This document shows positions 1-64,000 of a stretch of DNA of 64,000 nt, one piece after another. A program made the translations under genes and the position numbers. The stretch spans positions 236,332 to 300,331 of the forward strand of contig NZ_CABPRV010000006.1 in the NCBI RefSeq assembly GCF_902459735.1, read 5' to 3'. This DNA is from Pandoraea capi. GTDB lineage: Bacteria > Pseudomonadota > Gammaproteobacteria > Burkholderiales > Burkholderiaceae. Position 1 is the stretch's first letter, and every line of letters starts with the position of its first letter. The notes below the pieces were generated by a model, which was not told the origin of the DNA, did not search any database, and saw only the letters and a program-made list of their open reading frames with translations.

Positions 1-189
1 CACCGGCGGCGTCTGCTGCTGCGGGCTCGCGTTGGCGACGCTCGGCAGATTGACGATCGACGGCGCGACCAGCGGGGCCGCCACCATGAAAATGACGAGC
101 AGCACCAACATCACGTCGATGTACGGCACGACGTTGATGTCCGCCATGGCGCGACGGCCGCGGCGAGCGTTGCGCATAGAACCTGCCAT
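1..189 (-). CDS. tolR: TolR, Tol-Pal inner membrane protein (partial, N-terminus only)
   Basis: Only the first 63 residues lie in the window; the gene runs off its left edge. TolR forms the proton-driven Tol motor with TolQ and anchors TolA in the inner membrane for envelope constriction and outer-membrane integrity. Visible are a basic cytoplasmic leader, the conserved ADINVVPYIDVMLVLLVIFM-type ExbD/TolR segment with the transmembrane Asp at about residue 25 that carries protons, and the start of the periplasmic part. The ATG lies 21 bases after the tolQ stop on the same strand, as expected for one operon. ExbD is the alternative, but the ybgC-tolQ context favours TolR. Confidence 0.93.
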   Translation of the reverse strand, partial: MAGSMRNARRGRRAMADINVVPYIDVMLVLLVIFMVAAPLVAPSIVNLPSVANASPQQQTPPV

Positions 190-210
190 GTCTCGGCGCT
201 CCCGGAGTGC

Positions 211-885
211 TTAGTGAATCTGCCGTTGCAGGATGTTGGAGAATTCTTCGACGAAGCTTTCGAAGCGGATCGACAGCCGGTCGATGTCGGTGGCGAAGCG
301 GTTGTAGGCAACCACGGCAGGGATAGCGGCGAACAGACCGATGGCCGTGGCCACCAGCGCTTCCGCAATGCCCGGCGCCACATTGGCGAGCGTGGCTTGC
401 TGCACGTTCGAGAGGCCGCGGAATGCGTTCATGATACCCCACACCGTCCCGAACAGACCAATGTACGGGCTGACCGAACCGACCGACGCGAGGAACGGCA
501 GATTGGCTTCGAGTGCGTCCATTTCACGTTGATAGCAGGCGCGCATGGCACGGCGTGCACCATCGAGAATCGCGTGCGGGTCGTTCAGACCCTTTTCGCT
601 TGCCTTGATGTATTCGCGCATGCCCGATTCGAAGATGCGTTCGAGCGAGCCCGTCTGATGACGGTTGTTCAGGGCGCTCTGATACAGCGCCTGAAGATCG
701 CCACCCGACCAGAAATCACGCTCGAAACGCTCGGTCTGGGTGCGGGCGCGCCGGATCGCGAAGATCTTGCGAAAAATATGCGTCCACGAAAGCAGCGAGA
801 GCAGCAGCAGCAGGCCCATGACTGCCTGGGCGAGCACGCTGGCATGCATGACCAGCGAAATGATGGAAAGGTCTTGATCGGGCAT
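211..885 (-). CDS. tolQ: TolQ, Tol-Pal motor subunit
   Basis: A 224-residue MotA/TolQ/ExbB family protein of normal length. It has three membrane segments: one near residues 15-37, and a pair in the C-terminal half that includes the glycine-rich SVSPYIGLFGTVWGIM stretch and the ALVATAIGLFAAIPAVV stretch. TolQ and TolR form the inner-membrane proton channel that energises TolA. It sits between ybgC (39 bases upstream) and tolR (21 bases downstream), the classical ybgC-tolQ-tolR order, so the three are probably co-transcribed. Confidence 0.95.
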   Translation of the reverse strand: MPDQDLSIISLVMHASVLAQAVMGLLLLLSLLSWTHIFRKIFAIRRARTQTERFERDFWSGGDLQALYQSALNNRHQTGSLERIFESGMREYIKASEKGLNDPHAILDGARRAMRACYQREMDALEANLPFLASVGSVSPYIGLFGTVWGIMNAFRGLSNVQQATLANVAPGIAEALVATAIGLFAAIPAVVAYNRFATDIDRLSIRFESFVEEFSNILQRQIH

Positions 886-924
886 GGTGTGGTTATTGAC
901 TGACCGGAATTTTTATCCCTGGCT

Positions 925-1407
925 TCAGGCGGCTGCCGGACGGGCAGGCACCTGGGCCGAGGCGTTGGCCGCCGTAGCGGCCGACTGCATGGCGAGACGA
1001 ACGTGCGGCGGAATCTTGCCGGGGCGCAACGTCTGCGCGGTCACACAGCCGATTTTGATGCTGCCGCGCGCCAACAGTTCGCTGGTGCCGTCGGGGGCGT
1101 CGCGCCAGGCTTCCTGGAGGAAGTCGACGGAGGCGCCGCCAACGCGCTCGATGCGGCTCTTGATGACAACGAGATCGTCGAGGCGGGCAGGGCTCATGTA
1201 ATCGAGTGCCGTGGCGCGCACAATAAAGATCATTCCGGTATTGCGGGCCAGTTCAAGTTGCTCGATGCCAAGCGAACGGAGCCACTCGGTTCGGGCCCGT
1301 TCGAAGAATTTTAGATAGTTGGCGTAGAAGACGACGCCGCCGGCGTCGGTGTCCTCGTAGTAAACGCGAATTGACCAACTGGTATCAAAATCAGCCATGC
1401 CGCGCAT
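925..1407 (-). CDS. ybgC: Tol-Pal-associated acyl-CoA thioesterase YbgC
   Basis: A hot-dog fold 4-hydroxybenzoyl-CoA thioesterase family protein of 160 residues. The YYEDTDAGGVVFYANYLKFF motif holds the catalytic Asp of the TDAGG segment and the following aromatic-Asn pair, and FFERARTEWLRSLG is typical of YbgC. It hydrolyses acyl-CoA thioesters in the cytoplasm and is the usual first gene of tol-pal. Two in-frame ATG codons lie three residues apart (1407 and 1398); neither has a clear ribosome binding site, and the second (MADFDTSW) is equally plausible. Confidence 0.92.
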   Translation of the reverse strand: MRGMADFDTSWSIRVYYEDTDAGGVVFYANYLKFFERARTEWLRSLGIEQLELARNTGMIFIVRATALDYMSPARLDDLVVIKSRIERVGGASVDFLQEAWRDAPDGTSELLARGSIKIGCVTAQTLRPGKIPPHVRLAMQSAATAANASAQVPARPAAA

Positions 1408-1693
1408 TGTATCGGAACGGAGCAGTAACGCCAGTCACGGAAACACAATTTTTCAAACCGGCGGGACAATGAATGTTTACGAGCGATTATTGAAACCCCA
1501 GTGGCGCACCAAACTGGGGCGAAACGTCGCCGATGCCCCGTGTGACGGGGGATTGCGCTGGCGTGGGCGCGTGGCCCATCTCTATAATGACGGCTCGCAA
1601 GCCCCCTGTATTTCAGACGAGACCGCCGTGTGCGCACGACGCAGTGCGTGCCCTGCGGCCTCCCACCATGCATCCACCTGCGAGGCCCCTGAA

Positions 1694-2611
1694 TTGACTT
1701 CCCCTACAACGCAATCTTCCGCGCCCGTCTCCCTTCGCGTCGCCTTCCTCGGTCTCGGCGTGATGGGTTATCCGATGGCCGGTCACCTGCAACGCGCCGG
1801 TCATACGGTTACGGTCTATAACCGCACGGCTGCGAAGGCACAGCAATGGGCCAAGGAATACGGTGGCGCGGCGGCGGCCACGCCGGCCGAAGCGGTGCGC
1901 GACGCCGACATCGTCGCCGCCTGCGTGGGCAACGATGATGACCTGCGCAGCATCGTGCTCGGCGAGCATGGTGCATTTGCAGGGATGAAGGCGGATGCCG
2001 TCTTCGTCGATCACACCACCGCCTCGGCCGACGTGGCACGCGAACTCTATGCCGTCGCCCGCGAGAAGGGACTGCACTTCGTCGACGCCCCGGTCTCGGG
2101 CGGCGAAGCCGGCGCCAAGAACGGCGTACTCACGATCATGTGCGGCGGCGATGCGCCGGCGTTCGACCGCGTGGCGGCCACGCTCGGCGCGTACGGGCGT
2201 GCCGTCACCCGCATTGGCGAGGCCGGTGCCGGTCAGTTGGCCAAGATGGTCAATCAGATCTGCATCGCCGGTCTGGTGCAGGGGCTGTCGGAGGCGATCA
2301 ACTTCGGCCAGCGCGCCGGGCTGGATATGCCGCTGGTGCTCGACGTCATCAACAAGGGCGCGGCCGCGAGCTGGCAGATGGATAACCGCGGTCAGACGAT
2401 GATCGACGGCAAGTTCGACTACGGTTTCGCCGTGGACTGGATGCGCAAGGACTTAGGGCTGTGTCTGGCCGAAGCGCAGCGCAACGGTGTATCACTGCCG
2501 GTCACGGCGCTCGTCGACCAGTTCTACGGCGACGTTCAGGCGCTGGGCGGATCGCGCTGGGACACGTCGAGCCTGATTCACCGCCTGCGCGTGCTGTCGG
2601 GCAAGGCATAA
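1694..2611 (+). CDS. NAD(P)-dependent beta-hydroxyacid dehydrogenase (3-hydroxyisobutyrate dehydrogenase family)
   Basis: The frame is open from 1397, but homology-like sequence begins only at the GLGVMGYPMAGHL Rossmann motif, so I place the start at TTG 1694, giving 305 residues, normal for the family. Further marks are DAPVSGGEAGA, the substrate-binding segment, and AGQLAKMVNQ with the catalytic Lys. Members oxidise 3-hydroxyisobutyrate or reduce tartronate or glyoxylate semialdehydes; the substrate cannot be read from sequence. The family is cytoplasmic. A TATAAT hexamer at 1583-1588 could belong to its promoter, though I see no good -35. A terminator-like hairpin follows at 2651-2700. Confidence 0.85.
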   Translation: MTSPTTQSSAPVSLRVAFLGLGVMGYPMAGHLQRAGHTVTVYNRTAAKAQQWAKEYGGAAAATPAEAVRDADIVAACVGNDDDLRSIVLGEHGAFAGMKADAVFVDHTTASADVARELYAVAREKGLHFVDAPVSGGEAGAKNGVLTIMCGGDAPAFDRVAATLGAYGRAVTRIGEAGAGQLAKMVNQICIAGLVQGLSEAINFGQRAGLDMPLVLDVINKGAAASWQMDNRGQTMIDGKFDYGFAVDWMRKDLGLCLAEAQRNGVSLPVTALVDQFYGDVQALGGSRWDTSSLIHRLRVLSGKA

Positions 2612-2935
2612 GCCCGTTGTCAGCACACATCGGCGGGAACCCGCGAAGGCGGGCGGACGGCGGACGGCAATGTGCCGGCCCCGTCCGCCCGTCTTTGTTT
2701 ATGCGGCTGAGGTATCAAATATTCGGAATATCTCCGGGTTTGTCTGCAATCGTCGGAATAGACGATTCGCACTAGAATGCGGAAAACGGGACGTCGCGGT
2801 GATATGGCGCGGCGGCACGGCGGCGTGGCAGCTTGGGAGCGGGCTGGGGCGGTGGCGTGTCGACGTAGGAGTGTAGGGAGGCTGCCGCGATCGATAACGA
2901 TCTAGAACACAACTCGAACCCGAGATCCAACCGAC
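2612..2935. other. Intergenic stretch between the hydroxyacid dehydrogenase and IclR genes
   Basis: No gene is seen in these 324 bases. The left part holds a terminator-like hairpin (2651-2690). The right part, more AT-rich around 2700-2780, is the presumed promoter region of the IclR regulator. Confidence 0.6.
2651..2700 (+). terminator. Terminator-like hairpin after the hydroxyacid dehydrogenase gene
   Basis: GGGCGGACGG (2651-2660) pairs perfectly with CCGTCCGCCC (2681-2690), and GTCTTTGTTT follows. The 20-base loop and interrupted T run make it a moderate rather than ideal rho-independent terminator. Confidence 0.5.
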
Positions 2936-3694
2936 ATGAGCAATCAGTCGAACGCCGCGGCCGTCCGCGCATTTCGCATTCTGGAAATTCTCAGCGCCTC
3001 TGGCGCGCCGATGACACTCGCGGAGATTGTCGCCGCGATCGGTCTGCCCAAGCAGACGGTGCATCGCATTCTCAAGCAGCTCGAAGCCGCCTGGCTCGTC
3101 ACGCGCGAGGCGGGGAGCCGTCACTACGAGCCGTCTTCGCGGGTACGGGCGATGGCCGTCAATGCCCTGATGCACGTGGGGCCGGCGGCAGCACGTCATG
3201 CGGTGCTTCAGCAGTTGGTCGACAAGCTCGGGGAAACCTGTAACCTGTCGATGCTCTCGGGCGACGACCTCGTCTACCTCGACCGCGTGGAGACCGACTG
3301 GTCGCGCCAGCTCAAGCTGTCGCCCGGCTCGCGTGTGCCGTTGCACTGCACGGCCAGCGGCAAGTTGCTGCTCGCCTTCCTGCCCCGGGCGCGACGCGAA
3401 AAGCTGATCGCGCACCTGCCGTTGCGGCCGCGCGCGGAGAACACCATCACCGATCTGGAAGACTTGCGTGATGAGTTGGGCGAGACACGCAAGCGTCGCG
3501 TGGGGACCAACAACGAGGAGCACGTGCCGGGGATGATCGCCGTCGCCGTACCGGTGATGCTCGATCGCAATCGTGCGTGCGCCGCCATCGCGGTGCAGGC
3601 GAGCGCGCAGCACTGCACGCTCGACAAGCTCATGACCTTCCTGCCCGAACTCCGGGACGCCGCCGAGACGATGGCGGCAACCTTCAACGAGTAA
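2936..3694 (+). CDS. IclR family transcriptional regulator
   Basis: A 252-residue one-domain-pair regulator: an N-terminal winged helix-turn-helix (MTLAEIVAAIGLPKQTVHRI, about residues 25-50) and the C-terminal IclR effector-binding domain, recognisable from the LHCTASGKLLLAFL segment and the closing AAIAVQA/LPELRDAAE pattern. IclR proteins usually control adjacent catabolic genes in response to small organic acids. The upstream neighbour on the same strand is the hydroxyacid dehydrogenase, a possible but unproven target. The ATG at 2936 is the only sensible start. Confidence 0.88.
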   Translation: MSNQSNAAAVRAFRILEILSASGAPMTLAEIVAAIGLPKQTVHRILKQLEAAWLVTREAGSRHYEPSSRVRAMAVNALMHVGPAAARHAVLQQLVDKLGETCNLSMLSGDDLVYLDRVETDWSRQLKLSPGSRVPLHCTASGKLLLAFLPRARREKLIAHLPLRPRAENTITDLEDLRDELGETRKRRVGTNNEEHVPGMIAVAVPVMLDRNRACAAIAVQASAQHCTLDKLMTFLPELRDAAETMAATFNE

Positions 3695-3805
3695 GAACGC
3701 GTCAGCGATGGCATAGCGCAGGGGCGGACGCCGGCACGGTGAAGACTGTGCCGATGCCCGCGCCGCGCCACCGGTGCGCCGCATCTGCGCTACCGCGCTG
3801 TTGCG

Positions 3806-4399
3806 TCACTGCGCCGTCGCTGCGCTCGCGGCACCCTCGCGCGAAGCCGGTAACGGTGCAGAGGGATCGGCCGGCGTGAGCGCTTCGAAGATCTGTTCGA
3901 GCTGCTTCGCGCCCTGCGCGGATTCGGCACGCATGCGCGGTCCGATGAAAATCGGATCGAGAATCAGGAACAGCAGATTCGGCGTGCGATAGATGAAGTC
4001 GCGCTCGAAGCGGGTGCCGGTGCCGTCCGGGGTGATCTTGTAGCGCACTTCTCCCGACGGGCGTCGGTTCATCTCGCCTTCGATACGCCATTCGTACGGC
4101 GGCTTCGCCTCGACCACCCGCCAGTGAAGAATGCCGTGACGGCCCGCGAGCCGAAACTCTTCCGCCACTTCATCCCCAAGCTTTAGCGGATGATCGGTTT
4201 CGCCTTGCACGGCCAGCGACGCCGGATGCCACTTCGGCCAGTTCGCCGGTGTGGTGGCGTAGTCGTAGACCGCTTGTGGGGGCGCGCGCAACGTGGCCAC
4301 GCTCACGACGTGGGTCTTGCGCTCGAACGGCAGCGGCAGCAACGAGAGCAGGGCGATGATCGCCACCGCCCCCAGCAGAATCAGGAAGGCTCGCTTCAT
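3806..4399 (-). CDS. SRPBCC (START-like) family membrane-anchored protein
   Basis: I choose ATG 4399 (197 residues), which begins MKRAFLILLGAVAII and avoids the 32-base overlap with the gene upstream that the longer reading from 4441 would cause. One N-terminal membrane anchor is followed by a polyketide cyclase/SRPBCC fold, seen in the APPQAVYDYATTPANWPKWHP opening helix and the WRIEGEMNRRPSGEVRYKI strands. The C-terminus is rich in Ala and Pro. Such proteins bind hydrophobic ligands; no specific substrate can be inferred. It is probably co-transcribed with the GcvR-like gene. Confidence 0.75.
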   Translation of the reverse strand: MKRAFLILLGAVAIIALLSLLPLPFERKTHVVSVATLRAPPQAVYDYATTPANWPKWHPASLAVQGETDHPLKLGDEVAEEFRLAGRHGILHWRVVEAKPPYEWRIEGEMNRRPSGEVRYKITPDGTGTRFERDFIYRTPNLLFLILDPIFIGPRMRAESAQGAKQLEQIFEALTPADPSAPLPASREGAASAATAQ

Positions 4400-4409
4400 C
4401 GGTGCGCGC

Positions 4410-4940
4410 TCACGCACCGGCAGGCGAATCGAGTTCGACATCGACCATCAGGTCGTCGGCAAGGCTTTCGAGAATTTCGCGCAGCGACTCGGTGCTCACG
4501 CTGGCGGGCACATGAAGCCGCGCGGTCGCACGAAAGAGCGTGCCGCCCGACATCGACCCCTCGACACATTCCGTCGCGAGTTCGTCGATGGAGATGCCGC
4601 GCGTGAAGAGCACGTGAGAGATTTCCTTGACGATACCGGGGTGGTCCTGGCCGACGAGATCGAGCTGAAGCATGCGGGCCGCCGGATCCGCAGCGGCGCT
4701 TTGCGCGCGCGTCACGGAGATTTGCAGGCCTTGCGTCTCCAGCCCGTGCATGGCTTGCGTGAGCGCGTCGGCCTGATTGTCCGGGACTTGCAGATGGATG
4801 ATGCCGGCGAACTGGCCGGCAAGATTGGCGAGACGGCTTTCGAGCCAGTTGGCGCCGGCAGCGGTGGCACGATCGGCAATGGCATTGACCAGACCGGGGC
4901 GATCCGGACCGATCACGTTGAGAATGAGGGACGTCGTCAT
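4410..4940 (-). CDS. ACT-domain regulator, GcvR-like (glycine cleavage system repressor family)
   Basis: Read from ATG 4940 (176 residues), the protein opens MTTSLILNVIGPDRPGLVNAI, a textbook ACT domain, and has a second ACT domain at LDLVGQDHPGIVKEISHVLF. Two tandem ACT domains and this length match GcvR, which in E. coli binds GcvA and glycine to repress the gcv operon. No gcvTHP genes lie nearby, so the target is unknown. It precedes the SRPBCC gene on the same strand with a short gap. Confidence 0.82.
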   Translation of the reverse strand: MTTSLILNVIGPDRPGLVNAIADRATAAGANWLESRLANLAGQFAGIIHLQVPDNQADALTQAMHGLETQGLQISVTRAQSAAADPAARMLQLDLVGQDHPGIVKEISHVLFTRGISIDELATECVEGSMSGGTLFRATARLHVPASVSTESLREILESLADDLMVDVELDSPAGA

Positions 4941-5130
4941 CACAAGCTCCGTCGAAACTGATGGGCAAGAGGCGGCGCAAACGGCACGTGAGTCCCCGGC
5001 GTGGGCCGTGGCGTGCAGCAGGCTCAAGTGTAGTGCAATCGCAGGGTGTGCCGCTACGGCCGGCGTGAGCGCTATCGCCAGCGGATGCCATTGGCGACGA
5101 TGCCCCTCGCCGGCATGGGCCGACGACGCG

Positions 5131-5811
5131 TCAGGGGCGGTCCGCCGCCATGGCGAGCAAGGCAATGACCGTCGCGTCGTCCGTCTGCGCAAAGTCGCTG
5201 TACGCGATGCTGACGGCATAGAACGGTTGCGGGGTTTCGAGGCAGACGACGGCGTCGGCGAGCTTGGCGAGGCGGGCGATGGCCTCACGCGCCCCGACCG
5301 GCGCACATGCGACGAGAGGCGTCGCACCCAGACGCCGCATCGCCCGCAGCGCCGCTGTCATGGTGGCGCCGGTCGCGATGCCGTCGTCGACCAGCACGAC
5401 CGGACGCCCCGCCACGTGCGGCGCACCGCGTCCCGGGGTGTAGGCCTGGCGCCGCTGCTGGATCAACGCGCGCTGCCGGGCGCTTTCATGCGAGAGGTAT
5501 GTGCCGGTCGCGCCGAGCGAGAGCGCATGGTCGGCAAGGAAGATGCCGCCGAACTCATCGACCGCACCGACCGCCAGTTCGGCCTGATGGGGCGCGCGCA
5601 GTTTGTGCGCGAGCAGGACGTCGAGCGTGCCATTGAGCTGACGGGCGATGGGCATGGCCACCGGTACGCCGCCGCGCGGAATGGCAAGGACAAGCGGCGG
5701 GGCGCAGCGCGCGAGTAGTTCATGGGCGGCGAGGACTTCGGCCAGCGCATTGCCTGCGGCAGCACGATCGAGAAACGAGGCAACGGCAGCCATGGCAAGG
5801 GGCGGGGGCAA
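5131..5811 (-). CDS. Phosphoribosyltransferase family protein
   Basis: A 226-residue stand-alone phosphoribosyltransferase-fold protein. The PRPP-binding loop VVLVDDGIATGATM is clear, and VLAIPRGGVPVAMPIA near residue 40 is the usual N-terminal phosphate-contact region. The group to which it looks closest includes poorly characterised proteins often annotated phosphoribosyl transferase domain protein, not Apt, Hpt or Upp. ATG 5811 gives MPPPLAMAAV; a second ATG at 5793 is possible. Substrate not assignable. Confidence 0.82.
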   Translation of the reverse strand: MPPPLAMAAVASFLDRAAAGNALAEVLAAHELLARCAPPLVLAIPRGGVPVAMPIARQLNGTLDVLLAHKLRAPHQAELAVGAVDEFGGIFLADHALSLGATGTYLSHESARQRALIQQRRQAYTPGRGAPHVAGRPVVLVDDGIATGATMTAALRAMRRLGATPLVACAPVGAREAIARLAKLADAVVCLETPQPFYAVSIAYSDFAQTDDATVIALLAMAADRP

Positions 5812-5937
5812 GCCCGGCGGATGAGTTGGCGAGCGCGGCTGGGACGTTTCCCATCCACAATCGCCATCCTAACGCCGGACCCTGATGCCCGTTTGTGCTG
5901 GCTTGTGCCGGTATGCGCTGGCTTGGCCGGAATGCCT

Positions 5938-6699
5938 TCAGCGCGAGAACAGTTCCGGCACCGTACCGACGAGCAGCGTCACGCCGGAGCAGGCCAGCAG
6001 TGCGAGCACCATGCGCCGGAAGGCATGATCCGAGAGGAACTGGTAGGCCCATGCGCCCGCAAGTGTGGGCAGGATCATCGAGGGCACGGCAATGGCGAAG
6101 ACGTGCAGCGTCTGCGCGGTGATTACGCCATGCACGGCGTAGAGCGTGATGGTCAGCGTGTGCATCACGATGAAGAAGATCTGCATGACGGCGCGCTGCA
6201 TGTCCTTGTCCCAGCCGCGCAGCGTGCACCACAGCGTCGGCACCACGCCCACGAGCCCGCCGATGCCGCCCATCACCCCGCCGACGAAGCCGACGACGCC
6301 ATCTGCCGCGCGTCCGCCATGTTGAATGCGTGGCAGGCGCGAAGCCAGCAAAAGCAGCGTGCAGTAGACCACGAGGATCGCGCCGATGCCGGCCCGGAAC
6401 CACACCGGATCGAGGTAGCGCAGGATCCATACGCCGACAGGCACGCCGACCAGACCGCAAAGCACGAACGGTGCGAGTCGGCTCAACGGCACGGCGCGAC
6501 GCGCGGCCCGCAACCCGAGCAACTGACCGATGAGGGAGCAGAAAGCCGCGAGCGGACCCGCCAGCGTGGGCGGCAGCGACCACGCCCAGAAGGACAGGGC
6601 GACGAGACTGAAGGCGAAGCCCGACAGGCCTTGCACGAAGCCGGCGATGCAGGCGCCGAGAATCAGGGGAATGAAATGAAGCGAGGGATCGACGGTCAT
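5938..6699 (-). CDS. Sulfite exporter TauE/SafE family membrane protein
   Basis: A 253-residue, very hydrophobic protein with about eight predicted membrane helices in two similar halves. The first half carries ACIAGFVQGLSGFAFSLVAL and the second GVMGGIGGLVGVVPTLW, the paired Gly-rich motifs of the TauE/SafE family. Members are proposed to export sulfite, sulfoacetate or other organic anions. No sulfur metabolism gene is adjacent, so the cargo is unknown. Confidence 0.85.
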   Translation of the reverse strand: MTVDPSLHFIPLILGACIAGFVQGLSGFAFSLVALSFWAWSLPPTLAGPLAAFCSLIGQLLGLRAARRAVPLSRLAPFVLCGLVGVPVGVWILRYLDPVWFRAGIGAILVVYCTLLLLASRLPRIQHGGRAADGVVGFVGGVMGGIGGLVGVVPTLWCTLRGWDKDMQRAVMQIFFIVMHTLTITLYAVHGVITAQTLHVFAIAVPSMILPTLAGAWAYQFLSDHAFRRMVLALLACSGVTLLVGTVPELFSR

Positions 6700-6838
6700 G
6701 GTTTCTTGTTTTCCGCCGACATTATGCGGCGATCCCGTCGCGAGATGAACGGGCGCCGTGCTTCCGATGATGCGTACGGCAGGTGGGGCGCCCTGATGGG
6801 GCGGCCCACCGCGACCCTATGCACCGCTCATTGACGGC

Positions 6839-7558
6839 TCAGGCGTGATGTCCCGCCTGCCAGCACTGCCACGCCGCCACGAACAATGCGCCTACGGTGA
6901 TGCCCAGTGCGGCACCCGCCAGCGCGTCGCTCGTCCAGTGATAGGCGGAGGCGAGCTGGCCGAAAGTCGTGAGCGCGATGGCGATCGCGCAAGGCACGCG
7001 AAGCACGCGGTGACGCAGCGCGAGCACGGTCGTGAAGGCGAGCATCACGGTGAGGTGTCCCGACGGGAACGACGCATAGGCGTAGTTGCTCGCGAAGAAT
7101 TTGAACTCGAAAACGCCGTCGCGCAGATACGACGGATTCTCATGAATCCACGTGGCGGGCCACGTGCGGCCGAAGACGTATTTCAAGGCCTGCTTCGCCA
7201 GGCTGCTCACGCCGACGGCACCGGCCGCAAGCCACAGCGACACGGCCCATGACGGCAGCCGACGACGGAAGAACAGCACCGCACCGATGATCAGAAACGC
7301 CGGCCATGCCGCGACGAACAGCGGTGCCGGCAACTCGGCGATGTGCTGAATCCAGGGCGTGCCCTGCGTGTGGGCATGGGCGAAGTCGACGACAGGCCGG
7401 TCAACCCAGGGGATGGCAACGAGTGCGAGCAGCAGGCACCCCAGCGCGCTCCACAGGGCGGTGCGCAGACAGGGCGTGGAGGTCGGGTTCGGGGCGGTCC
7501 GGTGGGATGGGAGTGTCGGCGGTGTCGGTGACGCGGCGTTCGGAGCGAGTTCAGTCAT
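6839..7558 (-). CDS. PAP2 family phosphatase
   Basis: A 239-residue integral membrane phosphatase of the PAP2/haloperoxidase fold. The catalytic motifs are in order: LKYVFGRTWP (motif 1, with a two-residue insertion compared with the usual RP), FPSGHLTVM (motif 2, PSGH) and SAYHWTSDALAG (motif 3, His and Asp). It also has five to six membrane segments. Likely substrates are phosphatidic acid, undecaprenyl pyrophosphate or another lipid phosphate on the periplasmic face. No neighbour narrows this. Confidence 0.86.
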   Translation of the reverse strand: MTELAPNAASPTPPTLPSHRTAPNPTSTPCLRTALWSALGCLLLALVAIPWVDRPVVDFAHAHTQGTPWIQHIAELPAPLFVAAWPAFLIIGAVLFFRRRLPSWAVSLWLAAGAVGVSSLAKQALKYVFGRTWPATWIHENPSYLRDGVFEFKFFASNYAYASFPSGHLTVMLAFTTVLALRHRVLRVPCAIAIALTTFGQLASAYHWTSDALAGAALGITVGALFVAAWQCWQAGHHA

Positions 7559-7921
7559 GACGCGATTTCAGGAAATGGGGGGAATCAACATGCGATGAGC
7601 CGGCGTCATGGTAGTCGTCATCGATGCGTGGTGGATGTCCCGATCCCAAAGTCCGGGCGTCCACGCAGCGTTGAGCGCGGTTCGACAGATGAACCGAGCG
7701 GCGTGACCGTCGTGCGCATCGTGCGCCGCGGCGATGGCGATTTGATGACGGCGAAGCGCAGAGCGTTGTATGCGTAACATGTCCGGATGTCTTGAGAATC
7801 AAAGATTTTTTTGCGGCAAAGTGGGGCAACGTCCTACAATCGTCCCCTACATAAATGTCGGATAGGGTTGGATGGTAGTTCGCGGGACAAAACAAAATCA
7901 AAATTGCATGCGGGGGCAGTA
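7559..7921. other. Intergenic stretch with promoter for the Mrr-related gene
   Basis: There is no convincing gene in these 363 bases between two divergently transcribed genes. The only clear signal is a promoter-like pair at 7811-7840. Confidence 0.55.
7811..7840 (+). promoter_or_regulatory. Sigma-70-like promoter upstream of the Mrr-related gene
   Basis: TTGCGG (7811-7816) and TACAAT (7835-7840) are separated by 18 bases in an AT-rich setting. A start just downstream would give a leader of about 75 bases before the GTG at 7922. Confidence 0.45.
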
Positions 7922-9544
7922 GTGAACCGGGGATTCGAGAGCATCATCGATCGACTGGCGCGCGAGTTCTGGCGCGCCGCGCACTTGCGCGAGCAGCAGC
8001 ACGCGCAATCGCAGGCGCGTTCGCTGGCGGAAGTCCGTGCGTTGGATCAGGCGCAGCGCGCCTGGGAAGAAGCGCCTGCGGGCGACGCGGCGGCAGGCGA
8101 GCGTCTGCATCTGGCCTGGCGTCAGGCGGAGGCGGCTGCGCAGGGCGCTCGCGCCAGGTTCGAAATGGCGAGGCTGGAGCGTTTGCTGGCCGACGGCCTT
8201 GCTCGCGACCTGCGGATTCCGCCGGCCGATCTGCGGGCGCGCAACACGCCGCCGGTGCTCGACACGCGCCATCTCCCGAAAGTCCTGCCCAAACCCGAGT
8301 GGGAAGCCTTTGCGCCCGAAAAGCCGGGGCGGTTGGCGCTGGCCATGCCGGGAGCGTCTGGCCGTTATGAGCAGGCCGTCGCCAAGGCGCGTAGCGAATT
8401 CGTGCATACCGAACGGGAGTACGAAGCATCGAAGATCCGTCGCACGCAAGGATCGATGATTCTCCAGATCGCGCAGCAAAAGGCCACCGAGGCTGCGCGA
8501 GCCGAGAGTGCGCGTCACAACGCGGCGGTGGCCGACTTCGAGGGCGCTTTGCTGCGCGGCGAAGCGGCGGCCGTGACTGGCTATGCACGCATCGTGCTCA
8601 GCCGAAGCCCATATCCGGAAGCCTTCACGCAGACACTCGCCGCGCATTACGTCGAGACGCACAAGTTGCTGGCCATTGGCTACGACGTGCCGACGCTCGA
8701 TGCCGCCGTGCCCATTGCCCTCGATTACCACTACAACGCGGCGGACGCGACCGTGCAAGGCGTGCCGGCGGGTGAGGCGATGCGTGCGCAGGTCTATGCC
8801 AGTGCGTTGCGCCAGATCGTGTTGCGCTCGCTCCATGAATTGTTCTCGGCCGACCCGCTGCGTCATGTGGGCGCCATCGTCTTCAACGTGTATGCGAGCG
8901 ACGGGGGCGAGCGTGTCTGCCTCGCAAGCGCGCACGTGGCGCGTGCCGACTTCGCGGCACTCGTGCTGACGGAGGGGGACGCTGCGGCACATCTGGCGAC
9001 GCTCGGCGCACGGGTGTCGACGCGTCCCGAAGCGTTGCTCGCGGTGACGCCCGTCGCGGGCGTGGACATGACGCAGGTCGTCACCGATGCCGACGTCGCC
9101 GTCGATCGCCGCTTCAATCTGATGACGCTCAGCGACAAGGATTTCACGCAGGTGATGTTCCACCTGCTGCGCTCGCATGGCTTCGAAGGTCCGCCACTGT
9201 TGCCGGGCGAGCAGGAGGGCATGCTGACCTGCCGCGCGTGGGATCCGCATCCGATTTTCGGGGGCGATGTCGTCGTCCAGATATTCCGCGTGATGGACCG
9301 CACGGCGCGACTGGAGGTCGCGGTGGCCCGCGCCATGCTCGCCGAGATGCAGCAGATCGGCGCGGCGCGCGGCATGCTGATCACGACCGGCGAGTTCGAC
9401 GAGGGCGTCGAGGAGTTCGCACGCGATCGGCGCATCGAATTGCTCTCCGGCCATCATCTCGTGTTCCTGCTCAAGGAAAATGCCGGGGTCGACGCGAGCG
9501 TCGTGATACCGGAAACGATCGATACGACCGCCGTCCTGTTTTGA
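7922..9544 (+). CDS. Mrr-like (PD-(D/E)XK) restriction-endonuclease-domain protein, active site apparently degenerate
   Basis: Read from GTG 7922, with a G-rich stretch upstream, as 540 residues. The first ~200 residues are Ala/Arg/Glu-rich and helical, probably coiled coil. The last ~125 residues resemble the Mrr catalytic fold: the KDFTQVMFHLLRSHGFEG helix, then a strand and helix ending in ARGMLITTGEFDEGVEEFA, RRIELLSGHHLVFLL. The expected acidic residues and the Q-x-K of Mrr enzymes are not obvious; the matching place reads VVVQIFR. It may be a DNA-binding or inactivated derivative. No methyltransferase is nearby, so it is not a normal restriction system. Confidence 0.7.
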   Translation: MNRGFESIIDRLAREFWRAAHLREQQHAQSQARSLAEVRALDQAQRAWEEAPAGDAAAGERLHLAWRQAEAAAQGARARFEMARLERLLADGLARDLRIPPADLRARNTPPVLDTRHLPKVLPKPEWEAFAPEKPGRLALAMPGASGRYEQAVAKARSEFVHTEREYEASKIRRTQGSMILQIAQQKATEAARAESARHNAAVADFEGALLRGEAAAVTGYARIVLSRSPYPEAFTQTLAAHYVETHKLLAIGYDVPTLDAAVPIALDYHYNAADATVQGVPAGEAMRAQVYASALRQIVLRSLHELFSADPLRHVGAIVFNVYASDGGERVCLASAHVARADFAALVLTEGDAAAHLATLGARVSTRPEALLAVTPVAGVDMTQVVTDADVAVDRRFNLMTLSDKDFTQVMFHLLRSHGFEGPPLLPGEQEGMLTCRAWDPHPIFGGDVVVQIFRVMDRTARLEVAVARAMLAEMQQIGAARGMLITTGEFDEGVEEFARDRRIELLSGHHLVFLLKENAGVDASVVIPETIDTTAVLF

Positions 9545-9624
9545 GGGATGTCCGGGGTGCGTGATGGGCGGCCTGCTATAGTGGTCCGACCTGACCCCAC
9601 GTCATTCACATCACGGAGGATCGT

Positions 9625-10182
9625 ATGTCCCGAGGCATGGAATGCAAGGCGCGCACCGTCAACCCGACCCGCACTGGTTTCACTCGATGGGCACGCACAG
9701 GTGCACGAGGTGCACGAATAGGGGCGATCGGCTTCGCGCTGGTAACGGCGCTGGGCGTTCCGATGTCGGCACACGCCCAGCTCGATCTGCTGAAGAACGC
9801 CGTAGGTGGCGGCACCTCTGGCGGCACCTCCAGCGGTAGCGCCGGTGGGCTGCCGGGTGGACTGGGCGGGCTGGCGTCGTCGGGATCGCTGACGTCGAGC
9901 AGCATCGGCAATGCGACCGGCGTGCTCCAGTTCTGCATCAAGAACAACTATCTCGGCGGCGCGAATCTTAACTCCGCGACCGACGTGAAAGACAAGTTGC
10001 TTGGCAAGATCGGCACGCAGTCAGGATCGGCTGCCGCCAGCCCGGGGTATCTCGACGGTGTCAAAGGCATGCTGTCGTCGCCGGACGGCAAGACCGTCGA
10101 CCTGAACGGCGGTGGCCTCAAGGAACAGCTCACGCGCAAGGTCTGTGACAAGGTGCTCGATCAGGCCAAGTCTTTCCTCTGA
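9625..10182 (+). CDS. DUF2501 family exported protein (YjjA-like)
   Basis: A 185-residue protein with a long basic-hydrophobic leader ending AHAQ, a Gly/Ser-rich linker (about residues 60-95), and the conserved C-terminal domain: GVLQFCIKNNYLGG, a DVKDKLLGKIG segment and a closing KVCDKVLDQAKSFL. The two Cys of the domain could form a disulfide in the periplasm. A strong ribosome binding site (GGAGG) lies just before the ATG. Function is unknown for the family. Confidence 0.83.
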   Translation: MSRGMECKARTVNPTRTGFTRWARTGARGARIGAIGFALVTALGVPMSAHAQLDLLKNAVGGGTSGGTSSGSAGGLPGGLGGLASSGSLTSSSIGNATGVLQFCIKNNYLGGANLNSATDVKDKLLGKIGTQSGSAAASPGYLDGVKGMLSSPDGKTVDLNGGGLKEQLTRKVCDKVLDQAKSFL

Positions 10183-10362
10183 CGACGGGCATCACGCCCT
10201 GTGAGGCGGGCCACGCCGGTGGTCCGTCTCATAAGTCCCTCGGCGGCGTCGCTTGCCTTCATGGCATCAAAAAAATTCCATCGATTGGGTCTTTGCGCCG
10301 GGCCACGCCCGGACGTACGCTAAGCGTCATTCCCCACCCGCCGCCTTTGACCGGAGTCATCG

Positions 10363-11007
10363 ATGTATCAGCCTGCCGCTTTCACTGAAGATCGTCCCGA
10401 AGTCCTGCACGATCTGATTCGCCAGCATCCGCTTGGCCTGCTGGTGAGTGCGGGCGCACAGGGGCTGATCGCCGATTCGATTCCGTTCCTGATGTACGCG
10501 CAGGAGGGTGAGTTCGGTACGCTGCGCGGACACCTGGCCCGCGCCAATCCGCATGGCGCGGCATTGCGCGACGTCGATGAGTGTCTGGTCGCGTTCATCG
10601 GCGCGCAGGGATACATCACGCCATCGTGGTACGCGGCCAAGGCCGAACATGGCAAGGTCGTGCCGACGTGGAACTATGCCGCCGTGCACGTGTGGGGCAC
10701 ACCGCGCGTGATCGACGACGCGGCCTGGTTGCGGCGTCTCGTTGGTGATCTCACGCAGTCGCAGGAGCAGGGGCGTCCGGCACCGTGGGCTGTGGAGGAT
10801 GCGCCGGCGGACTACGTAGATAGCATGCTGCGCGCTATCGTCGGTGTGGAGATTCCGATTCGACGCATCGAGGGCAAGTTCAAGATGTCGCAGAACCGGC
10901 CGATGCCCGATCGTGTGGGCGTAGTCAACGGCCTGCGTGCCGAAGGGCCGTCGAGCGAAGCGTTGGCGGCGCTCGTCGCACAACGCGGTGAGGTGCCCGG
11001 CGCGTGA
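10363..11007 (+). CDS. FMN-binding negative transcriptional regulator, PaiB family
   Basis: A 214-residue protein with the split-barrel FMN-binding fold. Diagnostic stretches are MYQPAAFTEDRPEVLHDLI at the N-terminus, the YITPSWYAAK motif, VVPTWNYAAVHVWG, and the C-terminal IEGKFKMSQNRP. PaiB of Bacillus acts in sporulation and protease control, but most proteobacterial members are uncharacterised and may be flavin-dependent enzymes. GGAG lies upstream of the ATG. It stands alone between the DUF2501 gene and a small orphan. Confidence 0.85.
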   Translation: MYQPAAFTEDRPEVLHDLIRQHPLGLLVSAGAQGLIADSIPFLMYAQEGEFGTLRGHLARANPHGAALRDVDECLVAFIGAQGYITPSWYAAKAEHGKVVPTWNYAAVHVWGTPRVIDDAAWLRRLVGDLTQSQEQGRPAPWAVEDAPADYVDSMLRAIVGVEIPIRRIEGKFKMSQNRPMPDRVGVVNGLRAEGPSSEALAALVAQRGEVPGA

Positions 11008-11195
11008 TTGCCTGAGCGCGTGGGCGAGTGTGCAAGCGGGGCGGCGCCGTGACGGGCGTCGGTTCGCGCGGGCCGCGTGTCGTCATGCCGGAGCGTCGGA
11101 GCGTCGGTAACGAAACGAAACAATTCCGTCTCACGGCGACCGGTTTCGCGCTGCGATCCCCGCATACAATGCGGCAACCTAACTCGGATGCCGCA

Positions 11196-11354
11196 ATGAA
11201 AACGCTGCTCCTCGTGCTCGCGCTGATGCTCTGCCTGCTCTTTCTCGAGCAGGCATGGTTGCCGAGCGCGCAGGCGGATGAGTGCGACAACCTCGGCCCC
11301 GCACAGACGTTGCAGTGCGCTGCCTATGGCGCGGGGAACCTGGTCCCCGAATAG
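11196..11354 (+). CDS. Small secreted or membrane-anchored hypothetical protein
   Basis: A 52-residue ORF from ATG 11196. An N-terminal hydrophobic helix (LLLVLALMLCLLFL) is followed by a likely signal peptidase site near AQADE and a short mature tail with two Cys. The frame is open further upstream, but only this start gives a sensible signal sequence. It is not recognised as a known family. It lies 50 bases before the nuclease gene on the same strand and could be its leader gene. Confidence 0.5.
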   Translation: MKTLLLVLALMLCLLFLEQAWLPSAQADECDNLGPAQTLQCAAYGAGNLVPE

Positions 11355-11405
11355 CCGTTCATCCGCTACAATCGCCCCCCCTTACGTCTTCCCCTAAGCA
11401 GTGCG

Positions 11406-12353
11406 ATGAAGCAGTCTCGATGGACGGTCACCGCAGTGCGCGCAAGCCGCTTGCGCGCGATGGCCGGGCAGTTGGTTATCTCCACCGCAGTCGCTGTCGC
11501 GGCCCTTGGCGCCGCGCCGCGCGACGCCCAGGCCGCCGCGCCGCGCGACGCCCAGGCCGCCGCGAGCGCGTGCGGCAATCACTACTGGTCCGGCACCGCG
11601 CCGGACATCACGAACAGCGCCATGACGCGCGCGGCGCGAGAGGTGTGCTTCAGCGCATTCGGCGTCATGCACTCGGGTGTTACGCGCACGCCGCTCTGGT
11701 CGGCCGAGCATCTCACGCGCGCCAACCTGAGCGATGCCCGTCAGATCTCGCGCGTGAACAGTTTCCACGCCGAAGCGCAGCTACCGCCGAGTGAGCGCGC
11801 CGAGTTGCGCGATTACGTGCGTTCGGGCTACGACCGGGGGCATATGGCGCCGTCGGCGGACATGCCGGATGCGCAAGCGCAGTCCGAGAGCTTTTCGCTG
11901 TCGAACATGGTGCCGCAGAACAGCGAGAACAATCGCTACCTGTGGGCCGGGATCGAGTCGAGCGTGCGCAAACTTGCGCAGGATCGCGGCGAGTTGTTCG
12001 TCATCACCGGGCCGCTTTTCAAGGGCAAGACGATCACGCAGGTCGGTGATCGTGTGATGGTGCCCACGCAGTTGTTCAAGGTGGTGTACGACCCGAAGCG
12101 CAAGCAGGCGGGCGCGTATCTTGTCGCGAATGAAGCCACGGGCGATTATTCGGTCGTGAGCGTGGCTGAACTCGAGACATTGGCCGGGATCGATTTCTTC
12201 CCCGGCATGCCCGCGAACGTGAAGAAAACAGCGATGTCGCTGCCCGCACCGAAAGCCGCGGGCGGTGGCAGCAAGCGCAAGCGCGAGCCGGACGTGCCGA
12301 CGTATCGGGAGGTGCAGACGGTGCTCGACTTCCTGCGTACGATCATTCGCTGA
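11406..12353 (+). CDS. DNA/RNA non-specific endonuclease (NUC1 family), exported
   Basis: A 315-residue nuclease. A signal peptide covers about residues 1-36, followed by two copies of APRDAQAA (37-44, 45-52) and the beta-beta-alpha-Me nuclease domain. The DRGH motif (143-146) contains the catalytic His, and SENNRYLWAGIE contains the metal-binding Asn and the downstream Glu. FVITGPLF is the usual strand after the active site. It would degrade extracellular or periplasmic DNA and RNA. No immunity-protein gene is recognisable next to it, which argues against a toxin role. Confidence 0.88.
   Translation: MKQSRWTVTAVRASRLRAMAGQLVISTAVAVAALGAAPRDAQAAAPRDAQAAASACGNHYWSGTAPDITNSAMTRAAREVCFSAFGVMHSGVTRTPLWSAEHLTRANLSDARQISRVNSFHAEAQLPPSERAELRDYVRSGYDRGHMAPSADMPDAQAQSESFSLSNMVPQNSENNRYLWAGIESSVRKLAQDRGELFVITGPLFKGKTITQVGDRVMVPTQLFKVVYDPKRKQAGAYLVANEATGDYSVVSVAELETLAGIDFFPGMPANVKKTAMSLPAPKAAGGGSKRKREPDVPTYREVQTVLDFLRTIIR
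11514..11561 (+). repeat. Tandem duplication of 24 bp in the nuclease leader
   Basis: Two exact, adjacent 24-bp copies encode APRDAQAA twice around the expected signal peptidase cleavage region. They look like a recent replication-slippage duplication, in frame. Confidence 0.9.
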
Positions 12354-12455
12354 GCGTCACGGTAGTGTTCGGGGCGGGGCGCGCTGGACGTTGCCGGGCG
12401 ACCTGCCGCTCAAGCCTTTTCACGACTGATTTCCCCCCCGATTCAGGAGTTTTCC

Positions 12456-12749
12456 ATGTCGACCTCGTCTTCTGCTTCCGCTTCGGCTGCGGCCGGTTTC
12501 GCACCGTTCGCCAACGACGCCGATGCCATAACGCTCGGTGAACTGAACGTCGAAAACCACACCGATCACGTCGCCATCTTCGGCAATCTCGAGCTGCGCC
12601 GCGACGCCGAAGGGCTGCGCCAGGCGCAGGCGCTCAAGGCGGTTGTCGATGCCATCGTGGCAACGTTAGCGAGCGCGGATCTGCCCGAAAAGGGGCAAAC
12701 CCCAGCCGGGACGACCGCCAAGCCGGTCAGGAATCCGTTCGAATCCTGA
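12456..12749 (+). CDS. Hypothetical protein, 97 residues
   Basis: A strong ribosome binding site (AGGAG) precedes the ATG. The N-terminus is a Ser/Ala run, followed by a compact acidic middle (ITLGELNVENHTDHVAIFGN) and a helical DAEGLRQAQALKAVVDAIVATL segment, then a Pro/Lys tail. It has no signal peptide or membrane segment. It resembles small conserved hypotheticals of Burkholderiaceae, but I do not recognise a named family. It is transcribed alone after the nuclease gene. Confidence 0.65.
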   Translation: MSTSSSASASAAAGFAPFANDADAITLGELNVENHTDHVAIFGNLELRRDAEGLRQAQALKAVVDAIVATLASADLPEKGQTPAGTTAKPVRNPFES

Positions 12750-13241
12750 CTGACATGGGCGACATGGGGTGGGGCACACCCCGTGCCCCGGGATTTACCC
12801 CGAATCTGTCGCTTATTTAAAGAATCGATGTTGCGCTGCACGAAACCCTTTCCGTGCCGCGCCGATTCCCTCACGCCTGTTTTGACCGCCCGCGTTATCG
12901 GGCATGAGTGGCCTGCGACACGCCTCGCGTAATGCCCGTCCGAATTCTGCTAATTCCACGGTTCATGCGGGTTGCGCGACAACTTGTCGCACCTGCGACA
13001 TTCTGTCGCATTGACACCCTCCGACAAAAATTACGAATCGCGTCACGGTGACGGTTTTTGCCGTGCCATCTTCACGTCTCGAAAACCATACGAATCGCGT
13101 GTTTTGCTTGCGGCGACGCAGCACGGATAGGGGGTTTACCGTGCGCAGACAAAGCGCATACTAGCCCTGCGTCTCGTCGATTCCGATCATGTGAATCGAT
13201 GACCGGCAAGGCTACGAACACTAAACAACGCGAGGTTTTCT
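12750..13241. other. Gene-free stretch with paired palindromes and a promoter-like hexamer
   Basis: There is no supported gene in these 492 bases. Contents are a GC hairpin at 12771-12789 without a T run, two 15-bp palindromes at 12976-13009, and TTGACA at 13011-13016. The region presumably drives the small membrane protein gene at 13242. Confidence 0.55.
12976..13009. promoter_or_regulatory. Two tandem 15-bp palindromes (operator or activator-site pair)
   Basis: GCGACAACTTGTCGC (12976-12990) and GCGACATTCTGTCGC (12995-13009) are both perfect in their six-base arms, share the same arms GCGACA/TGTCGC and are spaced 19 bp centre to centre, nearly two helical turns. TTGACA, a consensus -35 hexamer, starts one base after the second copy. 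Such an arrangement is typical of cooperative dimer binding sites. The binding protein is unknown. Confidence 0.65.
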
Positions 13242-13427
13242 ATGCACATCCGTTGGAAAAAAGTGTATTCGAGTGGTTGGGGAACGATTCATCACGATGC
13301 ACCCCGTTCCCGTCGCAGCGCGAGTGAGCGCGAGCAACTCTTTCAACGCCTGTTGGCAATCGCAATCGCCTGTAGCGTCGGCGGTTTCGTCCTGTTGTCA
13401 GTAGGTGCGGCCTTCCTGGGACGCTAA
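13242..13427 (+). CDS. Small single-pass membrane protein (MxIRWxK family), copy 1
   Basis: A 61-residue protein from ATG 13242, with GAGG about ten bases upstream. The N-terminus MHIRWKKVYSSGWGTI is followed by a basic Ser/Arg-rich linker and one membrane helix (LLAIAIACSVGGFVLLSVGAAFL). Its first 14 residues match the 55-residue protein at 14000 (M-x-IRW-x-K-x-YS-x-G-x-G), and both end in a membrane helix, so the two are paralogues. Function unknown. Confidence 0.65.
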   Translation: MHIRWKKVYSSGWGTIHHDAPRSRRSASEREQLFQRLLAIAIACSVGGFVLLSVGAAFLGR

Positions 13428-13851
13428 AGTCACACCCCCTTCCTTTTCGTGCGCGGCGCCGCCTCCGGCGGATTGCCGCGCTACGTTGCCTTTCACGATT
13501 CCCATGATTCGCTTCTGAATCATCATCTTCGAACGCCCCTGCGGCACGCGCTTTGCAAGCGTCGCGGCACGCCTCGATTTGCGCTTTCAATCGGGCGATT
13601 AGAACGAGCGTCCATCCCGCATTTGAAACGTTTTGTTACAGACCGATTCTTCTGCCCTAAATACTGTTCGGGCAAAATTCCCTGAATCGTTCAAAATCCC
13701 TCGTTAAAGACAGGCGGTGCTTTACGATAAAGCACACTTTACGCGTCGATATCCATCGTCGATGACGTGGTCTCTCGTGGTTTCTGCGTCGCATTCTACG
13801 AGTTCACGCTATTGCAATTCCAGAAGAATAGTGCGATCTTGAGGTGAAAGC
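13428..13851. other. AT-richer gene-poor stretch with inverted repeats
   Basis: There is no convincing gene in these 424 bases. Inverted repeats are ATGATTC/GAATCAT at 13504-13523 and the perfect palindrome at 13717-13735. The base composition is visibly lower in GC than its flanks. Confidence 0.5.
13717..13735. promoter_or_regulatory. Perfect 19-bp palindrome
   Basis: GTGCTTTA and TAAAGCAC flank a three-base centre (CGA). The lack of a T run and the short centre suit an operator better than a terminator. It lies upstream of the small genes at 13852 and 14000. Confidence 0.5.
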
Positions 13852-13980
13852 GTGGCGTCGGAATTTCAGGAAGATTTCGGGTGTTGCGGGTTACCTGACT
13901 TGCCCGGATTTATCCGAATTGTCTTGCGCCTCAAAAGTTTCGATAAAGAAGAAAAGAACAAGCAGTGCGGGCCGGTTTGA
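13852..13980 (+). CDS. Possible 42-residue protein
   Basis: GTG 13852 is preceded by AGGTGA at good spacing. The short frame begins MASEFQEDFGCCGLPDLPGF, contains a basic helix and ends 19 bases before the ATG of the next small gene. The Shine-Dalgarno sequence and position suggest a mini-operon, but nothing about the sequence is recognised and it could be chance. Confidence 0.3.
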   Translation: MASEFQEDFGCCGLPDLPGFIRIVLRLKSFDKEEKNKQCGPV

Positions 13981-13999
13981 TTGATTTGTGAGGTGCGCC

Positions 14000-14167
14000 A
14001 TGGAAATTCGCTGGGAAAAGCTGTACTCGGGCGGATTGGGTCGTTTCTACGATACTTCGGAATCCAGCCGCCGCCGGGCGCGGCGTGCACAGTTGGCATG
14101 GTTTGGCGTGGTCATCTCGATTGGCGTCGCCATCGGCGCCATCGCCATCGCATGGCGCTGGATCTGA
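14000..14167 (+). CDS. Small single-pass membrane protein (MxIRWxK family), copy 2
   Basis: A 55-residue protein from ATG 14000 with AGGTG upstream. It begins MEIRWEKLYSGGLGRFYD, has an Arg-rich stretch (SRRRARRA) and ends in a membrane helix (LAWFGVVISIGVAIGAIAIAW). It shares the N-terminal signature with the 61-residue protein at 13242. Its TGA overlaps the ATG of the following exported protein by one base (TGATG), which suggests translational coupling. Confidence 0.6.
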   Translation: MEIRWEKLYSGGLGRFYDTSESSRRRARRAQLAWFGVVISIGVAIGAIAIAWRWI

Positions 14168-14523
14168 TGCGCGCGAACGCGAAGCATCACTCGGGGATGG
14201 CTGGCTTGCTGGTACTCCTCGCCGTTGCGGCGAGCGGGTCTGTGCATGCGCAGACAGCGTCGATGCCGACCGAACCGCTCGACACCGCCGGTCAGCCGTG
14301 TGGCGCGATACGTGCGCTACCCGCGAATGTCACCGACTACCGGTACGAAGTGACGAACCGTTGCGAACGACCGGTGACGTTTTACTGGCGCTGCAACGCG
14401 GCAGACGCCGAACATTCGGTAGACGTGTCCGGCAAGGGCACGCAGTCGGCAATGTGCGTCAAGGCCAGCGGGGCAGCGGGCGAGATCGTGTTCCGCTTCG
14501 GGCCGCCGGGCACCGGTAACTGA
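14167..14523 (+). CDS. Small exported hypothetical protein
   Basis: From ATG 14167 it is 118 residues: a signal peptide (hydrophobic GLLVLLAVAASG, cleavage near VHAQ) and a mature part with five Cys, including CGAIRALP, NRCERPVTFYWRC and SAMCVKAS. The pattern suggests a disulfide-stabilised small periplasmic or secreted beta-rich protein. An alternative start at 14152 adds five residues. Its ATG overlaps the stop of the small membrane protein gene upstream. Confidence 0.6.
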   Translation: MRANAKHHSGMAGLLVLLAVAASGSVHAQTASMPTEPLDTAGQPCGAIRALPANVTDYRYEVTNRCERPVTFYWRCNAADAEHSVDVSGKGTQSAMCVKASGAAGEIVFRFGPPGTGN

Positions 14524-14726
14524 CAACCCCATCCCTCCGTTCTTCGACCGACGTCGAGCGCTGTACGGCTGTGCAGCGGCTCGTGCCTTGATACGGCGAC
14601 ACGCTCCCGGCGTCTTGCCGTCCGGTCGCCACACGCGGTCGGAATGGCTATCATGACGACATATTGGCGCGCGACCTGTCGCCGTTATCCAGACATCCCC
14701 CGAAGCCCATCCCCCAGGACATTCCC

Positions 14727-16187
14727 ATGACCGATACCGTCACTCCGACTCAGCCGTCGCTCGACACGGCGGCATTGCGTGAATTCGTCGAACGCAAATG
14801 GAACGACGAAATCCTGCACGCATTGACCGATTACATTGCCGTGCCCGCCAAAAGCCCGGGTTTCGACGCCGACTGGGCGCGCAACGGTTACATCGATCGT
14901 GTGGTGCGCGACGCCGCACAGTGGGCCGAGCGCCAACCCGTGAAGGGGCTGAAGCTCGAAGTGATTCGTCTGGAGGGCCGCACGCCGGTGATCTTCTTCG
15001 AAGCGCCGGCCACGCGCTCGGGCAGCACCGAGACGATCGTGCTCTACGGCCATCTGGATAAGCAGCCGGAGTTCGACGGCTGGCGCAAGGACCTCGGGCC
15101 GTGGACGCCCAAGTTCGAAGACGGCAAGCTCTACGGTCGCGGCGGTGCCGACGACGGCTACGCGATCTATTCAAGCGTGACGGCGCTGGCCGCACTCGAC
15201 GCGCAGGGCGTGGAGCGTCCGCGCTGCGTGGGACTTATCGAGACATGCGAGGAGTCGGGCAGCTACGACTTGCTGCCGTACGTCGACGCCTTGCGCGAGC
15301 GTCTTGGCCGGGTGAGCCTCGTCGTGTGCCTCGACTCGGGCGCGGGTAATTACGACCAGTTGTGGCTGACGACTTCGCTGCGCGGCCTGATCTCCGGCAG
15401 CCTCGAAGTGCAGGTGCTCGACGAAGGCATCCATTCGGGCGGTTACGGCGGCATTGCGCCGTCGAGCTTCCGGATCATGCGCCAGTTGTTCGAGCGTCTG
15501 GAAGACGCGGGCAGCGGCACCGTACTGCCGAAAGGCTTTCATAGCCCGATTCCGCTGCAACGTCTGAAGGAGGCGGAGGCCACGGCGCACATCCTCGGCG
15601 ACGACGTCTGGAAGAAGATGCCGTGGGCTTGCGGTCAGGACGGCCTGTCGGTCTTGCCGACGACGACCGACCCGCAGGAAGCGCTGCTCAATTCAACGTG
15701 GCGTCCGTCGCTGTCGGTGACGGGCGCGGCCGGGCTGCCGGCGCTGGCCGACGCGGGCAACGTGCTGCGCCCGCGCACGGCGTTCAAGCTGTCGCTGCGC
15801 CTGCCGCCGCTCATCGATGCCGCGCAGGCCGTGCAGGAGCTCAAGGCGTTGCTCGAAGTCGATCCGCCGTACAACGCCAAGGTGACGTTCAAGTCCGATG
15901 CCGGCGCGGCTTCGGGCTGGAATGCGCCGGACGTCGCGCCGTGGCTGACTTCCGCGCTGAACACCGCGTCGCAACGTCACTACGGGGCGGATGTGGCCTA
16001 CATCGGGCAGGGCGGCACCATCCCGCTGATGAACACGCTGCAAGCGGGCTTTCCGTCGGCGCAGTTCATGGTGTGCGGCGTGCTCGGCCCGAAGTCGAAC
16101 GCGCACGGGCCGAACGAGTTCCTGCATGTGCCGTATGCGAAGAAGCTCACGGCCGCCGTGGCGGAAGTCATTGCGCTGGCGCCGTAA
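14727..16187 (+). CDS. M20 family metallopeptidase (dipeptidase-like)
   Basis: A 486-residue cytoplasmic zinc peptidase; ATG 14727 (MTDTVTPTQPSLD) is chosen over upstream frame because the conserved part starts soon after. Metal and catalytic residues appear in order: GHLDKQPEFDGW, GRGGADDGYAIY, TCEESGSYD, CLDSGAGNYD, and the C-terminal His in GPNEFLHVPYAKK. The insert dimerisation domain is present. The length fits M20 dipeptidases of the CNDP type. The substrate is likely a dipeptide or acylated amino acid. Confidence 0.88.
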   Translation: MTDTVTPTQPSLDTAALREFVERKWNDEILHALTDYIAVPAKSPGFDADWARNGYIDRVVRDAAQWAERQPVKGLKLEVIRLEGRTPVIFFEAPATRSGSTETIVLYGHLDKQPEFDGWRKDLGPWTPKFEDGKLYGRGGADDGYAIYSSVTALAALDAQGVERPRCVGLIETCEESGSYDLLPYVDALRERLGRVSLVVCLDSGAGNYDQLWLTTSLRGLISGSLEVQVLDEGIHSGGYGGIAPSSFRIMRQLFERLEDAGSGTVLPKGFHSPIPLQRLKEAEATAHILGDDVWKKMPWACGQDGLSVLPTTTDPQEALLNSTWRPSLSVTGAAGLPALADAGNVLRPRTAFKLSLRLPPLIDAAQAVQELKALLEVDPPYNAKVTFKSDAGAASGWNAPDVAPWLTSALNTASQRHYGADVAYIGQGGTIPLMNTLQAGFPSAQFMVCGVLGPKSNAHGPNEFLHVPYAKKLTAAVAEVIALAP

Positions 16188-16257
16188 GTCACTGCGCGCG
16201 CAGGTCAGACGGCCTGTACACCGCGCGCAAGCAAGTCGATGCGAAGTCGATGTGAAG

Positions 16258-16284
16258 CGGGCCGCATAAGTGCGGCCCGTTTTG
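16258..16284 (+). terminator. Rho-independent terminator after the M20 peptidase gene
   Basis: The nine-base stem CGGGCCGCA/TGCGGCCCG has a four-base loop (TAAG) and is followed by TTTTGC. It sits between two convergent genes. Confidence 0.75.
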
Positions 16285-16330
16285 CGTTTGTGCGTTTTGC
16301 GTTCGATGCCGGGAGATGGATCGTCAGCGA

Positions 16331-17644
16331 TCAAAGTCGGTGTGTCGCGGCCTCCATGACCTGCACGCCGCGCATGAAGTCGTCGAGGTCCATGTGCTCG
16401 GCGGGGTTGTGCGAGCCGTTGGCATTACGCACGAACACCATGCCGCTCGGAATCCCTGCGTTGGCGAAGATCGCGGCGTCGTGTCCCGCGCCGCTCGGCA
16501 CGCGTTCCTGCGGCAGATCGAACGAACGGCACACGCCTTCGAGTACGGACGACACGTGCTTGTCCATGATCGCGGGCGCCGACGACAACCGCCGGTCGAA
16601 GACGAATTTCACGCCGCGATCACGCTCGATGGCGCGACACTCGGTGCGCATCAGTTCATAGAAGACGTCGAGCGTGTCGGGGCTCTGGCTGCGGACTTCG
16701 AGGCTGAAATCGACCTTGCCGGGAATGCGCGAAATGGCGTGCTCGGCGGGATCGGTGCCGACGATGCCGGTCGTCACGACCATGTCGATGCCACGCTCGA
16801 GCAGCGCACGCCAGTGTTCGTCCAGACGCGTGATGAGATCGGCCACCGCGAACATGGCGTCGTGACGCAGCCAGCGCGGCACCGCCCCCGAGTGTCCAGC
16901 TTCGCCGACACACGACACGCGGTTGTGACGCACGTTGCCGCGAATGCCGGGCACGATCGCCACGGGCATCTTGCGCGCGATCATCACCGGTCCCTGCTCG
17001 ATGTGAAGCTCCAGCCACGTTCTGGCGCGCGACGCATCGAAGAGCGTCTCGCCTGCGCGAATCGCGTCGACGTCGGCGCCGGCCTGCGCCATGCAGTCGC
17101 CGAGCGAGCGGCCGTGCGTGCGATGCGGCATGGCCAGATCGGCGTCCGTCAGCTTGCCGAACAGCGCGCTCGATCCCATGTAGGCGCGACCGAACCATGC
17201 GCTTTCCTCACCGCGCAGCGCCAGCACGCGCACTGGCGTCGCGGTATGACGCCCGCTGCGCCGCTGTTCGACGAGGCACAGCAGACCGGCGACGATGCCC
17301 GCCAGTCCGTCGTAGTTGCCGCCTTGCGGGACGGAGTCGAGATGCGAGCCGATCCACGTGGCAGGGGCGTCGCCGGTATCTTCTGGCAGCGTGAAGATCA
17401 GGTTGGCGGCGCGGTCGCGGGTGACCGCAAGGCCGTGGTGTCCCGCCCATTCCGTGAGATACGCCGCTGCCGCGTTTTCGCCGTCGCCGTAGCTATCGCG
17501 GGTGATGCCGACGCCATCGCTGCCGAGGCGACGCAGGTCACTAAAGAGTTGCCCGGCCAGCGCGGCCAGTGCGTCCGGTTCCAGCGTCGGTTCCGCATTC
17601 GGGGCGGTGTTCAGATCCGCGTTCAGTTCCGCGTTCAGTTCCAT
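16331..17644 (-). CDS. Zn-dependent hydantoinase/carbamoylase family amidase (N-carbamoyl amino acid or allantoate amidohydrolase type)
   Basis: A 437-residue M20-related amidase. Metal ligands and substrate contacts: GSHLDSVPQGGNYDGLAG, LRGEESAWFG, ELHIEQGPVM, a dimerisation insert with VSCVGEAGHSGAVP, and GHDAAIFANAGIPSGMVFVRN near the C-terminus followed by SHNPAEHM. The family hydrolyses N-carbamoyl amino acids, allantoate, ureidoglycolate or ureidosuccinate. As the last gene of the minus-strand run that includes PyrD- and PyrK-like proteins, a role in releasing ammonia and CO2 from a ureido acid such as N-carbamoyl aspartate is attractive but unproven. Confidence 0.86.
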   Translation of the reverse strand: MELNAELNADLNTAPNAEPTLEPDALAALAGQLFSDLRRLGSDGVGITRDSYGDGENAAAAYLTEWAGHHGLAVTRDRAANLIFTLPEDTGDAPATWIGSHLDSVPQGGNYDGLAGIVAGLLCLVEQRRSGRHTATPVRVLALRGEESAWFGRAYMGSSALFGKLTDADLAMPHRTHGRSLGDCMAQAGADVDAIRAGETLFDASRARTWLELHIEQGPVMIARKMPVAIVPGIRGNVRHNRVSCVGEAGHSGAVPRWLRHDAMFAVADLITRLDEHWRALLERGIDMVVTTGIVGTDPAEHAISRIPGKVDFSLEVRSQSPDTLDVFYELMRTECRAIERDRGVKFVFDRRLSSAPAIMDKHVSSVLEGVCRSFDLPQERVPSGAGHDAAIFANAGIPSGMVFVRNANGSHNPAEHMDLDDFMRGVQVMEAATHRL

Positions 17645-17724
17645 GAGTGTGCTTCTTTTCGCGTGATGCCGTGCGAGGTTGCAGGTAGTGCTTTGCCATG
17701 ACGTTCGGATAATCGCGTAACGTC

Positions 17725-18675
17725 TCAGCCCGACTGTTGCGCGAAGCGCAGCCAGCGGTCGGTCAACTGGGCGTCGAGGGCGACACCGCCGGTGAGCGAC
17801 GCGAGCTTCTCTACGCCTTGGGCGTCGCAGTACGCGGAGAGGCCGTCGACGATATGCCCCATGACGGCGGGATCACGGAACGACGCCGTGCCGACCTGTA
17901 CCGCGCTCGCACCGGCGAGCATGAATTCGACCGCATCGTCCGCTGTCTCGATACCGCCGCAGCCGATGATCGGAATGCGTACCGCGCGATGACATTGATG
18001 CACGAGTCGCACGGCCAGCGGTTTGATCGCGGGACCCGAGAGGCCGCCCATCACATTGCCGAGTTTCGGCTTGCGTGTGCGCACGTCGATTGCCATGCCG
18101 AGCACCGTATTGCCCATGACGATGGCGTCGGCGCCGGCGTCTTCCGCCGCACGTGCGATCAGCGCGATCTGCCCGGCGTTGGGCGTGAGCTTCACCCACA
18201 ACGGGTGCGACGTGCGACGCCGGATCGCGCTGACCGCCTTGTACGTGCTTTCCGCCTGCATCGCGAAGGCCATGCCGTCCGCTTCGAGATTGGGGCAGGA
18301 GATGTTCGCCTCGATCGCGGTGACTTCCGGCAGCGACAGTGTCTCGCAAGCTTCGGCGAACGATTCCGCCGTGTCGGCCGAGACCGACACGACGACGGGC
18401 GTGTCGAAGCGGGTGTAGGCGGGCAGCACGTCGCGGCGATAGGCGTCGAGCCCCTTGCTCGGAATGCCGATGGAGTTGAGCATGCCGCTGGCCGTTTCAG
18501 CCACGCGTGGCGTCGGATTCCCGGCGCGCGAGTTGGGAGACACGCTCTTGATGACGAGCGCACCGAGCCGGTTCAGATTGAGCGCTTCGGCGTATTCGAC
18601 GGCGAAGCAGCCCGACGCGGGCATCACGGGATTGCGCAGCGTCAGCGAACCGATGCGAACGGAAAGATCAGCCAA
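17725..18675 (-). CDS. Dihydroorotate dehydrogenase, class 1 type (PyrD-like catalytic subunit)
   Basis: I use TTG 18675 (316 residues, MADLSVRIGSLTLRNPVMPA), which overlaps the end of the PyrK-like gene by eight bases; ATG 18696 is an alternative. The FMN barrel shows NPVMPASGCF, EANISCPNLEADG with the catalytic Cys of class 1 enzymes, LWVKLTPNAG, GGLSGPAIKPLAV, and PIIGCGGI for phosphate binding. Class 1B enzymes work with a PyrK electron-transfer subunit and NAD. Betaproteobacteria normally make pyrimidines with the quinone-linked class 2 enzyme, so this pair is probably catabolic, for example reducing orotate or acting on a related dihydropyrimidine. Confidence 0.85.
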   Translation of the reverse strand: MADLSVRIGSLTLRNPVMPASGCFAVEYAEALNLNRLGALVIKSVSPNSRAGNPTPRVAETASGMLNSIGIPSKGLDAYRRDVLPAYTRFDTPVVVSVSADTAESFAEACETLSLPEVTAIEANISCPNLEADGMAFAMQAESTYKAVSAIRRRTSHPLWVKLTPNAGQIALIARAAEDAGADAIVMGNTVLGMAIDVRTRKPKLGNVMGGLSGPAIKPLAVRLVHQCHRAVRIPIIGCGGIETADDAVEFMLAGASAVQVGTASFRDPAVMGHIVDGLSAYCDAQGVEKLASLTGGVALDAQLTDRWLRFAQQSG

Positions 18676-19627
18676 AGTCCACCTCACCAACGACATCACG
18701 AATCGGGAAAACCGGGCCTTCACGGCACACGCGCAGGAATTGCTTGTCACCGTCGCAATCGAACAGGCGCACGCACGACAGGCACACGCCCATGCCGCAC
18801 GCCATGCGTTGCTCCATCGCGACTTCGGCGGTCATGCCGGGGTGTGCCTCGATCACACGCTGGAGCAGCATCAGCAGACGATGCGAGCCGCAGGTGTAGA
18901 CGGCGTCGTGCGGCGTAGCGGCGAGCAGCGCGCGCACGCGCGGCGCCAGGGCGTCGACGGACGACGAGCCGTCGCTGTCGAACACGCAGTGCACGTCGGC
19001 CAGCGCGCGGGCCTCGGGCGAGCGCAGGAATTCGTCGCGCATCAGATCCGCCTCGCTGCGCGCGGACATCACGACCGTCAACTGCAATCCGGCGGCTGCG
19101 GCGCGTTGCACCAGCGGCGCCATCGTCGCGAGACCCACACCGCGTGCGACGAACATCACGCGCTTCCAGTCGGTATTCAGCGTAAAGGTATTGCCGAGCG
19201 GGCCGACGATATCGAGCGTGGCACCTTCGGCAAGCGTGGCGAGCGCACGGGTGCCGACGCCGGTCACGTTGTAGAGAAACTCGATGGTGTCCGGCTCGGG
19301 ACCGACGCCGTACACACTCATCGGGCGCAGCAGGAACGGCGCTTCGTTGTCCGTCACCGGGCACTTCAACTGATAGAACTGTCCGGGGCGCGTGGTGAGC
19401 GCGACGTCGGCGTCGGCCTGCAAACGCAGGTAGCGATAGCGCGCGTTCACCGCGTGGTGACTGAGCACCCGGCAGCGATGCGTGGCGACGCTGGGCGTAT
19501 CGACTGCGCTGCATGTCGTCGCATCGGTGCGGCACGTGTCATGGCTGTCCTGCCGGTGACACGTGTCCGAGTGCACCGGCGTCATCGTGCGGGTCGCTTT
19601 GGGGGACGTCAGAGAAACGACTGACAT
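18668..19627 (-). CDS. PyrK-like iron-sulfur flavoprotein, dihydroorotate dehydrogenase electron transfer subunit
   Basis: A 319-residue ferredoxin-reductase-type protein. The FAD-binding FLLRPMSVYG (RPxS), the NAD-binding region GLATMAPLV, and the C-terminal 2Fe-2S motif CGMGVCLSC with a fourth Cys in RVCREG are all clear. It shuttles electrons between NAD(H) and the PyrD-like subunit. Compared with ordinary PyrK (about 260 residues) it has roughly 50 extra N-terminal residues rich in Cys, His and Thr. GGAG lies upstream of ATG 19627. The downstream gene overlaps its stop, so the two are translationally coupled. Confidence 0.86.
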   Translation of the reverse strand: MSVVSLTSPKATRTMTPVHSDTCHRQDSHDTCRTDATTCSAVDTPSVATHRCRVLSHHAVNARYRYLRLQADADVALTTRPGQFYQLKCPVTDNEAPFLLRPMSVYGVGPEPDTIEFLYNVTGVGTRALATLAEGATLDIVGPLGNTFTLNTDWKRVMFVARGVGLATMAPLVQRAAAAGLQLTVVMSARSEADLMRDEFLRSPEARALADVHCVFDSDGSSSVDALAPRVRALLAATPHDAVYTCGSHRLLMLLQRVIEAHPGMTAEVAMEQRMACGMGVCLSCVRLFDCDGDKQFLRVCREGPVFPIRDVVGEVDFG

Positions 19628-19720
19628 GGAGTCTCCGAATAGTGGGGGAAGGCGCGTAACGGCGTGGACGTGGCGAAGGCGTTGTGCTTGCCGTCGTCGT
19701 TCCGGTCGCGGCCCTGGTGG

Positions 19721-20989
19721 TTATTCGAGTTCCGCGCCCTTGAGTTCGGGGATCAGGAAGCGCGTGGCGATCATGTCGAGCACGTACAGGCTGGCGAGCA
19801 GTGCGATGGCGATCTGGAACGAGTAGCGCGCGGCGAGGGCGCCCACGACGAGCGGTCCGAGCCCGCCGATGGCGCGTCCGATGTTCCAGAGCACGTTCTG
19901 CGCGGTCGCGCGGGCGGCGGTGGGATACGCCTCGGACATGAGCGTGCCGTAGCCGCCGACCATGCCGTTCACGAACATCCCCATGAAGGCGCCCGCGAAG
20001 AGCATCACGGTCGGGTCGGTCAGTTGCGAGTAGAGAATCACCATGACAACTGCACCTGCCTGATACAGCAGGAACGTGGGACGTCGGCCGATGCGATCGG
20101 CCAACTGACCGAAGGCCCAGACGCCGAACATCATGCCGAGCACGGTCACGGCGGTCCAAAGCCCGGACTTCGTGAGCGAGAAGCCGAGCTTCTGCGAGAG
20201 GAACGTCGGCAGCCAGATCATGATCCCGTAGTAGCCGAAGTTCTGCACCGAACACAGAATGACGATGCCCAGACTCACACGGGTGGTGCGCGCGTCTTTC
20301 ACCAGCAGACGGAAGGCGTTCGAGCTACCGTGCGACGGTGTCTTGTCGGTGCGGCGCACGAACACTTCCGGTTCGTGCAGCTTGTTACGCAGCACCCAGG
20401 CAACGAGCGCCGGCAGCACGCCGACGACGAACATGCCGCGCCAGCCGATGTACGAGAGCAGCAGCGGCGTGAGCAGGGCAGCGGCGAGCACGCCCGTCTG
20501 CCAGCCGAGGGCGACGTACGACGAGACGCGGGCGCGCTTGGACGCCGGCCACGCCTCTGCCGCGAGCGCCATGCCGATGCCGAATTCGCCACCGAGACCG
20601 ATGCCCGCAATCGTGCGATAGACCAGCAGGTCCCAGAAGCCCTGCGCCAGCGCGCACAGTCCCGTGAAGACGGCGAACAGCAGAATCGTCCACGTCAGCA
20701 TGCGCACGCGGCCATAGCGATCCGAGAGCGCACCGAACAGAATGCCGCCGACGACCGCGCCGATCAGCGTCCACGTCACCAGCGCACCGGCCTGACCTGC
20801 CGTGAGGTGCAGACCGATCGTGATGGCCGGCAGCATGAAGCCGAGAATCAGCAGATCGAAGCCATCCATCGCATAGCCGATGGCCGAGCCCGCGAGCGCT
20901 TTCCATGCGTATGGCGTGACGGTGTCGTCCGCGCCTTTGAGCGAGGCGCCTGCGGGGCGCGCGCTCGAGGTGTTCAGGTTGGCTTCCAT
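19721..20989 (-). CDS. MFS transporter, aromatic acid/organic acid:H+ symporter type
   Basis: A 422-residue, 12-helix major facilitator. The motif AMDGFDLLILGFMLPAI in helix 1 and ALSDRYGRVRMLTW between helices 2 and 3 are those of the AAHS/metabolite-H+ symporter groups. It is expected to import an organic acid. Its place between the small orphan and the PyrK/PyrD/amidase genes, all on the minus strand, makes it the likely uptake system for the substrate they degrade, perhaps orotate or a ureido acid. A copy of the shared palindrome lies 63 bases upstream of its start. Confidence 0.85.
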   Translation of the reverse strand: MEANLNTSSARPAGASLKGADDTVTPYAWKALAGSAIGYAMDGFDLLILGFMLPAITIGLHLTAGQAGALVTWTLIGAVVGGILFGALSDRYGRVRMLTWTILLFAVFTGLCALAQGFWDLLVYRTIAGIGLGGEFGIGMALAAEAWPASKRARVSSYVALGWQTGVLAAALLTPLLLSYIGWRGMFVVGVLPALVAWVLRNKLHEPEVFVRRTDKTPSHGSSNAFRLLVKDARTTRVSLGIVILCSVQNFGYYGIMIWLPTFLSQKLGFSLTKSGLWTAVTVLGMMFGVWAFGQLADRIGRRPTFLLYQAGAVVMVILYSQLTDPTVMLFAGAFMGMFVNGMVGGYGTLMSEAYPTAARATAQNVLWNIGRAIGGLGPLVVGALAARYSFQIAIALLASLYVLDMIATRFLIPELKGAELE

Positions 20990-21051
20990 GATCGGTTCCC
21001 GTGGGAGACGTCTACCTGCGATGGAATTCGCACGACGGCAAACGTCAAATT

Positions 21052-21067
21052 GTCTATATTTTTAGAC
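21052..21067. promoter_or_regulatory. Operator-like palindrome upstream of the MFS gene (site 1)
   Basis: GTCTATATTTTTAGAC is an imperfect copy of the perfect palindrome at 21431-21446 (14 of 16 positions). It lies between the stop of the small orphan and the MFS start. Confidence 0.6.
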
Positions 21068-21092
21068 GATCAAGTGAAAAAAACGCGTGACG

Positions 21093-21416
21093 TCACGCGT
21101 AGACCTCGGTCGTCGACTGCGCGGCAAAGTGATTGAGTGTGGCGAGAAAGCTGGCGTCGGATTCGGCGGCGGCGTCGCGCAACATCGTCGCGTACGTTTT
21201 CGTGCGTGCCAGAAAGGCGTGGAAGGTGTCGCCGCTGATGGCCATCCCCGACTGACGCTCGGCAAAGGTCTGGGCCGCCTGGGCGAGCAACAGCAAGGCC
21301 GCGGATTCACGTGTGGCGGTGCGCGAGGCATTCAGACAGCGCGCGGCAAAATCCTCGATGTCGGACAGACCGACCGTATCGCGCTGTAACCAGGCGCATG
21401 CGAGTTGCAGATCCAT
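21093..21416 (-). CDS. Hypothetical small helical protein at the head of the PyrD/PyrK operon
   Basis: Read from ATG 21416 (107 residues, MDLQLACAWLQRD), which has GGAG seven bases upstream; the ATG at 21428 overlaps that site. The sequence is all-helical, Ala/Leu-rich and acidic, with no signal peptide or membrane helix (DIEDFAARCLNASRTATRES, FHAFLARTKTYATMLRDAA). It is not a recognised family. It is the first gene of the minus-strand run leading to the MFS transporter, PyrK, PyrD and amidase genes. The perfect palindrome lies just upstream. Confidence 0.6.
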   Translation of the reverse strand: MDLQLACAWLQRDTVGLSDIEDFAARCLNASRTATRESAALLLLAQAAQTFAERQSGMAISGDTFHAFLARTKTYATMLRDAAAESDASFLATLNHFAAQSTTEVYA

Positions 21417-21430
21417 CGTGTGCTCCATCT

Positions 21431-21446
21431 GTCTAAATATTTAGAC
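21431..21446. promoter_or_regulatory. Perfect 16-bp operator-like palindrome (site 2)
   Basis: GTCTAAATATTTAGAC is fully symmetrical and lies 15 bases before the chosen start of the small orphan, where a bound protein would block transcription or initiation. Confidence 0.75.
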
Positions 21447-21622
21447 TAACTGAACCCGAAAGCGTGGGCAAGGTGAAAATAATCGGGGCTAACCCTGATG
21501 TCGGAAGGCCGCGACGGCCATGAGATGCGGCGTAAAGAGAGATGCCGTCGCGGGCAGGCGCGGAGGTGTCTGGCAAAGCACACCCGCCGCGATGCCGGGT
21601 AATGAGCGGAGGTCGGGCGCGT

Positions 21623-22678
21623 TCAGAAACGCATGCGCATGCCCGCGCCGTACGTCTGGCCGGTCGACATATCGCTCATGTGGTCGTACTTGTATGCGAC
21701 GTAGACGTCCGTACGCTTGGACAGCGGATAGTCGTAGCCGAGGGCCCAGGTCGTACGGCGTTGGTTGTCACCCGAACCGTTCGAGCCGGTGTAGGCCACC
21801 GAGGCGAGCACGCTGCCGAGGCCGACCGGTACCGAGGCGCCGAGCTGCCCCGTGTTCGCGTGGAAGTTGCCGCTGGCCGCCTGACTGGCCACGAGCATGT
21901 ACTGCGCGAAGAGCTTCACGAACGACAGATCGTACGAGAGACCCAGTTGCACCGTGTTCTGGTTCGTCAGACCGGTCACGCCGGGGAGTTGCGCCCCGAA
22001 GTCGCCGGGCGTCGCGCTGAAGTTCACGTACTGGTAGTTGATGGCCGCCGCAAACGGACCGTTGGCATACGTGAGGGCCGCGGCCCACTTCTTCGCGCTG
22101 TGGTCCTGCGCGCTATTACCCGTAGCGTAAAGCAACGTGCCCGCGAGACCGGCGTAGGTCGGCGTGGTGTACGCCGCCGCGTTGTTCCAGGCCGAATCGC
22201 CCACCACGCCTTGCGTCCCCAGACCCTTGTAGGTGTGGAAGATCATGGGCGAGAAGGTGTACGAGTTGTTGAACGGGTTGAACTGAATCGTCGCGAGGTA
22301 CATCGGCGTGGTGATGCGCCCCAGACGGAAGGTGCCCAAGGTGGCGTTCGACAGGCCGACGTAGGCGTTGCGCGAGAAGAAGCTGTCGCCTGCGAAGCGG
22401 CCGTAGGTGCCGTTGTTCGGCTGGAAGTAGCTCTCCAGCACGAACAGGGCGCTGTTGCCGCCACCGAGATCTTCCGTGCCCGACAGGCCCCAGTACGACG
22501 TCGTCATGCCGCCGCCTTGCTGGACCGCAGCGGCATTGCCGCCGGGGTTCTTTACCGAACCGACGTAAGCGTCTGCCAACCCGTAGAAGTTCACGCTCGA
22601 TTGCGCATGCGCGGTACCCGTGAGTGCGGCCGCTCCCAATGCGGCGGCGCCAGCCACCTTGTGCCAGGTTTTCATCAT
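21623..22678 (-). CDS. Gram-negative general porin (OmpC-like, Burkholderia type)
   Basis: A 351-residue outer-membrane trimeric porin. The signal peptide (AGAAALGAAALTGTAHAQ) is followed by SSVNFYGLADAYVG, the usual first strand, then repeated amphipathic strands and a C-terminal Phe (AGMRMRF) that marks BAM-dependent insertion. It is transcribed toward the PyrD/PyrK run and lies next to the divergent XRE regulator. A third copy of the palindrome is in the gap between them, so it is probably the outer-membrane entry route for the same substrate. Confidence 0.92.
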   Translation of the reverse strand: MMKTWHKVAGAAALGAAALTGTAHAQSSVNFYGLADAYVGSVKNPGGNAAAVQQGGGMTTSYWGLSGTEDLGGGNSALFVLESYFQPNNGTYGRFAGDSFFSRNAYVGLSNATLGTFRLGRITTPMYLATIQFNPFNNSYTFSPMIFHTYKGLGTQGVVGDSAWNNAAAYTTPTYAGLAGTLLYATGNSAQDHSAKKWAAALTYANGPFAAAINYQYVNFSATPGDFGAQLPGVTGLTNQNTVQLGLSYDLSFVKLFAQYMLVASQAASGNFHANTGQLGASVPVGLGSVLASVAYTGSNGSGDNQRRTTWALGYDYPLSKRTDVYVAYKYDHMSDMSTGQTYGAGMRMRF

Positions 22679-22822
22679 TCCCTCTTTGTTTGTATAAATT
22701 TCTGGACGGCGCGCAGCCTATCACCACCTGCGCGTTGGGTCATCCCCCTCGGCACCATGAGGCCGTTTGCGAGTGACGGCATTCTCATGCGGCGGGGGAG
22801 CCGCGTCTGGAATCGTGCGGAT

Positions 22823-22838
22823 ATCTAAAAAATTAGAC
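22823..22838. promoter_or_regulatory. Operator-like palindrome between porin and regulator (site 3)
   Basis: ATCTAAAAAATTAGAC matches 13 of 16 positions of the perfect site 2. It lies about 145 bases upstream of the porin start and about 115 bases before the regulator's -10. Confidence 0.6.
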
Positions 22839-22953
22839 AACCGGAAAAATATTCGACCGCCCGAAGTGTGGTGCGCATCGCACGGTGAGGGAGGGGAATT
22901 TCGGCGAGTGTTGACGCGCGACGCGACGCCGGTCAGACGGGGCGCGCGACCGG

Positions 22954-22959
22954 TATAAT
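22954..22959 (+). promoter_or_regulatory. Minus-10 element of the XRE regulator
   Basis: TATAAT is a perfect hexamer; no good -35 hexamer is present at the usual distance, which may indicate a need for activation. The leader would be about 105 bases. Confidence 0.4.
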
Positions 22960-23070
22960 CCCGGCACTGCAACGTGGGCCGAGGCTGTCCACGACGCCCT
23001 GCGACGTTCAGCGACGATCGTCGGCTTGCGCAGAGACGCGGTATCCAAGAGGTTTTCGACAGGGGGCGAT

Positions 23071-23985
23071 TTGACTCGAGCTGCAACGACATCCCGGGCG
23101 CCGCGAGGCGCGCGTTTCAATTTCCGAGCCATTGGCGAGCGCCTGCGCGCCTATCGTCTGGCCGCGGAGTTACGCAGTGAGGATGTCGCCGAGCAACTCG
23201 ATATCTCGCGCGCCGCCATCTATAAGCTGGAGCGCGGCGAGATCGTCAAGATCGACACGCTGGAGCGTCTGGCGGCGCTGCTGGGGGTGTCGCTGGCCAA
23301 CCTGCTCGGCGTGGAAGTGGAGTATCACGACTCGGCAGTGAGCTACTTCGAGCGCATGCGCCAGTTGGAGAGTCGTTCCGAGCGCATCGTTGCGCACTTT
23401 GATCCCATCTCGTTCCTGCTCACGTCCGACGATTACGACGTCTGGCTGCGTCACATGCTGGCGGAAAGTATTCCGCCGACGCTCGCCGACCGGCATTGGG
23501 AAAACACGATCAATCGCGTGCTCGGCATCTTGCAGGATCGCAAGTCGAGCTTTTCGCGTCAGCGTCTGGCGGTCACGAGCCTGATCGGACTGCGGCAGAT
23601 CGAGCAGTTCCTGCATCACGGACTGGTCGGTCGGCTGGGCCTGCCGCCGGGTGTGCAGCTTGAGCGGAAGATGGCCGCGCGACGCGAAGTGGCGCGCATC
23701 GTCGAGTTTCTCGAAGCGGACACCTCCGGTGTGCAGATCGGGATCGTCAGCGACAACATGCCCAATGAGACGTTTCAGATCTTCGAAGCGCAAGGCGAGG
23801 CGTATGTGGCTGTCTCGCCGTTCCGTCTGGGGGAGTTGCCGAATCTGCGAACCGGCATCGCGACCATCACCACCTCGCCCGACGGCGTGGGCATGTATCG
23901 CGCCATGATCGATCGCCTGTGGGCCGATTCGGCCAAGGGCAAAGAGGGCGCCGCCCTGCTCGGTCAGTTGCTCGCCCGCTTCTGA
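23071..23985 (+). CDS. XRE family transcriptional regulator
   Basis: TTG 23071 is chosen because AGGGGG precedes it closely; this gives 304 residues. Residues about 15-75 are a Cro/CI helix-turn-helix (IGERLRAYRLAAELRSEDVAE, LDISRAAIYKLERGEI, TLERLAALLGVSLANLLGV). The remaining ~220 residues form an unrecognised C-terminal domain, probably a ligand-sensing one. It is divergent from the porin gene and next to three copies of a 16-bp palindrome, making it the best candidate for the local regulator. Confidence 0.85.
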   Translation: MTRAATTSRAPRGARFNFRAIGERLRAYRLAAELRSEDVAEQLDISRAAIYKLERGEIVKIDTLERLAALLGVSLANLLGVEVEYHDSAVSYFERMRQLESRSERIVAHFDPISFLLTSDDYDVWLRHMLAESIPPTLADRHWENTINRVLGILQDRKSSFSRQRLAVTSLIGLRQIEQFLHHGLVGRLGLPPGVQLERKMAARREVARIVEFLEADTSGVQIGIVSDNMPNETFQIFEAQGEAYVAVSPFRLGELPNLRTGIATITTSPDGVGMYRAMIDRLWADSAKGKEGAALLGQLLARF

Positions 23986-24212
23986 CGAGCTTCTGAGGGC
24001 GGGCTGCGACGGCGCATCGCGCCACGCGTCGCACAGGCATCCGTTCGAGCATCGCGTCCCGCATCGCATCCAGCGGTGCCGTCACCCGCGTAGCCGCGCC
24101 ACCTGAGTCGGTGCCACAAAACGAAGGCATCCCCCACAATCGAAATCCGCCCACCGCAATCCTGACTAGTCTCCGTGCCCGAAGGCCATCCGGCCTTGCT
24201 CATAGGAGATGA

Positions 24213-25829
24213 ATGATGGGAACACTGTTCGGGTCAATATCGGGCGCGGCGTCGGCGCCGGTCCTCACCGGCGGAAAGTTGCTGCCCTGCGAGTGCGGTT
24301 CGAGCTTCGGATCGGACTTCGAGCGGTTGGGCGCCGTGCCGGTGACGACAACGACGGAAGCTTCCGGCAAGCCGTGGCAATCGTACCCGGAGCGCCGGCG
24401 CACCCTGCAGGATGCCGACGGTCTGTCGTTCGGGCACTGGCAGGCGTGTCGCGACGCCGAGCGACTCATCGCCGACGATCTGATCGGACGGCCGCTGGTT
24501 CCCAATGCGGTGAGTGAGCGTGTCGAGCGCTGGCACAGCATGTTTCAGCGCGGGATCGAGCGCGATGTCTCGTTCGAAGACGGGCGCACCGAAGCCATGC
24601 GGCAGGTGCGCTACGGTGTGCCGCCCGAGCCCCGGCCGTTCATACGCACCTTCGACCCGGAGCCGGTGATCGTGCAACTGCTCGAGATTGCGCATGTGAA
24701 CGACGAGATCGACCGTATGACGGTGATCGTGGACCGGGTGCCCAAGGGGCCCGCGAAATCGATGGCTCAGCACAGTCTTCACGACATGAAGAAGATGCGC
24801 GACACGATGCTCGTGCTCTCGACGACGCAGCACGATCGAACGTTCAACGAACTCAAGGCCGAGCGCAATGTGCTGATTGCGCTCAACGACATGGCGCGCG
24901 AGGCCCAGCGCGAGATGTCGAACGGCGGGGCTGACGTACCCCTTCGGCTCAAGGTGCGTGGCAGCAGACTGATCCTCAAGCCTGCGACGTCGAAATCCCG
25001 ATTCCAGAAGAACCACATCCGTGCACGTAACGATGCCGCGCGACTGGCGTTGTTGCTCGGCTATCCCGCAGGCCAGCCGGTGACGTTGTCCGACATCCGC
25101 GACCGTGGCTTCGGCCTTTACGAATATTCGACGGTGCTGCACAGCGCGAAGACGGCATCGCCGGAATGCACCGTGTCTTGGCTCGGCATGCGGGCGCTGG
25201 AGATCGACAACTGGAAGCACGTGGCTCGCGGTTTGCAGGATGACCTCCGCGAAACGGACGGCGGTCGCCTGCTCGGCGCGCCGGTCACGCCATCCCACGC
25301 GGTGCACGACGACAGTCGTCTCGATGCGATCGATGGGGCGCCGCAGTTGTCCGGCGTAGACGAGATCGATGCGGTGCCGATGCGCACGATGCCGAAGGAG
25401 GCGGGGGCGCTCGGTGCGCAGGCGCCGACAGCGACAGCCGTGTCGTCGGCGCAGCGCGCATCGCATGGACGGGCGCTGACATCACGCAGAGGCCAGTTCG
25501 CGGATCAGTTCATCGGTATGCAGGCGGGCAGAGCGGGACGCCTGAGCGCGATTCTCGAAGGCTCCCCCTCGGCGGAGCGTCTGGCGCAGACGGAACCGTC
25601 ACGCGGGCCGCGAGAGTCGCGAGGGTCGGTACCGGCGGCGGTGTCACGTGGGCGATCGGTGCCGTTGCCGTTGGCGACGTTGGCAACGAACGCACGTGCG
25701 CAAGTGGTCGAGACACCCGAAGCGATGGCGTTGAGAACCGGGGCACGACCGAAGACGCACCGGCGGGTTGCATCGCCTTCGGAGACGCCGCCGCCGTTGC
25801 CACTGCCCTCGCCGCCTGATGCAACCTGA
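24213..25829 (+). CDS. Unrecognised 538-residue protein with a Pro/Ser/Arg-rich tail
   Basis: AGGAG lies ahead of ATG 24213 and a strong terminator follows at 25906, so it is a real single-gene unit. Residues ~60-340 look like a folded, mostly helical domain with many charged residues (HVNDEIDRMTVIVDRVPKG, HDRTFNELKAERNVLIALN, RARNDAARLALLLGYPAG). Residues ~350-538 are low-complexity, rich in Ala, Arg, Ser and Pro, ending in a polyproline stretch. It has no signal peptide or membrane helix. I know no family match. The folded-domain-plus-disordered-tail design is seen in secreted effectors, but no secretion genes lie here. Confidence 0.6.
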   Translation: MMGTLFGSISGAASAPVLTGGKLLPCECGSSFGSDFERLGAVPVTTTTEASGKPWQSYPERRRTLQDADGLSFGHWQACRDAERLIADDLIGRPLVPNAVSERVERWHSMFQRGIERDVSFEDGRTEAMRQVRYGVPPEPRPFIRTFDPEPVIVQLLEIAHVNDEIDRMTVIVDRVPKGPAKSMAQHSLHDMKKMRDTMLVLSTTQHDRTFNELKAERNVLIALNDMAREAQREMSNGGADVPLRLKVRGSRLILKPATSKSRFQKNHIRARNDAARLALLLGYPAGQPVTLSDIRDRGFGLYEYSTVLHSAKTASPECTVSWLGMRALEIDNWKHVARGLQDDLRETDGGRLLGAPVTPSHAVHDDSRLDAIDGAPQLSGVDEIDAVPMRTMPKEAGALGAQAPTATAVSSAQRASHGRALTSRRGQFADQFIGMQAGRAGRLSAILEGSPSAERLAQTEPSRGPRESRGSVPAAVSRGRSVPLPLATLATNARAQVVETPEAMALRTGARPKTHRRVASPSETPPPLPLPSPPDAT

Positions 25830-26267
25830 CGCCATCTGACGCAATCTGGCGCAACGTATCTCCCTCGGTCATCCGATGCTTCGACCGGTTCGTCAGCCGA
25901 ACCAGGCCGCCACGAATCTCGTGGCGGCTTTTTATTTTTGGTACGCCCCGCACTTCGCCTGCGCAGGACGCCGACGCGTTGCGTCGTCGGCGAAACCTGC
26001 GCGATGCGCGCTCCATTTTGTCACGCGAAACCCTGCGCGCACGCGTAATAGTAAATATTTTAATTATCTGCAAGCCTTTTTAATCAAGAAGTTGCGCGAT
26101 TGGCGCGTCGACTGCCGTTTCTTTGCCATGTAGGTAACTTGTCAGTAGAATGGCCGCGTTGTTAATACCGCTATGCGAGGTGAATAGCCAGTCTGGTTTT
26201 TTTCACGCATGGTGTGCTGTCGCTTGACTGTCATGCGTGATTCGTCCCCCACAAAACGGAGAACTCC
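25830..26267. other. Intergenic stretch before the dehydrogenase operon
   Basis: There is no gene in these 438 bases. It holds the terminator at 25906-25939 and then an AT-rich tract (about 26045-26095, including AAATATTTTAATTATC), probably the promoter and regulatory region of the gluconate dehydrogenase-type operon. Confidence 0.6.
25906..25939 (+). terminator. Rho-independent terminator after the 538-residue orphan
   Basis: A perfect ten-base stem GCCGCCACGA/TCGTGGCGGC with a three-base loop is followed by TTTTTATTTTT. Confidence 0.85.
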
Positions 26268-26990
26268 ATGTCACAGGACAAGGAACCGCGCCGGCGCTTT
26301 CTGCGCCAGGTGCTGGCGATCGTGCCTGCCACGACTCTCGCCACCGGTGCGACGCTCACCCAGTCCGCCTGTAGCAGCGAAACTGCTGCCCCCGCCGCCG
26401 CCTCCGGCAAATCGTACGAACCCAAATACTTCACGGCCGACGAATGGCGTTTCGTGAACGCTGCCGTCGACCGTCTGATTCCCGCCGATGACCTTGGCCC
26501 CGGCGCACTGCAAGCCGACGTGCCGCAGTTCATCGATCGTCAGATGGAAACGCCGTTCGGCCACGGCAAACTCTGGTACATGCAGGGTCCGTTCCACACC
26601 GATCAGCCGCCCGAGATGGGCTATCAGCTGAGCCTCGTGCCGCGCGACATCTATCGTCATGGCATTGCAGCGTGCGACGCCCACTGCAAGAAGCAGTACA
26701 ACAAGGCGTTTGCCGATCTCGATCACGCCACGCAGGAAGCCGTGCTCGGCGACCTGGAGCACGCGAAGATCGAGTTCGACAGCGTGCCTGCGCGCACCTT
26801 CTTCTCCTACCTGCTGGCCAACACGAAGGAAGGCTTCCTCTCCGATCCGATTCACGGCGGCAATAAGGACATGGTCGGCTGGAAACTCGTCGGGTTCCCC
26901 GGCGCGCGTGCCGACTTCATGGACTGGGCGGACCAGCCCAATGTCAAATATCCCTACGGGCCCGTGTCGATTTCCGGAAAGCGGGGCTAA
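26268..26990 (+). CDS. Gluconate 2-dehydrogenase subunit 3 family protein (Tat-exported small subunit)
   Basis: A 240-residue small subunit of a three-part membrane dehydrogenase. The N-terminus carries a twin-arginine signal (EPRRRFLRQVLAIVPATTLA) that carries the folded flavoprotein partner across the membrane. The mature part has YFTADEWRFVNAAVDRLIPADD, typical of the family, and later LVGFPGARADFMDW. It is the first of three genes on one strand, four bases before the GMC flavoprotein gene and followed by the cytochrome. Confidence 0.9.
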   Translation: MSQDKEPRRRFLRQVLAIVPATTLATGATLTQSACSSETAAPAAASGKSYEPKYFTADEWRFVNAAVDRLIPADDLGPGALQADVPQFIDRQMETPFGHGKLWYMQGPFHTDQPPEMGYQLSLVPRDIYRHGIAACDAHCKKQYNKAFADLDHATQEAVLGDLEHAKIEFDSVPARTFFSYLLANTKEGFLSDPIHGGNKDMVGWKLVGFPGARADFMDWADQPNVKYPYGPVSISGKRG

Positions 26991-26993
26991 GTC

Positions 26994-28769
26994 ATGGCAA
27001 TCAAGAAAGATAAGGTCGACGCCGTCATCGTGGGCTTCGGCTGGACCGGGGCGATTCTCGGCCAGGAACTGACGGACGCAGGACTGAATGTCGTGGCGCT
27101 CGAGCGCGGCGCCATGCGCGACACCCCCACCGATGCGCAGTACCCCAAGGTCATCGACGAACTGGAATACTCGGTGCGCGGCAAGCTCTTTCAGGAGCTG
27201 GCGCGCGAGACGGTGACGATTCGTCATACGCCGGATGACCTCGCCGTGCCGTATCGTCAGAACGGCTCGTTCCTGCTCGGCAACGGTGTGGGCGGCGCGG
27301 GCTTTCACTGGAACGGCATGCATTACCGGATCCTGCCCGAAGAGCTGAAGCTGCGTAGTCATTACGAAGAGCGCTACGGCAAGAAATTCATCCCCGAAGG
27401 CATGACGATTCAGGACTTCGGCGTGAGCTACGAAGAACTGGAACCGCACTTCGACTTCGCGGAGAAAGTGTTCGGCACGTCGGGTAAAGCGGGCAACCTT
27501 AACGGCAAGATCGTGCCGGGCGGCAACCCGCGCGAAGGGGCCCGCTCCAGCGAGTTTCCGACGCCGCCGCTGCAGAACACCTACGGCGCACAACTCTTCG
27601 AGAAGGCGGCCCGCGAGGTCGGCTTCAATCCGTATCCGGCGCCGGCGGCAAACACGTCCGAGCCGTACACCAACCCCTATGGCGTGCGCCTCGGGCCGTG
27701 CAACTTCTGCGGCTTCTGCGAGAACTACGGCTGCTACATGTATTCGAAGGCGTCGCCGCAGACCACCATTCTGCCGGTGCTGCTCAAGAAGCCGAATTTC
27801 GAATTGCGCACGCATTCGTACGTCGTCAAGGTCAATCTCGACAGCGACGGCAAGAAGGCCACTGGCGTGACGTACATCGACGCGCAGGGTCGCGAAGTCG
27901 AGCAGCCCGCCGATCTCGTCATCATGGCGGCTTACCAGATGCACAACGTGCGCCTGCTGCTGCTCTCCGGCATCGGCAAGCCGTACGATCCGAAGACGGG
28001 CGAGGGCGTTGTCGGCAAGAACTACGCGTATCAGATGAACGGCGCCGTGAACGTGCTGCTGCCCAAGGGCACGCAACTCAATCCGTTCGTCGGCACCGGC
28101 GCCGGCGGCGTGTCGATGGACGACCTGAACGGGGACCAGTTCGATCACGGGCCGCTGGGCTTCGTGGGGGGCGCGAGCATTCGTCACATTCGCTATGGCG
28201 GACGTCCGATCAAGATGACGCCGACCGTGCCGGGCACCCCGGCCTGGGGCAGCAAATGGAAGGCGGGCATTGCCGACGCGTATCAGCGCTACATGACCAT
28301 CGGCATCTCCGGTTCGGTCATGTCGTATCGCGACGCGTGTCTCGATCTCGATCCGACGTACAAGGATGCCTACGGCGTGCCGTTGCTGCGCATGACGTTC
28401 GACTGGCATGACAACGAGTACAACATGCTCGGTTACATGGGCGACCGGATGGAAGAAGTCGGCCGTGCGATGAACCCGGAGAAGGTGTTCCGCGCCATCC
28501 GCAAGAAGGGGACGCATTACGACACGCGGATCTATCAGAGCACCCACACGACGGGCGGCGCCATCATGGGTACGAATCCGTCGAACAGCGTGGTCAACAA
28601 GTATCTGCAAAGCTGGGACGTGTCGAACGTGTTCGTGATGGGCGCTTCGGCGTTCCCGCAGAACATGGGTTACAACCCCACGGGCGTGGTGGCGGCGCTG
28701 GCGTACTGGTCCGCGAAGGCAATTCGCGAGCAGTACCTCAAGAACGCCGGCCCGCTGGTGCAAGCCTGA
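26994..28769 (+). CDS. GMC oxidoreductase, flavoprotein large subunit of a gluconate 2-dehydrogenase-type complex
   Basis: A 591-residue FAD enzyme that oxidises a sugar acid or polyol in the periplasm and passes electrons to the cytochrome subunit. The FAD-binding motif VGFGWTGAILGQEL is near residue 12, and a C-terminal GMC segment holds the catalytic His region (STHTTGGAIMG) and PTGVVAALAYWSA. Four Cys at CNFCGFCENYGC (near residue 235) resemble the iron-sulfur ligands of FAD-dependent glucose/sorbitol dehydrogenases. It has no signal peptide of its own, consistent with Tat hitch-hiking on the small subunit. Gluconate, 2-ketogluconate, sorbitol or fructose are all possible substrates. Confidence 0.88.
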   Translation: MAIKKDKVDAVIVGFGWTGAILGQELTDAGLNVVALERGAMRDTPTDAQYPKVIDELEYSVRGKLFQELARETVTIRHTPDDLAVPYRQNGSFLLGNGVGGAGFHWNGMHYRILPEELKLRSHYEERYGKKFIPEGMTIQDFGVSYEELEPHFDFAEKVFGTSGKAGNLNGKIVPGGNPREGARSSEFPTPPLQNTYGAQLFEKAAREVGFNPYPAPAANTSEPYTNPYGVRLGPCNFCGFCENYGCYMYSKASPQTTILPVLLKKPNFELRTHSYVVKVNLDSDGKKATGVTYIDAQGREVEQPADLVIMAAYQMHNVRLLLLSGIGKPYDPKTGEGVVGKNYAYQMNGAVNVLLPKGTQLNPFVGTGAGGVSMDDLNGDQFDHGPLGFVGGASIRHIRYGGRPIKMTPTVPGTPAWGSKWKAGIADAYQRYMTIGISGSVMSYRDACLDLDPTYKDAYGVPLLRMTFDWHDNEYNMLGYMGDRMEEVGRAMNPEKVFRAIRKKGTHYDTRIYQSTHTTGGAIMGTNPSNSVVNKYLQSWDVSNVFVMGASAFPQNMGYNPTGVVAALAYWSAKAIREQYLKNAGPLVQA

Positions 28770-28780
28770 GGAGCGCCATC

Positions 28781-30187
28781 ATGATCCAAAAAACGATGAT
28801 GAAGCGCTCGGTCGGTGTGTTGGCCGCCAGCACCCTCGCGCTCGCGACGGTTGCCGTGTGGGCGCAGAACGCGACCGCGCCCTCGGGCGCCGCCGTCTCG
28901 CCGGTGCCGACGCCTGCCGTTCCCGCCGTAACGATGGACGCTGGTACGCAGCCCCAGACACCGGCGGCGAACGACCCGCAGGCGCAACTCGTCCGTCAGG
29001 GCGAGTATCTGGCGCGTGCGGCCGACTGCGCCGCCTGTCACACGGCGCCGAAGGGCAAGCCGTTCGCGGGTGGCCTGCCGATCGCGTCGCCTATCGGCAC
29101 GATCTACTCGACGAACATCACGCCGGACAAGGACACCGGCATTGGCAGCTACAGCCTCGAAGACTTCGACCGCGCCGTGCGGCACGGCATTGCCAAGAGT
29201 GGCTCGACGTTGTACCCGGCCATGCCGTACACCTCGTACGCGAAAGTGCGTCCGGCCGATGTGAAGGCGCTCTATGCGTACTTCATGAACGGCGTGCAAC
29301 CGGTCGCACAGGCGAACAAGGCGACGGATATCCCGTGGCCGATGTCGATGCGCTGGCCGTTGTCGTTCTGGCGCAAGATGTTCGCACCGGCGGTCGCCGC
29401 CGACGCCGCATCGACGGACAACGATCCGATCGCGCGGGGCCGCTATCTCGTCGAAGGGCTCGGCCATTGCAGTGCATGCCACACCCCGCGTGGTTTCGCG
29501 TTACAGGAGAAGGCGCTGACCGACGACAGCACGGCATTCCTGTCGGGCGGCGTGGTCGACAACTTCCTCGCGAAGAACCTGCGCGGCGATGTCACCGACG
29601 GGCTGGGCAACTGGAGCGAAGGCGACATTACGGCGTTCCTCAAGGGCGGACGTAACGACCACTCGGCGGCCTTCGGCGGCATGTCGGATGTGGTGCAGCA
29701 CAGCACACAGCACATGAACGACGACGACCTGACGGCGGTCGCGAAGTACCTGAAGACGCTCAAGCCGGTCGATCCGAACGCCAAGGCGCTTGCCTACGAC
29801 GACACCGTCGCCCGCGCGCTGCGTGCGGGTTCCGACAAGAGCAATGGGGCGCTGACGTTCCTCGACAACTGTGCGGCGTGTCACCGCAGCACAGGCAAGG
29901 GGTACACGCAGACATTCCCGACGCTGGCGCTCAGCTCGACGGTGAATTCGGTCGATCCGACGTCGCTCATCCATATCGTGCTGCGCGGGGCCGAAATGCC
30001 CTGGACGAAGTCGGCGCCGACGCATTACGCCATGCCCGGCTTCGACGACCGTCTGACCGATCAGGATGTGGCCGACGTGCTGACGTTCGTGCGTTCTAGC
30101 TGGGGTAACAAGGCGCCCGCCGTGACGGCCGCGCAAGTCGCCAAAGTCCGCAAGGACGTCGGCGCCGCGCCGCAGCCGCAACGGTGA
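28781..30187 (+). CDS. Tri-heme cytochrome c subunit of the dehydrogenase complex
   Basis: A 468-residue exported cytochrome. A signal peptide (about residues 1-29) and a Pro/Ala linker are followed by three c-type heme sites: CAACH at 83-87, CSACH near 228 and CAACH near 367, with likely Met ligands in segments such as YPAMPYTSY and HYAMPGFDD. It takes electrons from the GMC subunit and donates them to ubiquinone in the membrane. It lies 11 bases downstream of the GMC gene, and a terminator follows. Confidence 0.92.
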   Translation: MIQKTMMKRSVGVLAASTLALATVAVWAQNATAPSGAAVSPVPTPAVPAVTMDAGTQPQTPAANDPQAQLVRQGEYLARAADCAACHTAPKGKPFAGGLPIASPIGTIYSTNITPDKDTGIGSYSLEDFDRAVRHGIAKSGSTLYPAMPYTSYAKVRPADVKALYAYFMNGVQPVAQANKATDIPWPMSMRWPLSFWRKMFAPAVAADAASTDNDPIARGRYLVEGLGHCSACHTPRGFALQEKALTDDSTAFLSGGVVDNFLAKNLRGDVTDGLGNWSEGDITAFLKGGRNDHSAAFGGMSDVVQHSTQHMNDDDLTAVAKYLKTLKPVDPNAKALAYDDTVARALRAGSDKSNGALTFLDNCAACHRSTGKGYTQTFPTLALSSTVNSVDPTSLIHIVLRGAEMPWTKSAPTHYAMPGFDDRLTDQDVADVLTFVRSSWGNKAPAVTAAQVAKVRKDVGAAPQPQR

Positions 30188-30207
30188 TCGCGCCACGCGT
30201 GTGGTGT

Positions 30208-30243
30208 CTCGTGTCGTATCTCGTGTCGTATCTCGCGTCGTGT
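30208..30243 (+). repeat. Three 12-bp tandem repeats
   Basis: Two exact units CTCGTGTCGTAT and a third with two changes lie between the cytochrome gene and its terminator. They are probably a slippage product. Confidence 0.7.
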
Positions 30244-30340
30244 CTCTCGCCGTGAGATGCACGACAGGTGCGACAGACGCGCCAGGCGGGAAGTCCGGCT
30301 GACGCTCGTCGGCACGGATGTCGCGCTTGTGATGAAATGA

Positions 30341-30377
30341 AGCTCCGCCGGTCATATCGACTGGCGGAGCTTTTTTA
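30341..30377 (+). terminator. Rho-independent terminator of the dehydrogenase operon
   Basis: The stem AAGCTCCGCC/GGCGGAGCTT ends in a run of six T. Confidence 0.8.
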
Positions 30378-30420
30378 TGCTTTTTTCGTTGCCGATCGTT
30401 TTCGATGTGAGAAGGCCGCA

Positions 30421-30888
30421 GTGCCGTTCATTCTTCTGGCGCTCGTCGTACTGGCGGGCATCGTCTACGGCGCAGTGCGTCTGTACGCTGCCGTGGCGTT
30501 GCAGTTCGGCACGCTGGCGGCCGTTGCGACGATTGTCGTTTGCGTGCTGATCGTGGTGTGGCTGGCCGTCGATGCCGTGCGCCGTTATCGCGCGGTGCAT
30601 GGCGTGCGACGTGACGGCAAGCGGCTGGTGAGTGTCTCGGGCGCTTGGGGTGAACTCACGCTCGACGCCGACCGCAAGATGGGTACGTTGCGTGTCGACG
30701 GTCGCGAGACACGCTTCGTGTTCTCGGATGTGACGTCAGCGCATCCCGTGAGTGAGGGCGGCCAGTGGTCCCTCACGCTCGACCTCGCGCACAATGCGCA
30801 GCCGAGCTGGCGTGTGCCCATGCCCGGCCGCGCGCTCGCACAACGCTGGACGAAGATCTTCCGTCTCGCGAGCGCGCATCGCCTGTGA
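30421..30888 (+). CDS. Small two-helix membrane protein, hypothetical
   Basis: The frame is open upstream, but the terminator at 30341-30377 rules out earlier starts as part of this gene's own transcript, so I use GTG 30421 with GAAGGC ahead of it (155 residues). Two N-terminal membrane helices (ILLALVVLAGIVYGAVRLY and ATIVVCVLIVVWLAVDAV) precede a cytoplasmic beta-rich domain of about 95 residues (GTLRVDGRETRFVFSDV). It is not a recognised family. Confidence 0.65.
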   Translation: MPFILLALVVLAGIVYGAVRLYAAVALQFGTLAAVATIVVCVLIVVWLAVDAVRRYRAVHGVRRDGKRLVSVSGAWGELTLDADRKMGTLRVDGRETRFVFSDVTSAHPVSEGGQWSLTLDLAHNAQPSWRVPMPGRALAQRWTKIFRLASAHRL

Positions 30889-30916
30889 CATCGTCTGCGA
30901 TGTCGCTGAGGCTCGC

Positions 30917-32218
30917 TCAGGCGCCTGCGGGCATCGGTTGGTGCAGCGGCGGCACGATGCTTTCGTCGTCGATCGGGAAGTGAAGCGCTGCGGCGACTGC
31001 ACCGAGAATCGCGGTCGCGGCCCACAGCAGGTTGTACGAACCAGTGACGTCGAGCACGAAGCCGCCGAGCCACGCCCCCAGGAACGAGCCGACCTGATGG
31101 CTCATGAAGCACACACCGAAGAGCGTGCCCAGATGCCGCGTGCCGAAGACCTTCGCAACCAGTCCGCTCGTGAGCGGTACTGTCCCCAGCCACGTCAGTC
31201 CCATCACCGAGGCGAAGATCACGACGCTCGTGTCGGTCTTCGGCAGCAGGAAAAAGATGGCGATGGCCGCACCGCGAATCAGATACAGCCAGCCGAGCAC
31301 ATGATGCTGGCGATAGCGTCCGCCTAGCCAGCCGCAGGCCCAACTGCCCAGCATGTTGAACAACCCGATCAGCGCAAGCGCGGTCGCGCCGAGCCCGATA
31401 GGCATGTGGCACATCAACAGATAGCCGGGCAAGTGGGTGGCGATGAAGGCAAGCTGAAAGCCGCACGTGAAGAAGCCCAGCGTCAGGAGTTGATAGCCGC
31501 GATGGGTGCACGCCTGATGGAGGACGTTGCGTAGCGAGACGTGCTCGGCCTGCGCCTCGTCGGGCGACGTCGCCGGTGTGGGCGTGACACCTGACGGCGT
31601 CCCGGCGGTTGCGGTCTTGCTGCGGCGTTGCATCGTCATGAACAGGCCGAGCGGCGCGGCGCAGCACAGGACCAGCGCGAGTACGAAAAGCGATGTGGAC
31701 ACGCCATACGTCTGGCGCAGCCCTTGCGCGACAGGCACCAGCGCCACCTGTCCGAGCGAGCCGCCTGCGCTTACGAGACCCATGGCCATCGTGCGTCTCT
31801 CGGGCGTGACGGCGCGGCTCACGGCGGGCAGTACGACACCGAACGTCGTGCAACTGATCCCCAACCCGACCAGCACCCCCAGTCCGATCACGAGCCAGAC
31901 GCCGGACGGCGCCAGTGCGGCCATCGCCAGCCCGCCGGCGAAGGCGAGCGCACCGGCTGCGACGACGGGCGCCGGCCCGTAACGGTCAGCCATGGCCCCC
32001 GCGAACGGCTGCGCGAAGCCCCACACGAGGTTATGCAATGCGATGGCGAATGCCACGAGCGTGACAGGCACGCCGCGATCGTACGAAAAGGGATTGATGA
32101 ACAGGCCGAACGTCTGTCGGGTGCCCATTGCGGCGCTGAGTACCAGCGCGCCGGCGAGAATGATCAGGGTCACGCGGCCCTGCAACGAGGGCGATGCTGA
32201 AATCGGGGTTTGCGACAT
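30917..32218 (-). CDS. MFS transporter (monocarboxylate/oxalate-formate-like)
   Basis: A 433-residue, 12-helix major facilitator. It opens with a hydrophobic ALVLSAAMGTRQTFGLFINP segment, common in the OFA and monocarboxylate-type members, and has AGAMADRYGPAPV between helices 2 and 3. A Pro/Thr-rich cytoplasmic loop separates the halves. It lies 79 bases downstream of the LysR gene on the same strand, so the regulator may control it. The substrate is unknown. Confidence 0.82.
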   Translation of the reverse strand: MSQTPISASPSLQGRVTLIILAGALVLSAAMGTRQTFGLFINPFSYDRGVPVTLVAFAIALHNLVWGFAQPFAGAMADRYGPAPVVAAGALAFAGGLAMAALAPSGVWLVIGLGVLVGLGISCTTFGVVLPAVSRAVTPERRTMAMGLVSAGGSLGQVALVPVAQGLRQTYGVSTSLFVLALVLCCAAPLGLFMTMQRRSKTATAGTPSGVTPTPATSPDEAQAEHVSLRNVLHQACTHRGYQLLTLGFFTCGFQLAFIATHLPGYLLMCHMPIGLGATALALIGLFNMLGSWACGWLGGRYRQHHVLGWLYLIRGAAIAIFFLLPKTDTSVVIFASVMGLTWLGTVPLTSGLVAKVFGTRHLGTLFGVCFMSHQVGSFLGAWLGGFVLDVTGSYNLLWAATAILGAVAAALHFPIDDESIVPPLHQPMPAGA

Positions 32219-32297
32219 GGTGATGAGTCCTCCTCACCGTAGTCTCGCAATGAAATCCCCGTCTGGCAAAGGAGTTGTGTGTGGTATCGAGTGAATT

Positions 32298-33197
32298 TTA
32301 TTCACCTTGATGGGTGCCCGCCTGGTCGATGACCCAGTCGCGGAACGCCACGCATTCGGGGTGCGGTTCGATGTCCGGCGCGCAGATCAGCCAGTAGGCG
32401 CCTTGCGATTGTGTGGTGATGCCGTGTGCGGGCACGAGTACGCCGTTGGCCAGGTATTCGTCGACCAGCGGACGGCGCCCGATCACGACGCCGAGGCCCA
32501 TCATGGCGGCCTCGAAGGCCATCTGAATGCTGTCGAAGGTCAGGCCGCCGCGCGTGTCGAAATCGTCGATCCCCGCGCTTTCGACCCAGACCTGCCAGTC
32601 CTCGCTGGCGCTGCCCACGTGGATGCGTGTGGCCGTGCGCAGGTCGATATTGCCGTCTTCGTCCGCATGCATTGCGTGGTAAGCGGGGCTGCACACCGGC
32701 ACGAAACGTTCGCCGAAGAGTCGATGCCACGTGTCGCTGGCCACGGGGGCGCGCGACAGGCGGATGGCGAAGTCGAAGCCGTCGGTGGGAAAGCCGACCT
32801 GGCGGCGCGACGTGTCGACCGTGATGTCGACGCCGGGCATGCGCCGCATGAACATGTCCAGACGCGGCAGCAGCCAGCGCGAGGCGAGCGTCGGTGCGCA
32901 CGTGATGGCAATGGCGCGCGAAGCGTCCGGCGTGGGCAGGCGACGGGTGCCGGTGAGCAGCAGCGAGAACGCTTCGGTGACGTACGCGAGGTAGTCCACG
33001 CCCTCGGGCGTGAGCGTGAGCCCTTGCGGTGAGCGCACGAAGAGTGCGACGCCCAGCGTTTGCTCCAGCCCGACGATGCCGTGGCTGACGGCGCTTGGCG
33101 TGAGATGGAGTTCGGCGGCGGCGCGTTTGAAACTCTGGTGGCGTCCTGCGGCCTCGAACAGGCGCAGGGCAGACAGCGGTGGCAGACGAGGCGGCAT
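32298..33197 (-). CDS. LysR family transcriptional regulator (GcvA-like)
   Basis: A 299-residue LTTR. The N-terminal helix-turn-helix reads LSALRLFEAAGRHQSFKRAA and ELHLTPSAVSHGIVGLE, close to the GcvA/AmpR branch; the periplasmic-binding-like effector domain follows (TVDTSRRQVGFPTDGFDFAI, GLGVVIGRRPLVDEYL). It is followed by the MFS gene and is divergent from the LysE gene, either of which could be its target. Confidence 0.9.
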   Translation of the reverse strand: MPPRLPPLSALRLFEAAGRHQSFKRAAAELHLTPSAVSHGIVGLEQTLGVALFVRSPQGLTLTPEGVDYLAYVTEAFSLLLTGTRRLPTPDASRAIAITCAPTLASRWLLPRLDMFMRRMPGVDITVDTSRRQVGFPTDGFDFAIRLSRAPVASDTWHRLFGERFVPVCSPAYHAMHADEDGNIDLRTATRIHVGSASEDWQVWVESAGIDDFDTRGGLTFDSIQMAFEAAMMGLGVVIGRRPLVDEYLANGVLVPAHGITTQSQGAYWLICAPDIEPHPECVAFRDWVIDQAGTHQGE

Positions 33198-33552
33198 CGG
33201 GTGAGTGTCGAGCGTTCGTTAGGCGTCCGTTCGGGCAGTGTCGATGGAGTCGGGGGATGGCGTCGAAGCGTGACGTCGACGGCGTGCGTCGATTCTCGCA
33301 TGACCATGACGCTTGTGGACAGCGCGACCCCTTTGAATGCAGGGGTGGGTGGATTCGTGTCGACGGGGCGGCGGCAACTGTCATGGACGGCGTCCGGTAC
33401 AGGCCCACAGGGATTCGGCGAACTGTACCGGGTGCGCGGCGATACGCGTGCCTATGCTGTGGCTCCGCGTGCTTTTCCGTGGGCCGCTTCGCGCGTTGCC
33501 TTATGCGCTTGCCGAAGGCCGTGCCTAGGGCACCCGTTTCAGACCGACGATC
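33198..33552. other. Divergent intergenic region between LysR and LysE genes
   Basis: There is no gene or clear palindrome in these 355 bases; presumably it holds both promoters. Confidence 0.5.
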
Positions 33553-34152
33553 ATGACGACCGAACAATTGCTGGCCTTCTGCGCCTTTGCTGTCATTACC
33601 CTGGTGACCCCGGGGCCGAACAACATGATGATTCTCACGTCAGGGCTCAACTACGGCTTTGTCCGTACGCTGCCCCATCTGGCGGGGATCGCCTTCGGCT
33701 TTGCCTTGATGGTGTTTCTGACGGGCGCGGGCCTGCACACGGTGTTCGCACGCTTTCCGGTCATCCATACGTTGTTGAAGTATGTCGGCGCGGCTTATCT
33801 GCTGTGGCTGGCATGGCATCTGGCCCGCTCGGGGCCGATGGACGGTGAGCGCCGGGGACGTGAGCGTCCGATGGGATTCGTGGGCGCGGCTGCGTTTCAG
33901 TGGGTCAATCCGAAGGCGTGGGTGATGGCGGTGGGGGCGATCAGCACCTATCTGCCCAACGCGTCACACTTGCCGGACGTCGCGCTGCTCGCGGTGATCT
34001 ACGGCATGCTCGGTGCTCCTTGTATCGGCCTGTGGGCCGGCTTTGGCGTTGCGATGCGACGCGTGCTGACCGATGCGCGCTCGGTACGCATCTTCAACGG
34101 CGTGGCGGCGGCGCTACTCGTGGCGTCGCTCTATCCGATTCTGGTGGAGTGA
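33553..34152 (+). CDS. LysE family translocator (RhtB-like amino acid exporter)
   Basis: A 199-residue membrane protein with about six helices. The N-terminal VITLVTPGPNNMMILTSGLN is the LysE/RhtB signature, followed by GIAFGFALMVFLTGAGL and the AFQWVNPKAWVMAVGAI motif in the second half. Members export amino acids or derivatives such as homoserine, threonine or cysteine. It is divergent from the LysR gene, a common arrangement for exporter and regulator. Confidence 0.88.
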   Translation: MTTEQLLAFCAFAVITLVTPGPNNMMILTSGLNYGFVRTLPHLAGIAFGFALMVFLTGAGLHTVFARFPVIHTLLKYVGAAYLLWLAWHLARSGPMDGERRGRERPMGFVGAAAFQWVNPKAWVMAVGAISTYLPNASHLPDVALLAVIYGMLGAPCIGLWAGFGVAMRRVLTDARSVRIFNGVAAALLVASLYPILVE

Positions 34153-34236
34153 CACGTCGGGCGGGCGGACTGGGCGCATTCCCATCGTTATACTGACGGT
34201 TCTTGCGAATCCTTCCCCCTAACGTGAGGTATCGCC

Positions 34237-35325
34237 ATGCCTGCCAAGCTCGCCGGGGCATTGCCCCGTCTGGTCGCCGCTGTCGCTTCTGCCGCGCTCG
34301 TTCTCTCCCCGATTTCCACGCTTGCCTGCACCCGGGTCGTCTATCTGGGGGCGAACGATGACGTCATCACTGCCCGGTCGATGGACTGGAAGCTCGACGT
34401 CGCGACCAATCTCTACGTATTGCCGCGCGGCATTGCGCGCACCGGTGAAGCCGGTCCGAACTCCATTCGCTGGACGGCAAAGTACGGCAGCGTGGTGGCC
34501 ACGGGCTACGACGTATCGACGACTGACGGCGTCAATGAGAAGGGGCTGTCGGCACAGTTGCTGTGGCTCGTTGAGTCGCAATATCCGAAGTTCGACAAGG
34601 ATTCGAAGCCCGGGCTGACGATCGCGGCATGGGCGCAGTACGTGCTCGATAACTTTGCGACGGTGGACGAAGCCGTGACGGCGCTGGCGAAGGAACCGTT
34701 CACGGTCGTGACGGACAACGTGCCGGGTGAGGATCGGCTCACCACGCTGCATCTGTCCATGTCGGACAAAACGGGTGACAGCGCGATCATCGAGTACATC
34801 AACGGCCGGCAAGTGATTCATCACGGCAAGCAGTATCAGGTGATGACGAATTCACCGATCTTCGACGAGCAGCTCGCGCTCAATACGTACTGGAAGCAGA
34901 TCGGCGGCACGACGTTCCTGCCGGGGACGAACCGCGCTTCCGATCGCTTTGCGCGTGCGTCGTTCTACATCAACGCGATTCCCAGGAGCGAGGATCCGGT
35001 ACAGGCTTTGGCGAGCGTATTCAGCGTGATTCGCAATGCCTCGGTGCCTTACGGCATCACCACCCCGGATGAGCCCAATATCTCGTCGACCCGTTGGCGC
35101 ACGGTGGTCGACCACAAGCGCATGCTCTATTTCTTCGAGTCGGCCCTGACGCCCAATACGTTCTGGGTGGACCTCAAGAAGGTGGACTTCGCCGCTGGTG
35201 CGCCCGTCAGGCGGCTCGATCTCGGCAAGGATCAGCGCAACACGTTCAATGGCGAAGTGTCCGCCGATTTCAAGGTCGCGCCGCCGTTCCCATTCCTCGG
35301 CTTGACGGCGGGGAAGGCGACCTAA
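34237..35325 (+). CDS. Linear amide C-N hydrolase, choloylglycine hydrolase/penicillin V acylase family
   Basis: A 362-residue Ntn-hydrolase. An N-terminal signal peptide ends STLA, and the next residue is Cys in CTRVVYLGANDD, the nucleophile that becomes N-terminal after processing. ARSMDWKLD holds the conserved Arg and Asp of the active site, and DGVNEKGLSAQLLWL matches the family. It acts in the periplasm on penicillin V, bile-salt or acyl-homoserine lactone amides. Gram-negative members often favour acyl-homoserine lactones, so quorum quenching is possible but not shown. The start is followed closely by the hydrophobic core. Confidence 0.87.
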   Translation: MPAKLAGALPRLVAAVASAALVLSPISTLACTRVVYLGANDDVITARSMDWKLDVATNLYVLPRGIARTGEAGPNSIRWTAKYGSVVATGYDVSTTDGVNEKGLSAQLLWLVESQYPKFDKDSKPGLTIAAWAQYVLDNFATVDEAVTALAKEPFTVVTDNVPGEDRLTTLHLSMSDKTGDSAIIEYINGRQVIHHGKQYQVMTNSPIFDEQLALNTYWKQIGGTTFLPGTNRASDRFARASFYINAIPRSEDPVQALASVFSVIRNASVPYGITTPDEPNISSTRWRTVVDHKRMLYFFESALTPNTFWVDLKKVDFAAGAPVRRLDLGKDQRNTFNGEVSADFKVAPPFPFLGLTAGKAT

Positions 35326-36041
35326 ACGGTGTTTGCTTCGGTCGCTGCGTTCGTCGCGTTCGTCGCGTTCGCGCTGCCGAGCCGATGGATGTCGGCCGGC
35401 GCGAGAATCGCGCGCGGGGCGCCGTGTCGGACCACGCCCAGCATCGCATCGCCGATGATGCGGGTCGTGAGCACGCTCGACGGCGATATCCAGCGCGCCA
35501 GCAACAACAGCGGTTTGAGTACGACGTACAGCCGTCGATAAAGGGCCGTGCGTGATTCCACGCCATCTTCCGTCAGGATCGCGCCGGGACGGAAGATGGC
35601 CACCTGCTTGAACGGCAACCGCTGCAACGCATTCTCGGTCTCGCCGCGCACGCGTGCCCACATGCTGCGGCCCTGTTCGCTGCTGTCGGCGCCGGCGCCC
35701 GATACGTACACCATCGTCATGTTGGGGCTTGTCTGAAGCAGCGCCTTCGCGACGGCGAGTGTGAGGTCGTACGTCACCGCACGATAGGCCGGTTCGGTCA
35801 TGCCGAAGGAGGAGACCCCGGCACAGAAGAAGCAGGCGTCGACGTCACGGAACGCCGGATCGTCTGCCTTGAATGCTGCGAGATCCGGCAAGGTGAAGAC
35901 CTGGATACGCGGATCACGGTAACCCGCGGGCAGCGGACGTCGCCCGACCACCAGAACTTCGGTGACATCGTGGGCGGCCAGGCAGGCGCGTAACACGCCT
36001 TGACCGACCATGCCGGTCGCGCCGATCAGAACGATGCGCAT
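35322..36041 (-). CDS. NAD(P)H-binding Rossmann-fold protein (NmrA/atypical SDR type)
   Basis: A 239-residue protein opening MRIVLIGATGMVGQGVLRA, a typical atypical-SDR nucleotide loop, with VVGRRPLPAG behind it and CFFCAGVSSFGM and YVSGAGADSSEQG in the middle. The classical YxxxK pair is not evident, suggesting a nucleotide-binding or redox-sensor role rather than a usual dehydrogenase. The C-terminus is low-complexity (Asn/Ala/Thr) and is encoded by a 9-bp tandem repeat. The gene is convergent with the acylase gene and overlaps its end by four bases. Confidence 0.78.
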   Translation of the reverse strand: MRIVLIGATGMVGQGVLRACLAAHDVTEVLVVGRRPLPAGYRDPRIQVFTLPDLAAFKADDPAFRDVDACFFCAGVSSFGMTEPAYRAVTYDLTLAVAKALLQTSPNMTMVYVSGAGADSSEQGRSMWARVRGETENALQRLPFKQVAIFRPGAILTEDGVESRTALYRRLYVVLKPLLLLARWISPSSVLTTRIIGDAMLGVVRHGAPRAILAPADIHRLGSANATNATNAATEANTV

Positions 36042-36092
36042 GATTTCACTCCCTTGCTCATATCGAGATGCGTGGTGGTGGACGAGCCGGTC

Positions 36093-36938
36093 TTATTGTG
36101 GATGAAAACCGACGCGGCCTTCGAGGGTCACGGAGGCGGCGAGGTCCTTCTGGGCTTTCAGGGCATCGAGGCTACGCGCGTAGGTGCCTTCCAGGACCGC
36201 GTAGGCGTCTGCGCCAAGCACGGTGCGCAGCGGCGGTTCGGCCATCTGACTGACGCCGTAGATGACGTCCGCCATCTTGACTGGATCGCCGGAGGCGACT
36301 TCGTCCCCGTGTGTTTTGACGAGGGTGCGCAAGTTGGCGACAGCACCCGTGCGGTAGTCGTCGATTTCCGTCGTCCATTGGATGTTTGCGAGGAAGTTCG
36401 TGCGGATCGAGCCGGGCTCGATGAGGATCGTCTTGATGCCGAACTCGGCCGTCTCCTGACTTACGGCTTCGGCAAATCCTTCCAGACCGAATTTGGCCGC
36501 GTGGTAGAGCGCGCAGCAGGGGAAAGTGGTGCGTCCGCCGACGCTCGTGATGTGGATGAAGGTGCCGTGCCGGCGTGCGCGCATGGTGCCGAGAAAGGCG
36601 CGCGTGACGTGGATCGGGCCGAGCAGGTTGAGCGCGATTTGCTGCTCGATCTGGGCTTCGGTCATTTCTTCCATGGCGCCGATGACGGCACCGCCAGCGT
36701 TGTTCACGACGATATCGACGTCTGGATGCCGGGCAGCGACGGCTTGCACTCGGGCGACGTCGGTCACGTCGATCGATTCGACCTGAAGCTGCTCGGGCCA
36801 GGCTTGTTGCAGTGCTTGCAGGGCATCGACGCGACGCATGGCCGCGACCACACGATGGCCTTCGGCCAGTACTTTTTCCGCGAGCGCCAAACCCAGACCG
36901 CCTGACGCGCCAGTGATGAACCACGTTTGCTTCGACAT
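36093..36938 (-). CDS. Short-chain dehydrogenase/reductase
   Basis: A 281-residue classical SDR from ATG 36938, with AGAGGTGA just upstream. The nucleotide loop ITGASGGLGLALAEK, NNAGGAVIGAMEE, and the active-site YHAAKFGLEGF (YxxxK) with a preceding Ser in ITSVGG are present. The substrate is unknown. It lies downstream of the TetR gene on the same strand with a TGAGTACTCA palindrome before it, so the regulator probably represses it. Confidence 0.9.
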   Translation of the reverse strand: MSKQTWFITGASGGLGLALAEKVLAEGHRVVAAMRRVDALQALQQAWPEQLQVESIDVTDVARVQAVAARHPDVDIVVNNAGGAVIGAMEEMTEAQIEQQIALNLLGPIHVTRAFLGTMRARRHGTFIHITSVGGRTTFPCCALYHAAKFGLEGFAEAVSQETAEFGIKTILIEPGSIRTNFLANIQWTTEIDDYRTGAVANLRTLVKTHGDEVASGDPVKMADVIYGVSQMAEPPLRTVLGADAYAVLEGTYARSLDALKAQKDLAASVTLEGRVGFHPQ

Positions 36939-36962
36939 CACGTCACCTCTTAAGAAAATGAA

Positions 36963-36972
36963 TGAGTACTCA
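36963..36972. promoter_or_regulatory. TetR-type operator before the SDR gene
   Basis: TGAGTACTCA is a perfect ten-base palindrome in the TetR-SDR gap. Its half-site TGAGT also appears in the palindrome upstream of the TetR gene. Confidence 0.55.
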
Positions 36973-36994
36973 CGCAATTAAAGGACAAAAAAAC

Positions 36995-37564
36995 TTACGG
37001 CGTGATTGCGCGCCACGCCGCGGTGAAGCCGATCTGCCGGTAATGCGCGTCATCGGCGGAGGATTTCTCGATGGATTCGATGGTGGTGTCCGCGATGCGC
37101 TCGATGATTGCGTAAAGAAAGGCCATCGGCGCGTTCAGCAGGGTGCCGTCTCGTACGGCCGCTTCCATCATTTGCGGGATGTCCAGAAACAGGGTGGCGC
37201 CTTGTGCACGGGTTTCGTCCGTCAACCGGCCCGATGCCAGCAAGCGTGAGACGGCGAGGCGCCCGGCGGGGTTATCCAGCCCCCAACCGACGTAGCACTG
37301 AAAGACATGCTCGACGCGATGCCGGATATCGGCCTGACGCGGATAGCCCGGCATCATGGCCGCTGCCATCTCTTGTTTGAGGTGCAGATAGAGTTCCTGA
37401 AAGAGCACTTCCTTGTTCTCGAAGTAAGTGAACAGGGTGCCCTCGGCGACGCCCGCACGCCTGGCGATGACGGCGGTGGTAGCAAGCACACCGTGCTCGG
37501 CCACGGCCTTCATGGCTGCCTGCAAGAGCGCATCGCGTTTTTCCGGACTGAGAGGGCGAGCCAT
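36995..37564 (-). CDS. TetR family transcriptional regulator
   Basis: A 189-residue repressor. The helix-turn-helix covers about residues 8-55: LSPEKRDALLQAAMKAVAEH, TTAVIARRAGVAEGTLFTYF and ENKEVLFQELYL. The C-terminal ligand domain is unassigned. It sits just upstream of the SDR gene on the same strand, with TGAG/CTCA palindromes before both genes, fitting an autoregulated repressor of the dehydrogenase. Confidence 0.9.
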   Translation of the reverse strand: MARPLSPEKRDALLQAAMKAVAEHGVLATTAVIARRAGVAEGTLFTYFENKEVLFQELYLHLKQEMAAAMMPGYPRQADIRHRVEHVFQCYVGWGLDNPAGRLAVSRLLASGRLTDETRAQGATLFLDIPQMMEAAVRDGTLLNAPMAFLYAIIERIADTTIESIEKSSADDAHYRQIGFTAAWRAITP

Positions 37565-37581
37565 CGAAACTTTCAGGAATT

Positions 37582-37605
37582 ATAAATGAGTGATTGCTCA
37601 ATTAT
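37582..37605. promoter_or_regulatory. TetR-type operator before the TetR gene
   Basis: TGAGTGATTGCTCA (37587-37600), within an AT-rich surround, is a palindrome with arms TGAG/CTCA, about 20 bases upstream of the regulator's start. Confidence 0.55.
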
Positions 37606-37678
37606 AGGGATGGCGTCGAGGGATGGCAAGTGGGGGGAGGCAGGAGGTGGCGTTGCCGTCGCGCGTGCTGGGCGTCGC

Positions 37679-37708
37679 AAAAAAGAAAAACGGACCCGAG
37701 AGGGTCCG
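37679..37708 (-). terminator. Rho-independent terminator of the tmRNA gene
   Basis: On the minus strand, CGGACCC and GGGTCCG (37691-37708) pair around a four-base loop, followed by TTTTTCTTTTTT. Confidence 0.85.
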
Positions 37709-37722
37709 TTAATTCAGCATAT

Positions 37723-38093
37723 TGGTGGAGCCGGCGGGGATCGAACCCGCGTCCGCAAGTACTCTACGACCAGTTCTACATACTTAGTTCTGTCATTTAA
37801 TTTAACTGTCTTGTCGCGGACGAACACGCTACGCAACAGCGATTCACTAAATTTTCGACCTTGGCGTCGTGACGCCACCAAGGCTTAACTGACGTATATG
37901 ACCTCTGGCGGTATTGCTACCGGTCTTGCGACGCTAGTCCGTCAGTGAACTAGGCAGAGGACGGCGGCCCTTAGGCTGCCAGTGCGAACGTTTCGTCGTT
38001 TGCAGTTACGTTTTTCCCATTGATTAACGAGGTGACGGGTCCTCGGTATGCCCTGAGTCGCTTCGCTACCCACGTCGAAACCATGTCGGCCCC
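37723..38093 (-). ncRNA. ssrA: Transfer-messenger RNA (tmRNA, SsrA), one-piece
   Basis: A 371-base gene. The 5' end (GGGGCCGACATGGTTTCGAC) and the 3' end, an acceptor/T-arm (GGTTCGATCCCCGCC) with an encoded CCA at 37723, form the tRNA-like half. The reading frame in the middle starts at a GCA resume codon and encodes ANDETFALAA then TAA, the degradation tag for stalled ribosome rescue. It follows the DUF748 gene by 30 bases, so its promoter must lie inside that gene's 3' part. A terminator follows at 37679-37708. Confidence 0.95.
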
Positions 38094-38123
38094 TGTGGAA
38101 TTGGGGATTATGACACAAATGCA

Positions 38124-41100
38124 TCACTTAAGTGCGAAGTCCACGCGTGTCGTTGCCCCCTTGTCCTTGATGCCGTCGGCGTTGAGCTTCGGCGCCACCA
38201 CGAACAGCCGGTCGGATGCGATCTTGCCGTCCAGCCATGACCGGACACGCTGAGCGCGCCGCTCCGCCAGCGCACGCAGATCGTCGTCGCCGACCTTGAC
38301 GTTCGTCTCCATTAATTTTTCCATTTCGTCGTCCGGCAGCGACTTCGCGAATCCGATCATGTTGCGCGGCTTCGCAAAATCCGCTGCCTTATAGGCCGCC
38401 GCGAGGTACTTGCTACGCTCTTCCGGGCTCACCTGCATGCTGTCCACGTCGACGCTTTCTCCCTTGCCGACCATCGCCTTGACCTTCTGGGCCTTGATCG
38501 CGCGCTCGACGGCCACGCTGCGCAGCCCATCGGTGTCCTTGGCCGGATCCACGCGACCGACGATGTCCAGCTTGAGCGCCTCACGATCGTTCAGCGCCTT
38601 GACCAGCGTTTCCAGACGTTTCTCATCCTCTGCGCTCAGACGCGCACTGCCCGGGGCGAATTCAACGTAGCCGAGTTCCTGATCGCCACCGCCGAAGGCG
38701 GAGGCCAGCAAGCTGAACGGCGCTGTGGCCGCCTTGACGATCAGGTTGACGAACGCGCGGAAGATCACGCCGCCAAGACTGAACTGTGGATCGTCCAGCG
38801 AGCCGGAAATCGGAATGTCCACATCGATTTCGCCGCGCGAATTCTTCAGCAGCGATACCGCCAGCCGCACCGGAAGATTGGTGGCCGTCGGACTCTCCAC
38901 GCGGTCGCCGAACGTCAATTGATCGATGAAGATGTGATTGTTGGCCGTGAGCTTCGCCTGATCGAGCAGGTAGTGCACGTCGACCGTGAGCTTGCCCTTT
39001 TCGATGGGGTAGCCCGCATACTTCGTCGAATACGGCGTGAGATTGGTGAGTTCGATGCCATCGGCTTTCGCGCCGAGATCCACGAACGCCATCGGCGCGA
39101 GCGGATTGATCTTGCCGTTGATGTTGATCGGCGCGTTGCGGTTGACCTTGCCTTGCAGCGCAACCTCGGCAGGGTCCGTCGTTGCCGTACCGAAGGCGCC
39201 GATGCGTCCCCCGATGTCCGTCAGATTGGCCGTGTAGTTCGGTTTGACGAAGTTGTCGGTGAAGTTGATGTTGCCGCCTTGCAGCGTGATACGCCCAATG
39301 TGGACGTCCGCAGGCAGCGCCTTACCGGTGCCGTAGCCCGGTCCGCGCTCGGCCGTCGTCTTACCCGGCGTCTGTTCCTTCTTCTCGACCTCGGTCGGTT
39401 GTCCGGCTTCTACGGCCGATGCGGCCGCATCGAGCGGTGGCTTGGCTGCGGACGCCGCATCCAGCGGAATGCCTTCGTTTGCCCGCGTGAGCGAGCGGGG
39501 CGCTTCCTTGTTGCCGACCACGTCGGCCAGATTCAGACGCCCGTTGGCGTTGATGATCAGACGCGCGTAAAAGCGCGACAGGGCAACGCTGCCCAACTGA
39601 ACGTTCGGTTTGCCGCTGCCCACCGCCAGATTGATCTGCTGCACCGACAGGGCATTCCACCGCACGAAGTCGTCCGTCGTCACCTTGTCGAGCAGACGGA
39701 CGTTACCGAGCGTGGCGTCACCGCGGTACGTGGCCTGTGGCGTGTCGCCCTTCATCGCGAACGTCGCGCGTCCATTACTGGACAGCAAGGCGCTTGCAAT
39801 GCTCGCGTTCAGTTCGTCGCTCATGTACGAATCGAAGGCGGCCAGATCGAGTTGTTGGGTCTTGACCTGGAGGTCGCCGGACAGCGGCTGCGGCGTGATA
39901 TTCCCGGTCGCGTTGAGCGACCCCTTCTTGTTGAGTGTGCCGTTGACTTCGAGCTGCAAAGGCTTGGTCATGTCCTGCGACGCACCTTGCACCTTGATGT
40001 TGAGCGGCGCGAACTTCGCGGTGATCGGCCGGCCTTTGACGGCACGGTCCTCGAACCCGATGCTTGCGTTCTCGACGGCAACCTTGCCGACCTTCCATTG
40101 CCATCCGCCGGCCGAGGCCTGCGTACCCGATGCACCCGATGCACCCGATGCCGAAGAGGCCCTGGCCGAGGTGCGGCGTCCGCGCTCCGTGCCGACACGT
40201 GCGTTGACACCACTGCCGTTGCTAACGGACGCCTTCGGCTGGCCATCCCCCGTTAGCGCGAGCAGGTTGATCTTGCCGTCCTTGTCGCGACGCGCCGCAA
40301 CGTCGAGCCCGCTGACGGTCACTTCGTCGACGATAGCCTGACGGGCGCCGAGATCGAAGTGCGAGAGCTTGGCTTCCGCTTTCGCCAGTTTGAGCGGTGC
40401 ATCGCCCTTTTGGCCCGTGAGCCATTCGATCTTTTCCAGCGTCGCCGTGGCCGGTTCGATTTGTACGTTCGGCTGCTTGTCCGGCGCGAAGGCCGCAGTG
40501 AACTTGGCATGAGCGCCTACCGTGCCGCTTTTCAGATCACCGGCCAGCGCGCCCTGTGCGAACGGCAGCAAGGGCGCGAGCGCAATCGATTGAGCGTCGA
40601 GTTCGCCGCTGGCGTTGTATGCCGGCAGGCTGAACTGGCCGTGCGCCTTGAGTGAGCCGCCACTCTGGATGCCGAGCGAGGCGTCGTAGGTCGCCGGATC
40701 TTTACCCAGCGTCGAGAACTGCTTCACCCCGATCTGGATGTTTTCGAGCGAAACGCTTGCGGGTTTCGCACCACGCTCGTCGGTGAAACGCAACTTGCTG
40801 TTGACCAGAGCGACTTCACCGACCAACAGGTCGAGTGGCAATGGCTGCGCGGCGGCGGCGGCCTTCGCCTGTGCCGCTTCAGCGGCCGATGCCGGCGTGG
40901 CCGGGCGGGCGGTTTGCTCCGCGGCAACCTTCGGAGCCGACTTGGCGGCCTCGCTGGCCTGAGGCGATGCGGCTGCCTGATCGACGGCCTTGCCAACGGC
41001 CTTGAGCACAGGACGTTGCGGAAGGAGCGCCTTCACGACATTGATCGTGCCGTCTTTCTCCATCGTGATGTGCTGGTCCAGACCGTCGATCCGAACACTG

Positions 41101-42134
41101 TCTACGTGATAGACGTTGTTCAGCGGTTCGACCTTGCCAAGCGTCACGTCGACTTGTTTGACCGCGACAAGCGGCGATCCGTCAGCTTCGTTGACGACGG
41201 CGTCGGCTAATCCGGCCGTGCCGGTGAGCAGTACGTGATTGCCGTCCTTGTCACGCGTGAAGCGCAACTTCAGATCGGTGCTAATGGCACCGCTCTTGAT
41301 CTGTGCCGGGACCGTGACGGGCGAGTAGCCGAGATATTTCGGCACATCGAGCCGGTCGAGCTTGATGTCGACGGTCGATTCCAGCGAATCGGCAAACGGT
41401 TTGGTCTGACCCGAGATGTGCAGCGGCGAGCCGTCGATGGAGGCCTGTAGCAGGGGCTGCACGAAGATGTCGACGTCCGCTGGCAGATTCGCGATGAAAG
41501 GCACGCCGACTTGCAAATTGTCGATCACATGCTTTTCGTTCTGGAAGCTGTCGTCGAAGCGAATCGTGCCGTTCTTGATCTGGACGTTGTTCAGTGCGAA
41601 GCGCGCGGGCTTGGACGGTTCAGGCGAGGGCGGCCCCGATGTTGCCCGATCGATGATGTCCGAGAAATTGAAGCGCTGCGGTGCGGTTCGCACGATGTTG
41701 ACGACGGGGGTGTCAAGATACAACTCACCGATCACCGGCGCGAAGCGAAACAGTGAACTCCACGACGCATTGACACGCAGTTCACCGATATCCACGAACG
41801 GCTGGCCGGGTGTCTTGTCGCCGATATGCACCTTGTGCAAATCGAGGCGGAGCGTATAGGGATTGAAGCTGACGTCGCCCACGCTGACCGGTCGTTCGAG
41901 ATAAGCGGAGAGCTTGTCGACGGCGTAATGCTTGAGCACCGCCGGGACCGTGAAGTAACCGACGACGCCGAATACGGCGATGATGCCGGCGGCCCACAGG
42001 CCGGTTTTACGCGCGCGGCGGCGCACGTCGGGATCGCGCCCGAGCGCCTGTGCGCGGGCGAGTCCCTGTTGCAGACGGTTGCCGTCTGCGGATGATTCCG
42101 TTGTTGGTTTGCGATCGTTCGCTTGCTCGGCCAT
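38124..42134 (-). CDS. DUF748 (AsmA-like) family large envelope protein
   Basis: A 1336-residue protein from ATG 42134, which has GGGAGAC upstream; a longer frame exists. A cytoplasmic basic N-terminus, one membrane helix (LWAAGIIAVFGVVGYFTVP) and a very long periplasmic part of repeated beta-rich AsmA/DUF748 modules (SVGDVSFNPYTLRLDLHKVH, later LPADVHIGRITLQGGNINF). The last ~150 residues have an OmpA-like pattern (ADEKRLETLVKALNDREALKLDIVGR). AsmA-like giants are proposed to bridge the membranes for phospholipid transport. Low-complexity Ala/Ser linkers separate the modules. Confidence 0.85.
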   Translation of the reverse strand: MAEQANDRKPTTESSADGNRLQQGLARAQALGRDPDVRRRARKTGLWAAGIIAVFGVVGYFTVPAVLKHYAVDKLSAYLERPVSVGDVSFNPYTLRLDLHKVHIGDKTPGQPFVDIGELRVNASWSSLFRFAPVIGELYLDTPVVNIVRTAPQRFNFSDIIDRATSGPPSPEPSKPARFALNNVQIKNGTIRFDDSFQNEKHVIDNLQVGVPFIANLPADVDIFVQPLLQASIDGSPLHISGQTKPFADSLESTVDIKLDRLDVPKYLGYSPVTVPAQIKSGAISTDLKLRFTRDKDGNHVLLTGTAGLADAVVNEADGSPLVAVKQVDVTLGKVEPLNNVYHVDSVRIDGLDQHITMEKDGTINVVKALLPQRPVLKAVGKAVDQAAASPQASEAAKSAPKVAAEQTARPATPASAAEAAQAKAAAAAQPLPLDLLVGEVALVNSKLRFTDERGAKPASVSLENIQIGVKQFSTLGKDPATYDASLGIQSGGSLKAHGQFSLPAYNASGELDAQSIALAPLLPFAQGALAGDLKSGTVGAHAKFTAAFAPDKQPNVQIEPATATLEKIEWLTGQKGDAPLKLAKAEAKLSHFDLGARQAIVDEVTVSGLDVAARRDKDGKINLLALTGDGQPKASVSNGSGVNARVGTERGRRTSARASSASGASGASGTQASAGGWQWKVGKVAVENASIGFEDRAVKGRPITAKFAPLNIKVQGASQDMTKPLQLEVNGTLNKKGSLNATGNITPQPLSGDLQVKTQQLDLAAFDSYMSDELNASIASALLSSNGRATFAMKGDTPQATYRGDATLGNVRLLDKVTTDDFVRWNALSVQQINLAVGSGKPNVQLGSVALSRFYARLIINANGRLNLADVVGNKEAPRSLTRANEGIPLDAASAAKPPLDAAASAVEAGQPTEVEKKEQTPGKTTAERGPGYGTGKALPADVHIGRITLQGGNINFTDNFVKPNYTANLTDIGGRIGAFGTATTDPAEVALQGKVNRNAPININGKINPLAPMAFVDLGAKADGIELTNLTPYSTKYAGYPIEKGKLTVDVHYLLDQAKLTANNHIFIDQLTFGDRVESPTATNLPVRLAVSLLKNSRGEIDVDIPISGSLDDPQFSLGGVIFRAFVNLIVKAATAPFSLLASAFGGGDQELGYVEFAPGSARLSAEDEKRLETLVKALNDREALKLDIVGRVDPAKDTDGLRSVAVERAIKAQKVKAMVGKGESVDVDSMQVSPEERSKYLAAAYKAADFAKPRNMIGFAKSLPDDEMEKLMETNVKVGDDDLRALAERRAQRVRSWLDGKIASDRLFVVAPKLNADGIKDKGATTRVDFALK

Positions 42135-42248
42135 GCGGTCTCCCGAAAGTAGCCCGTGGAGCATACGCCACGCCCCTGGAGCGCGGCGGGACATTCCCAG
42201 AGCCGGGGTATGTGATGCCCCGGTTCTGGAGAGCGATGATCCGGCGGC

Positions 42249-42986
42249 TTATGCCGGCGACATCACCAGCGGGGCGATCGCACCCGCGTGTTCGACGACG
42301 GCATCCGCGTGCCACTGGGCAGGCGCGAGCGAGTCGCCGCAATAACCGTAGGCCGCAGCCACCGTGGCCATGCCTGCGGCGTTGCCCGCCTGCACGTCGC
42401 GAAGGTCGTCGCCGACATACACGATGTTTGCGGGCGCAATGCCGATGCATTCGGCGGCATAGAGCAGAGGCGCAGGGTGCGGCTTGCTGTGCGGCGTGGT
42501 GTCGCCGGAAACCACGCAAGCGGCACCGTTGCAGAGGCCAAGCAGCTTCACGAGCGGATTGGTCAGGCGTGCTGCCTTGTTGGTCACGATGCCCCAGGGC
42601 ATGCCGCGTTCGGTCAACGCCGCGAGCAACGCCGGGATGCCGTCGAACAAATGGCTATGGACGCACAACGCGGCTTCGTAATTGGCGAGGAATGCGTCTC
42701 TCAATGCGGGAAAGGCGGCATCGTCCGGCGTGACGCCAAAGGCACTGCCAATCAAGCCACGGGCACCGTGCGACGCCTGCAAGCGCAGGGTTTCGTACGG
42801 CCCCGGCGGCAAGCAGCGATCGGTACGCACCTTGTTGACCGCAGCAACCAGATCGGGCGCGGTGTCGGCGAGCGTGCCGTCGAGGTCGAACAGGACAGCA
42901 CGAATGTCGCCATGCAGCGGCGTCGACGCGGTGCTGTCGGGAGACGATGGGGAGACTCGAACGGGGGGCTCGAACATATCAGGCAT
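42249..42986 (-). CDS. gph: Phosphoglycolate phosphatase
   Basis: A 245-residue HAD hydrolase. The nucleophile motif [19 protein letters not shown], the second motif [11 protein letters not shown], and the third SKPHPAPLL plus [17 protein letters not shown] are complete. It dephosphorylates 2-phosphoglycolate arising from DNA repair. Its ATG overlaps the end of ubiG by eight bases, and the two genes are neighbours in Burkholderiaceae generally. Confidence 0.92.
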
Positions 42987-43674
42987 CGCGTGTGCACGCG
43001 ATCATGTAGTTGACGTCGGTGTCGCGATTGATCGAGTAACGCTTGCTGATCGGATTGTAAGTCAGCCCGCGCAGGTCACGTACCGCCAGACCACTTGCCC
43101 GAGCGAACGACGCCAGTTCCGAGGGGCGAATGAACTTCGCGTAATCGTGCGTACCGCGCGGCAGCATACGCAGCACGTACTCCGCACCGACCACGGCCAG
43201 TAACCAGGCTTTTGGATTGCGGTTCAGCGTGGAGAAGAACACATGACCGCCCGGCTTCACGAGCGTGGCGCAGGCGGCCACGATCGATGCCGGGGACGGC
43301 ACGTGCTCGAGCATCTCCATGCAGGTGACGACGTCGTACGTGCCGGCCTCACGTGCGGCAAGCGCTTCGGCAGCGATTTCTTCGTATTCGATGTTCAGTC
43401 CGGCTTCGAGACTGTGCAGATCGGCCACGCCGAGGGCTTTCTTCGACAGATCGATGCCTTTCACGCGAGCGCCCTGGCGTGCCATCGATTCCGACAGAAT
43501 GCCGCCGCCACAGCCAATGTCCAGCACGCGCTTGCCTTGCAGCGGCACATGCTGTTCGATCCAGTCGAGGCGCAACGGATTGATCTCGTGCAGCGGCTTG
43601 AATTCGCTGTGCGGATCCCACCAGCGGTGGGCCAGTTCACTGAATTTATTGAGTTCTTGCGGATCGGCGTTCAT
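42979..43674 (-). CDS. ubiG: UbiG, ubiquinone biosynthesis O-methyltransferase
   Basis: From ATG 43674 (231 residues), matching UbiG, although the frame extends upstream. SAM-binding motif [20 protein letters not shown], then [11 protein letters not shown] and the [12 protein letters not shown] segment typical of UbiG. It performs both O-methylations in ubiquinone synthesis. The [20 protein letters not shown] block near the start is diagnostic. It is translationally coupled to gph. Confidence 0.93.
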
Positions 43675-44022
43675 CACTTGCTCATGGACATTGACGGCTT
43701 GGCGCAGGGGGCTTGCAACATGGCTGCGCGTGCCCTGTGTACCGGGTGGTCGGCGGGCGCCGTCGAGATGGGGCAAGTATAACGAAGTGAGTGCGCCCAT
43801 GTCCAAAGCGTGAGGCGTGGCGGGGTGCTTGTGTCGGCGTGCGAGGCATTCGGGCCGTCAGGTAGGGGCCGGGGCTGAGGTGCAACGAGCATGACGGGAC
43901 GGGCGGCGAGAGTGTGCTGGCGTCGTCACCCGCACGTCGTCCATGCGTGACGCCGAGGGGATGCCTACGCGACAGGTGCGTCGCATCCCCGGGCGTGCGG
44001 TGCCATAGCCGCCGATAGGCGA
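43675..44022. other. Intergenic region between ald and ubiG
   Basis: There is no supported gene in these 348 bases. On the minus strand a TATACT element (complement of 43776-43781) could be the ubiG -10. I see no terminator for ald. Confidence 0.45.
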
Positions 44023-45156
44023 TCAGGCAGCCGCCGGCAAATTCGCCAGCACGGCGTGTGGGTCGTGATATGCGAGACCCAGCGCCTCGGCCACACCGCG
44101 ATTCGTCACCATGCCGTGCGCGACGTTCAGGCCGGCAAGCAGGTGCGAGTCTGCGCGCATTGCAGCCACGGCGCCGTGATCGGCGAGTTGGAGAATGAAC
44201 GGCAGCGTCACGTTGTTCAATGCGAAGGTCGAGGTGCGGGGCACGCCCCCCGGCATGTTGGCCACGCAGTAATGGACGACGCCGTCGACGACGTACACCG
44301 GATCGGCATGCGTCGTTGGGTGCGACGTTTCGCAGCATCCGCCCTGATCGATGGCCACGTCGACGATCACCGATCCCTTGCGCATGAGGCCGAGCATCGC
44401 CCGCGTGATGAGTTTCGGGGCTGCCGCGCCGGGGATCAGTACGCCGCCGATGACCAGGTCGGCTTCCCTTAAATGCGTTTCGATGGCGTGCTGCGTCGAA
44501 TAAACGGTCTGCACACGTCCGCCGAACTGTGCGCTGATGCGACGCAGGGCATCGACCGACTTGTCGATGACCGTCACCTGTGCACCGATGCCGACAGCCA
44601 CGGTGGCAGCGTTAGTGCCAACGACACCACCGCCCAGAATCACGACCTTTCCTGCTTCCACGCCGGGCACGCCGGAGAGCAGCAAGCCCAGCCCGCCATG
44701 CGTTTTCTCCAACGCCGTGGCGCCGGCCTGAATCGACATACGGCCAGCCACTTCGGACATGGGCGCGAGGAGCGGCAGGCCGCCATTCGCGGACGTCACG
44801 GTTTCGTACGCGATGCACGTGGCGCCGCTCTTGATCAGATCTCGTGTCTGATCGGCGTCTGGTGCCAGATGAAGGTAAGTGAACAGGGTGTGATGAGGCC
44901 GCAGTCTGGCGCGCTCGACCGCTTGAGGTTCCTTGACCTTGACGATCAGCTCGGCTCGATCGAAGACGTCGACGGCATTCGCCGCAATGCGTGCACCGGC
45001 TGCCGCGTAGATCGTATCGTCCATGCCGATGCCTTCCCCGGCTTGCGTCTCGATCCACACCTCGTGCCCGCGTGCGACCACTTCGCGTACGGCTGCGGGC
45101 GTCATGCCTACGCGATACTCGTGGTTCTTGATCTCCTTGGGTACACCGATCTTCAT
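44023..45156 (-). CDS. ald: Alanine dehydrogenase
   Basis: A 377-residue enzyme from ATG 45156 ([20 protein letters not shown]), the usual start. It reversibly converts L-alanine and NAD to pyruvate and ammonia. Conserved parts: [28 protein letters not shown], the NAD-binding [20 protein letters not shown], and LTNPFI-like [13 protein letters not shown]. It is adjacent to dadA on the same strand; together they route both alanine isomers to pyruvate. Confidence 0.95.
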
Positions 45157-45222
45157 GATGCGTCTCCTTTGTTGTGATGGCACGGCAAACAGCGATGACG
45201 ACAATGGGTAAAGCACAAACAA

Positions 45223-45246
45223 AAACGGCACCCGAAGGTGCCGTTT
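45223..45246 (-). terminator. Rho-independent terminator after dadA
   Basis: The ten-base stem AAACGGCACC/GGTGCCGTTT has a CGAA loop. On the minus strand it is followed by further T residues. It lies seven bases past the dadA stop. Confidence 0.75.
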
Positions 45247-45252
45247 CGAAGA

Positions 45253-46539
45253 TCAGGCGAAGGCCGGTTCGGCCTGTGCGTGAGGCGCGCCGCTGTAGCG
45301 CGCCACAGACAGGTCGTCGGCCAGAATGGCAGGACGGCGTCCGGACATCAGGTCGGCCAGTAATTGCCCGGACCCGCAAGACATCGTCCAGCCCAGCGTG
45401 CCATGCCCCGTATTCAGGAACAGATTGCGCAGGGCGGTGGCGCCAACGATCGGCGTACCGTCCGGCGTCATCGGACGCAGACCGGTCCAGAACGATGCTT
45501 CAGCCGTGTTGCCGGCGCCCGGATACAGATCGTTGACCACCATTTCCAGCGTCGCGCGCCGCGCCGGATTGAGCGCCTTGTTGTAACCGACCACTTCGGC
45601 CATCCCGCCAACCCGGATGCGGTCCTCGAATCGCGTCACGGCAATCTTGTAAGTCTCATCGAGAATCGTCGATACCGGCGCGCGCGATTCGTCGACGATC
45701 GGCACCGTGATCGAATAGCCCTTGAGCGGATACACCGGAATGTCGACGATGCCGCGCAGGAACGGCGTGGAGTAAGAGCCGAGTGCGACAACGTAAGCGT
45801 CCGCACGTTGCAGCGTACCCGCGCAAACAACGCCCTCGATCTTGTCGCCCGCGACTTGAAGGCCTTCGATCGGCATGTCGTAGCGGAATTTCACACCGAG
45901 TGCCTCGGCTATTGCGGCCAGGCGGGTCGTGAACATCTGGCAGTCACCTGTTTCGTCGTTCGGCAGACGCAGGCCGCCGGTCAGCTTATGCGAGACGGCG
46001 GCCAGCGCGGGCTCCGCACTGGCGAGCGCCTTGCTGTCCAGCAGTTCGAACGGCACGCCGGCTTCCTCGAGCACGGCGATGTCGCGAGCGGCGTTCGCCA
46101 ATTGCTCTTCCGTGCGGAACAGTTGCAACGTGCCCGCTTGACGGCCTTCGTATGCGATGCCCGTTTCTGCACGCAGCTCACGGAAGCAGTCGCGGCTGTA
46201 TTCCGCGATCCGCACCATGCGTTCTTTATTGACGGCGTAACGCTCGGGCGTGCAGTTGCGCAGCATCTGGTAAAGCCATTTGAGCTGCGTCAGTGTGCCA
46301 TCCGGGCGGATCGCGAGCGGGGCGTGCTTCTGGAACAACCACTTGATGGCCTTCGTAGGAATCCCCGGTGCCGCCCACGGCGACGCGTATCCAGGCGAAA
46401 TCTGGCCGGCGTTGCCGAAGCTGGTTTCGAGCGCCGGGCCAGCCTGACGATCGAGCACCGTGACGTCATGCCCGGCCTTTGCCAGGTAGTAGGCGCTGGT
46501 AACGCCGATGACGCCGCTGCCGAGAACGATGACCTTCAT
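45253..46539 (-). CDS. dadA: D-amino acid dehydrogenase small subunit
   Basis: A 428-residue FAD enzyme that oxidises D-amino acids, mainly D-alanine, and feeds electrons to the respiratory chain. The N-terminal [20 protein letters not shown] is the FAD loop; [19 protein letters not shown] and the C-terminal [15 protein letters not shown] and [19 protein letters not shown] are diagnostic for DadA. The divergent Lrp-type gene probably regulates it. No alanine racemase gene is adjacent. Confidence 0.95.
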
Positions 46540-46643
46540 TGCGTTGACTCCTGTAAAACCATAGTTATGCAGTAATAATTCGCATGCTATTCTCGGAATC
46601 GTAGGTTTAGTTAATGTATATGGGCTGAATTCAGGAATAAATC

Positions 46644-47132
46644 ATGAGAGTGCAGCAGCAATCGGTCCGGACGCTGGATCGGCTTGACCGGCGCATCCTG
46701 ACGTTGCTCCAGCAGGACGGACGGATGTCGATGAAAGACCTGTCAGAGCAGGTCGGCCTGTCGATTACGCCGTGTATCGAACGCGTGAAGCGCATGGAGC
46801 GCGACGGCGTGATCATGGGCTACTTCGCCCGGGTGAATCCGGCAGCCCTGGGGGCGGCGTTGCTGGTGTTCGTCGAGATCACGCTGGATCACAAGTCCGG
46901 CAACATGTTCGATCAGTTCCGTCGGGAGGTGCTGCGAATTCCCGAAGTCATGGAGTGTCATCTGATTTCCGGTGACTTCGACTACCTCATCAAGGCGCGA
47001 ATCCGGGAAATGTCCGAGTACCGCAAATTGCTCGGCGATATCCTGCTGCAACTGCCGGGTGCCGTGCAGTCGAAAAGCTATGTCGTGATGGAGGAAATCA
47101 AGGAAACGCTCACGGTCCACGTCGAGGAGTGA
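46644..47132 (+). CDS. Lrp/AsnC family transcriptional regulator
   Basis: A 162-residue regulator. The N-terminal helix-turn-helix (LDRRILTLLQQDGRMSMKDL, SEQVGLSITPCIERVKRMER) and the C-terminal RAM/effector domain (ALLVFVEITLDHKSGNMFDQ, VMECHLISGDFDYLIKARI) are complete. It is divergent from dadA with a 104-base AT-rich gap, matching the DadR-type arrangement in which an Lrp protein activates alanine catabolism in response to alanine. Confidence 0.9.
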   Translation: MRVQQQSVRTLDRLDRRILTLLQQDGRMSMKDLSEQVGLSITPCIERVKRMERDGVIMGYFARVNPAALGAALLVFVEITLDHKSGNMFDQFRREVLRIPEVMECHLISGDFDYLIKARIREMSEYRKLLGDILLQLPGAVQSKSYVVMEEIKETLTVHVEE

Positions 47133-47240
47133 GCGGCCGGCGGACGTCCGCCCTGTGGCGTTGTCGCGGCAAGTCTTGCAGGGCGGCAGGGGGGGGGCTG
47201 ACTACCCGACAAGCGTTGTACGGGTACGTTATTCGGCGAC

Positions 47241-48410
47241 TCAGAAAAGCGGCATTTGCGGGTCGACCTTTCCCGTAGGCTCCGCGGCTGGAGTGCTGAC
47301 TCGTTGTGGCATACGTTGTTTTGCAGGACTTCCTTGCTCGGATGGATCCGGCGCGGGCACGCAAAACTGGTCGTTCCTTAGCGGTGGTCTTGCCTGATTG
47401 AGCCCCAACTTACGGGCAGCCAGATGAAATCGCTGCCGAATCAGCTCAGCATGCAATCCAGTGCCACGCATGCGGGTGCCAAATTCCGAACTGTTATGTT
47501 TCCCGTCACGAACCTGCTCGATCAGGCTCATCACATGACGTGCCCGCATCGGGTAATTCGCTTCCAGCCATTCGACGAAAACGTCGTGAACCTCTCTCGG
47601 TAATCTCAGCATCACGTAGGCGGCGTAGGTTGCACCGGCCTCGGCGGCTGTCGTCAGCACCCGCTCGATATCGAAATCGGTGAGCGCGGGCACGATCGGC
47701 GCCACGATAACGCCCGTGGGAATACCGGCATCCGTCAGCTTGCGTATGGCTTCAATGCGTTTGGGTGGCGTATTCGCGCGTGGCTCCATCTTGCGGGCGA
47801 TTTCCGCATCGAGCGTTCCTACTGAGATAAACACCCTCGCCAGTCCGCGCTGCGCCATGCGCGAGAGGATGTCGATGTCTCGCGTGACGAGGGCCGATTT
47901 GGTCGTGATGCCCACCGGATGGCCGAAGCGCTCCAGGACCTCAAGCACGCTGCGTGTGATGCCGTATTCCCGCTCGATCGGCTGGTAGGGATCGGTGTTT
48001 GCGCCCAGTGCGAGCAGGGAGGGCTGATAGCCACGCTTGCGTAGCTCGGCGTCCAGGCGTTCTGCGGCATTGTGCTTGGCGTAGAGCCGGGTTTCGAAGT
48101 CGAGGCCGGGAGAGAGGCCCAAATAGGCATGCGTCGGACGCGCGAAGCAATAGGTGCATCCGTGCTCGCATCCGCGGTAGGGGTTGATCGAGCGATCGAA
48201 CGGGATATCCGCGGAAGTATTGCGGGAGATGATCGTTCGCGCGTTCTCCAGCGCGACCTGCGTGACGAACTTGACCTCGCATTCTTGGGCAGCGTCCGAT
48301 TCATGGCGGGTCTCGTCGCTTTCTCTCCGGTATTCGGAGAAGCGGGATTCGAGGTTGGCGATAGCGCCCCGGCCCTTACGGGATGGGGGCGGCACGAACG
48401 AGGATGCCAT
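47241..48410 (-). CDS. PA0069-family radical SAM protein (SplB-related)
   Basis: A 389-residue radical SAM protein. The cluster-binding motif is CEHGCTYCFARP (CxxxCxxC), followed by TRLYAKHNAAERLDAELRKR and the GANTDPYQPIEREYGITR segment typical of the COG1533 group, which includes spore photoproduct lyase. The biochemical role of PA0069-type members is not known; DNA repair is a guess from the group. A LexA-type box lies 69 bases upstream, which would fit that guess. The C-terminus is low-complexity. Confidence 0.88.
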   Translation of the reverse strand: MASSFVPPPSRKGRGAIANLESRFSEYRRESDETRHESDAAQECEVKFVTQVALENARTIISRNTSADIPFDRSINPYRGCEHGCTYCFARPTHAYLGLSPGLDFETRLYAKHNAAERLDAELRKRGYQPSLLALGANTDPYQPIEREYGITRSVLEVLERFGHPVGITTKSALVTRDIDILSRMAQRGLARVFISVGTLDAEIARKMEPRANTPPKRIEAIRKLTDAGIPTGVIVAPIVPALTDFDIERVLTTAAEAGATYAAYVMLRLPREVHDVFVEWLEANYPMRARHVMSLIEQVRDGKHNSSEFGTRMRGTGLHAELIRQRFHLAARKLGLNQARPPLRNDQFCVPAPDPSEQGSPAKQRMPQRVSTPAAEPTGKVDPQMPLF

Positions 48411-48478
48411 GACGCGTCTCCTGAATAACGCCCCCTGAAAGAAACGCCGGGCAGGCGCAGGGAGTTGTTGTCATTATA

Positions 48479-48494
48479 CTGTGTTTTTATACAG
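48479..48494. promoter_or_regulatory. LexA-type SOS box
   Basis: CTGTGTTTTTATACAG fits the CTGT-N8-ACAG pattern of LexA sites in gamma- and betaproteobacteria, with TA flanks on both sides (TACTGT..ACAGTA). It sits upstream of the radical SAM gene on the minus strand and of a possible start on the plus strand. Confidence 0.65.
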
Positions 48495-48601
48495 TATTTC
48501 GACCAAGGAGAGCGGCAGTGAGATACGTATTTGACGAACTTGCCAGTTTGTCCGTCAGCGTAGCGGCAATGTGCTGGGCGGGCTGGACGTCGTGGTTGAC
48601 G

Positions 48602-49534
48602 TCATGCGTCGCGCGGGGGCATGACCGGCGGCACGTACGGGGCGATCGTCCGGGCGATGGTATCGAGCGCCGCTATGTCGATGTTCGGGCGCTGGCGGGC
48701 CAGGTGAATGGCGCGAAGCGTCAGCAAGGAATAGAGCGTCGCATGGTTGCCGCCCATGGCCGCCAGGGCCTCGGTGTGGCGTTGGACAATGCCGACGTCG
48801 CCGCGCGATACGGGGCCGGCAAGCGCGCCGGAAAGCCCGCGCTCGCGAGCTGCTTCGAGTGTGCCCATGACGAGCGGCCAGATGGCGTCGCGCGCGTCGG
48901 TCTCGCTCATGCCAATGGCCTTCCAGAGGTGCGTTGCCTCGTCGAGCAGGCAAAGCAGGAAACTGGCCGCGTAGTTGGCGCCCGCGTGATAACGCATGCG
49001 TTCGCCCGGCGCAATGGACAGCGCGCGGCATCCGATATCGCTGGCGAAACGCTGAAGGACTTCGTTCAGCGGCGCTTCGGCTTCAATGGTGATGGCGCTG
49101 CCCCGCATGCGGGTCGCGTCATCGTCCAGTCCTGCGAAAAGAAAAAGCGGATGAAACCCGCCGATATGCCCGCCGCTTTTCGTCGACGGATCCAGCAACC
49201 CGACTTCGGATGCGCCACTGCAATGGACAAGCGCTTGTCCGGCACGCGGCGCGAGATGCGTCGCGCAGTCGGCGATGGCGTCGTCCGGCACCGTGAGAAA
49301 CACCAGACCCGCGTGCGAGAAAACGGCATTCATGCCGTCGGGCTGATCAATGGACAGTGCGCTGCATTTCGGCAATGCCGTCGCGATGTGTTGCGCTTTG
49401 GCGATATTCCGGCTTGCCACGACCGTTACGTGGTATCCGGCGCGAGATGCGGCGATCGCCAGCGCGCGCGCCACACGACCGGCGCCGACAAAACCGAGCG
49501 TTGGCAAGACGTTGGAGGATATGGCGTTGGGCAT
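48602..49534 (-). CDS. DUF2520 domain Rossmann-like protein
   Basis: A 310-residue protein with an N-terminal Rossmann domain (LGFVGAGRVARALAIAASRA, VTVVASRNIAKAQHIA) and the C-terminal DUF2520 helical domain (GERMRYHAGANYAASFLLCL, GALAGPVSRGDVGIVQRH). It resembles ketopantoate reductase/hydroxyacid dehydrogenase folds, but its reaction is unknown. It lies 12 bases after the TM2-domain gene on the same strand. Confidence 0.88.
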   Translation of the reverse strand: MPNAISSNVLPTLGFVGAGRVARALAIAASRAGYHVTVVASRNIAKAQHIATALPKCSALSIDQPDGMNAVFSHAGLVFLTVPDDAIADCATHLAPRAGQALVHCSGASEVGLLDPSTKSGGHIGGFHPLFLFAGLDDDATRMRGSAITIEAEAPLNEVLQRFASDIGCRALSIAPGERMRYHAGANYAASFLLCLLDEATHLWKAIGMSETDARDAIWPLVMGTLEAARERGLSGALAGPVSRGDVGIVQRHTEALAAMGGNHATLYSLLTLRAIHLARQRPNIDIAALDTIARTIAPYVPPVMPPRDA

Positions 49535-49546
49535 CGCGATCCGGGG

Positions 49547-49996
49547 TTACTGCGACAGGCGATTCGGCGTGTCGTGAATTTCGAAGTAAGTCTGGAACGC
49601 CACGGCGAAGCCGACCATCATCAGCATGGCGCCGACAAACAGCGACAGGCTGACGATGATGACGGCAATCCAGCCCGAACGGGACTGGGTTGCGGCACGA
49701 GGGTTGAATTGCGCGTTCCAGCGCTCGTCCGGACGCAAGCCATAAACGATGGCGGCGAGAAAGGCCGAAAACAGCGAGATGGCGCCAAGAATCGTCAGTA
49801 CCCATCCCGCGAGCGAATGCAGTTCGCTGGTGACCAGAAGTCCCCAACCCGCCAGGCCGCAGGCCGAGCCCACGATATGGGCCCAGCCGAAGCGATCGCG
49901 AACACCATAAAGATAGAAGCGATGCAGGCCAAGCGTGCCGAACAGCATGGCAAGGCCGGCGGTCAGGGTTTTGGATTTATAGGCGACTGCGTTCAT
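49547..49996 (-). CDS. TM2 domain-containing membrane protein
   Basis: A 149-residue protein with four predicted membrane helices. The N-terminal half is a TM2 module: AGLAMLFGTLGLHRFYLYGV (GxxGxHRFYLG-like) and a following helix. A basic loop (RWNAQFNPRAATQSR) precedes the last membrane segments. The function is unknown; TM2 proteins are small envelope components. It is nine bases after the META lipoprotein gene and probably co-transcribed. Confidence 0.8.
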   Translation of the reverse strand: MNAVAYKSKTLTAGLAMLFGTLGLHRFYLYGVRDRFGWAHIVGSACGLAGWGLLVTSELHSLAGWVLTILGAISLFSAFLAAIVYGLRPDERWNAQFNPRAATQSRSGWIAVIIVSLSLFVGAMLMMVGFAVAFQTYFEIHDTPNRLSQ

Positions 49997-50005
49997 TGGG
50001 AATGG

Positions 50006-50812
50006 TTATCGGGCAGGCGTTTCGCGAATGACTTCGACCAGCGTCCAACGCATGCTCGAAGCATCGGCGGGCGGATTGGCGACAGGCTCGCCATGAATTT
50101 TCACGCGGTATTCTACGCCCGGCTTCCACTCGAAGCCATCGATGTGGGCGTACCAAAGCTCCCACTGCGATTTGCCCGAATCGTCGGCAGTCCGCACGCG
50201 CAGGCACTTGCGCGGCGCGACGCCTACACAATCGGCCATCTGCGAGTCGACATCGAGGATGCGGTCTTCCGTCTTCACTGCTCCTGCGTTAGCCACGGGG
50301 CGATTGAGCAGTGTCTGCGATGCGTAGGTCAGCGTTTCGCCATTCGACGTACTCAGCGTCAGTTGTGTGTCGCGGCGCTCGAAGCGGGTGACGCTCGCGA
50401 GCGTCTTCAAATAGCGGGATTCGAAGGCCATCGAATCCGGGCACGCCATTCGCGTCGCTGCGGGGGCTTGAAGGCTGACCTGACCCTTGCCCGGCCCGAT
50501 CGTGTATTGACCGAAAATGCGATTGCAGCCGCCGGTGCCGGAAAACGCTCCCTTATCGTTGAACGTCAGGTTGATTGCGCGGCCTTCCGGCAGACTCGGG
50601 GCGTCGCTTGCACCTTCCCATTTCACCAATTGCCACGTGCCCAGAATGTCGGTTGGGGCGGTCGCAGCCGCTGTGTTGTCGGCGCCCGAAGACGGATTGG
50701 CGCCACCGCCCGACGGTGCGGCGCAGCCGGCCAGCAGAGCCGCCGGAACGATAAGTGTCGCCAGGTAAGTAGCGAGCGAGGAGGGTAGGAACGAGAGTAG
50801 GCGTTGAGTCAT
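50006..50812 (-). CDS. META and DUF4377 domain lipoprotein
   Basis: From ATG 50812 it has 268 residues; the longer reading from 51094 runs into the PQQ-type gene. A lipoprotein signal (PAALLAGCAAPSGG, Cys near residue 29) is followed by a META/HslJ-like domain (GTWQLVKWEGASD, GSGGCN-like TGGCNRIFGQYTIG, MACPDSMAFESRYLKTL) and a C-terminal DUF4377 domain (CLRVRTADDSGKSQWELWYA, GVEYRVKIHGEPVANPPADA). HslJ proteins relate to heat and novobiocin tolerance. It is predicted to be anchored in the outer membrane. Confidence 0.85.
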   Translation of the reverse strand: MTQRLLSFLPSSLATYLATLIVPAALLAGCAAPSGGGANPSSGADNTAAATAPTDILGTWQLVKWEGASDAPSLPEGRAINLTFNDKGAFSGTGGCNRIFGQYTIGPGKGQVSLQAPAATRMACPDSMAFESRYLKTLASVTRFERRDTQLTLSTSNGETLTYASQTLLNRPVANAGAVKTEDRILDVDSQMADCVGVAPRKCLRVRTADDSGKSQWELWYAHIDGFEWKPGVEYRVKIHGEPVANPPADASSMRWTLVEVIRETPAR

Positions 50813-51026
50813 GATCGTTATGTGGTGGTAGTTGCGGAGAGGGCAGGGACGGCGGAATGTCGCGTTGAACAGGGGATGGTGTGTTCTAACGGTGCCGTGA
50901 GTACCATGAGTTGTTGACCTAGCGCACAAAGGGTCAGTTCCTTGCGTAGGGTTGGGGATGTTTCCCAATCGAGGTCGGCCGCCCCATGTGGCATGAGGTT
51001 TCGGCGCGAGAGCGTGCGCAGCGAGA

Positions 51027-52154
51027 TCATGGCTTTCGATATGTGATGCGATAGATCGCACCCGCGTGGTCGTCGCTGATGAGCAGAGAGCCATCGGGCA
51101 ACGTCAGCAGGTCGACGGGGCGTCCCCAGACGGTCTCGCCATCGTCCAGCCAGCCCTGTGCAAAGACCTCCTGCTTTGCAACGTTACCCTTCGCATCGAG
51201 AACGACGCGTACGACTCGGTAACCCACTTTGCTGCTGCGATTCCAGGAGCCGTGCTCGGCGATGAAGATATTGCCGCGATACTCCTCCGGGAATTGTTTA
51301 CCTATATAGAAGCGCATGCCGAGCGCTGCGACATGTGCGCCGAGTTTCGCTCTTGGCGGCGTGAAGCTGCGGCAGGGCTTTTCGCGCCCGAAGTCGGGGT
51401 CCGACACGTTGCCCGCATGGCAGTAAGGGAATCCGAAATGCTCGCCGACGCTGGAAAGTCGGTTCAGTTCATCGTCGGGCACATCGTCGCCGAGGAGGTC
51501 GCGGCCGTTGTCGGTGAACCAGAGGGCATTGGTGCCCGGCTGCCAGTCGAATCCGACCGAGTTGCGCACGCCGCGCGCGATGACGCGCCAATCGGTGCCG
51601 TCTGGCTTCATGCTGCCGATCATGGCGTAGCGATTTTCATCTCGCTTGCAGACGTTGCACGGTGCGCCGACGCCGACATAGAGGCGTTGGTCGGGGCCAA
51701 AGGCAATGTATCGCCATCCGTGGTGGGTTTCAGTCGGCAGCTTGTCGTAGATCGTGACCGGCTTGCCCGGGCTGTCCAGCCGGTTCTCGATATCATCCAG
51801 TTTGAGGATGCGTGAGACGGCAGAGATATAGAGTGTGCCGTTACGCATGGCCACGCCTACCGGCATGTTCAGTCCCGATGCGATCGTGCGGACTTTGGCG
51901 GCGTACGCGCGAGATGGATCCAGCGTAATGGCGTAGACGTTGCCTTGGCCACGGCTTCCCACGAACAGGGTGCCCTTCGGGCCCAGCACCATACCGCGTG
52001 CGCCGGACACCTGATCCGAGAGAACTTCGACGTAAAAGCCGGGTGGCAGCGACAGGCGTTCAATCGGAAGCGCGTCGCGCGCTGCTGCGAATTGGGCAAC
52101 GAAGAACAATATCGCGCCCAAGAGGAACAGCCATCCATCGGGAAATCGTCGCAT
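51027..52154 (-). CDS. PQQ-dependent sugar dehydrogenase-like beta-propeller protein (sorbosone dehydrogenase family)
   Basis: A 375-residue exported protein. A signal peptide (LFLLGAILFFVAQFAAA) precedes a six-bladed propeller of the soluble glucose/sorbosone dehydrogenase type: GARGMVLGPKGTLFVGSRGQ, HHGWRYIAFGPDQRLYVGVG, NSVGFDWQPGTNALWFTDNG and GRPVDLLTLPDGSLLISDDH. Members oxidise aldoses or sorbosone in the periplasm using PQQ, but many lack proof of activity. The final LISDDHAGAIYRITY is diagnostic of the group. Confidence 0.85.
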   Translation of the reverse strand: MRRFPDGWLFLLGAILFFVAQFAAARDALPIERLSLPPGFYVEVLSDQVSGARGMVLGPKGTLFVGSRGQGNVYAITLDPSRAYAAKVRTIASGLNMPVGVAMRNGTLYISAVSRILKLDDIENRLDSPGKPVTIYDKLPTETHHGWRYIAFGPDQRLYVGVGAPCNVCKRDENRYAMIGSMKPDGTDWRVIARGVRNSVGFDWQPGTNALWFTDNGRDLLGDDVPDDELNRLSSVGEHFGFPYCHAGNVSDPDFGREKPCRSFTPPRAKLGAHVAALGMRFYIGKQFPEEYRGNIFIAEHGSWNRSSKVGYRVVRVVLDAKGNVAKQEVFAQGWLDDGETVWGRPVDLLTLPDGSLLISDDHAGAIYRITYRKP

Positions 52155-52280
52155 GCAGGACTCGCTTCACGCAAAGGATGCGTGCATTGTAGACCAGTGC
52201 TCACCGGGGCGCGGCGCCGCCGCACAAGCCGCCCAATTCGGGCGCCGCTCGACGGCACACATCTGCATTTGGCGAAGTGT

Positions 52281-52309
52281 TTGTTTTGACGAGGGTTTTG
52301 CGCTATAAT
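52281..52309 (+). promoter_or_regulatory. Promoter of the rpsP operon
   Basis: TTGTTT (52281-52286) and a perfect TATAAT (52304-52309) are separated by 17 bases, giving a leader of about 40 bases to rpsP. Confidence 0.7.
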
Positions 52310-52354
52310 CACGCGTTTTCTGTCCGAACACTTCTGGATTCACAAGGATTTAAT

Positions 52355-52606
52355 ATGGTCGTTATCCGCCTGGCTCGCGGCGGCGCGAAGAAGCGCCCGT
52401 TCTACAACATCGTTGCAACCGACTCGCGTAACCGCCGCGATGGCCGCTTCATCGAGCGTATTGGCTTCTACAACCCGGTCGCTGCCGAAGGCACGGAAGG
52501 TCTGCGCATTGCTCAAGACCGTCTGACGTACTGGCAAGGCGTTGGCGCACAACTGTCGCCGACCGTGGCTCGTCTGATCAAGCAAGGCGCCAAGGCTGCT
52601 GCCTAA
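52355..52606 (+). CDS. rpsP: 30S ribosomal protein S16
   Basis: An 83-residue protein of the usual size. The start [20 protein letters not shown] and [12 protein letters not shown] are typical of S16. AAGGA lies at about ten bases before the ATG. It is the first gene of the conserved rpsP-rimM-trmD-rplS operon on the plus strand; codon usage is biased to favoured codons, fitting high expression. Confidence 0.97.
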
Positions 52607-52733
52607 GCTTTCAGATAGTCGAGCTGTACGCATTGCTGTCGGTTTGCCGGCGGCATGAGAATTGAACGGCGATGCCTGCTCCGGAGCAATCTAGAGCGGG
52701 CATCGCCGTGTGTTCGTCACAAGGTTGGATTGC

Positions 52734-53375
52734 ATGGTTCGTTCCGCACGTGAGCGGGTACCGCTGAAGATCGGTGCTGAAGCGCGTCGCGCCTCAGGCA
52801 TGCGCGCAGAGCAGGTGCTTGCCCCGGTGACCGAAGTCCCCGACGATCTCGTCGAGCTGGGATACATCGGTGATGCCTACGGGATTCGTGGCTGGATCAA
52901 GGTGCAGCCGCACACGGGGAAAGGCGAAAGTCTCTTGTCCGCAGAGTGCTGGTATTTCCGTCGCCCTGGTGCGCCGGAGTACACCAAAGCCAATGTGCTT
53001 TATAGTCGCGCGCATTCGGGAGCCGTAGTCGCGCAATTGCGCGGCAGCGAAAACCGGACGGCGGCCGAGGCGCTCAAAGGGCTTCAGGTCTGGGTGCCGC
53101 GTAGCGCGTTCCCGACCGCGGGTGAAGATGAGTTCTACTGGGTCGATCTGATCGGTGCCCAGGTGACGAACTTGCAGGATGAGTTGCTTGGCAAGGTTGT
53201 CGGTCTGCTGGACAACGGCGTGCACACCGTGTTGCGTGTGGCGTACGACGTGCCGGCAGTCGATGGCAAGCCGGCGAAGACCGCTGAGCGGTTGATCCCC
53301 TTCGTTGGCCAATATGTCCAGACCGTCGATGTCGAGGCGGGGCATATCGTGGCTGACTGGGGTCTCGATTATTGA
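52734..53375 (+). CDS. rimM: Ribosome maturation factor RimM
   Basis: A 213-residue protein with the RimM barrel (ELGYIGDAYGIRGWIKVQPH) and PRC-barrel-like C-terminal half (EFYWVDLIGAQVTNLQDE, LIPFVGQYVQTVDVEAGHIV). It helps late 30S subunit assembly around S19. ATG 52734 is used; it has about 25 residues ahead of the conserved part, so a start nearer 52800 is also possible. It lies 127 bases after rpsP in the same operon. Confidence 0.93.
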   Translation: MVRSARERVPLKIGAEARRASGMRAEQVLAPVTEVPDDLVELGYIGDAYGIRGWIKVQPHTGKGESLLSAECWYFRRPGAPEYTKANVLYSRAHSGAVVAQLRGSENRTAAEALKGLQVWVPRSAFPTAGEDEFYWVDLIGAQVTNLQDELLGKVVGLLDNGVHTVLRVAYDVPAVDGKPAKTAERLIPFVGQYVQTVDVEAGHIVADWGLDY

Positions 53376-53435
53376 GATACCGATTGATCGCCCGGCCGTT
53401 ATGGCGTCCGGGCACCTCTGGACGGAACCGGTCTG

Positions 53436-54206
53436 ATGCAGTTTGACGTCGTCACGCTCTTTCCTGAGATGTTTCGGGCACTGACCGACTGGGGCGTCAC
53501 CAGCCGGGCGCTCAAGCAGTCGCGCTACGGTCTGCGGTTTTGGAATCCGCGTGATTTCACGCATAACAATTACCGCACGATCGATGATCGTCCTTATGGC
53601 GGTGGTCCGGGCATGGTCATGCTCGCCAAGCCGCTTGATGATGCGATTGCCGCTGCGAAGGCTGCTCAGGCGGAAGTCGGTGTGCCGCGCGGTCGGGTGT
53701 TGTTGATGTCGCCGCAAGGCAAGCCGCTGACGCATCGTCGGGTTGTCGAATTGCGGGAGCAAGAGCAGGGGTTGATCCTGCTCTGCGGTCGTTACGAGGC
53801 CATCGATCAGCGTTTGATCGATCGCGTGGTGGACGAAGAGGTCAGCGTTGGCGATTTCGTGCTGTCGGGTGGGGAGTTGCCTGCCATGGCGCTGATGGAT
53901 TCGCTGATCCGGCTGTTGCCGGGGGCGCTGAACGACGAGCAGTCGGCGGAGCAGGATAGTTTCGTCAACGGGTTGCTCGATTGTCCGCATTACACGCGAC
54001 CCGAAGAGTACGAAGGCGTGCGCGTACCCGATGTCTTGTTGGGTGGGCATCACGCAGAGATTGAAAAATGGCGGCGTCGCGAGGCGTTGGCCAATACCTG
54101 GCGCAAGCGCCCCGATCTGATCGAAAGCGCGCGTGCCAACGGATTGCTCAGTCGTGCCGATGAGGCGTGGCTGGCAGGCCTGCAGGTCGATTCGTCGGCC
54201 AGGTAG
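53436..54206 (+). CDS. trmD: tRNA (guanine-N1)-methyltransferase
   Basis: A 256-residue SPOUT methyltransferase that makes m1G37 in tRNAs. [45 protein letters not shown]-like [16 protein letters not shown] with knot residues, [20 protein letters not shown] and the C-terminal [20 protein letters not shown] are diagnostic. It follows rimM by 60 bases. Confidence 0.97.
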
Positions 54207-54308
54207 GTTCGGATGTCGTCATGGGGACGGCATTCGGTTTGACCCCATCCTCTGTCGGGGCCGGTTCGCCGGTATATAACGCCGACACGATGGCACTAGG
54301 AGTGGTAA

Positions 54309-54695
54309 ATGAATCTGATCGCTAAGATCGAGCAAGAAGAAATCGCGCGTCTGACCGCGAACAAGACGATCCCCGACTTCGCCCCGGGCGATACCGTGAT
54401 CGTCAACGTGAACGTGGTTGAAGGTAACCGCAAGCGCGTTCAGGCATACGAAGGCGTGGTGATCGCCAAGCGTAACCGTGGCCTGAACTCCGGCTTCATC
54501 GTTCGCAAGATTTCGTCGGGTGAAGGCGTTGAGCGTACGTTCCAGACGTACTCGCCGCTGATCGCCAGCATCGAAGTCAAGCGTCGTGGTGACGTTCGTC
54601 GCGCCAAGCTGTACTACCTGCGCGAGCGTTCGGGCAAGTCGGCACGTATCAAGGAAAAGCTCACGTTCAAGAGCAAGACCGTCGCTGCCGAGTAA
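54309..54695 (+). CDS. rplS: 50S ribosomal protein L19
   Basis: A 128-residue protein, normal length. [40 protein letters not shown] and [20 protein letters not shown] identify L19, at the 30S-50S interface. AGGAGTGG precedes the ATG. It is the last gene of the rpsP operon, with a strong terminator 57 bases after its stop. Confidence 0.97.
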
Positions 54696-54751
54696 GTGGG
54701 ACGCCGCTATGCCCGACGACCTCGTGGTCGGGCACAGCAAAAGCCGCGTGG

Positions 54752-54778
54752 AAAAAGCACCCTTCGGGGTGCTTTTTT
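54752..54778 (+). terminator. Rho-independent terminator of the rpsP-rplS operon
   Basis: The stem AAAAAGCACCC/GGGTGCTTTTT carries a TTCG tetraloop, with an uninterrupted T run. Confidence 0.92.
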
Positions 54779-54927
54779 CGTTTCGCCGCGTCGCATTTAT
54801 GCGGTTGTGGCAGTGCGTCATAACGCAGGTATGCCGCGAATAGCCGTGTGAATCGTATTTTCTTTGCGGTCACGCGTTTTCAGCATCCTCGCTAAAATAG
54901 CGAAGTTAATCATCAACAAAGGTCTAC

Positions 54928-55614
54928 GTGGCGCCACCTCTCATCCTGCATCCGGAAGCGTTACCCATCGTCTCGACGGGCGAGGGCGAGCCAGCGGTGC
55001 CGGCGGAGCGGTTGACCCCTTCGGCGTTGCGGGACCGTCTCGCCCGTCCCCCGATCTGGACTCCCGAGTCCGGTGTCGTCGAAGTTGTGTCCCCCACGTT
55101 GTTCACGCCGCGCGCCGCTGCGGTCCTGGTGCCGTTGGTCATGCGCCCGCACGGAACGACCGTGTTGCTTACGAAGCGGACGCAGCACCTGAGCACGCAT
55201 GCCGGCCAGGTGAGTTTCCCGGGCGGAAGCCGAGAGCCGGACGATCCCACGCCTATCGCGACCGCATTGCGTGAATCGCACGAGGAAATCGGCCTGGATG
55301 CCGGTGCGGTGGAGGTGATCGGAAGCTTGCCCGACTATGTGACGGGCACGGGTTTTCGCGTTGCGCCGGTCGTAGGGCTGGTCACGCCGCCGTTCGATCT
55401 CGTGGCGGATACCGGGGAAGTGGATGAAATCTTCGAGGTCCCGCTGGATTTTCTGATGAATCCCGCGCATCACCAGATTCGCGTCTTCAACTATCAGGTC
55501 GGTGAGCGCAGGTTCTACGCCATGCCTTATCCGAAGGCCGCTGGCGGCGAGTATTTCATCTGGGGCGCGACGGCGGGCATGCTGCGGAATTTCTACCGTC
55601 TCCTGCGGGCCTGA
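54928..55614 (+). CDS. CoA pyrophosphatase (Nudix hydrolase, NudL-type)
   Basis: A 228-residue Nudix protein starting at GTG 54928. The Nudix box is VSFPGGSREPDDPTPIATA followed by LRESHEEIGLDAG, and the upstream AAVLVPLVMRPHGTTVLLT and THAGQVSFPGG match the CoA/acyl-CoA pyrophosphatase group (UPF0035 plus Nudix). It hydrolyses CoA or its oxidised and acyl forms. ATP or other nucleotides are less likely substrates, given the group. Confidence 0.87.
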   Translation: MAPPLILHPEALPIVSTGEGEPAVPAERLTPSALRDRLARPPIWTPESGVVEVVSPTLFTPRAAAVLVPLVMRPHGTTVLLTKRTQHLSTHAGQVSFPGGSREPDDPTPIATALRESHEEIGLDAGAVEVIGSLPDYVTGTGFRVAPVVGLVTPPFDLVADTGEVDEIFEVPLDFLMNPAHHQIRVFNYQVGERRFYAMPYPKAAGGEYFIWGATAGMLRNFYRLLRA

Positions 55615-55749
55615 CGCGAAACGCGATTCCGAGGTGCGAGAGGTCCGCTGAAAACGGGATATGCGTGCGTCGCCAAGGCGCATGGGGCGGGCATTTACGA
55701 GAAGCTGTGCTATCGTTACACCATTCCGTCTGGTGATCTGATCGCACGC

Positions 55750-56688
55750 ATGACATTCTTCTCGGTACTCCTCGCGCTGATCCTCGAGCAGGTGCGTGCC
55801 CTCTCCACGCAAAATCCGATTTACAACCTGATTCGTTCCCACGCGGCTCACACTTCGCAATCGTTCGACGCCGGTCAACCGCGTCACGGCGTGCTCGCCT
55901 GGCTGGTCGTCGTGGTGCCGTTCGTGCTGGTTGTCGGCGTGGTGTACTACCTGCTGATGCGGGTCAATATTTTCCTGGGGTTTGCCTGGAACGTCCTCAT
56001 CGTCTACCTGACGATGGGGTTTCGGCAATTCAGCCACTATTTCACCGACATCCACGTTGCGCTGAATAACGACAACGTGAATGAGGCCCGTGAAATCCTG
56101 CGCCAATGGATCGGTATCGATACCGTGGATATGCCGGTGGACGAGATTGTGCGGCACACGCTTTTGCATGCCGTGATTGCGTCGCACCGTCACGTGTTCG
56201 GCGTGTTCTTCTGGTTCCTGATGCCCGTGGGGCCGGCCGGCGCCGTCCTATACCGCCTCGCCGAGTATCTTTCGCGTCGCTGGACCGAGCCTGCGCCTGA
56301 TCGCAGCCCGGCATTCGGTGCGTTCGCGCGCAAGGCCTTCTACGTGATCGATTGGGTGCCTGCGCGTCTGACGGCGATTGGCTTTGCAATCGTCGGCAAC
56401 TTTGAAGATGCGATCTACGCATGGCGCCATTACGCCAAGCAGTGGCCTAACGAAAACGAAGGGATCTTGCTCGCCGCAGGTAGTGGTGCACTTGGGGCGC
56501 GTCTCACGGGGCCACTGGCGGAAGTGTCGAGTGTCGACGCACTGAATCAGGGAGATGACGCCGTGCTGCCGGTCGGTGGCGAGTGTACGCCGCGTACGTT
56601 GCAGGCCGCCGTGGGGCTGGTGTGGCGAGCCGTTCTGCTGTGGATGTTGCTATTGCTTCTGCTCACGTTGGCCGTCTGGCTTGGCTGA
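55750..56688 (+). CDS. CobD/CbiB-family membrane protein
   Basis: A 312-residue membrane protein. The N-terminus MTFFSVLLALILEQVRALST and the later VNIFLGFAWNVLIVYLTMGF and AFARKAFYVIDWVPARLTA match the CobD/CbiB-like proteins. The true CobD forms adenosylcobinamide; betaproteobacteria often carry this second homologue without other cobalamin genes nearby, so its role is uncertain. It has four to five membrane helices and is followed by a terminator. Confidence 0.82.
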   Translation: MTFFSVLLALILEQVRALSTQNPIYNLIRSHAAHTSQSFDAGQPRHGVLAWLVVVVPFVLVVGVVYYLLMRVNIFLGFAWNVLIVYLTMGFRQFSHYFTDIHVALNNDNVNEAREILRQWIGIDTVDMPVDEIVRHTLLHAVIASHRHVFGVFFWFLMPVGPAGAVLYRLAEYLSRRWTEPAPDRSPAFGAFARKAFYVIDWVPARLTAIGFAIVGNFEDAIYAWRHYAKQWPNENEGILLAAGSGALGARLTGPLAEVSSVDALNQGDDAVLPVGGECTPRTLQAAVGLVWRAVLLWMLLLLLLTLAVWLG

Positions 56689-56714
56689 CGCCTGGTAATA
56701 CGACACCACCAATG

Positions 56715-56748
56715 AGAAACCCCGCAAATGCGGGGTTTCTTGTTTTTC
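56715..56748 (+). terminator. Rho-independent terminator after the CobD/CbiB-like gene
   Basis: The 12-base stem AGAAACCCCGCA/TGCGGGGTTTCT with a two-base loop is followed by TGTTTTTC. Confidence 0.9.
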
Positions 56749-56768
56749 GGGAAGGCTTACGTCCGCAA

Positions 56769-57710
56769 TCAATACGGAATCTGTTGCTCGGATTCGTGGA
56801 CGAGTTGCGCGTACAGGGCGTGGCGTTGCTGCGAGACGCGTCCGTCGGCTACGGCCTCCAGAATCGCGCAACCCGGCTCTTTCAGGTGATGGCAGTTATA
56901 GAACCGGCATCCCGTGAGTAGCGGACGAAACTCGGGAAATGCACGCTCCAGTGCGCCTTCCTTGAGGTGATGCAGCCCAAACTCCTGGAACCCTGGAGAG
57001 TCGATGAGCAAACCGCCTTCCGGCAGATGAAAGATGCGCGTGAACGTCGTCGTGTGCTTGCCTGAGTTCAGTACGGTCGAAATTTCACGTGTGGCGGCAT
57101 CGGCGTTAGGTACGACCAGATTCACCAGGCTCGATTTCCCCATGCCGGATTGCCCCAGTAGCAACGACGCCTGATGCGCCAGACGTGGCAGCAACTGCGC
57201 CTTCGCCGCCTCCGGATCTGCGCGCACCGACAGTTCGAGGACTTCGTAGCCCAATGCACGATACGGTGCCAGACGCTCACGTGCCGCCGGTAACGCCTGC
57301 GTCACGTCGGTCTTGTTGAGCACAATCAGCGGGCGCAACTCGTTGGCTTCCGCAGCGACGAGTGCGCGGCCGAGCAAATCCTCGCTAAAGTACGGCTCCG
57401 TCGCCAGCATGATCACCAGTTGATCGATGTTGGACGCAAAAAGTTTGCTCTTGAACTGGTCGGAGCGATAGAGGAGATTGCGGCGCGGCAGAATTTCTTC
57501 GATGACACCCTGATCCCCCGTACGTGCCCACGCGACTTCGTCACCGACGGCGATTTCGCTTTTCTTGCCACGCGGGAAACAAAGCACCGTCTCACCGTCG
57601 TCGGCTTCGACGACGTAATGACGCCCGTGGGCCGCTGCTACGCGACCATGACGTTGTTCCTGTGCTGTCGTCTCCGTGAGCGATGCCTTACCTTTGGCGC
57701 CGCGCTTCAT
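56769..57710 (-). CDS. rsgA: Ribosome small-subunit-dependent GTPase A
   Basis: A 313-residue circularly permuted GTPase. Motifs in permuted order: NKTD (G4), [14 protein letters not shown] (G1/P-loop), then [13 protein letters not shown] (G3). The C-terminal zinc site is [14 protein letters not shown]. An OB-fold domain leads. It promotes 30S maturation. Its ATG overlaps the M48 protease stop by four bases, so the two are one operon on the minus strand. Confidence 0.95.
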
Positions 57711-58954
57711 GCGTGCCCCAACAAGCGGTCGATGCGTTGCGACGCGGGAGGGTGGGAGTAATAGAACGCGGTGTAGACCGGGTCGGGCGTCAACGTCGAC
57801 GCATTGTCCTGGTACAGCTTCACCAGCGCATTCACCAGATCGCTGGCTTGCGTCTGGCTGGCGGCAAAGGCGTCGGCCTCGAATTCATGTTTGCGCGACG
57901 TGAGGCTACTCAGCGGGCTGGCAAAAAATCCAAACACGGGCAGCACGAGGAAGAAGAGTACGAGTGCCAGCGCGTTGTTGCTGCCTGTCATCGACGGCAT
58001 GACACCGAGTTCCGTGTAAAACCAGGTCCGGCCGGTGAGCCAGCCGAGCAGGGCGAGGAATGCCAGCGACAAGGCGAAGGCGACAACCAGCCGCTTGGTG
58101 ATGTGGCGACGCTTGAAGTGTCCCAGCTCGTGCGCCAGCACCGCTTCAATTTCGGCAGGCGAGAGACGCTCGATCAGCGTGTCGAAGAACACGATGCGCT
58201 TGGCGCGTCCGAAGCCGCTGAAGTAGGCGTTGCCGTGGGCTGAGCGCTTCGAGCCGTCCATCACGAACAGGCCGCGTGCCGCAAATCCGCAACGTTGCAT
58301 GAGTCCCTCGATGCGTTGTGCGAGCGACACATCCGAGAGTGGCTCGAATTTATTGAACATCGGGGCGATGACGTGCGGAAAAATGAACTGCACGAACAGG
58401 TTGAACGCCACCCAGACCACCCACGTGTACACCCACCAGAGCGGGCCGGCGCGGTCCATGAGCCAGAGCACGACGAACAGCAGGGGTAATCCGAGCACGA
58501 CACCCACAGCAGTCCCTTTCGCCATGTCGGCAATAAAAAGGCCGAGCGACATCCGGTTGAAGCCGAACCGTTGCTCGATAACGAACTGCCGGATATAGGT
58601 GAAGGGCAGATCGACGATGCCGGAAATCAACAGGACCGCCGCGATCAGCGCAATTTGGCCGACGTAGCCTTCGCCGAGCCATTCGGAGATGCCGATATGC
58701 AGCAGGTTCAGCCCGCCAAGCAGCGTAAAGGCGACCAGCAATACGGCCTGCGCGAAGATTTCAGCCATGCCGAGGCGGGTACGTGCCACGGTGTAATCGG
58801 CGGCACGCTGATGGTCGGTCAGTGTGATCGTGTCGGCGAATCGCTCGGGCACCGTCGCCCGGTGGGCGATCACATGGCGAACCTGACGGGCGGCCAGCCA
58901 GAGCTTGGTCATGACCATCGCCAGCAGGAAGATCACGAAGAGATAAGTGAACAT
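57707..58954 (-). CDS. M48 family (Ste24-like) membrane metalloprotease
   Basis: From ATG 58954 it has 415 residues; a longer frame runs antisense to orn and is rejected. Six or more membrane helices surround the zinc site [10 protein letters not shown], with the third ligand in [13 protein letters not shown] (E). The N-terminal part carries the CAAX protease 1 (Ste24) domain. Likely role: membrane-protein quality control or CAAX-type cleavage. Translationally coupled to rsgA. Confidence 0.9.
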
Positions 58955-59056
58955 GCGCTTTAGAAGAATCCGAAGTATGCGAGAATTATAAGTTCTTTCG
59001 ACCGGTGAGGCGCCGTGCCGGTCGCCTACCGACGCGTTTTCCAGAGTCTTCCGATC

Positions 59057-59674
59057 ATGTCCTCCCTTCCATCCCAAAATCCCACGCCTGCCGACGCCGA
59101 AACGACGCTTGCGCGCGCCGAATTCAATTTGGTCTGGCTCGACATGGAAATGACCGGGTTGCAGCCCGATAGCGACCGGATCATCGAGGTGGCGGTCGTC
59201 GTGACCGACTCGGCCCTGACGCGCCGCATCGAAGGCCCGGTGTTCGCCATCCACCAGTCCGACGCCGTGCTCGACGGCATGGACGACTGGAACAAGTCGA
59301 CGCACGGCCGCTCGGGGCTGATCGATCGCGTCAAGGCGTCGCCGGTGGACGAGGCGTCGGCGGAGGCGCAACTGATCGAATTCCTGAATCAGTACGTGCC
59401 GCCCAACAAGTCGCCGATGTGTGGCAATTCGATTTGCCAGGATCGTCGGTTCATGGCGCGTTACATGCCGAAGCTCGAAGCGTTCTTCCACTACCGGAAT
59501 CTGGACGTCAGCACCCTCAAGGAGCTTTGCCGCCGCTGGGAGCCCACCGTATACAAGGGCTTCACCAAGCGCGCCGCCCACACCGCGCTCGCCGATATTC
59601 ATGAGTCGATCGACGAACTGGTGTACTACCGTGAGCATTTTTTGAAGACTTCCGTGCCGGGCGCTCCGGCCTGA
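59057..59674 (+). CDS. orn: Oligoribonuclease
   Basis: A 205-residue DEDDh exonuclease that degrades short oligoribonucleotides such as pGp[41 protein letters not shown] and [20 protein letters not shown] hold the acidic and His residues. ATG 59057 ([11 protein letters not shown]) leaves about 25 residues before the conserved start. It is divergent from the M48 gene, 102 bases apart. Confidence 0.96.
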
Positions 59675-59695
59675 GAACTTCATCGGCACATAGAC

Positions 59696-59727
59696 AAACG
59701 CCAGCGGATTCGCTGGCGTTTTGTTTT
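59696..59727 (+). terminator. Rho-independent terminator after orn
   Basis: The 11-base stem AAACGCCAGCG/CGCTGGCGTTT with a four-base loop is followed by TGTTTT. Confidence 0.9.
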
Positions 59728-59764
59728 CTGGACTCAGGACAGAAATGAGGGGGAGGCCGGTCGA

Positions 59765-60385
59765 TCAGGCGGATTTCGGTGCCCGAATCGCGCTCTTGGG
59801 GCGGAACGCCTTGCAGACCGTCTCCTCGGTTTCGATATACGGGCCACCGATCAGATCGATGCAGTAGGGAACCGCGGCAAAGATGCCCGGCACGACCGAT
59901 TTGCCCTCGGCGTCGCGCAATCCTTCAAGGGTTTCCTTGATGGACTTCGGCTGGCCGGGCAGATTGATGATGAGTGCGGCATGATCCGCCGTCTCGCGAA
60001 TCACGGCGACCTGACGCGAAAGGATGGCCGTGGGCACGAAGCGCAGGCTGATCTGGCGCATTTGCTCGCCGAAGCCCGGCATTTCCTTGGTGCCAGCGCG
60101 AAGCGTGGCTTCGGGCGTGACATCGCGACGGGCCGGACCGGTGCCGCCGGTCGTGAGGACCAGATCGCATTGCATCGAATCGACGAGCTCAATCAACGTC
60201 GCAGTGATGCCTTCGGCAACGTCGGGAATCAGGCGCGTTTCGGCAACCCAGGGCGACGTCAGGGCGCTGCCCAGCCAGGCTTGCAGCGCCGGAATGCCCT
60301 GATCTTCATAGGTGCCCTGACTGGCCCGGTCGCTGATCGACACCAGCCCAACGCGAAGTTCGTCCGGATGTGAGCGCGTGATCAT
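59765..60385 (-). CDS. mog: Molybdopterin adenylyltransferase
   Basis: A 206-residue MoeA/MogA-fold protein that adenylylates molybdopterin before molybdate insertion. LRVGLVSISDRASQGTYEDQ, LVLTTGGTGPARRDVTPEAT with the phosphate loop and AALIINLPGQPKSIKETLEG are diagnostic. Its ATG overlaps the yjgA stop by one base, suggesting coupling. Confidence 0.93.
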   Translation of the reverse strand: MITRSHPDELRVGLVSISDRASQGTYEDQGIPALQAWLGSALTSPWVAETRLIPDVAEGITATLIELVDSMQCDLVLTTGGTGPARRDVTPEATLRAGTKEMPGFGEQMRQISLRFVPTAILSRQVAVIRETADHAALIINLPGQPKSIKETLEGLRDAEGKSVVPGIFAAVPYCIDLIGGPYIETEETVCKAFRPKSAIRAPKSA

Positions 60386-60990
60386 CAGTAATCCTCGCGC
60401 GTTGGGAATTCCGGCAGATCGTTATCGGTGTCGTCCGAAGTTTCGGTCTCTGTCGAGCCGGTGCCCAGCAAATCCTTGAGTACCTGGAAGAGTTCGCGGA
60501 AAGCCTTGGGCGGCTTCTGCGTTGCCTGCTCCCGGCGGGCGTTACGAATCAGCGTGCGCAGTTGCTGAGCATCTGCCGTGGGGTGCTGGGTGACCAGCTC
60601 GGTCAGCGCCTCGTCCTTGGCCAGCAAGCGTTCGCGCCAGCGTTCCAGCGCGTGCAGCTTGGCGGTTTCTGCCTTGGAGACGCCCTTGATGACGTCCAGA
60701 GCACGTTGAATGGCCTCGATTTCCTTTTCGTCCAGCGTGCGCATTTGCTTGCCGACGTACTGCATTTGGCGGCGGCGGCCTTCATGCGCGGTGATCGTGC
60801 GGCAATCCCGGACGGCGCGTTCGAGGTTTTCGGGCATCGGCACGCGGGCGAGCGCGTCCTTGGCCAGGTTGACCAGTTCTTCGCCCAGATCCTGAAGGGC
60901 ATGCGACTCGCGCTTGCGCTGGGATTTGCTCGGGCCTTCGTCGGAAAGCTCGCTGTGGGCGATACGGTTAAAGCGTTGAATGTGCGTCAT
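60385..60990 (-). CDS. darP: Ribosome biogenesis factor DarP (YjgA, DUF615)
   Basis: From ATG 60990 it has 201 residues: PSKSQRKRESHALQDLGEEL, then the MQYVGKQMRTLDEKEIEAIQRA stretch and LHALERWRERLLAKDEALTE of the family. It is highly charged and helical and binds 50S precursors in late assembly. The C-terminus is acidic (DDTDNDLPEFPTREDY). The same operon includes mog. Confidence 0.93.
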   Translation of the reverse strand: MTHIQRFNRIAHSELSDEGPSKSQRKRESHALQDLGEELVNLAKDALARVPMPENLERAVRDCRTITAHEGRRRQMQYVGKQMRTLDEKEIEAIQRALDVIKGVSKAETAKLHALERWRERLLAKDEALTELVTQHPTADAQQLRTLIRNARREQATQKPPKAFRELFQVLKDLLGTGSTETETSDDTDNDLPEFPTREDY

Positions 60991-61105
60991 AGCCGCTATT
61001 GTAACGCGGCGCGCGGCGTCCAAATAGTTGCCTGGGCTACGCACGACGGCGCGCAAGTCGCGCTAAGATGGCGGTTCCTATTCAGCCACTGACCGAATCG
61101 CGCCG

Positions 61106-62464
61106 ATGTCCCAAGCGACCCAGCACTTCACGCATACCCAGGATCAACTCAAGGAAATCGTCAGCGACGTCTTGCAGTACGCCCGTTCGCTTGGCGCAAC
61201 CGACGCCGCGGCCGAAATATCCGAGGGCGACGGTCTGTCGGTTTCGGTGCGGCGCGGTAAGGTCGAGACCATCGAGCGCAACCGCGACAAGCTGGTCGGC
61301 GTGACCGTTTTCATCGGCCAGCGTCGCGGTAACGCCAGCACGTCCGATTTCTCCCGCAAGGCGCTGCACGACACCGTCGACGCCGCCTACAACATTGCCC
61401 GTTTCACAGCAGAAGACGATTGCGCAGGACTCGCCGAGTCCGAACTGCTCGAAATGCACCCGCAGGATCTGTCGCTGTTCCATCCGTGGGACATCACGGC
61501 AGACGAAGCCGTCGAACTGGCGCGGCGCGCCGAGAAAGCGGCGCTGGATGTGAGCCCTGTCATTCGGAATTCCGAAGGTGCAGGCGTCTCGGCCCAGCAT
61601 TCGCAGTTCATGCTCGGTACGACGCGTGGCTTCCTGTCGGGTTATCCGTATTCCCGCCATTACCTGTCGGTGTCGCCGATTGCCGGTTCCGGCAGCCATA
61701 TGCAGCGCGACGACTGGTATTCGTCCAAGCGCGCTGCGGGCGATCTGGCCTCGCCCGAGGCGGTCGGCCGGTATGCCGCCGAACGGGCGCTGGCTCGACT
61801 GCACGCTCGCAAGCTTTCCACGCGCAAGTGTGCGGTCCTCTTCGAGGCGCCGCTTGCTGCCGGACTGCTTGGGGCGTTCGTCCAGGGCGTGAGCGGCGGA
61901 GCGTTGTACCGCAAGGCGACGTTCCTCGTCGACACGCTGGGCAAGCCCGTGTTTGCCGATCACGTGGGTATTCACGAAGACCCGCACGTGCCGCGTGCCA
62001 TGGGCAGCGCGCCGTATGACGAGGAAGGCGTGAAGACGCGTGCTCGTGATGTCGTTAGCGATGGCGTGGTGCAAGGCTACTTCCTGTCGACCTATTCGGC
62101 CCGCAAGCTCGGCATGCAGACGACCGGCAACGCCGGCGGTTCGCACAACCTGCGCATGTACAGCAAGCTGACGGCGCCGACCGATGACTTCCGCGCCATG
62201 CTGCGTAAGCTCGGCACCGGGTTGCTCGTGACCGAGCTGATGGGACAGGGTGTGAACTATGTGACGGGGGATTACTCGCGCGGCGCGTCCGGTTTCTGGG
62301 TCGAGAATGGCGAAATCCAGTACCCGGTCGAAGAAATCACGCTGGCGGGCAATTTGAACGACATGTTCCGTCAGATCGTTGCGATCGGTGCGGACACGCT
62401 GGTGCGTGGTACGAAAGAGGTCGGGTCAATCCTGATTGAACAAATGACCATTGCTGGTCATTGA
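61106..62464 (+). CDS. pmbA: Metalloprotease PmbA (TldE)
   Basis: A 452-residue TldD/TldE family protein. The N-terminal DAAAEISEGDGLSVSVRRGK, then ETIERNRDKLVGVTVFIGQR and the C-terminal GEIQYPVEEITLAGNLNDMF are typical of PmbA. It works with TldD to degrade unfolded or modified peptides. TldD is not in the window; TldE members lack the metal site, so PmbA is the partner subunit. It is divergent from darP. Confidence 0.93.
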   Translation: MSQATQHFTHTQDQLKEIVSDVLQYARSLGATDAAAEISEGDGLSVSVRRGKVETIERNRDKLVGVTVFIGQRRGNASTSDFSRKALHDTVDAAYNIARFTAEDDCAGLAESELLEMHPQDLSLFHPWDITADEAVELARRAEKAALDVSPVIRNSEGAGVSAQHSQFMLGTTRGFLSGYPYSRHYLSVSPIAGSGSHMQRDDWYSSKRAAGDLASPEAVGRYAAERALARLHARKLSTRKCAVLFEAPLAAGLLGAFVQGVSGGALYRKATFLVDTLGKPVFADHVGIHEDPHVPRAMGSAPYDEEGVKTRARDVVSDGVVQGYFLSTYSARKLGMQTTGNAGGSHNLRMYSKLTAPTDDFRAMLRKLGTGLLVTELMGQGVNYVTGDYSRGASGFWVENGEIQYPVEEITLAGNLNDMFRQIVAIGADTLVRGTKEVGSILIEQMTIAGH

Positions 62465-62576
62465 TGCTGCAAAAGTCTGCGATGGCGCCACAAACACGTT
62501 GCGTTTGTGCGCCATTGCGGGGCAAATGCTCAATTATCGTGTCAGTCTGAAGCGGTTTGCGATATGCTTAGGAGTT

Positions 62577-62598
62577 TTCTTAAGCCGTGGCTTAAGAA
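62577..62598. promoter_or_regulatory. Perfect palindrome upstream of the ABC binding-protein gene
   Basis: Arms TTCTTAAGCC and GGCTTAAGAA are separated by two bases. It lies 85 bases before the ATG in the pmbA-livJ gap and is not followed by a T run, so an operator is more likely than a terminator. A second, longer hairpin lies at 62482-62515. Confidence 0.55.
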
Positions 62599-62682
62599 CG
62601 GACACGGTAGTTAGGGTAACGGGCGCGCTCACAAGGCGCGCCTTCTCATAACTAGAGACTAGGTATTGGAGGAAGAGGACTC

Positions 62683-63834
62683 ATGAAAAGCACCATGACC
62701 AAGTTGCTGAGCGCACTTGTTGCCACGGGGATGGTGGCTGCGGCCCACGCAGCCGATCTGAAGATCGGTGTGGCCGAGGCGCTGTCGGGCGGCGCGGCGC
62801 AGTACGGCGCTGCCATCAAGAACGGTTTCCAGCTCGCGGCTGACGAAATCAACCAGGCCGGCGGCGTCAACGGCAACAAGCTCGTACTTCAGATCGAAGA
62901 CGAGCAGGGCAAGAAGGAAGAGGCGATCAACGTTTTCAAGAAGCTGATCTTCCAGGACAAGGTGCTCATGGTGTTCGGTCCGACGCTGTCGAATTCGGCA
63001 CAGGCTGCCGATCCGATCGCACAAGCCGGCAAGACGGTGGCCTTCGGTACGTCGAACACGGCTGACGGCATTACCTCCATTGGCGACTACATCTTCCGTA
63101 ACTCGGTGACCGAAGCCGACGTGCTGCCGGAGACCATCAAGGTGACGGCCAAGCACACGGGCATCAAGAAGGTTGCCGTGCTGTACGGTAACGACGATGT
63201 GTTCACCAAGAGCGGTTACGACAACTTCAAGAAGGCGCTTGAAGACCTGAAGATCCCGACGACGACGACCGAAACGTTCGCCAAGGGCGATGTGGACTTC
63301 AAGGCTCAGCTCACGAAGATCAAGGCCACCAACCCGGACGCCATCGTGCTGTCGGCGCTGATCGCCGAAGGCGCACCGATCATGGTGCAGGCGCGTCAAC
63401 TGGGGATCAACGTGCCGTTCATCGGCGGCAACGGCATGAACTCGGTCAAGATCTTCGATCTGGCCAAGGGCAGCTCGGACGGCCTGTGGGTGGGTAGCCC
63501 GTGGTCGATCGAGAACAACACGCCGGCCAACACGAAGTTCATCGCCGCTTACAAGGCGAAGTACAACGTGGCGCCGGACCAGTTCGCTGCGCAGTCGTAT
63601 GACGCCATGTACATCGCGGCAGATGCGCTCAAGAACGTGAAGATTTCGGGCAATCTGGAAGCGGATCGCAAGGCACTGCGCGACGCGCTGCCGAAGGTCA
63701 CGCATGAAGGCGCGACGGGCAAGTTCGCTTTCCGTCAGGCCATGGGCAAGAACGGCAAGCCGGCCGGCTATGACGCACAACAAGCACCGATCGTCAGTGT
63801 GACGAAGGGTGGCAAGTACGTCATCGAGAAGTAA
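62683..63834 (+). CDS. Branched-chain amino acid type ABC transporter substrate-binding protein
   Basis: A 383-residue periplasmic binding protein. A signal peptide (LLSALVATGMVAAAHA, mature ADLKIGVAEA) precedes a type I periplasmic fold: GGAAQYGAAIKNGFQLAADE, PNNLQ-like ITSIGDYIFRNSVTEADVLP, VAVLYGNDDVFTKSGYDNFK. It delivers a ligand of the LIV/amide family to a permease; the first codons of a permease gene follow at 63964. GGAGG lies about ten bases before the ATG. Confidence 0.9.
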   Translation: MKSTMTKLLSALVATGMVAAAHAADLKIGVAEALSGGAAQYGAAIKNGFQLAADEINQAGGVNGNKLVLQIEDEQGKKEEAINVFKKLIFQDKVLMVFGPTLSNSAQAADPIAQAGKTVAFGTSNTADGITSIGDYIFRNSVTEADVLPETIKVTAKHTGIKKVAVLYGNDDVFTKSGYDNFKKALEDLKIPTTTTETFAKGDVDFKAQLTKIKATNPDAIVLSALIAEGAPIMVQARQLGINVPFIGGNGMNSVKIFDLAKGSSDGLWVGSPWSIENNTPANTKFIAAYKAKYNVAPDQFAAQSYDAMYIAADALKNVKISGNLEADRKALRDALPKVTHEGATGKFAFRQAMGKNGKPAGYDAQQAPIVSVTKGGKYVIEK

Positions 63835-63963
63835 GTAGCCCGGCAGTACTTGAAGAAGTCCGCATGGGCGTAGGGCCGAAAGGCGCTACGCCCATCGGCG
63901 TTTCTGGCGCACGTCGCCCCCCATACGACGCGCGCTCCCGTCCCTTAGGCTGGAATACACACC

Positions 63964-64000
63964 ATGCTGGAACAGCAACTCGTCAACGCGCTCTCCCTCG
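63964..64000 (+). CDS. ABC transporter permease, LivH-like (start only)
   Basis: The final 37 bases from ATG 63964 encode MLEQQLVNALSL, the usual opening of Burkholderiaceae LivH permeases, 129 bases after the binding-protein stop. The rest is outside the window, so the identification rests on these 12 residues plus position. Confidence 0.6.
   Translation, partial: MLEQQLVNALSL

Follow-up and report, generated by a model that had tools for sequence, protein, structure and literature searches.

Conserved palindromic sites and a candidate XRE regulator at a probable orotate uptake and degradation locus of Pandoraea

The window, a stretch of 64,000 nucleotides of Pandoraea capi analysed here as a whole, carries a PyrD/PyrK catabolic locus in which a 16-bp palindrome recurs ahead of several genes. 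Are these palindromes control sites, and, if so, which protein reads them and what do the controlled genes do? An earlier note on this DNA had placed three copies at the positions called O1, O2 and O4 below, and a mismatch search of the window found them there, with 2, 0 and 3 mismatches, respectively. That list was incomplete, however, as a weaker fourth site (O3, 4 mismatches) lies ahead of the porin gene.

21052..21067, no strand: putative operator O1, GTCTATATTTTTAGAC, 2 mismatches to GTCTAAATATTTAGAC; start of the MFS gene 62 bp downstream
21431..21446, no strand: putative operator O2, the perfect palindrome GTCTAAATATTTAGAC, 0 mismatches; likely start of the small orphan gene (21416) 14 bp downstream
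22692..22707, no strand: operator-like site O3, GTATAAATTTCTGGAC, 4 mismatches, degenerate; porin ATG 13 bp downstream
22823..22838, no strand: putative operator O4, ATCTAAAAAATTAGAC, 3 mismatches; between the porin and XRE genes, porin start 144 bp downstream

At up to 3 mismatches to GTCTAAATATTTAGAC, the window contains 3 matches against 0.02 expected, with none of 100 dinucleotide shuffles reaching 3. This is far above chance, and the palindromes are real, strongly conserved control sites, O3 being a weak one. The earlier statement that the window has no further copy holds at this threshold, and the genes around the sites are arranged as it had described, with the MFS, small orphan and porin genes on the minus strand and the XRE gene on the plus strand.

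16331..17644, minus strand: amidase of the hydantoinase/carbamoylase family (TIGR01879, 257.9 bits, cut-off 204)
17725..18750, minus strand: PyrD, class 1B dihydroorotate dehydrogenase (PRK07259, 367 bits, cut-off 269)
18668..19627, minus strand: PyrK-like electron-transfer subunit (DHODB_Fe-S_bind, 48.9 bits, cut-off 23.9)
19721..20989, minus strand: MFS importer, aromatic-acid/H+ symporter-like (TIGR00895, 345 bits, below the cut-off of 418.55)
21083..21100, minus strand: terminator-like hairpin with a T tract, 3' of the orphan, between the orphan and the MFS operon
21093..21416, minus strand: small orphan protein, 107 aa from the likely start, helical model; found with XRE in most Burkholderiales loci examined
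21623..22678, minus strand: outer-membrane porin (Porin_4, Pfam match)
22954..22959, plus strand: TATAAT box, probable -10 element of the XRE promoter; kept in 15/15 aligned genomes, overlapped by no operator
23071..23985, plus strand: XRE regulator, candidate binder of the operators, 304 aa, TTG start; Cro/CI helix-turn-helix and a predicted PLD/TrmB-like domain

The second ATG of the orphan (21416) is its likely start because relatives begin at MNLQ, and O2 therefore sits 14 bp before the start. The terminator-like hairpin is no evidence by itself, as the scan found one such hairpin against 1.8 in shuffles. A sigma-70 promoter scan of positions 20950-23120 found none.

The earlier note had suggested looking for the motif upstream of orthologues, and it is conserved there. 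At least two sites with at most 2 mismatches are present in 25 of the 32 Pandoraea genomes, while the reversed pattern, used as a control at the same threshold, gives 5 matches in 3 of the 32. The same 25 genomes carry the catabolic genes (the cassette), with a close PyrK relative (81-100% identity) and the orphan, and in all 25 O2 is perfect (0 mismatches) ahead of the orphan. A 26th genome, P. terrae G028, has no cassette; its one site at this threshold, GTCTAAATTTTTGGAC (L037), is on a different contig from its XRE gene.

Spacer alignments cover 15 cassette-bearing genomes out of 25, namely that of the window and 14 more. O2 is invariant in all 15 (100% identity to the window), while 16-bp segments of its spacer have a median of 56%, which puts O2 at rank 4 of 197. 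O1 shows 92% identity against a median of 69%, ranking first of 91 such segments in the spacer between the MFS gene and the orphan, and O4 shows 90% against 59%, at rank 39 of 377. The spacer with O4 also contains the conserved O3 and XRE-promoter blocks. Both O1, ahead of the MFS gene, and O4, between the porin and XRE genes, are present in 15/15 aligned genomes, as is O3, always 13 bp 5' of the porin start. O3 and O4 are 130-132 bp apart in 14 of these genomes and 143 bp apart in one; we considered DNA looping between them, given this spacing, and do not claim it.

How far does this set of sites extend? In the whole 5.85-Mb genome (31 contigs), the only matches with at most 3 mismatches are the three copies of the locus and two strays, GTCGAATTATTTCGAC and TTTTAATTATTTAGAC. 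In 14 Pandoraea genomes searched at the same threshold we found 58 forward matches, against 19 for the reversed control; since the control also matches at 3 mismatches, weak single sites mean little. The three cassette-less genomes of the 14 yielded 5 matches against 6 for the control. In the 11 cassette-bearing ones, matches with both the GTCT and AGAC ends are confined to this locus. With the exception of the G028 site, the strays in this search lack one or both of these ends; two of them are recurrent (a GTCGAA...TTCGAC-like form and TTTTAATTATTTAGAC), the others single. The regulon proposed in the earlier note thus stands as a shared set of sites, while its extent, in the genomes searched at 3 mismatches, is one locus with three or four operators.

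The genes of this locus very probably serve the uptake and degradation of orotate, an intermediate of pyrimidine synthesis. As in reductive orotate operons, the dihydroorotate dehydrogenase is of class 1B, with both PyrD and PyrK, the latter scoring below the cut-offs of the PyrK equivalog models (best 125.6 of 314). Dihydroorotase and aspartase are absent from the window's own locus. In the operons of genus g3, which includes Cupriavidus, both are added: a dihydroorotase (TIGR00856, 432.9 bits, cut-off 292.95) and an aspartate ammonia-lyase (TIGR00839, 693.5 and 700.8 bits, cut-off 681.2). These additions point to orotate, which is the best-supported substrate. Taken together, PyrD/PyrK, carbamoylase, dihydroorotase and aspartase would lead from orotate via dihydroorotate, N-carbamoyl-aspartate and aspartate to fumarate. 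The amidase is probably the N-carbamoyl-aspartate hydrolase of this pathway (a ureidosuccinase-type carbamoylase), judging by its family, and the MFS protein, judging by its context, is probably an orotate importer. Hydrogenophaga and Variovorax loci contain a gene that resembles orotate phosphoribosyltransferase but, at 239 and 220 bits, scores under the cut-off of 245.

In line with the earlier note, the best candidate for binding the palindromes is the XRE protein. Its Cro/CI helix-turn-helix scores above the curated thresholds (HTH_31, 47.2 bits, cut-off 27; HTH_3, 42.6 bits, cut-off 23), and its C-terminal two thirds have no Pfam or NCBIfam match. For residues from about 81 to 304, a phospholipase-D superfamily fold is predicted; within this part, the segment SPFR.G (residues 249-254) is invariant. 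In a Foldseek search, the XRE model matched TrmBL2 (E 1.9e-4) and TrmB (E 3.7e-3), at about 9% identity. The catalytic phospholipase D motif HxK(x)4D/E, searched for as H.K....[DE], occurs in none of the 27 aligned XRE rows. The protein does not belong to the BzdR/PRK08154 type, as PRK08154 matches it with 22.6 bits (cut-off 204) and only in residues 17-96, that is, in the helix-turn-helix.

From the family, 398 genomes were sampled evenly; 40 of them have the motif (at most 1 mismatch), 59 have XRE (E at most 1e-15), and 39 have the orphan. When XRE is counted at 66% identity or more over nearly its full length, a set that was chosen after the data had been seen and that leaves out a partial match in G108 and relatives of 52-59% and 33-34% identity, 35 genomes have both motif and XRE, 6 XRE only, 5 the motif only, and 352 neither. 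Outside Pandoraea, the same counts are 10, 3, 5 and 348; with all 59 XRE genomes, they are 35, 24, 5 and 334. Fisher values of the 398-genome table overstate significance, as shared ancestry makes the counts non-independent. The five motif-only genomes have one-mismatch matches and no XRE match, whereas three genomes (G280, G213 and G121) have a close XRE and no motif at 1 mismatch. Two further genomes, G045 and G080, have relatives of the orphan and of the MFS protein, sites with 4 mismatches only, and no close XRE.

Sites by the same genes recur in Paraburkholderia, Burkholderia, Trinickia, Caballeronia, Cupriavidus, Pigmentiphaga, Massilia and Pseudomonas, and relatives in Paraburkholderia and Burkholderia keep the order PyrD-PyrK-MFS-orphan-site-porin-site-XRE. 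GTDB genomes were searched with the XRE alignment, and the best 80 of 116 loci, many of them close relatives of one another, were analysed: 18 from Pandoraea, 6 from Pseudomonas, 14 from Gilliamella and 42 others, mostly Burkholderiales. Genes around the loci were called by a home-made GC-frame heuristic that misses genes, and a gene is therefore called absent only where tblastn or HMM searches did not find it in the fetched stretch. XRE is accompanied there by at least two of MFS, PyrK, PyrD and carbamoylase (at least 45% identity) in 53 of these best 80 of 116 loci; 15 of the 53 are from Pandoraea, 6 from Pseudomonas, none from Gilliamella, and 32 from the others.

A site is present somewhere in 47 of these 53 cassette-bearing loci. 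Using a pattern that has an A/T-rich centre and tolerates no more than one mismatch in its GTCT/AGAC ends, we found a site up to 400 bp 5' of the MFS, pyrK, orphan, porin or XRE start in 44/53 loci, compared to 2/53 for a scrambled pattern; three loci (L164, L176 and L197) have a site only away from gene starts. No site was found in the remaining six (L157, L160, L162, L163, L169 and L171). Some of the six end near or within the first genes, before the promoter; as others do not, the motif may have drifted in them. Of the best 80 of 116 loci, 62 are from outside Pandoraea; 22 of these contain the strict pattern, with 26 copies in total, compared to 0, 2, 1, 0 and 0 copies of five scrambled patterns. 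The 14 Gilliamella loci have XRE without pathway genes, and show no excess of sites (10 loose sites against 17 control matches). In the one Gilliamella locus that was read, the neighbours of XRE resemble housekeeping genes by eye.

All six Pseudomonas loci, with XRE at 47-50% identity, have several sites, mainly of the form GTCTAA..TTGATAC and some nearer to the Burkholderiales form. They precede pyrK and the MFS gene, and also lie between XRE and a gene for a 284-292-aa protein. In five of these Pseudomonas genomes, 17 of the 18 matches of the Pseudomonas form are on the contig of the locus; one genome, G400, has a Pseudomonas-type site off the locus (L198). The 284-292-aa protein resembles an outer-membrane channel by eye; for the two examples examined, there was no Pfam match (one example) and no NCBIfam match (both). 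Three Pseudomonas XRE proteins keep SRAAVY in the recognition helix, followed by RLELGKIVKL, where the Burkholderiales rows continue with KLERGEIVKI or RMEKGEIVKI. A change of the protein that matches the change of the site is suggestive only. Overall, the sites track XRE across several genera, including the Pseudomonas loci, where no orphan was found.

As a control, we looked at a second PyrD/PyrK cluster in two genomes, G031 and G006 (L048 and L053), which has no site within 4 mismatches. In L048 its neighbours are catechol 2,3-dioxygenase and LysR genes; given these neighbours and the lack of a site, it is a different system.

The strongest alternative is that a regulator encoded elsewhere binds the palindromes and XRE is a mere neighbour, which we consider improbable. 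It draws on those Pandoraea genomes that keep XRE without the cassette. In P. cepalis (G007) and P. eparura (G010), an M20 peptidase gene is followed by XRE, and the locus lacks the porin, orphan, MFS, PyrK, PyrD and carbamoylase genes and the sites. Their XRE proteins are 91-92% identical to that of the window, and the TATAAT box is present 5' of XRE in both genomes. With dN/dS of 0.05-0.09 (rough values, as synonymous distances are high), XRE stays constrained in these genomes and may thus have another role. In synonymous distance, their XRE genes are nearest to that of cassette-bearing G029 (0.47-0.50, compared to 0.66-0.95; five cassette-bearing genomes compared), which fits loss of the cassette, as far as one gene can tell. 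P. terrae (G028) has an 82% identical XRE at another place, without cassette and with no site nearby. That the Pandoraea XRE has a TATAAT box of its own without a site points the same way. Against this, XRE follows the pathway and the sites through Burkholderiales and Pseudomonas despite changes in gene order and in the small protein, and its place beside the same genes in other genera weakens the notion that it is unrelated to the sites. Moreover, a site also accompanies XRE where the enzymes are missing and a carboxylate transporter is its neighbour. In L102 this is a DASS transporter; L105 has a TctC gene, with relatives of that gene in L106, L117, L146, L148 and L149, and all six loci have GTCTTCTTTTTGAGAT. 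An exception is L101, with a CitMHS-type transporter gene near XRE and no site. Still, the cassette-less XRE of G007, G010 and G028 remains a point against the assignment of the sites to XRE.

A second alternative is that the small orphan itself is a DNA-binding regulator that represses its own gene and the locus. The strictest site and the tightest placement are indeed at the orphan's own start, all strict GTCT...AGAC loci among the best 80 of 116 have a small protein of this family, and G007 and G010, which lack the sites, also lack the orphan. Against this, the protein has no Pfam or NCBIfam match, its structure model is helical (pLDDT 86) and matched nothing below E 1 in the fold search, and it is net acidic (12 D+E against 8 K+R). 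Cupriavidus, Variovorax and others encode a second set of small proteins 3' of XRE, which are 108 aa long and distant relatives of the orphan (hhalign probability 84, E 7e-6, 100 columns; cross matches E 4e-3 to 6e-5). In the best 80 of 116 loci, the orphan or its 108-aa relative is present in 15/18 Pandoraea and 36/42 other loci, and in 0/6 Pseudomonas and 0/14 Gilliamella loci. All six Pseudomonas loci thus have sites and XRE, while neither small-protein profile finds a match in the stretch fetched for them. G337 has XRE with a perfect site before it, no match to the orphan in the genome, and neither profile in L100, and a second Caballeronia cassette (L103) has a perfect site and no small protein in its stretch, the genome having one elsewhere. 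The Pseudomonas loci and G337, which keep sites and XRE without the orphan, make it very unlikely that the orphan is the binder. It may instead assist XRE as a partner or co-sensor. A perfect site flanked by a small protein and XRE is found in L137 (Paraburkholderia humisilvae), where the fetched stretch contains none of the enzymes.

Finally, it is hardly credible that the repeats are structural, whether as RNA hairpins, as inverted repeats belonging to a mobile element, or as A/T-rich palindromes that arose by chance. In Pandoraea, the block between the M20 peptidase gene and XRE is indeed either complete or missing, but the sites are internal to this block, stand before gene starts at conserved distances, are more conserved than their own spacers and rare in scrambled controls, and the A/T-rich Gilliamella loci have no excess of them.

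We therefore return to the XRE protein. It is likely, in our judgement, that the palindromes are operators of a local orotate regulon, with XRE as their most likely binder and as a sensor of orotate or an early intermediate, and probably as a repressor. In such a model, the adjacent XRE would bind the operators as a dimer through its Cro/CI helix-turn-helix, and the PLD/TrmB-like domain would sense orotate or an early intermediate. Once the inducer has released the repressor, the porin, the small protein, the importer of the inner membrane and the enzymes would all be expressed at the same time. PyrD/PyrK would reduce orotate to dihydroorotate, the ring would be opened by a dihydroorotase from elsewhere in the genome (assumed to be the housekeeping enzyme), and the last step would convert N-carbamoyl-aspartate to aspartate. 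Repression is favoured because O2 and O3 lie 13-14 bp 5' of start codons, and a dimer bound so close to them would impede transcription. A repressor that orotate or an early intermediate releases thus seems the better reading, activation being a realistic alternative.

More tentatively, the XRE helix-turn-helix with its non-catalytic PLD/TrmB-like domain could represent a new class of orotate/dihydroorotate sensor, with the helical small protein as co-sensor or anti-repressor in Burkholderiales, and could control, in both Burkholderiales and Pseudomonas, an orotate pathway that starts with passage through the outer membrane and ends at aspartate or fumarate. A dedicated orotate sensor and pathway would explain why an NAD-type dihydroorotate dehydrogenase is found in a transport-linked operon. 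The model also gives an unnamed group of XRE regulators a testable function and a ready-made operator sequence, and offers a handle on a small protein family that matches no Pfam or NCBIfam model. Should orotate be the ligand, the XRE regulator would be a natural biosensor part.

We know of no described regulator of the classical reductive orotate pathway. The literature available in open access yielded no description of this XRE regulator or of an orotate-catabolic regulon; as subscription journals were mostly outside that search, a prior description is possible. The closest known pathway is reductive orotate degradation of the Clostridium oroticum type. The present locus resembles it in combining a class 1B dihydroorotate dehydrogenase and PyrK with an amidase of the carbamoylase family, with dihydroorotase and aspartase in the operons of relatives, and differs from it in being proteobacterial and in having a porin, an MFS importer, a small helical protein and an XRE regulator. 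Among XRE-family regulators of catabolic operons, BzdR combines a Cro/CI helix-turn-helix with a C-terminal shikimate-kinase-like effector domain and is adjacent to a catabolic operon. Similar to BzdR, the XRE protein has an N-terminal Cro/CI-type helix-turn-helix, a C-terminal putative effector domain and a neighbouring catabolic operon; unlike BzdR, its C-terminal domain has a predicted PLD/TrmB-like fold, the resemblance to PRK08154 being limited to the helix-turn-helix. With the archaeal TrmB and TrmBL2, it shares a DNA-binding domain joined to a phospholipase-D-like fold, which is predicted here, although its DNA-binding part is of the Cro/CI type and the identity is about 9%.

XRE relatives also occur without the enzymes of the probable orotate-catabolism cassette. 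In loci L101, L102, L105, L106, L117, L146, L148 and L149, such relatives have carboxylate transporter genes nearby:
L102:6932-8492, DASS transporter
L101:10047-11444, CitMHS-type transporter gene
L105, TctC gene, with relatives in L106, L117, L146, L148 and L149
A site-like palindrome adjoins the XRE gene in all these loci except L101, where, unlike at the other transporter-linked loci, none lies beside it. The bee-gut genus Gilliamella has a lone XRE relative (50-52%; L179-L182, L185, L187 and L189-L196), and the pathway genes are absent around it. In L180, its neighbours, judged by eye, resemble protease, aroA, cmk and rpsA genes.

The enzymes, in turn, were found in additional copies:
L103:6903-12806, second porin-MFS-PyrK-PyrD-carbamoylase cassette (Caballeronia, genome G261, contig C42)
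L048:4533-6310, second PyrD/PyrK pair (genome G031), identity about 41-51%
L053:5065-6871, second PyrD/PyrK pair (genome G006), identity about 41-51%
The Caballeronia cassette carries a perfect site, and XRE was not found within the L103 stretch; this genome has its XRE match on a different contig, C46, where a separate cassette accompanies it. Neither second PyrD/PyrK pair has a site within 4 mismatches. The L048 pair adjoins catechol 2,3-dioxygenase, EutA/arylmalonate-decarboxylase-like and LysR genes, and the PyrK match in L053 consists of two overlapping pieces.

Downstream of XRE in the window lies a further ORF:
24213-25829, ORF of 538 aa
Its position is kept across many Pandoraea genomes at an identity of only 31-66%, while its neighbours exceed 90%; it is a fast-changing gene.

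A single Pseudomonas-type site, GTCTAATTTTTGATAC, was found off the locus (L198:4337; G400:C72), between genes resembling, by eye, cytochrome-oxidase and CheR-type genes. A search at ≤3 mismatches yielded a palindrome distinct from the locus sites, GTCGAA...TTCGAC or a near form (G000:C7:171155-171170), present as a single copy per genome in G000, G003, G009, G018, G020, G021, G027, G028 (P. terrae) and G031. It is possibly an operator for some other regulator.

A more remote set, L093 (G119) and L096 (G192), combines an XRE-like protein (33%), an orphan relative (about 40%) and a carbamoylase relative; the L093 set also includes an ABC-type solute-binding protein. Perhaps these loci represent a sister pathway that acts on a different carbamoyl compound.
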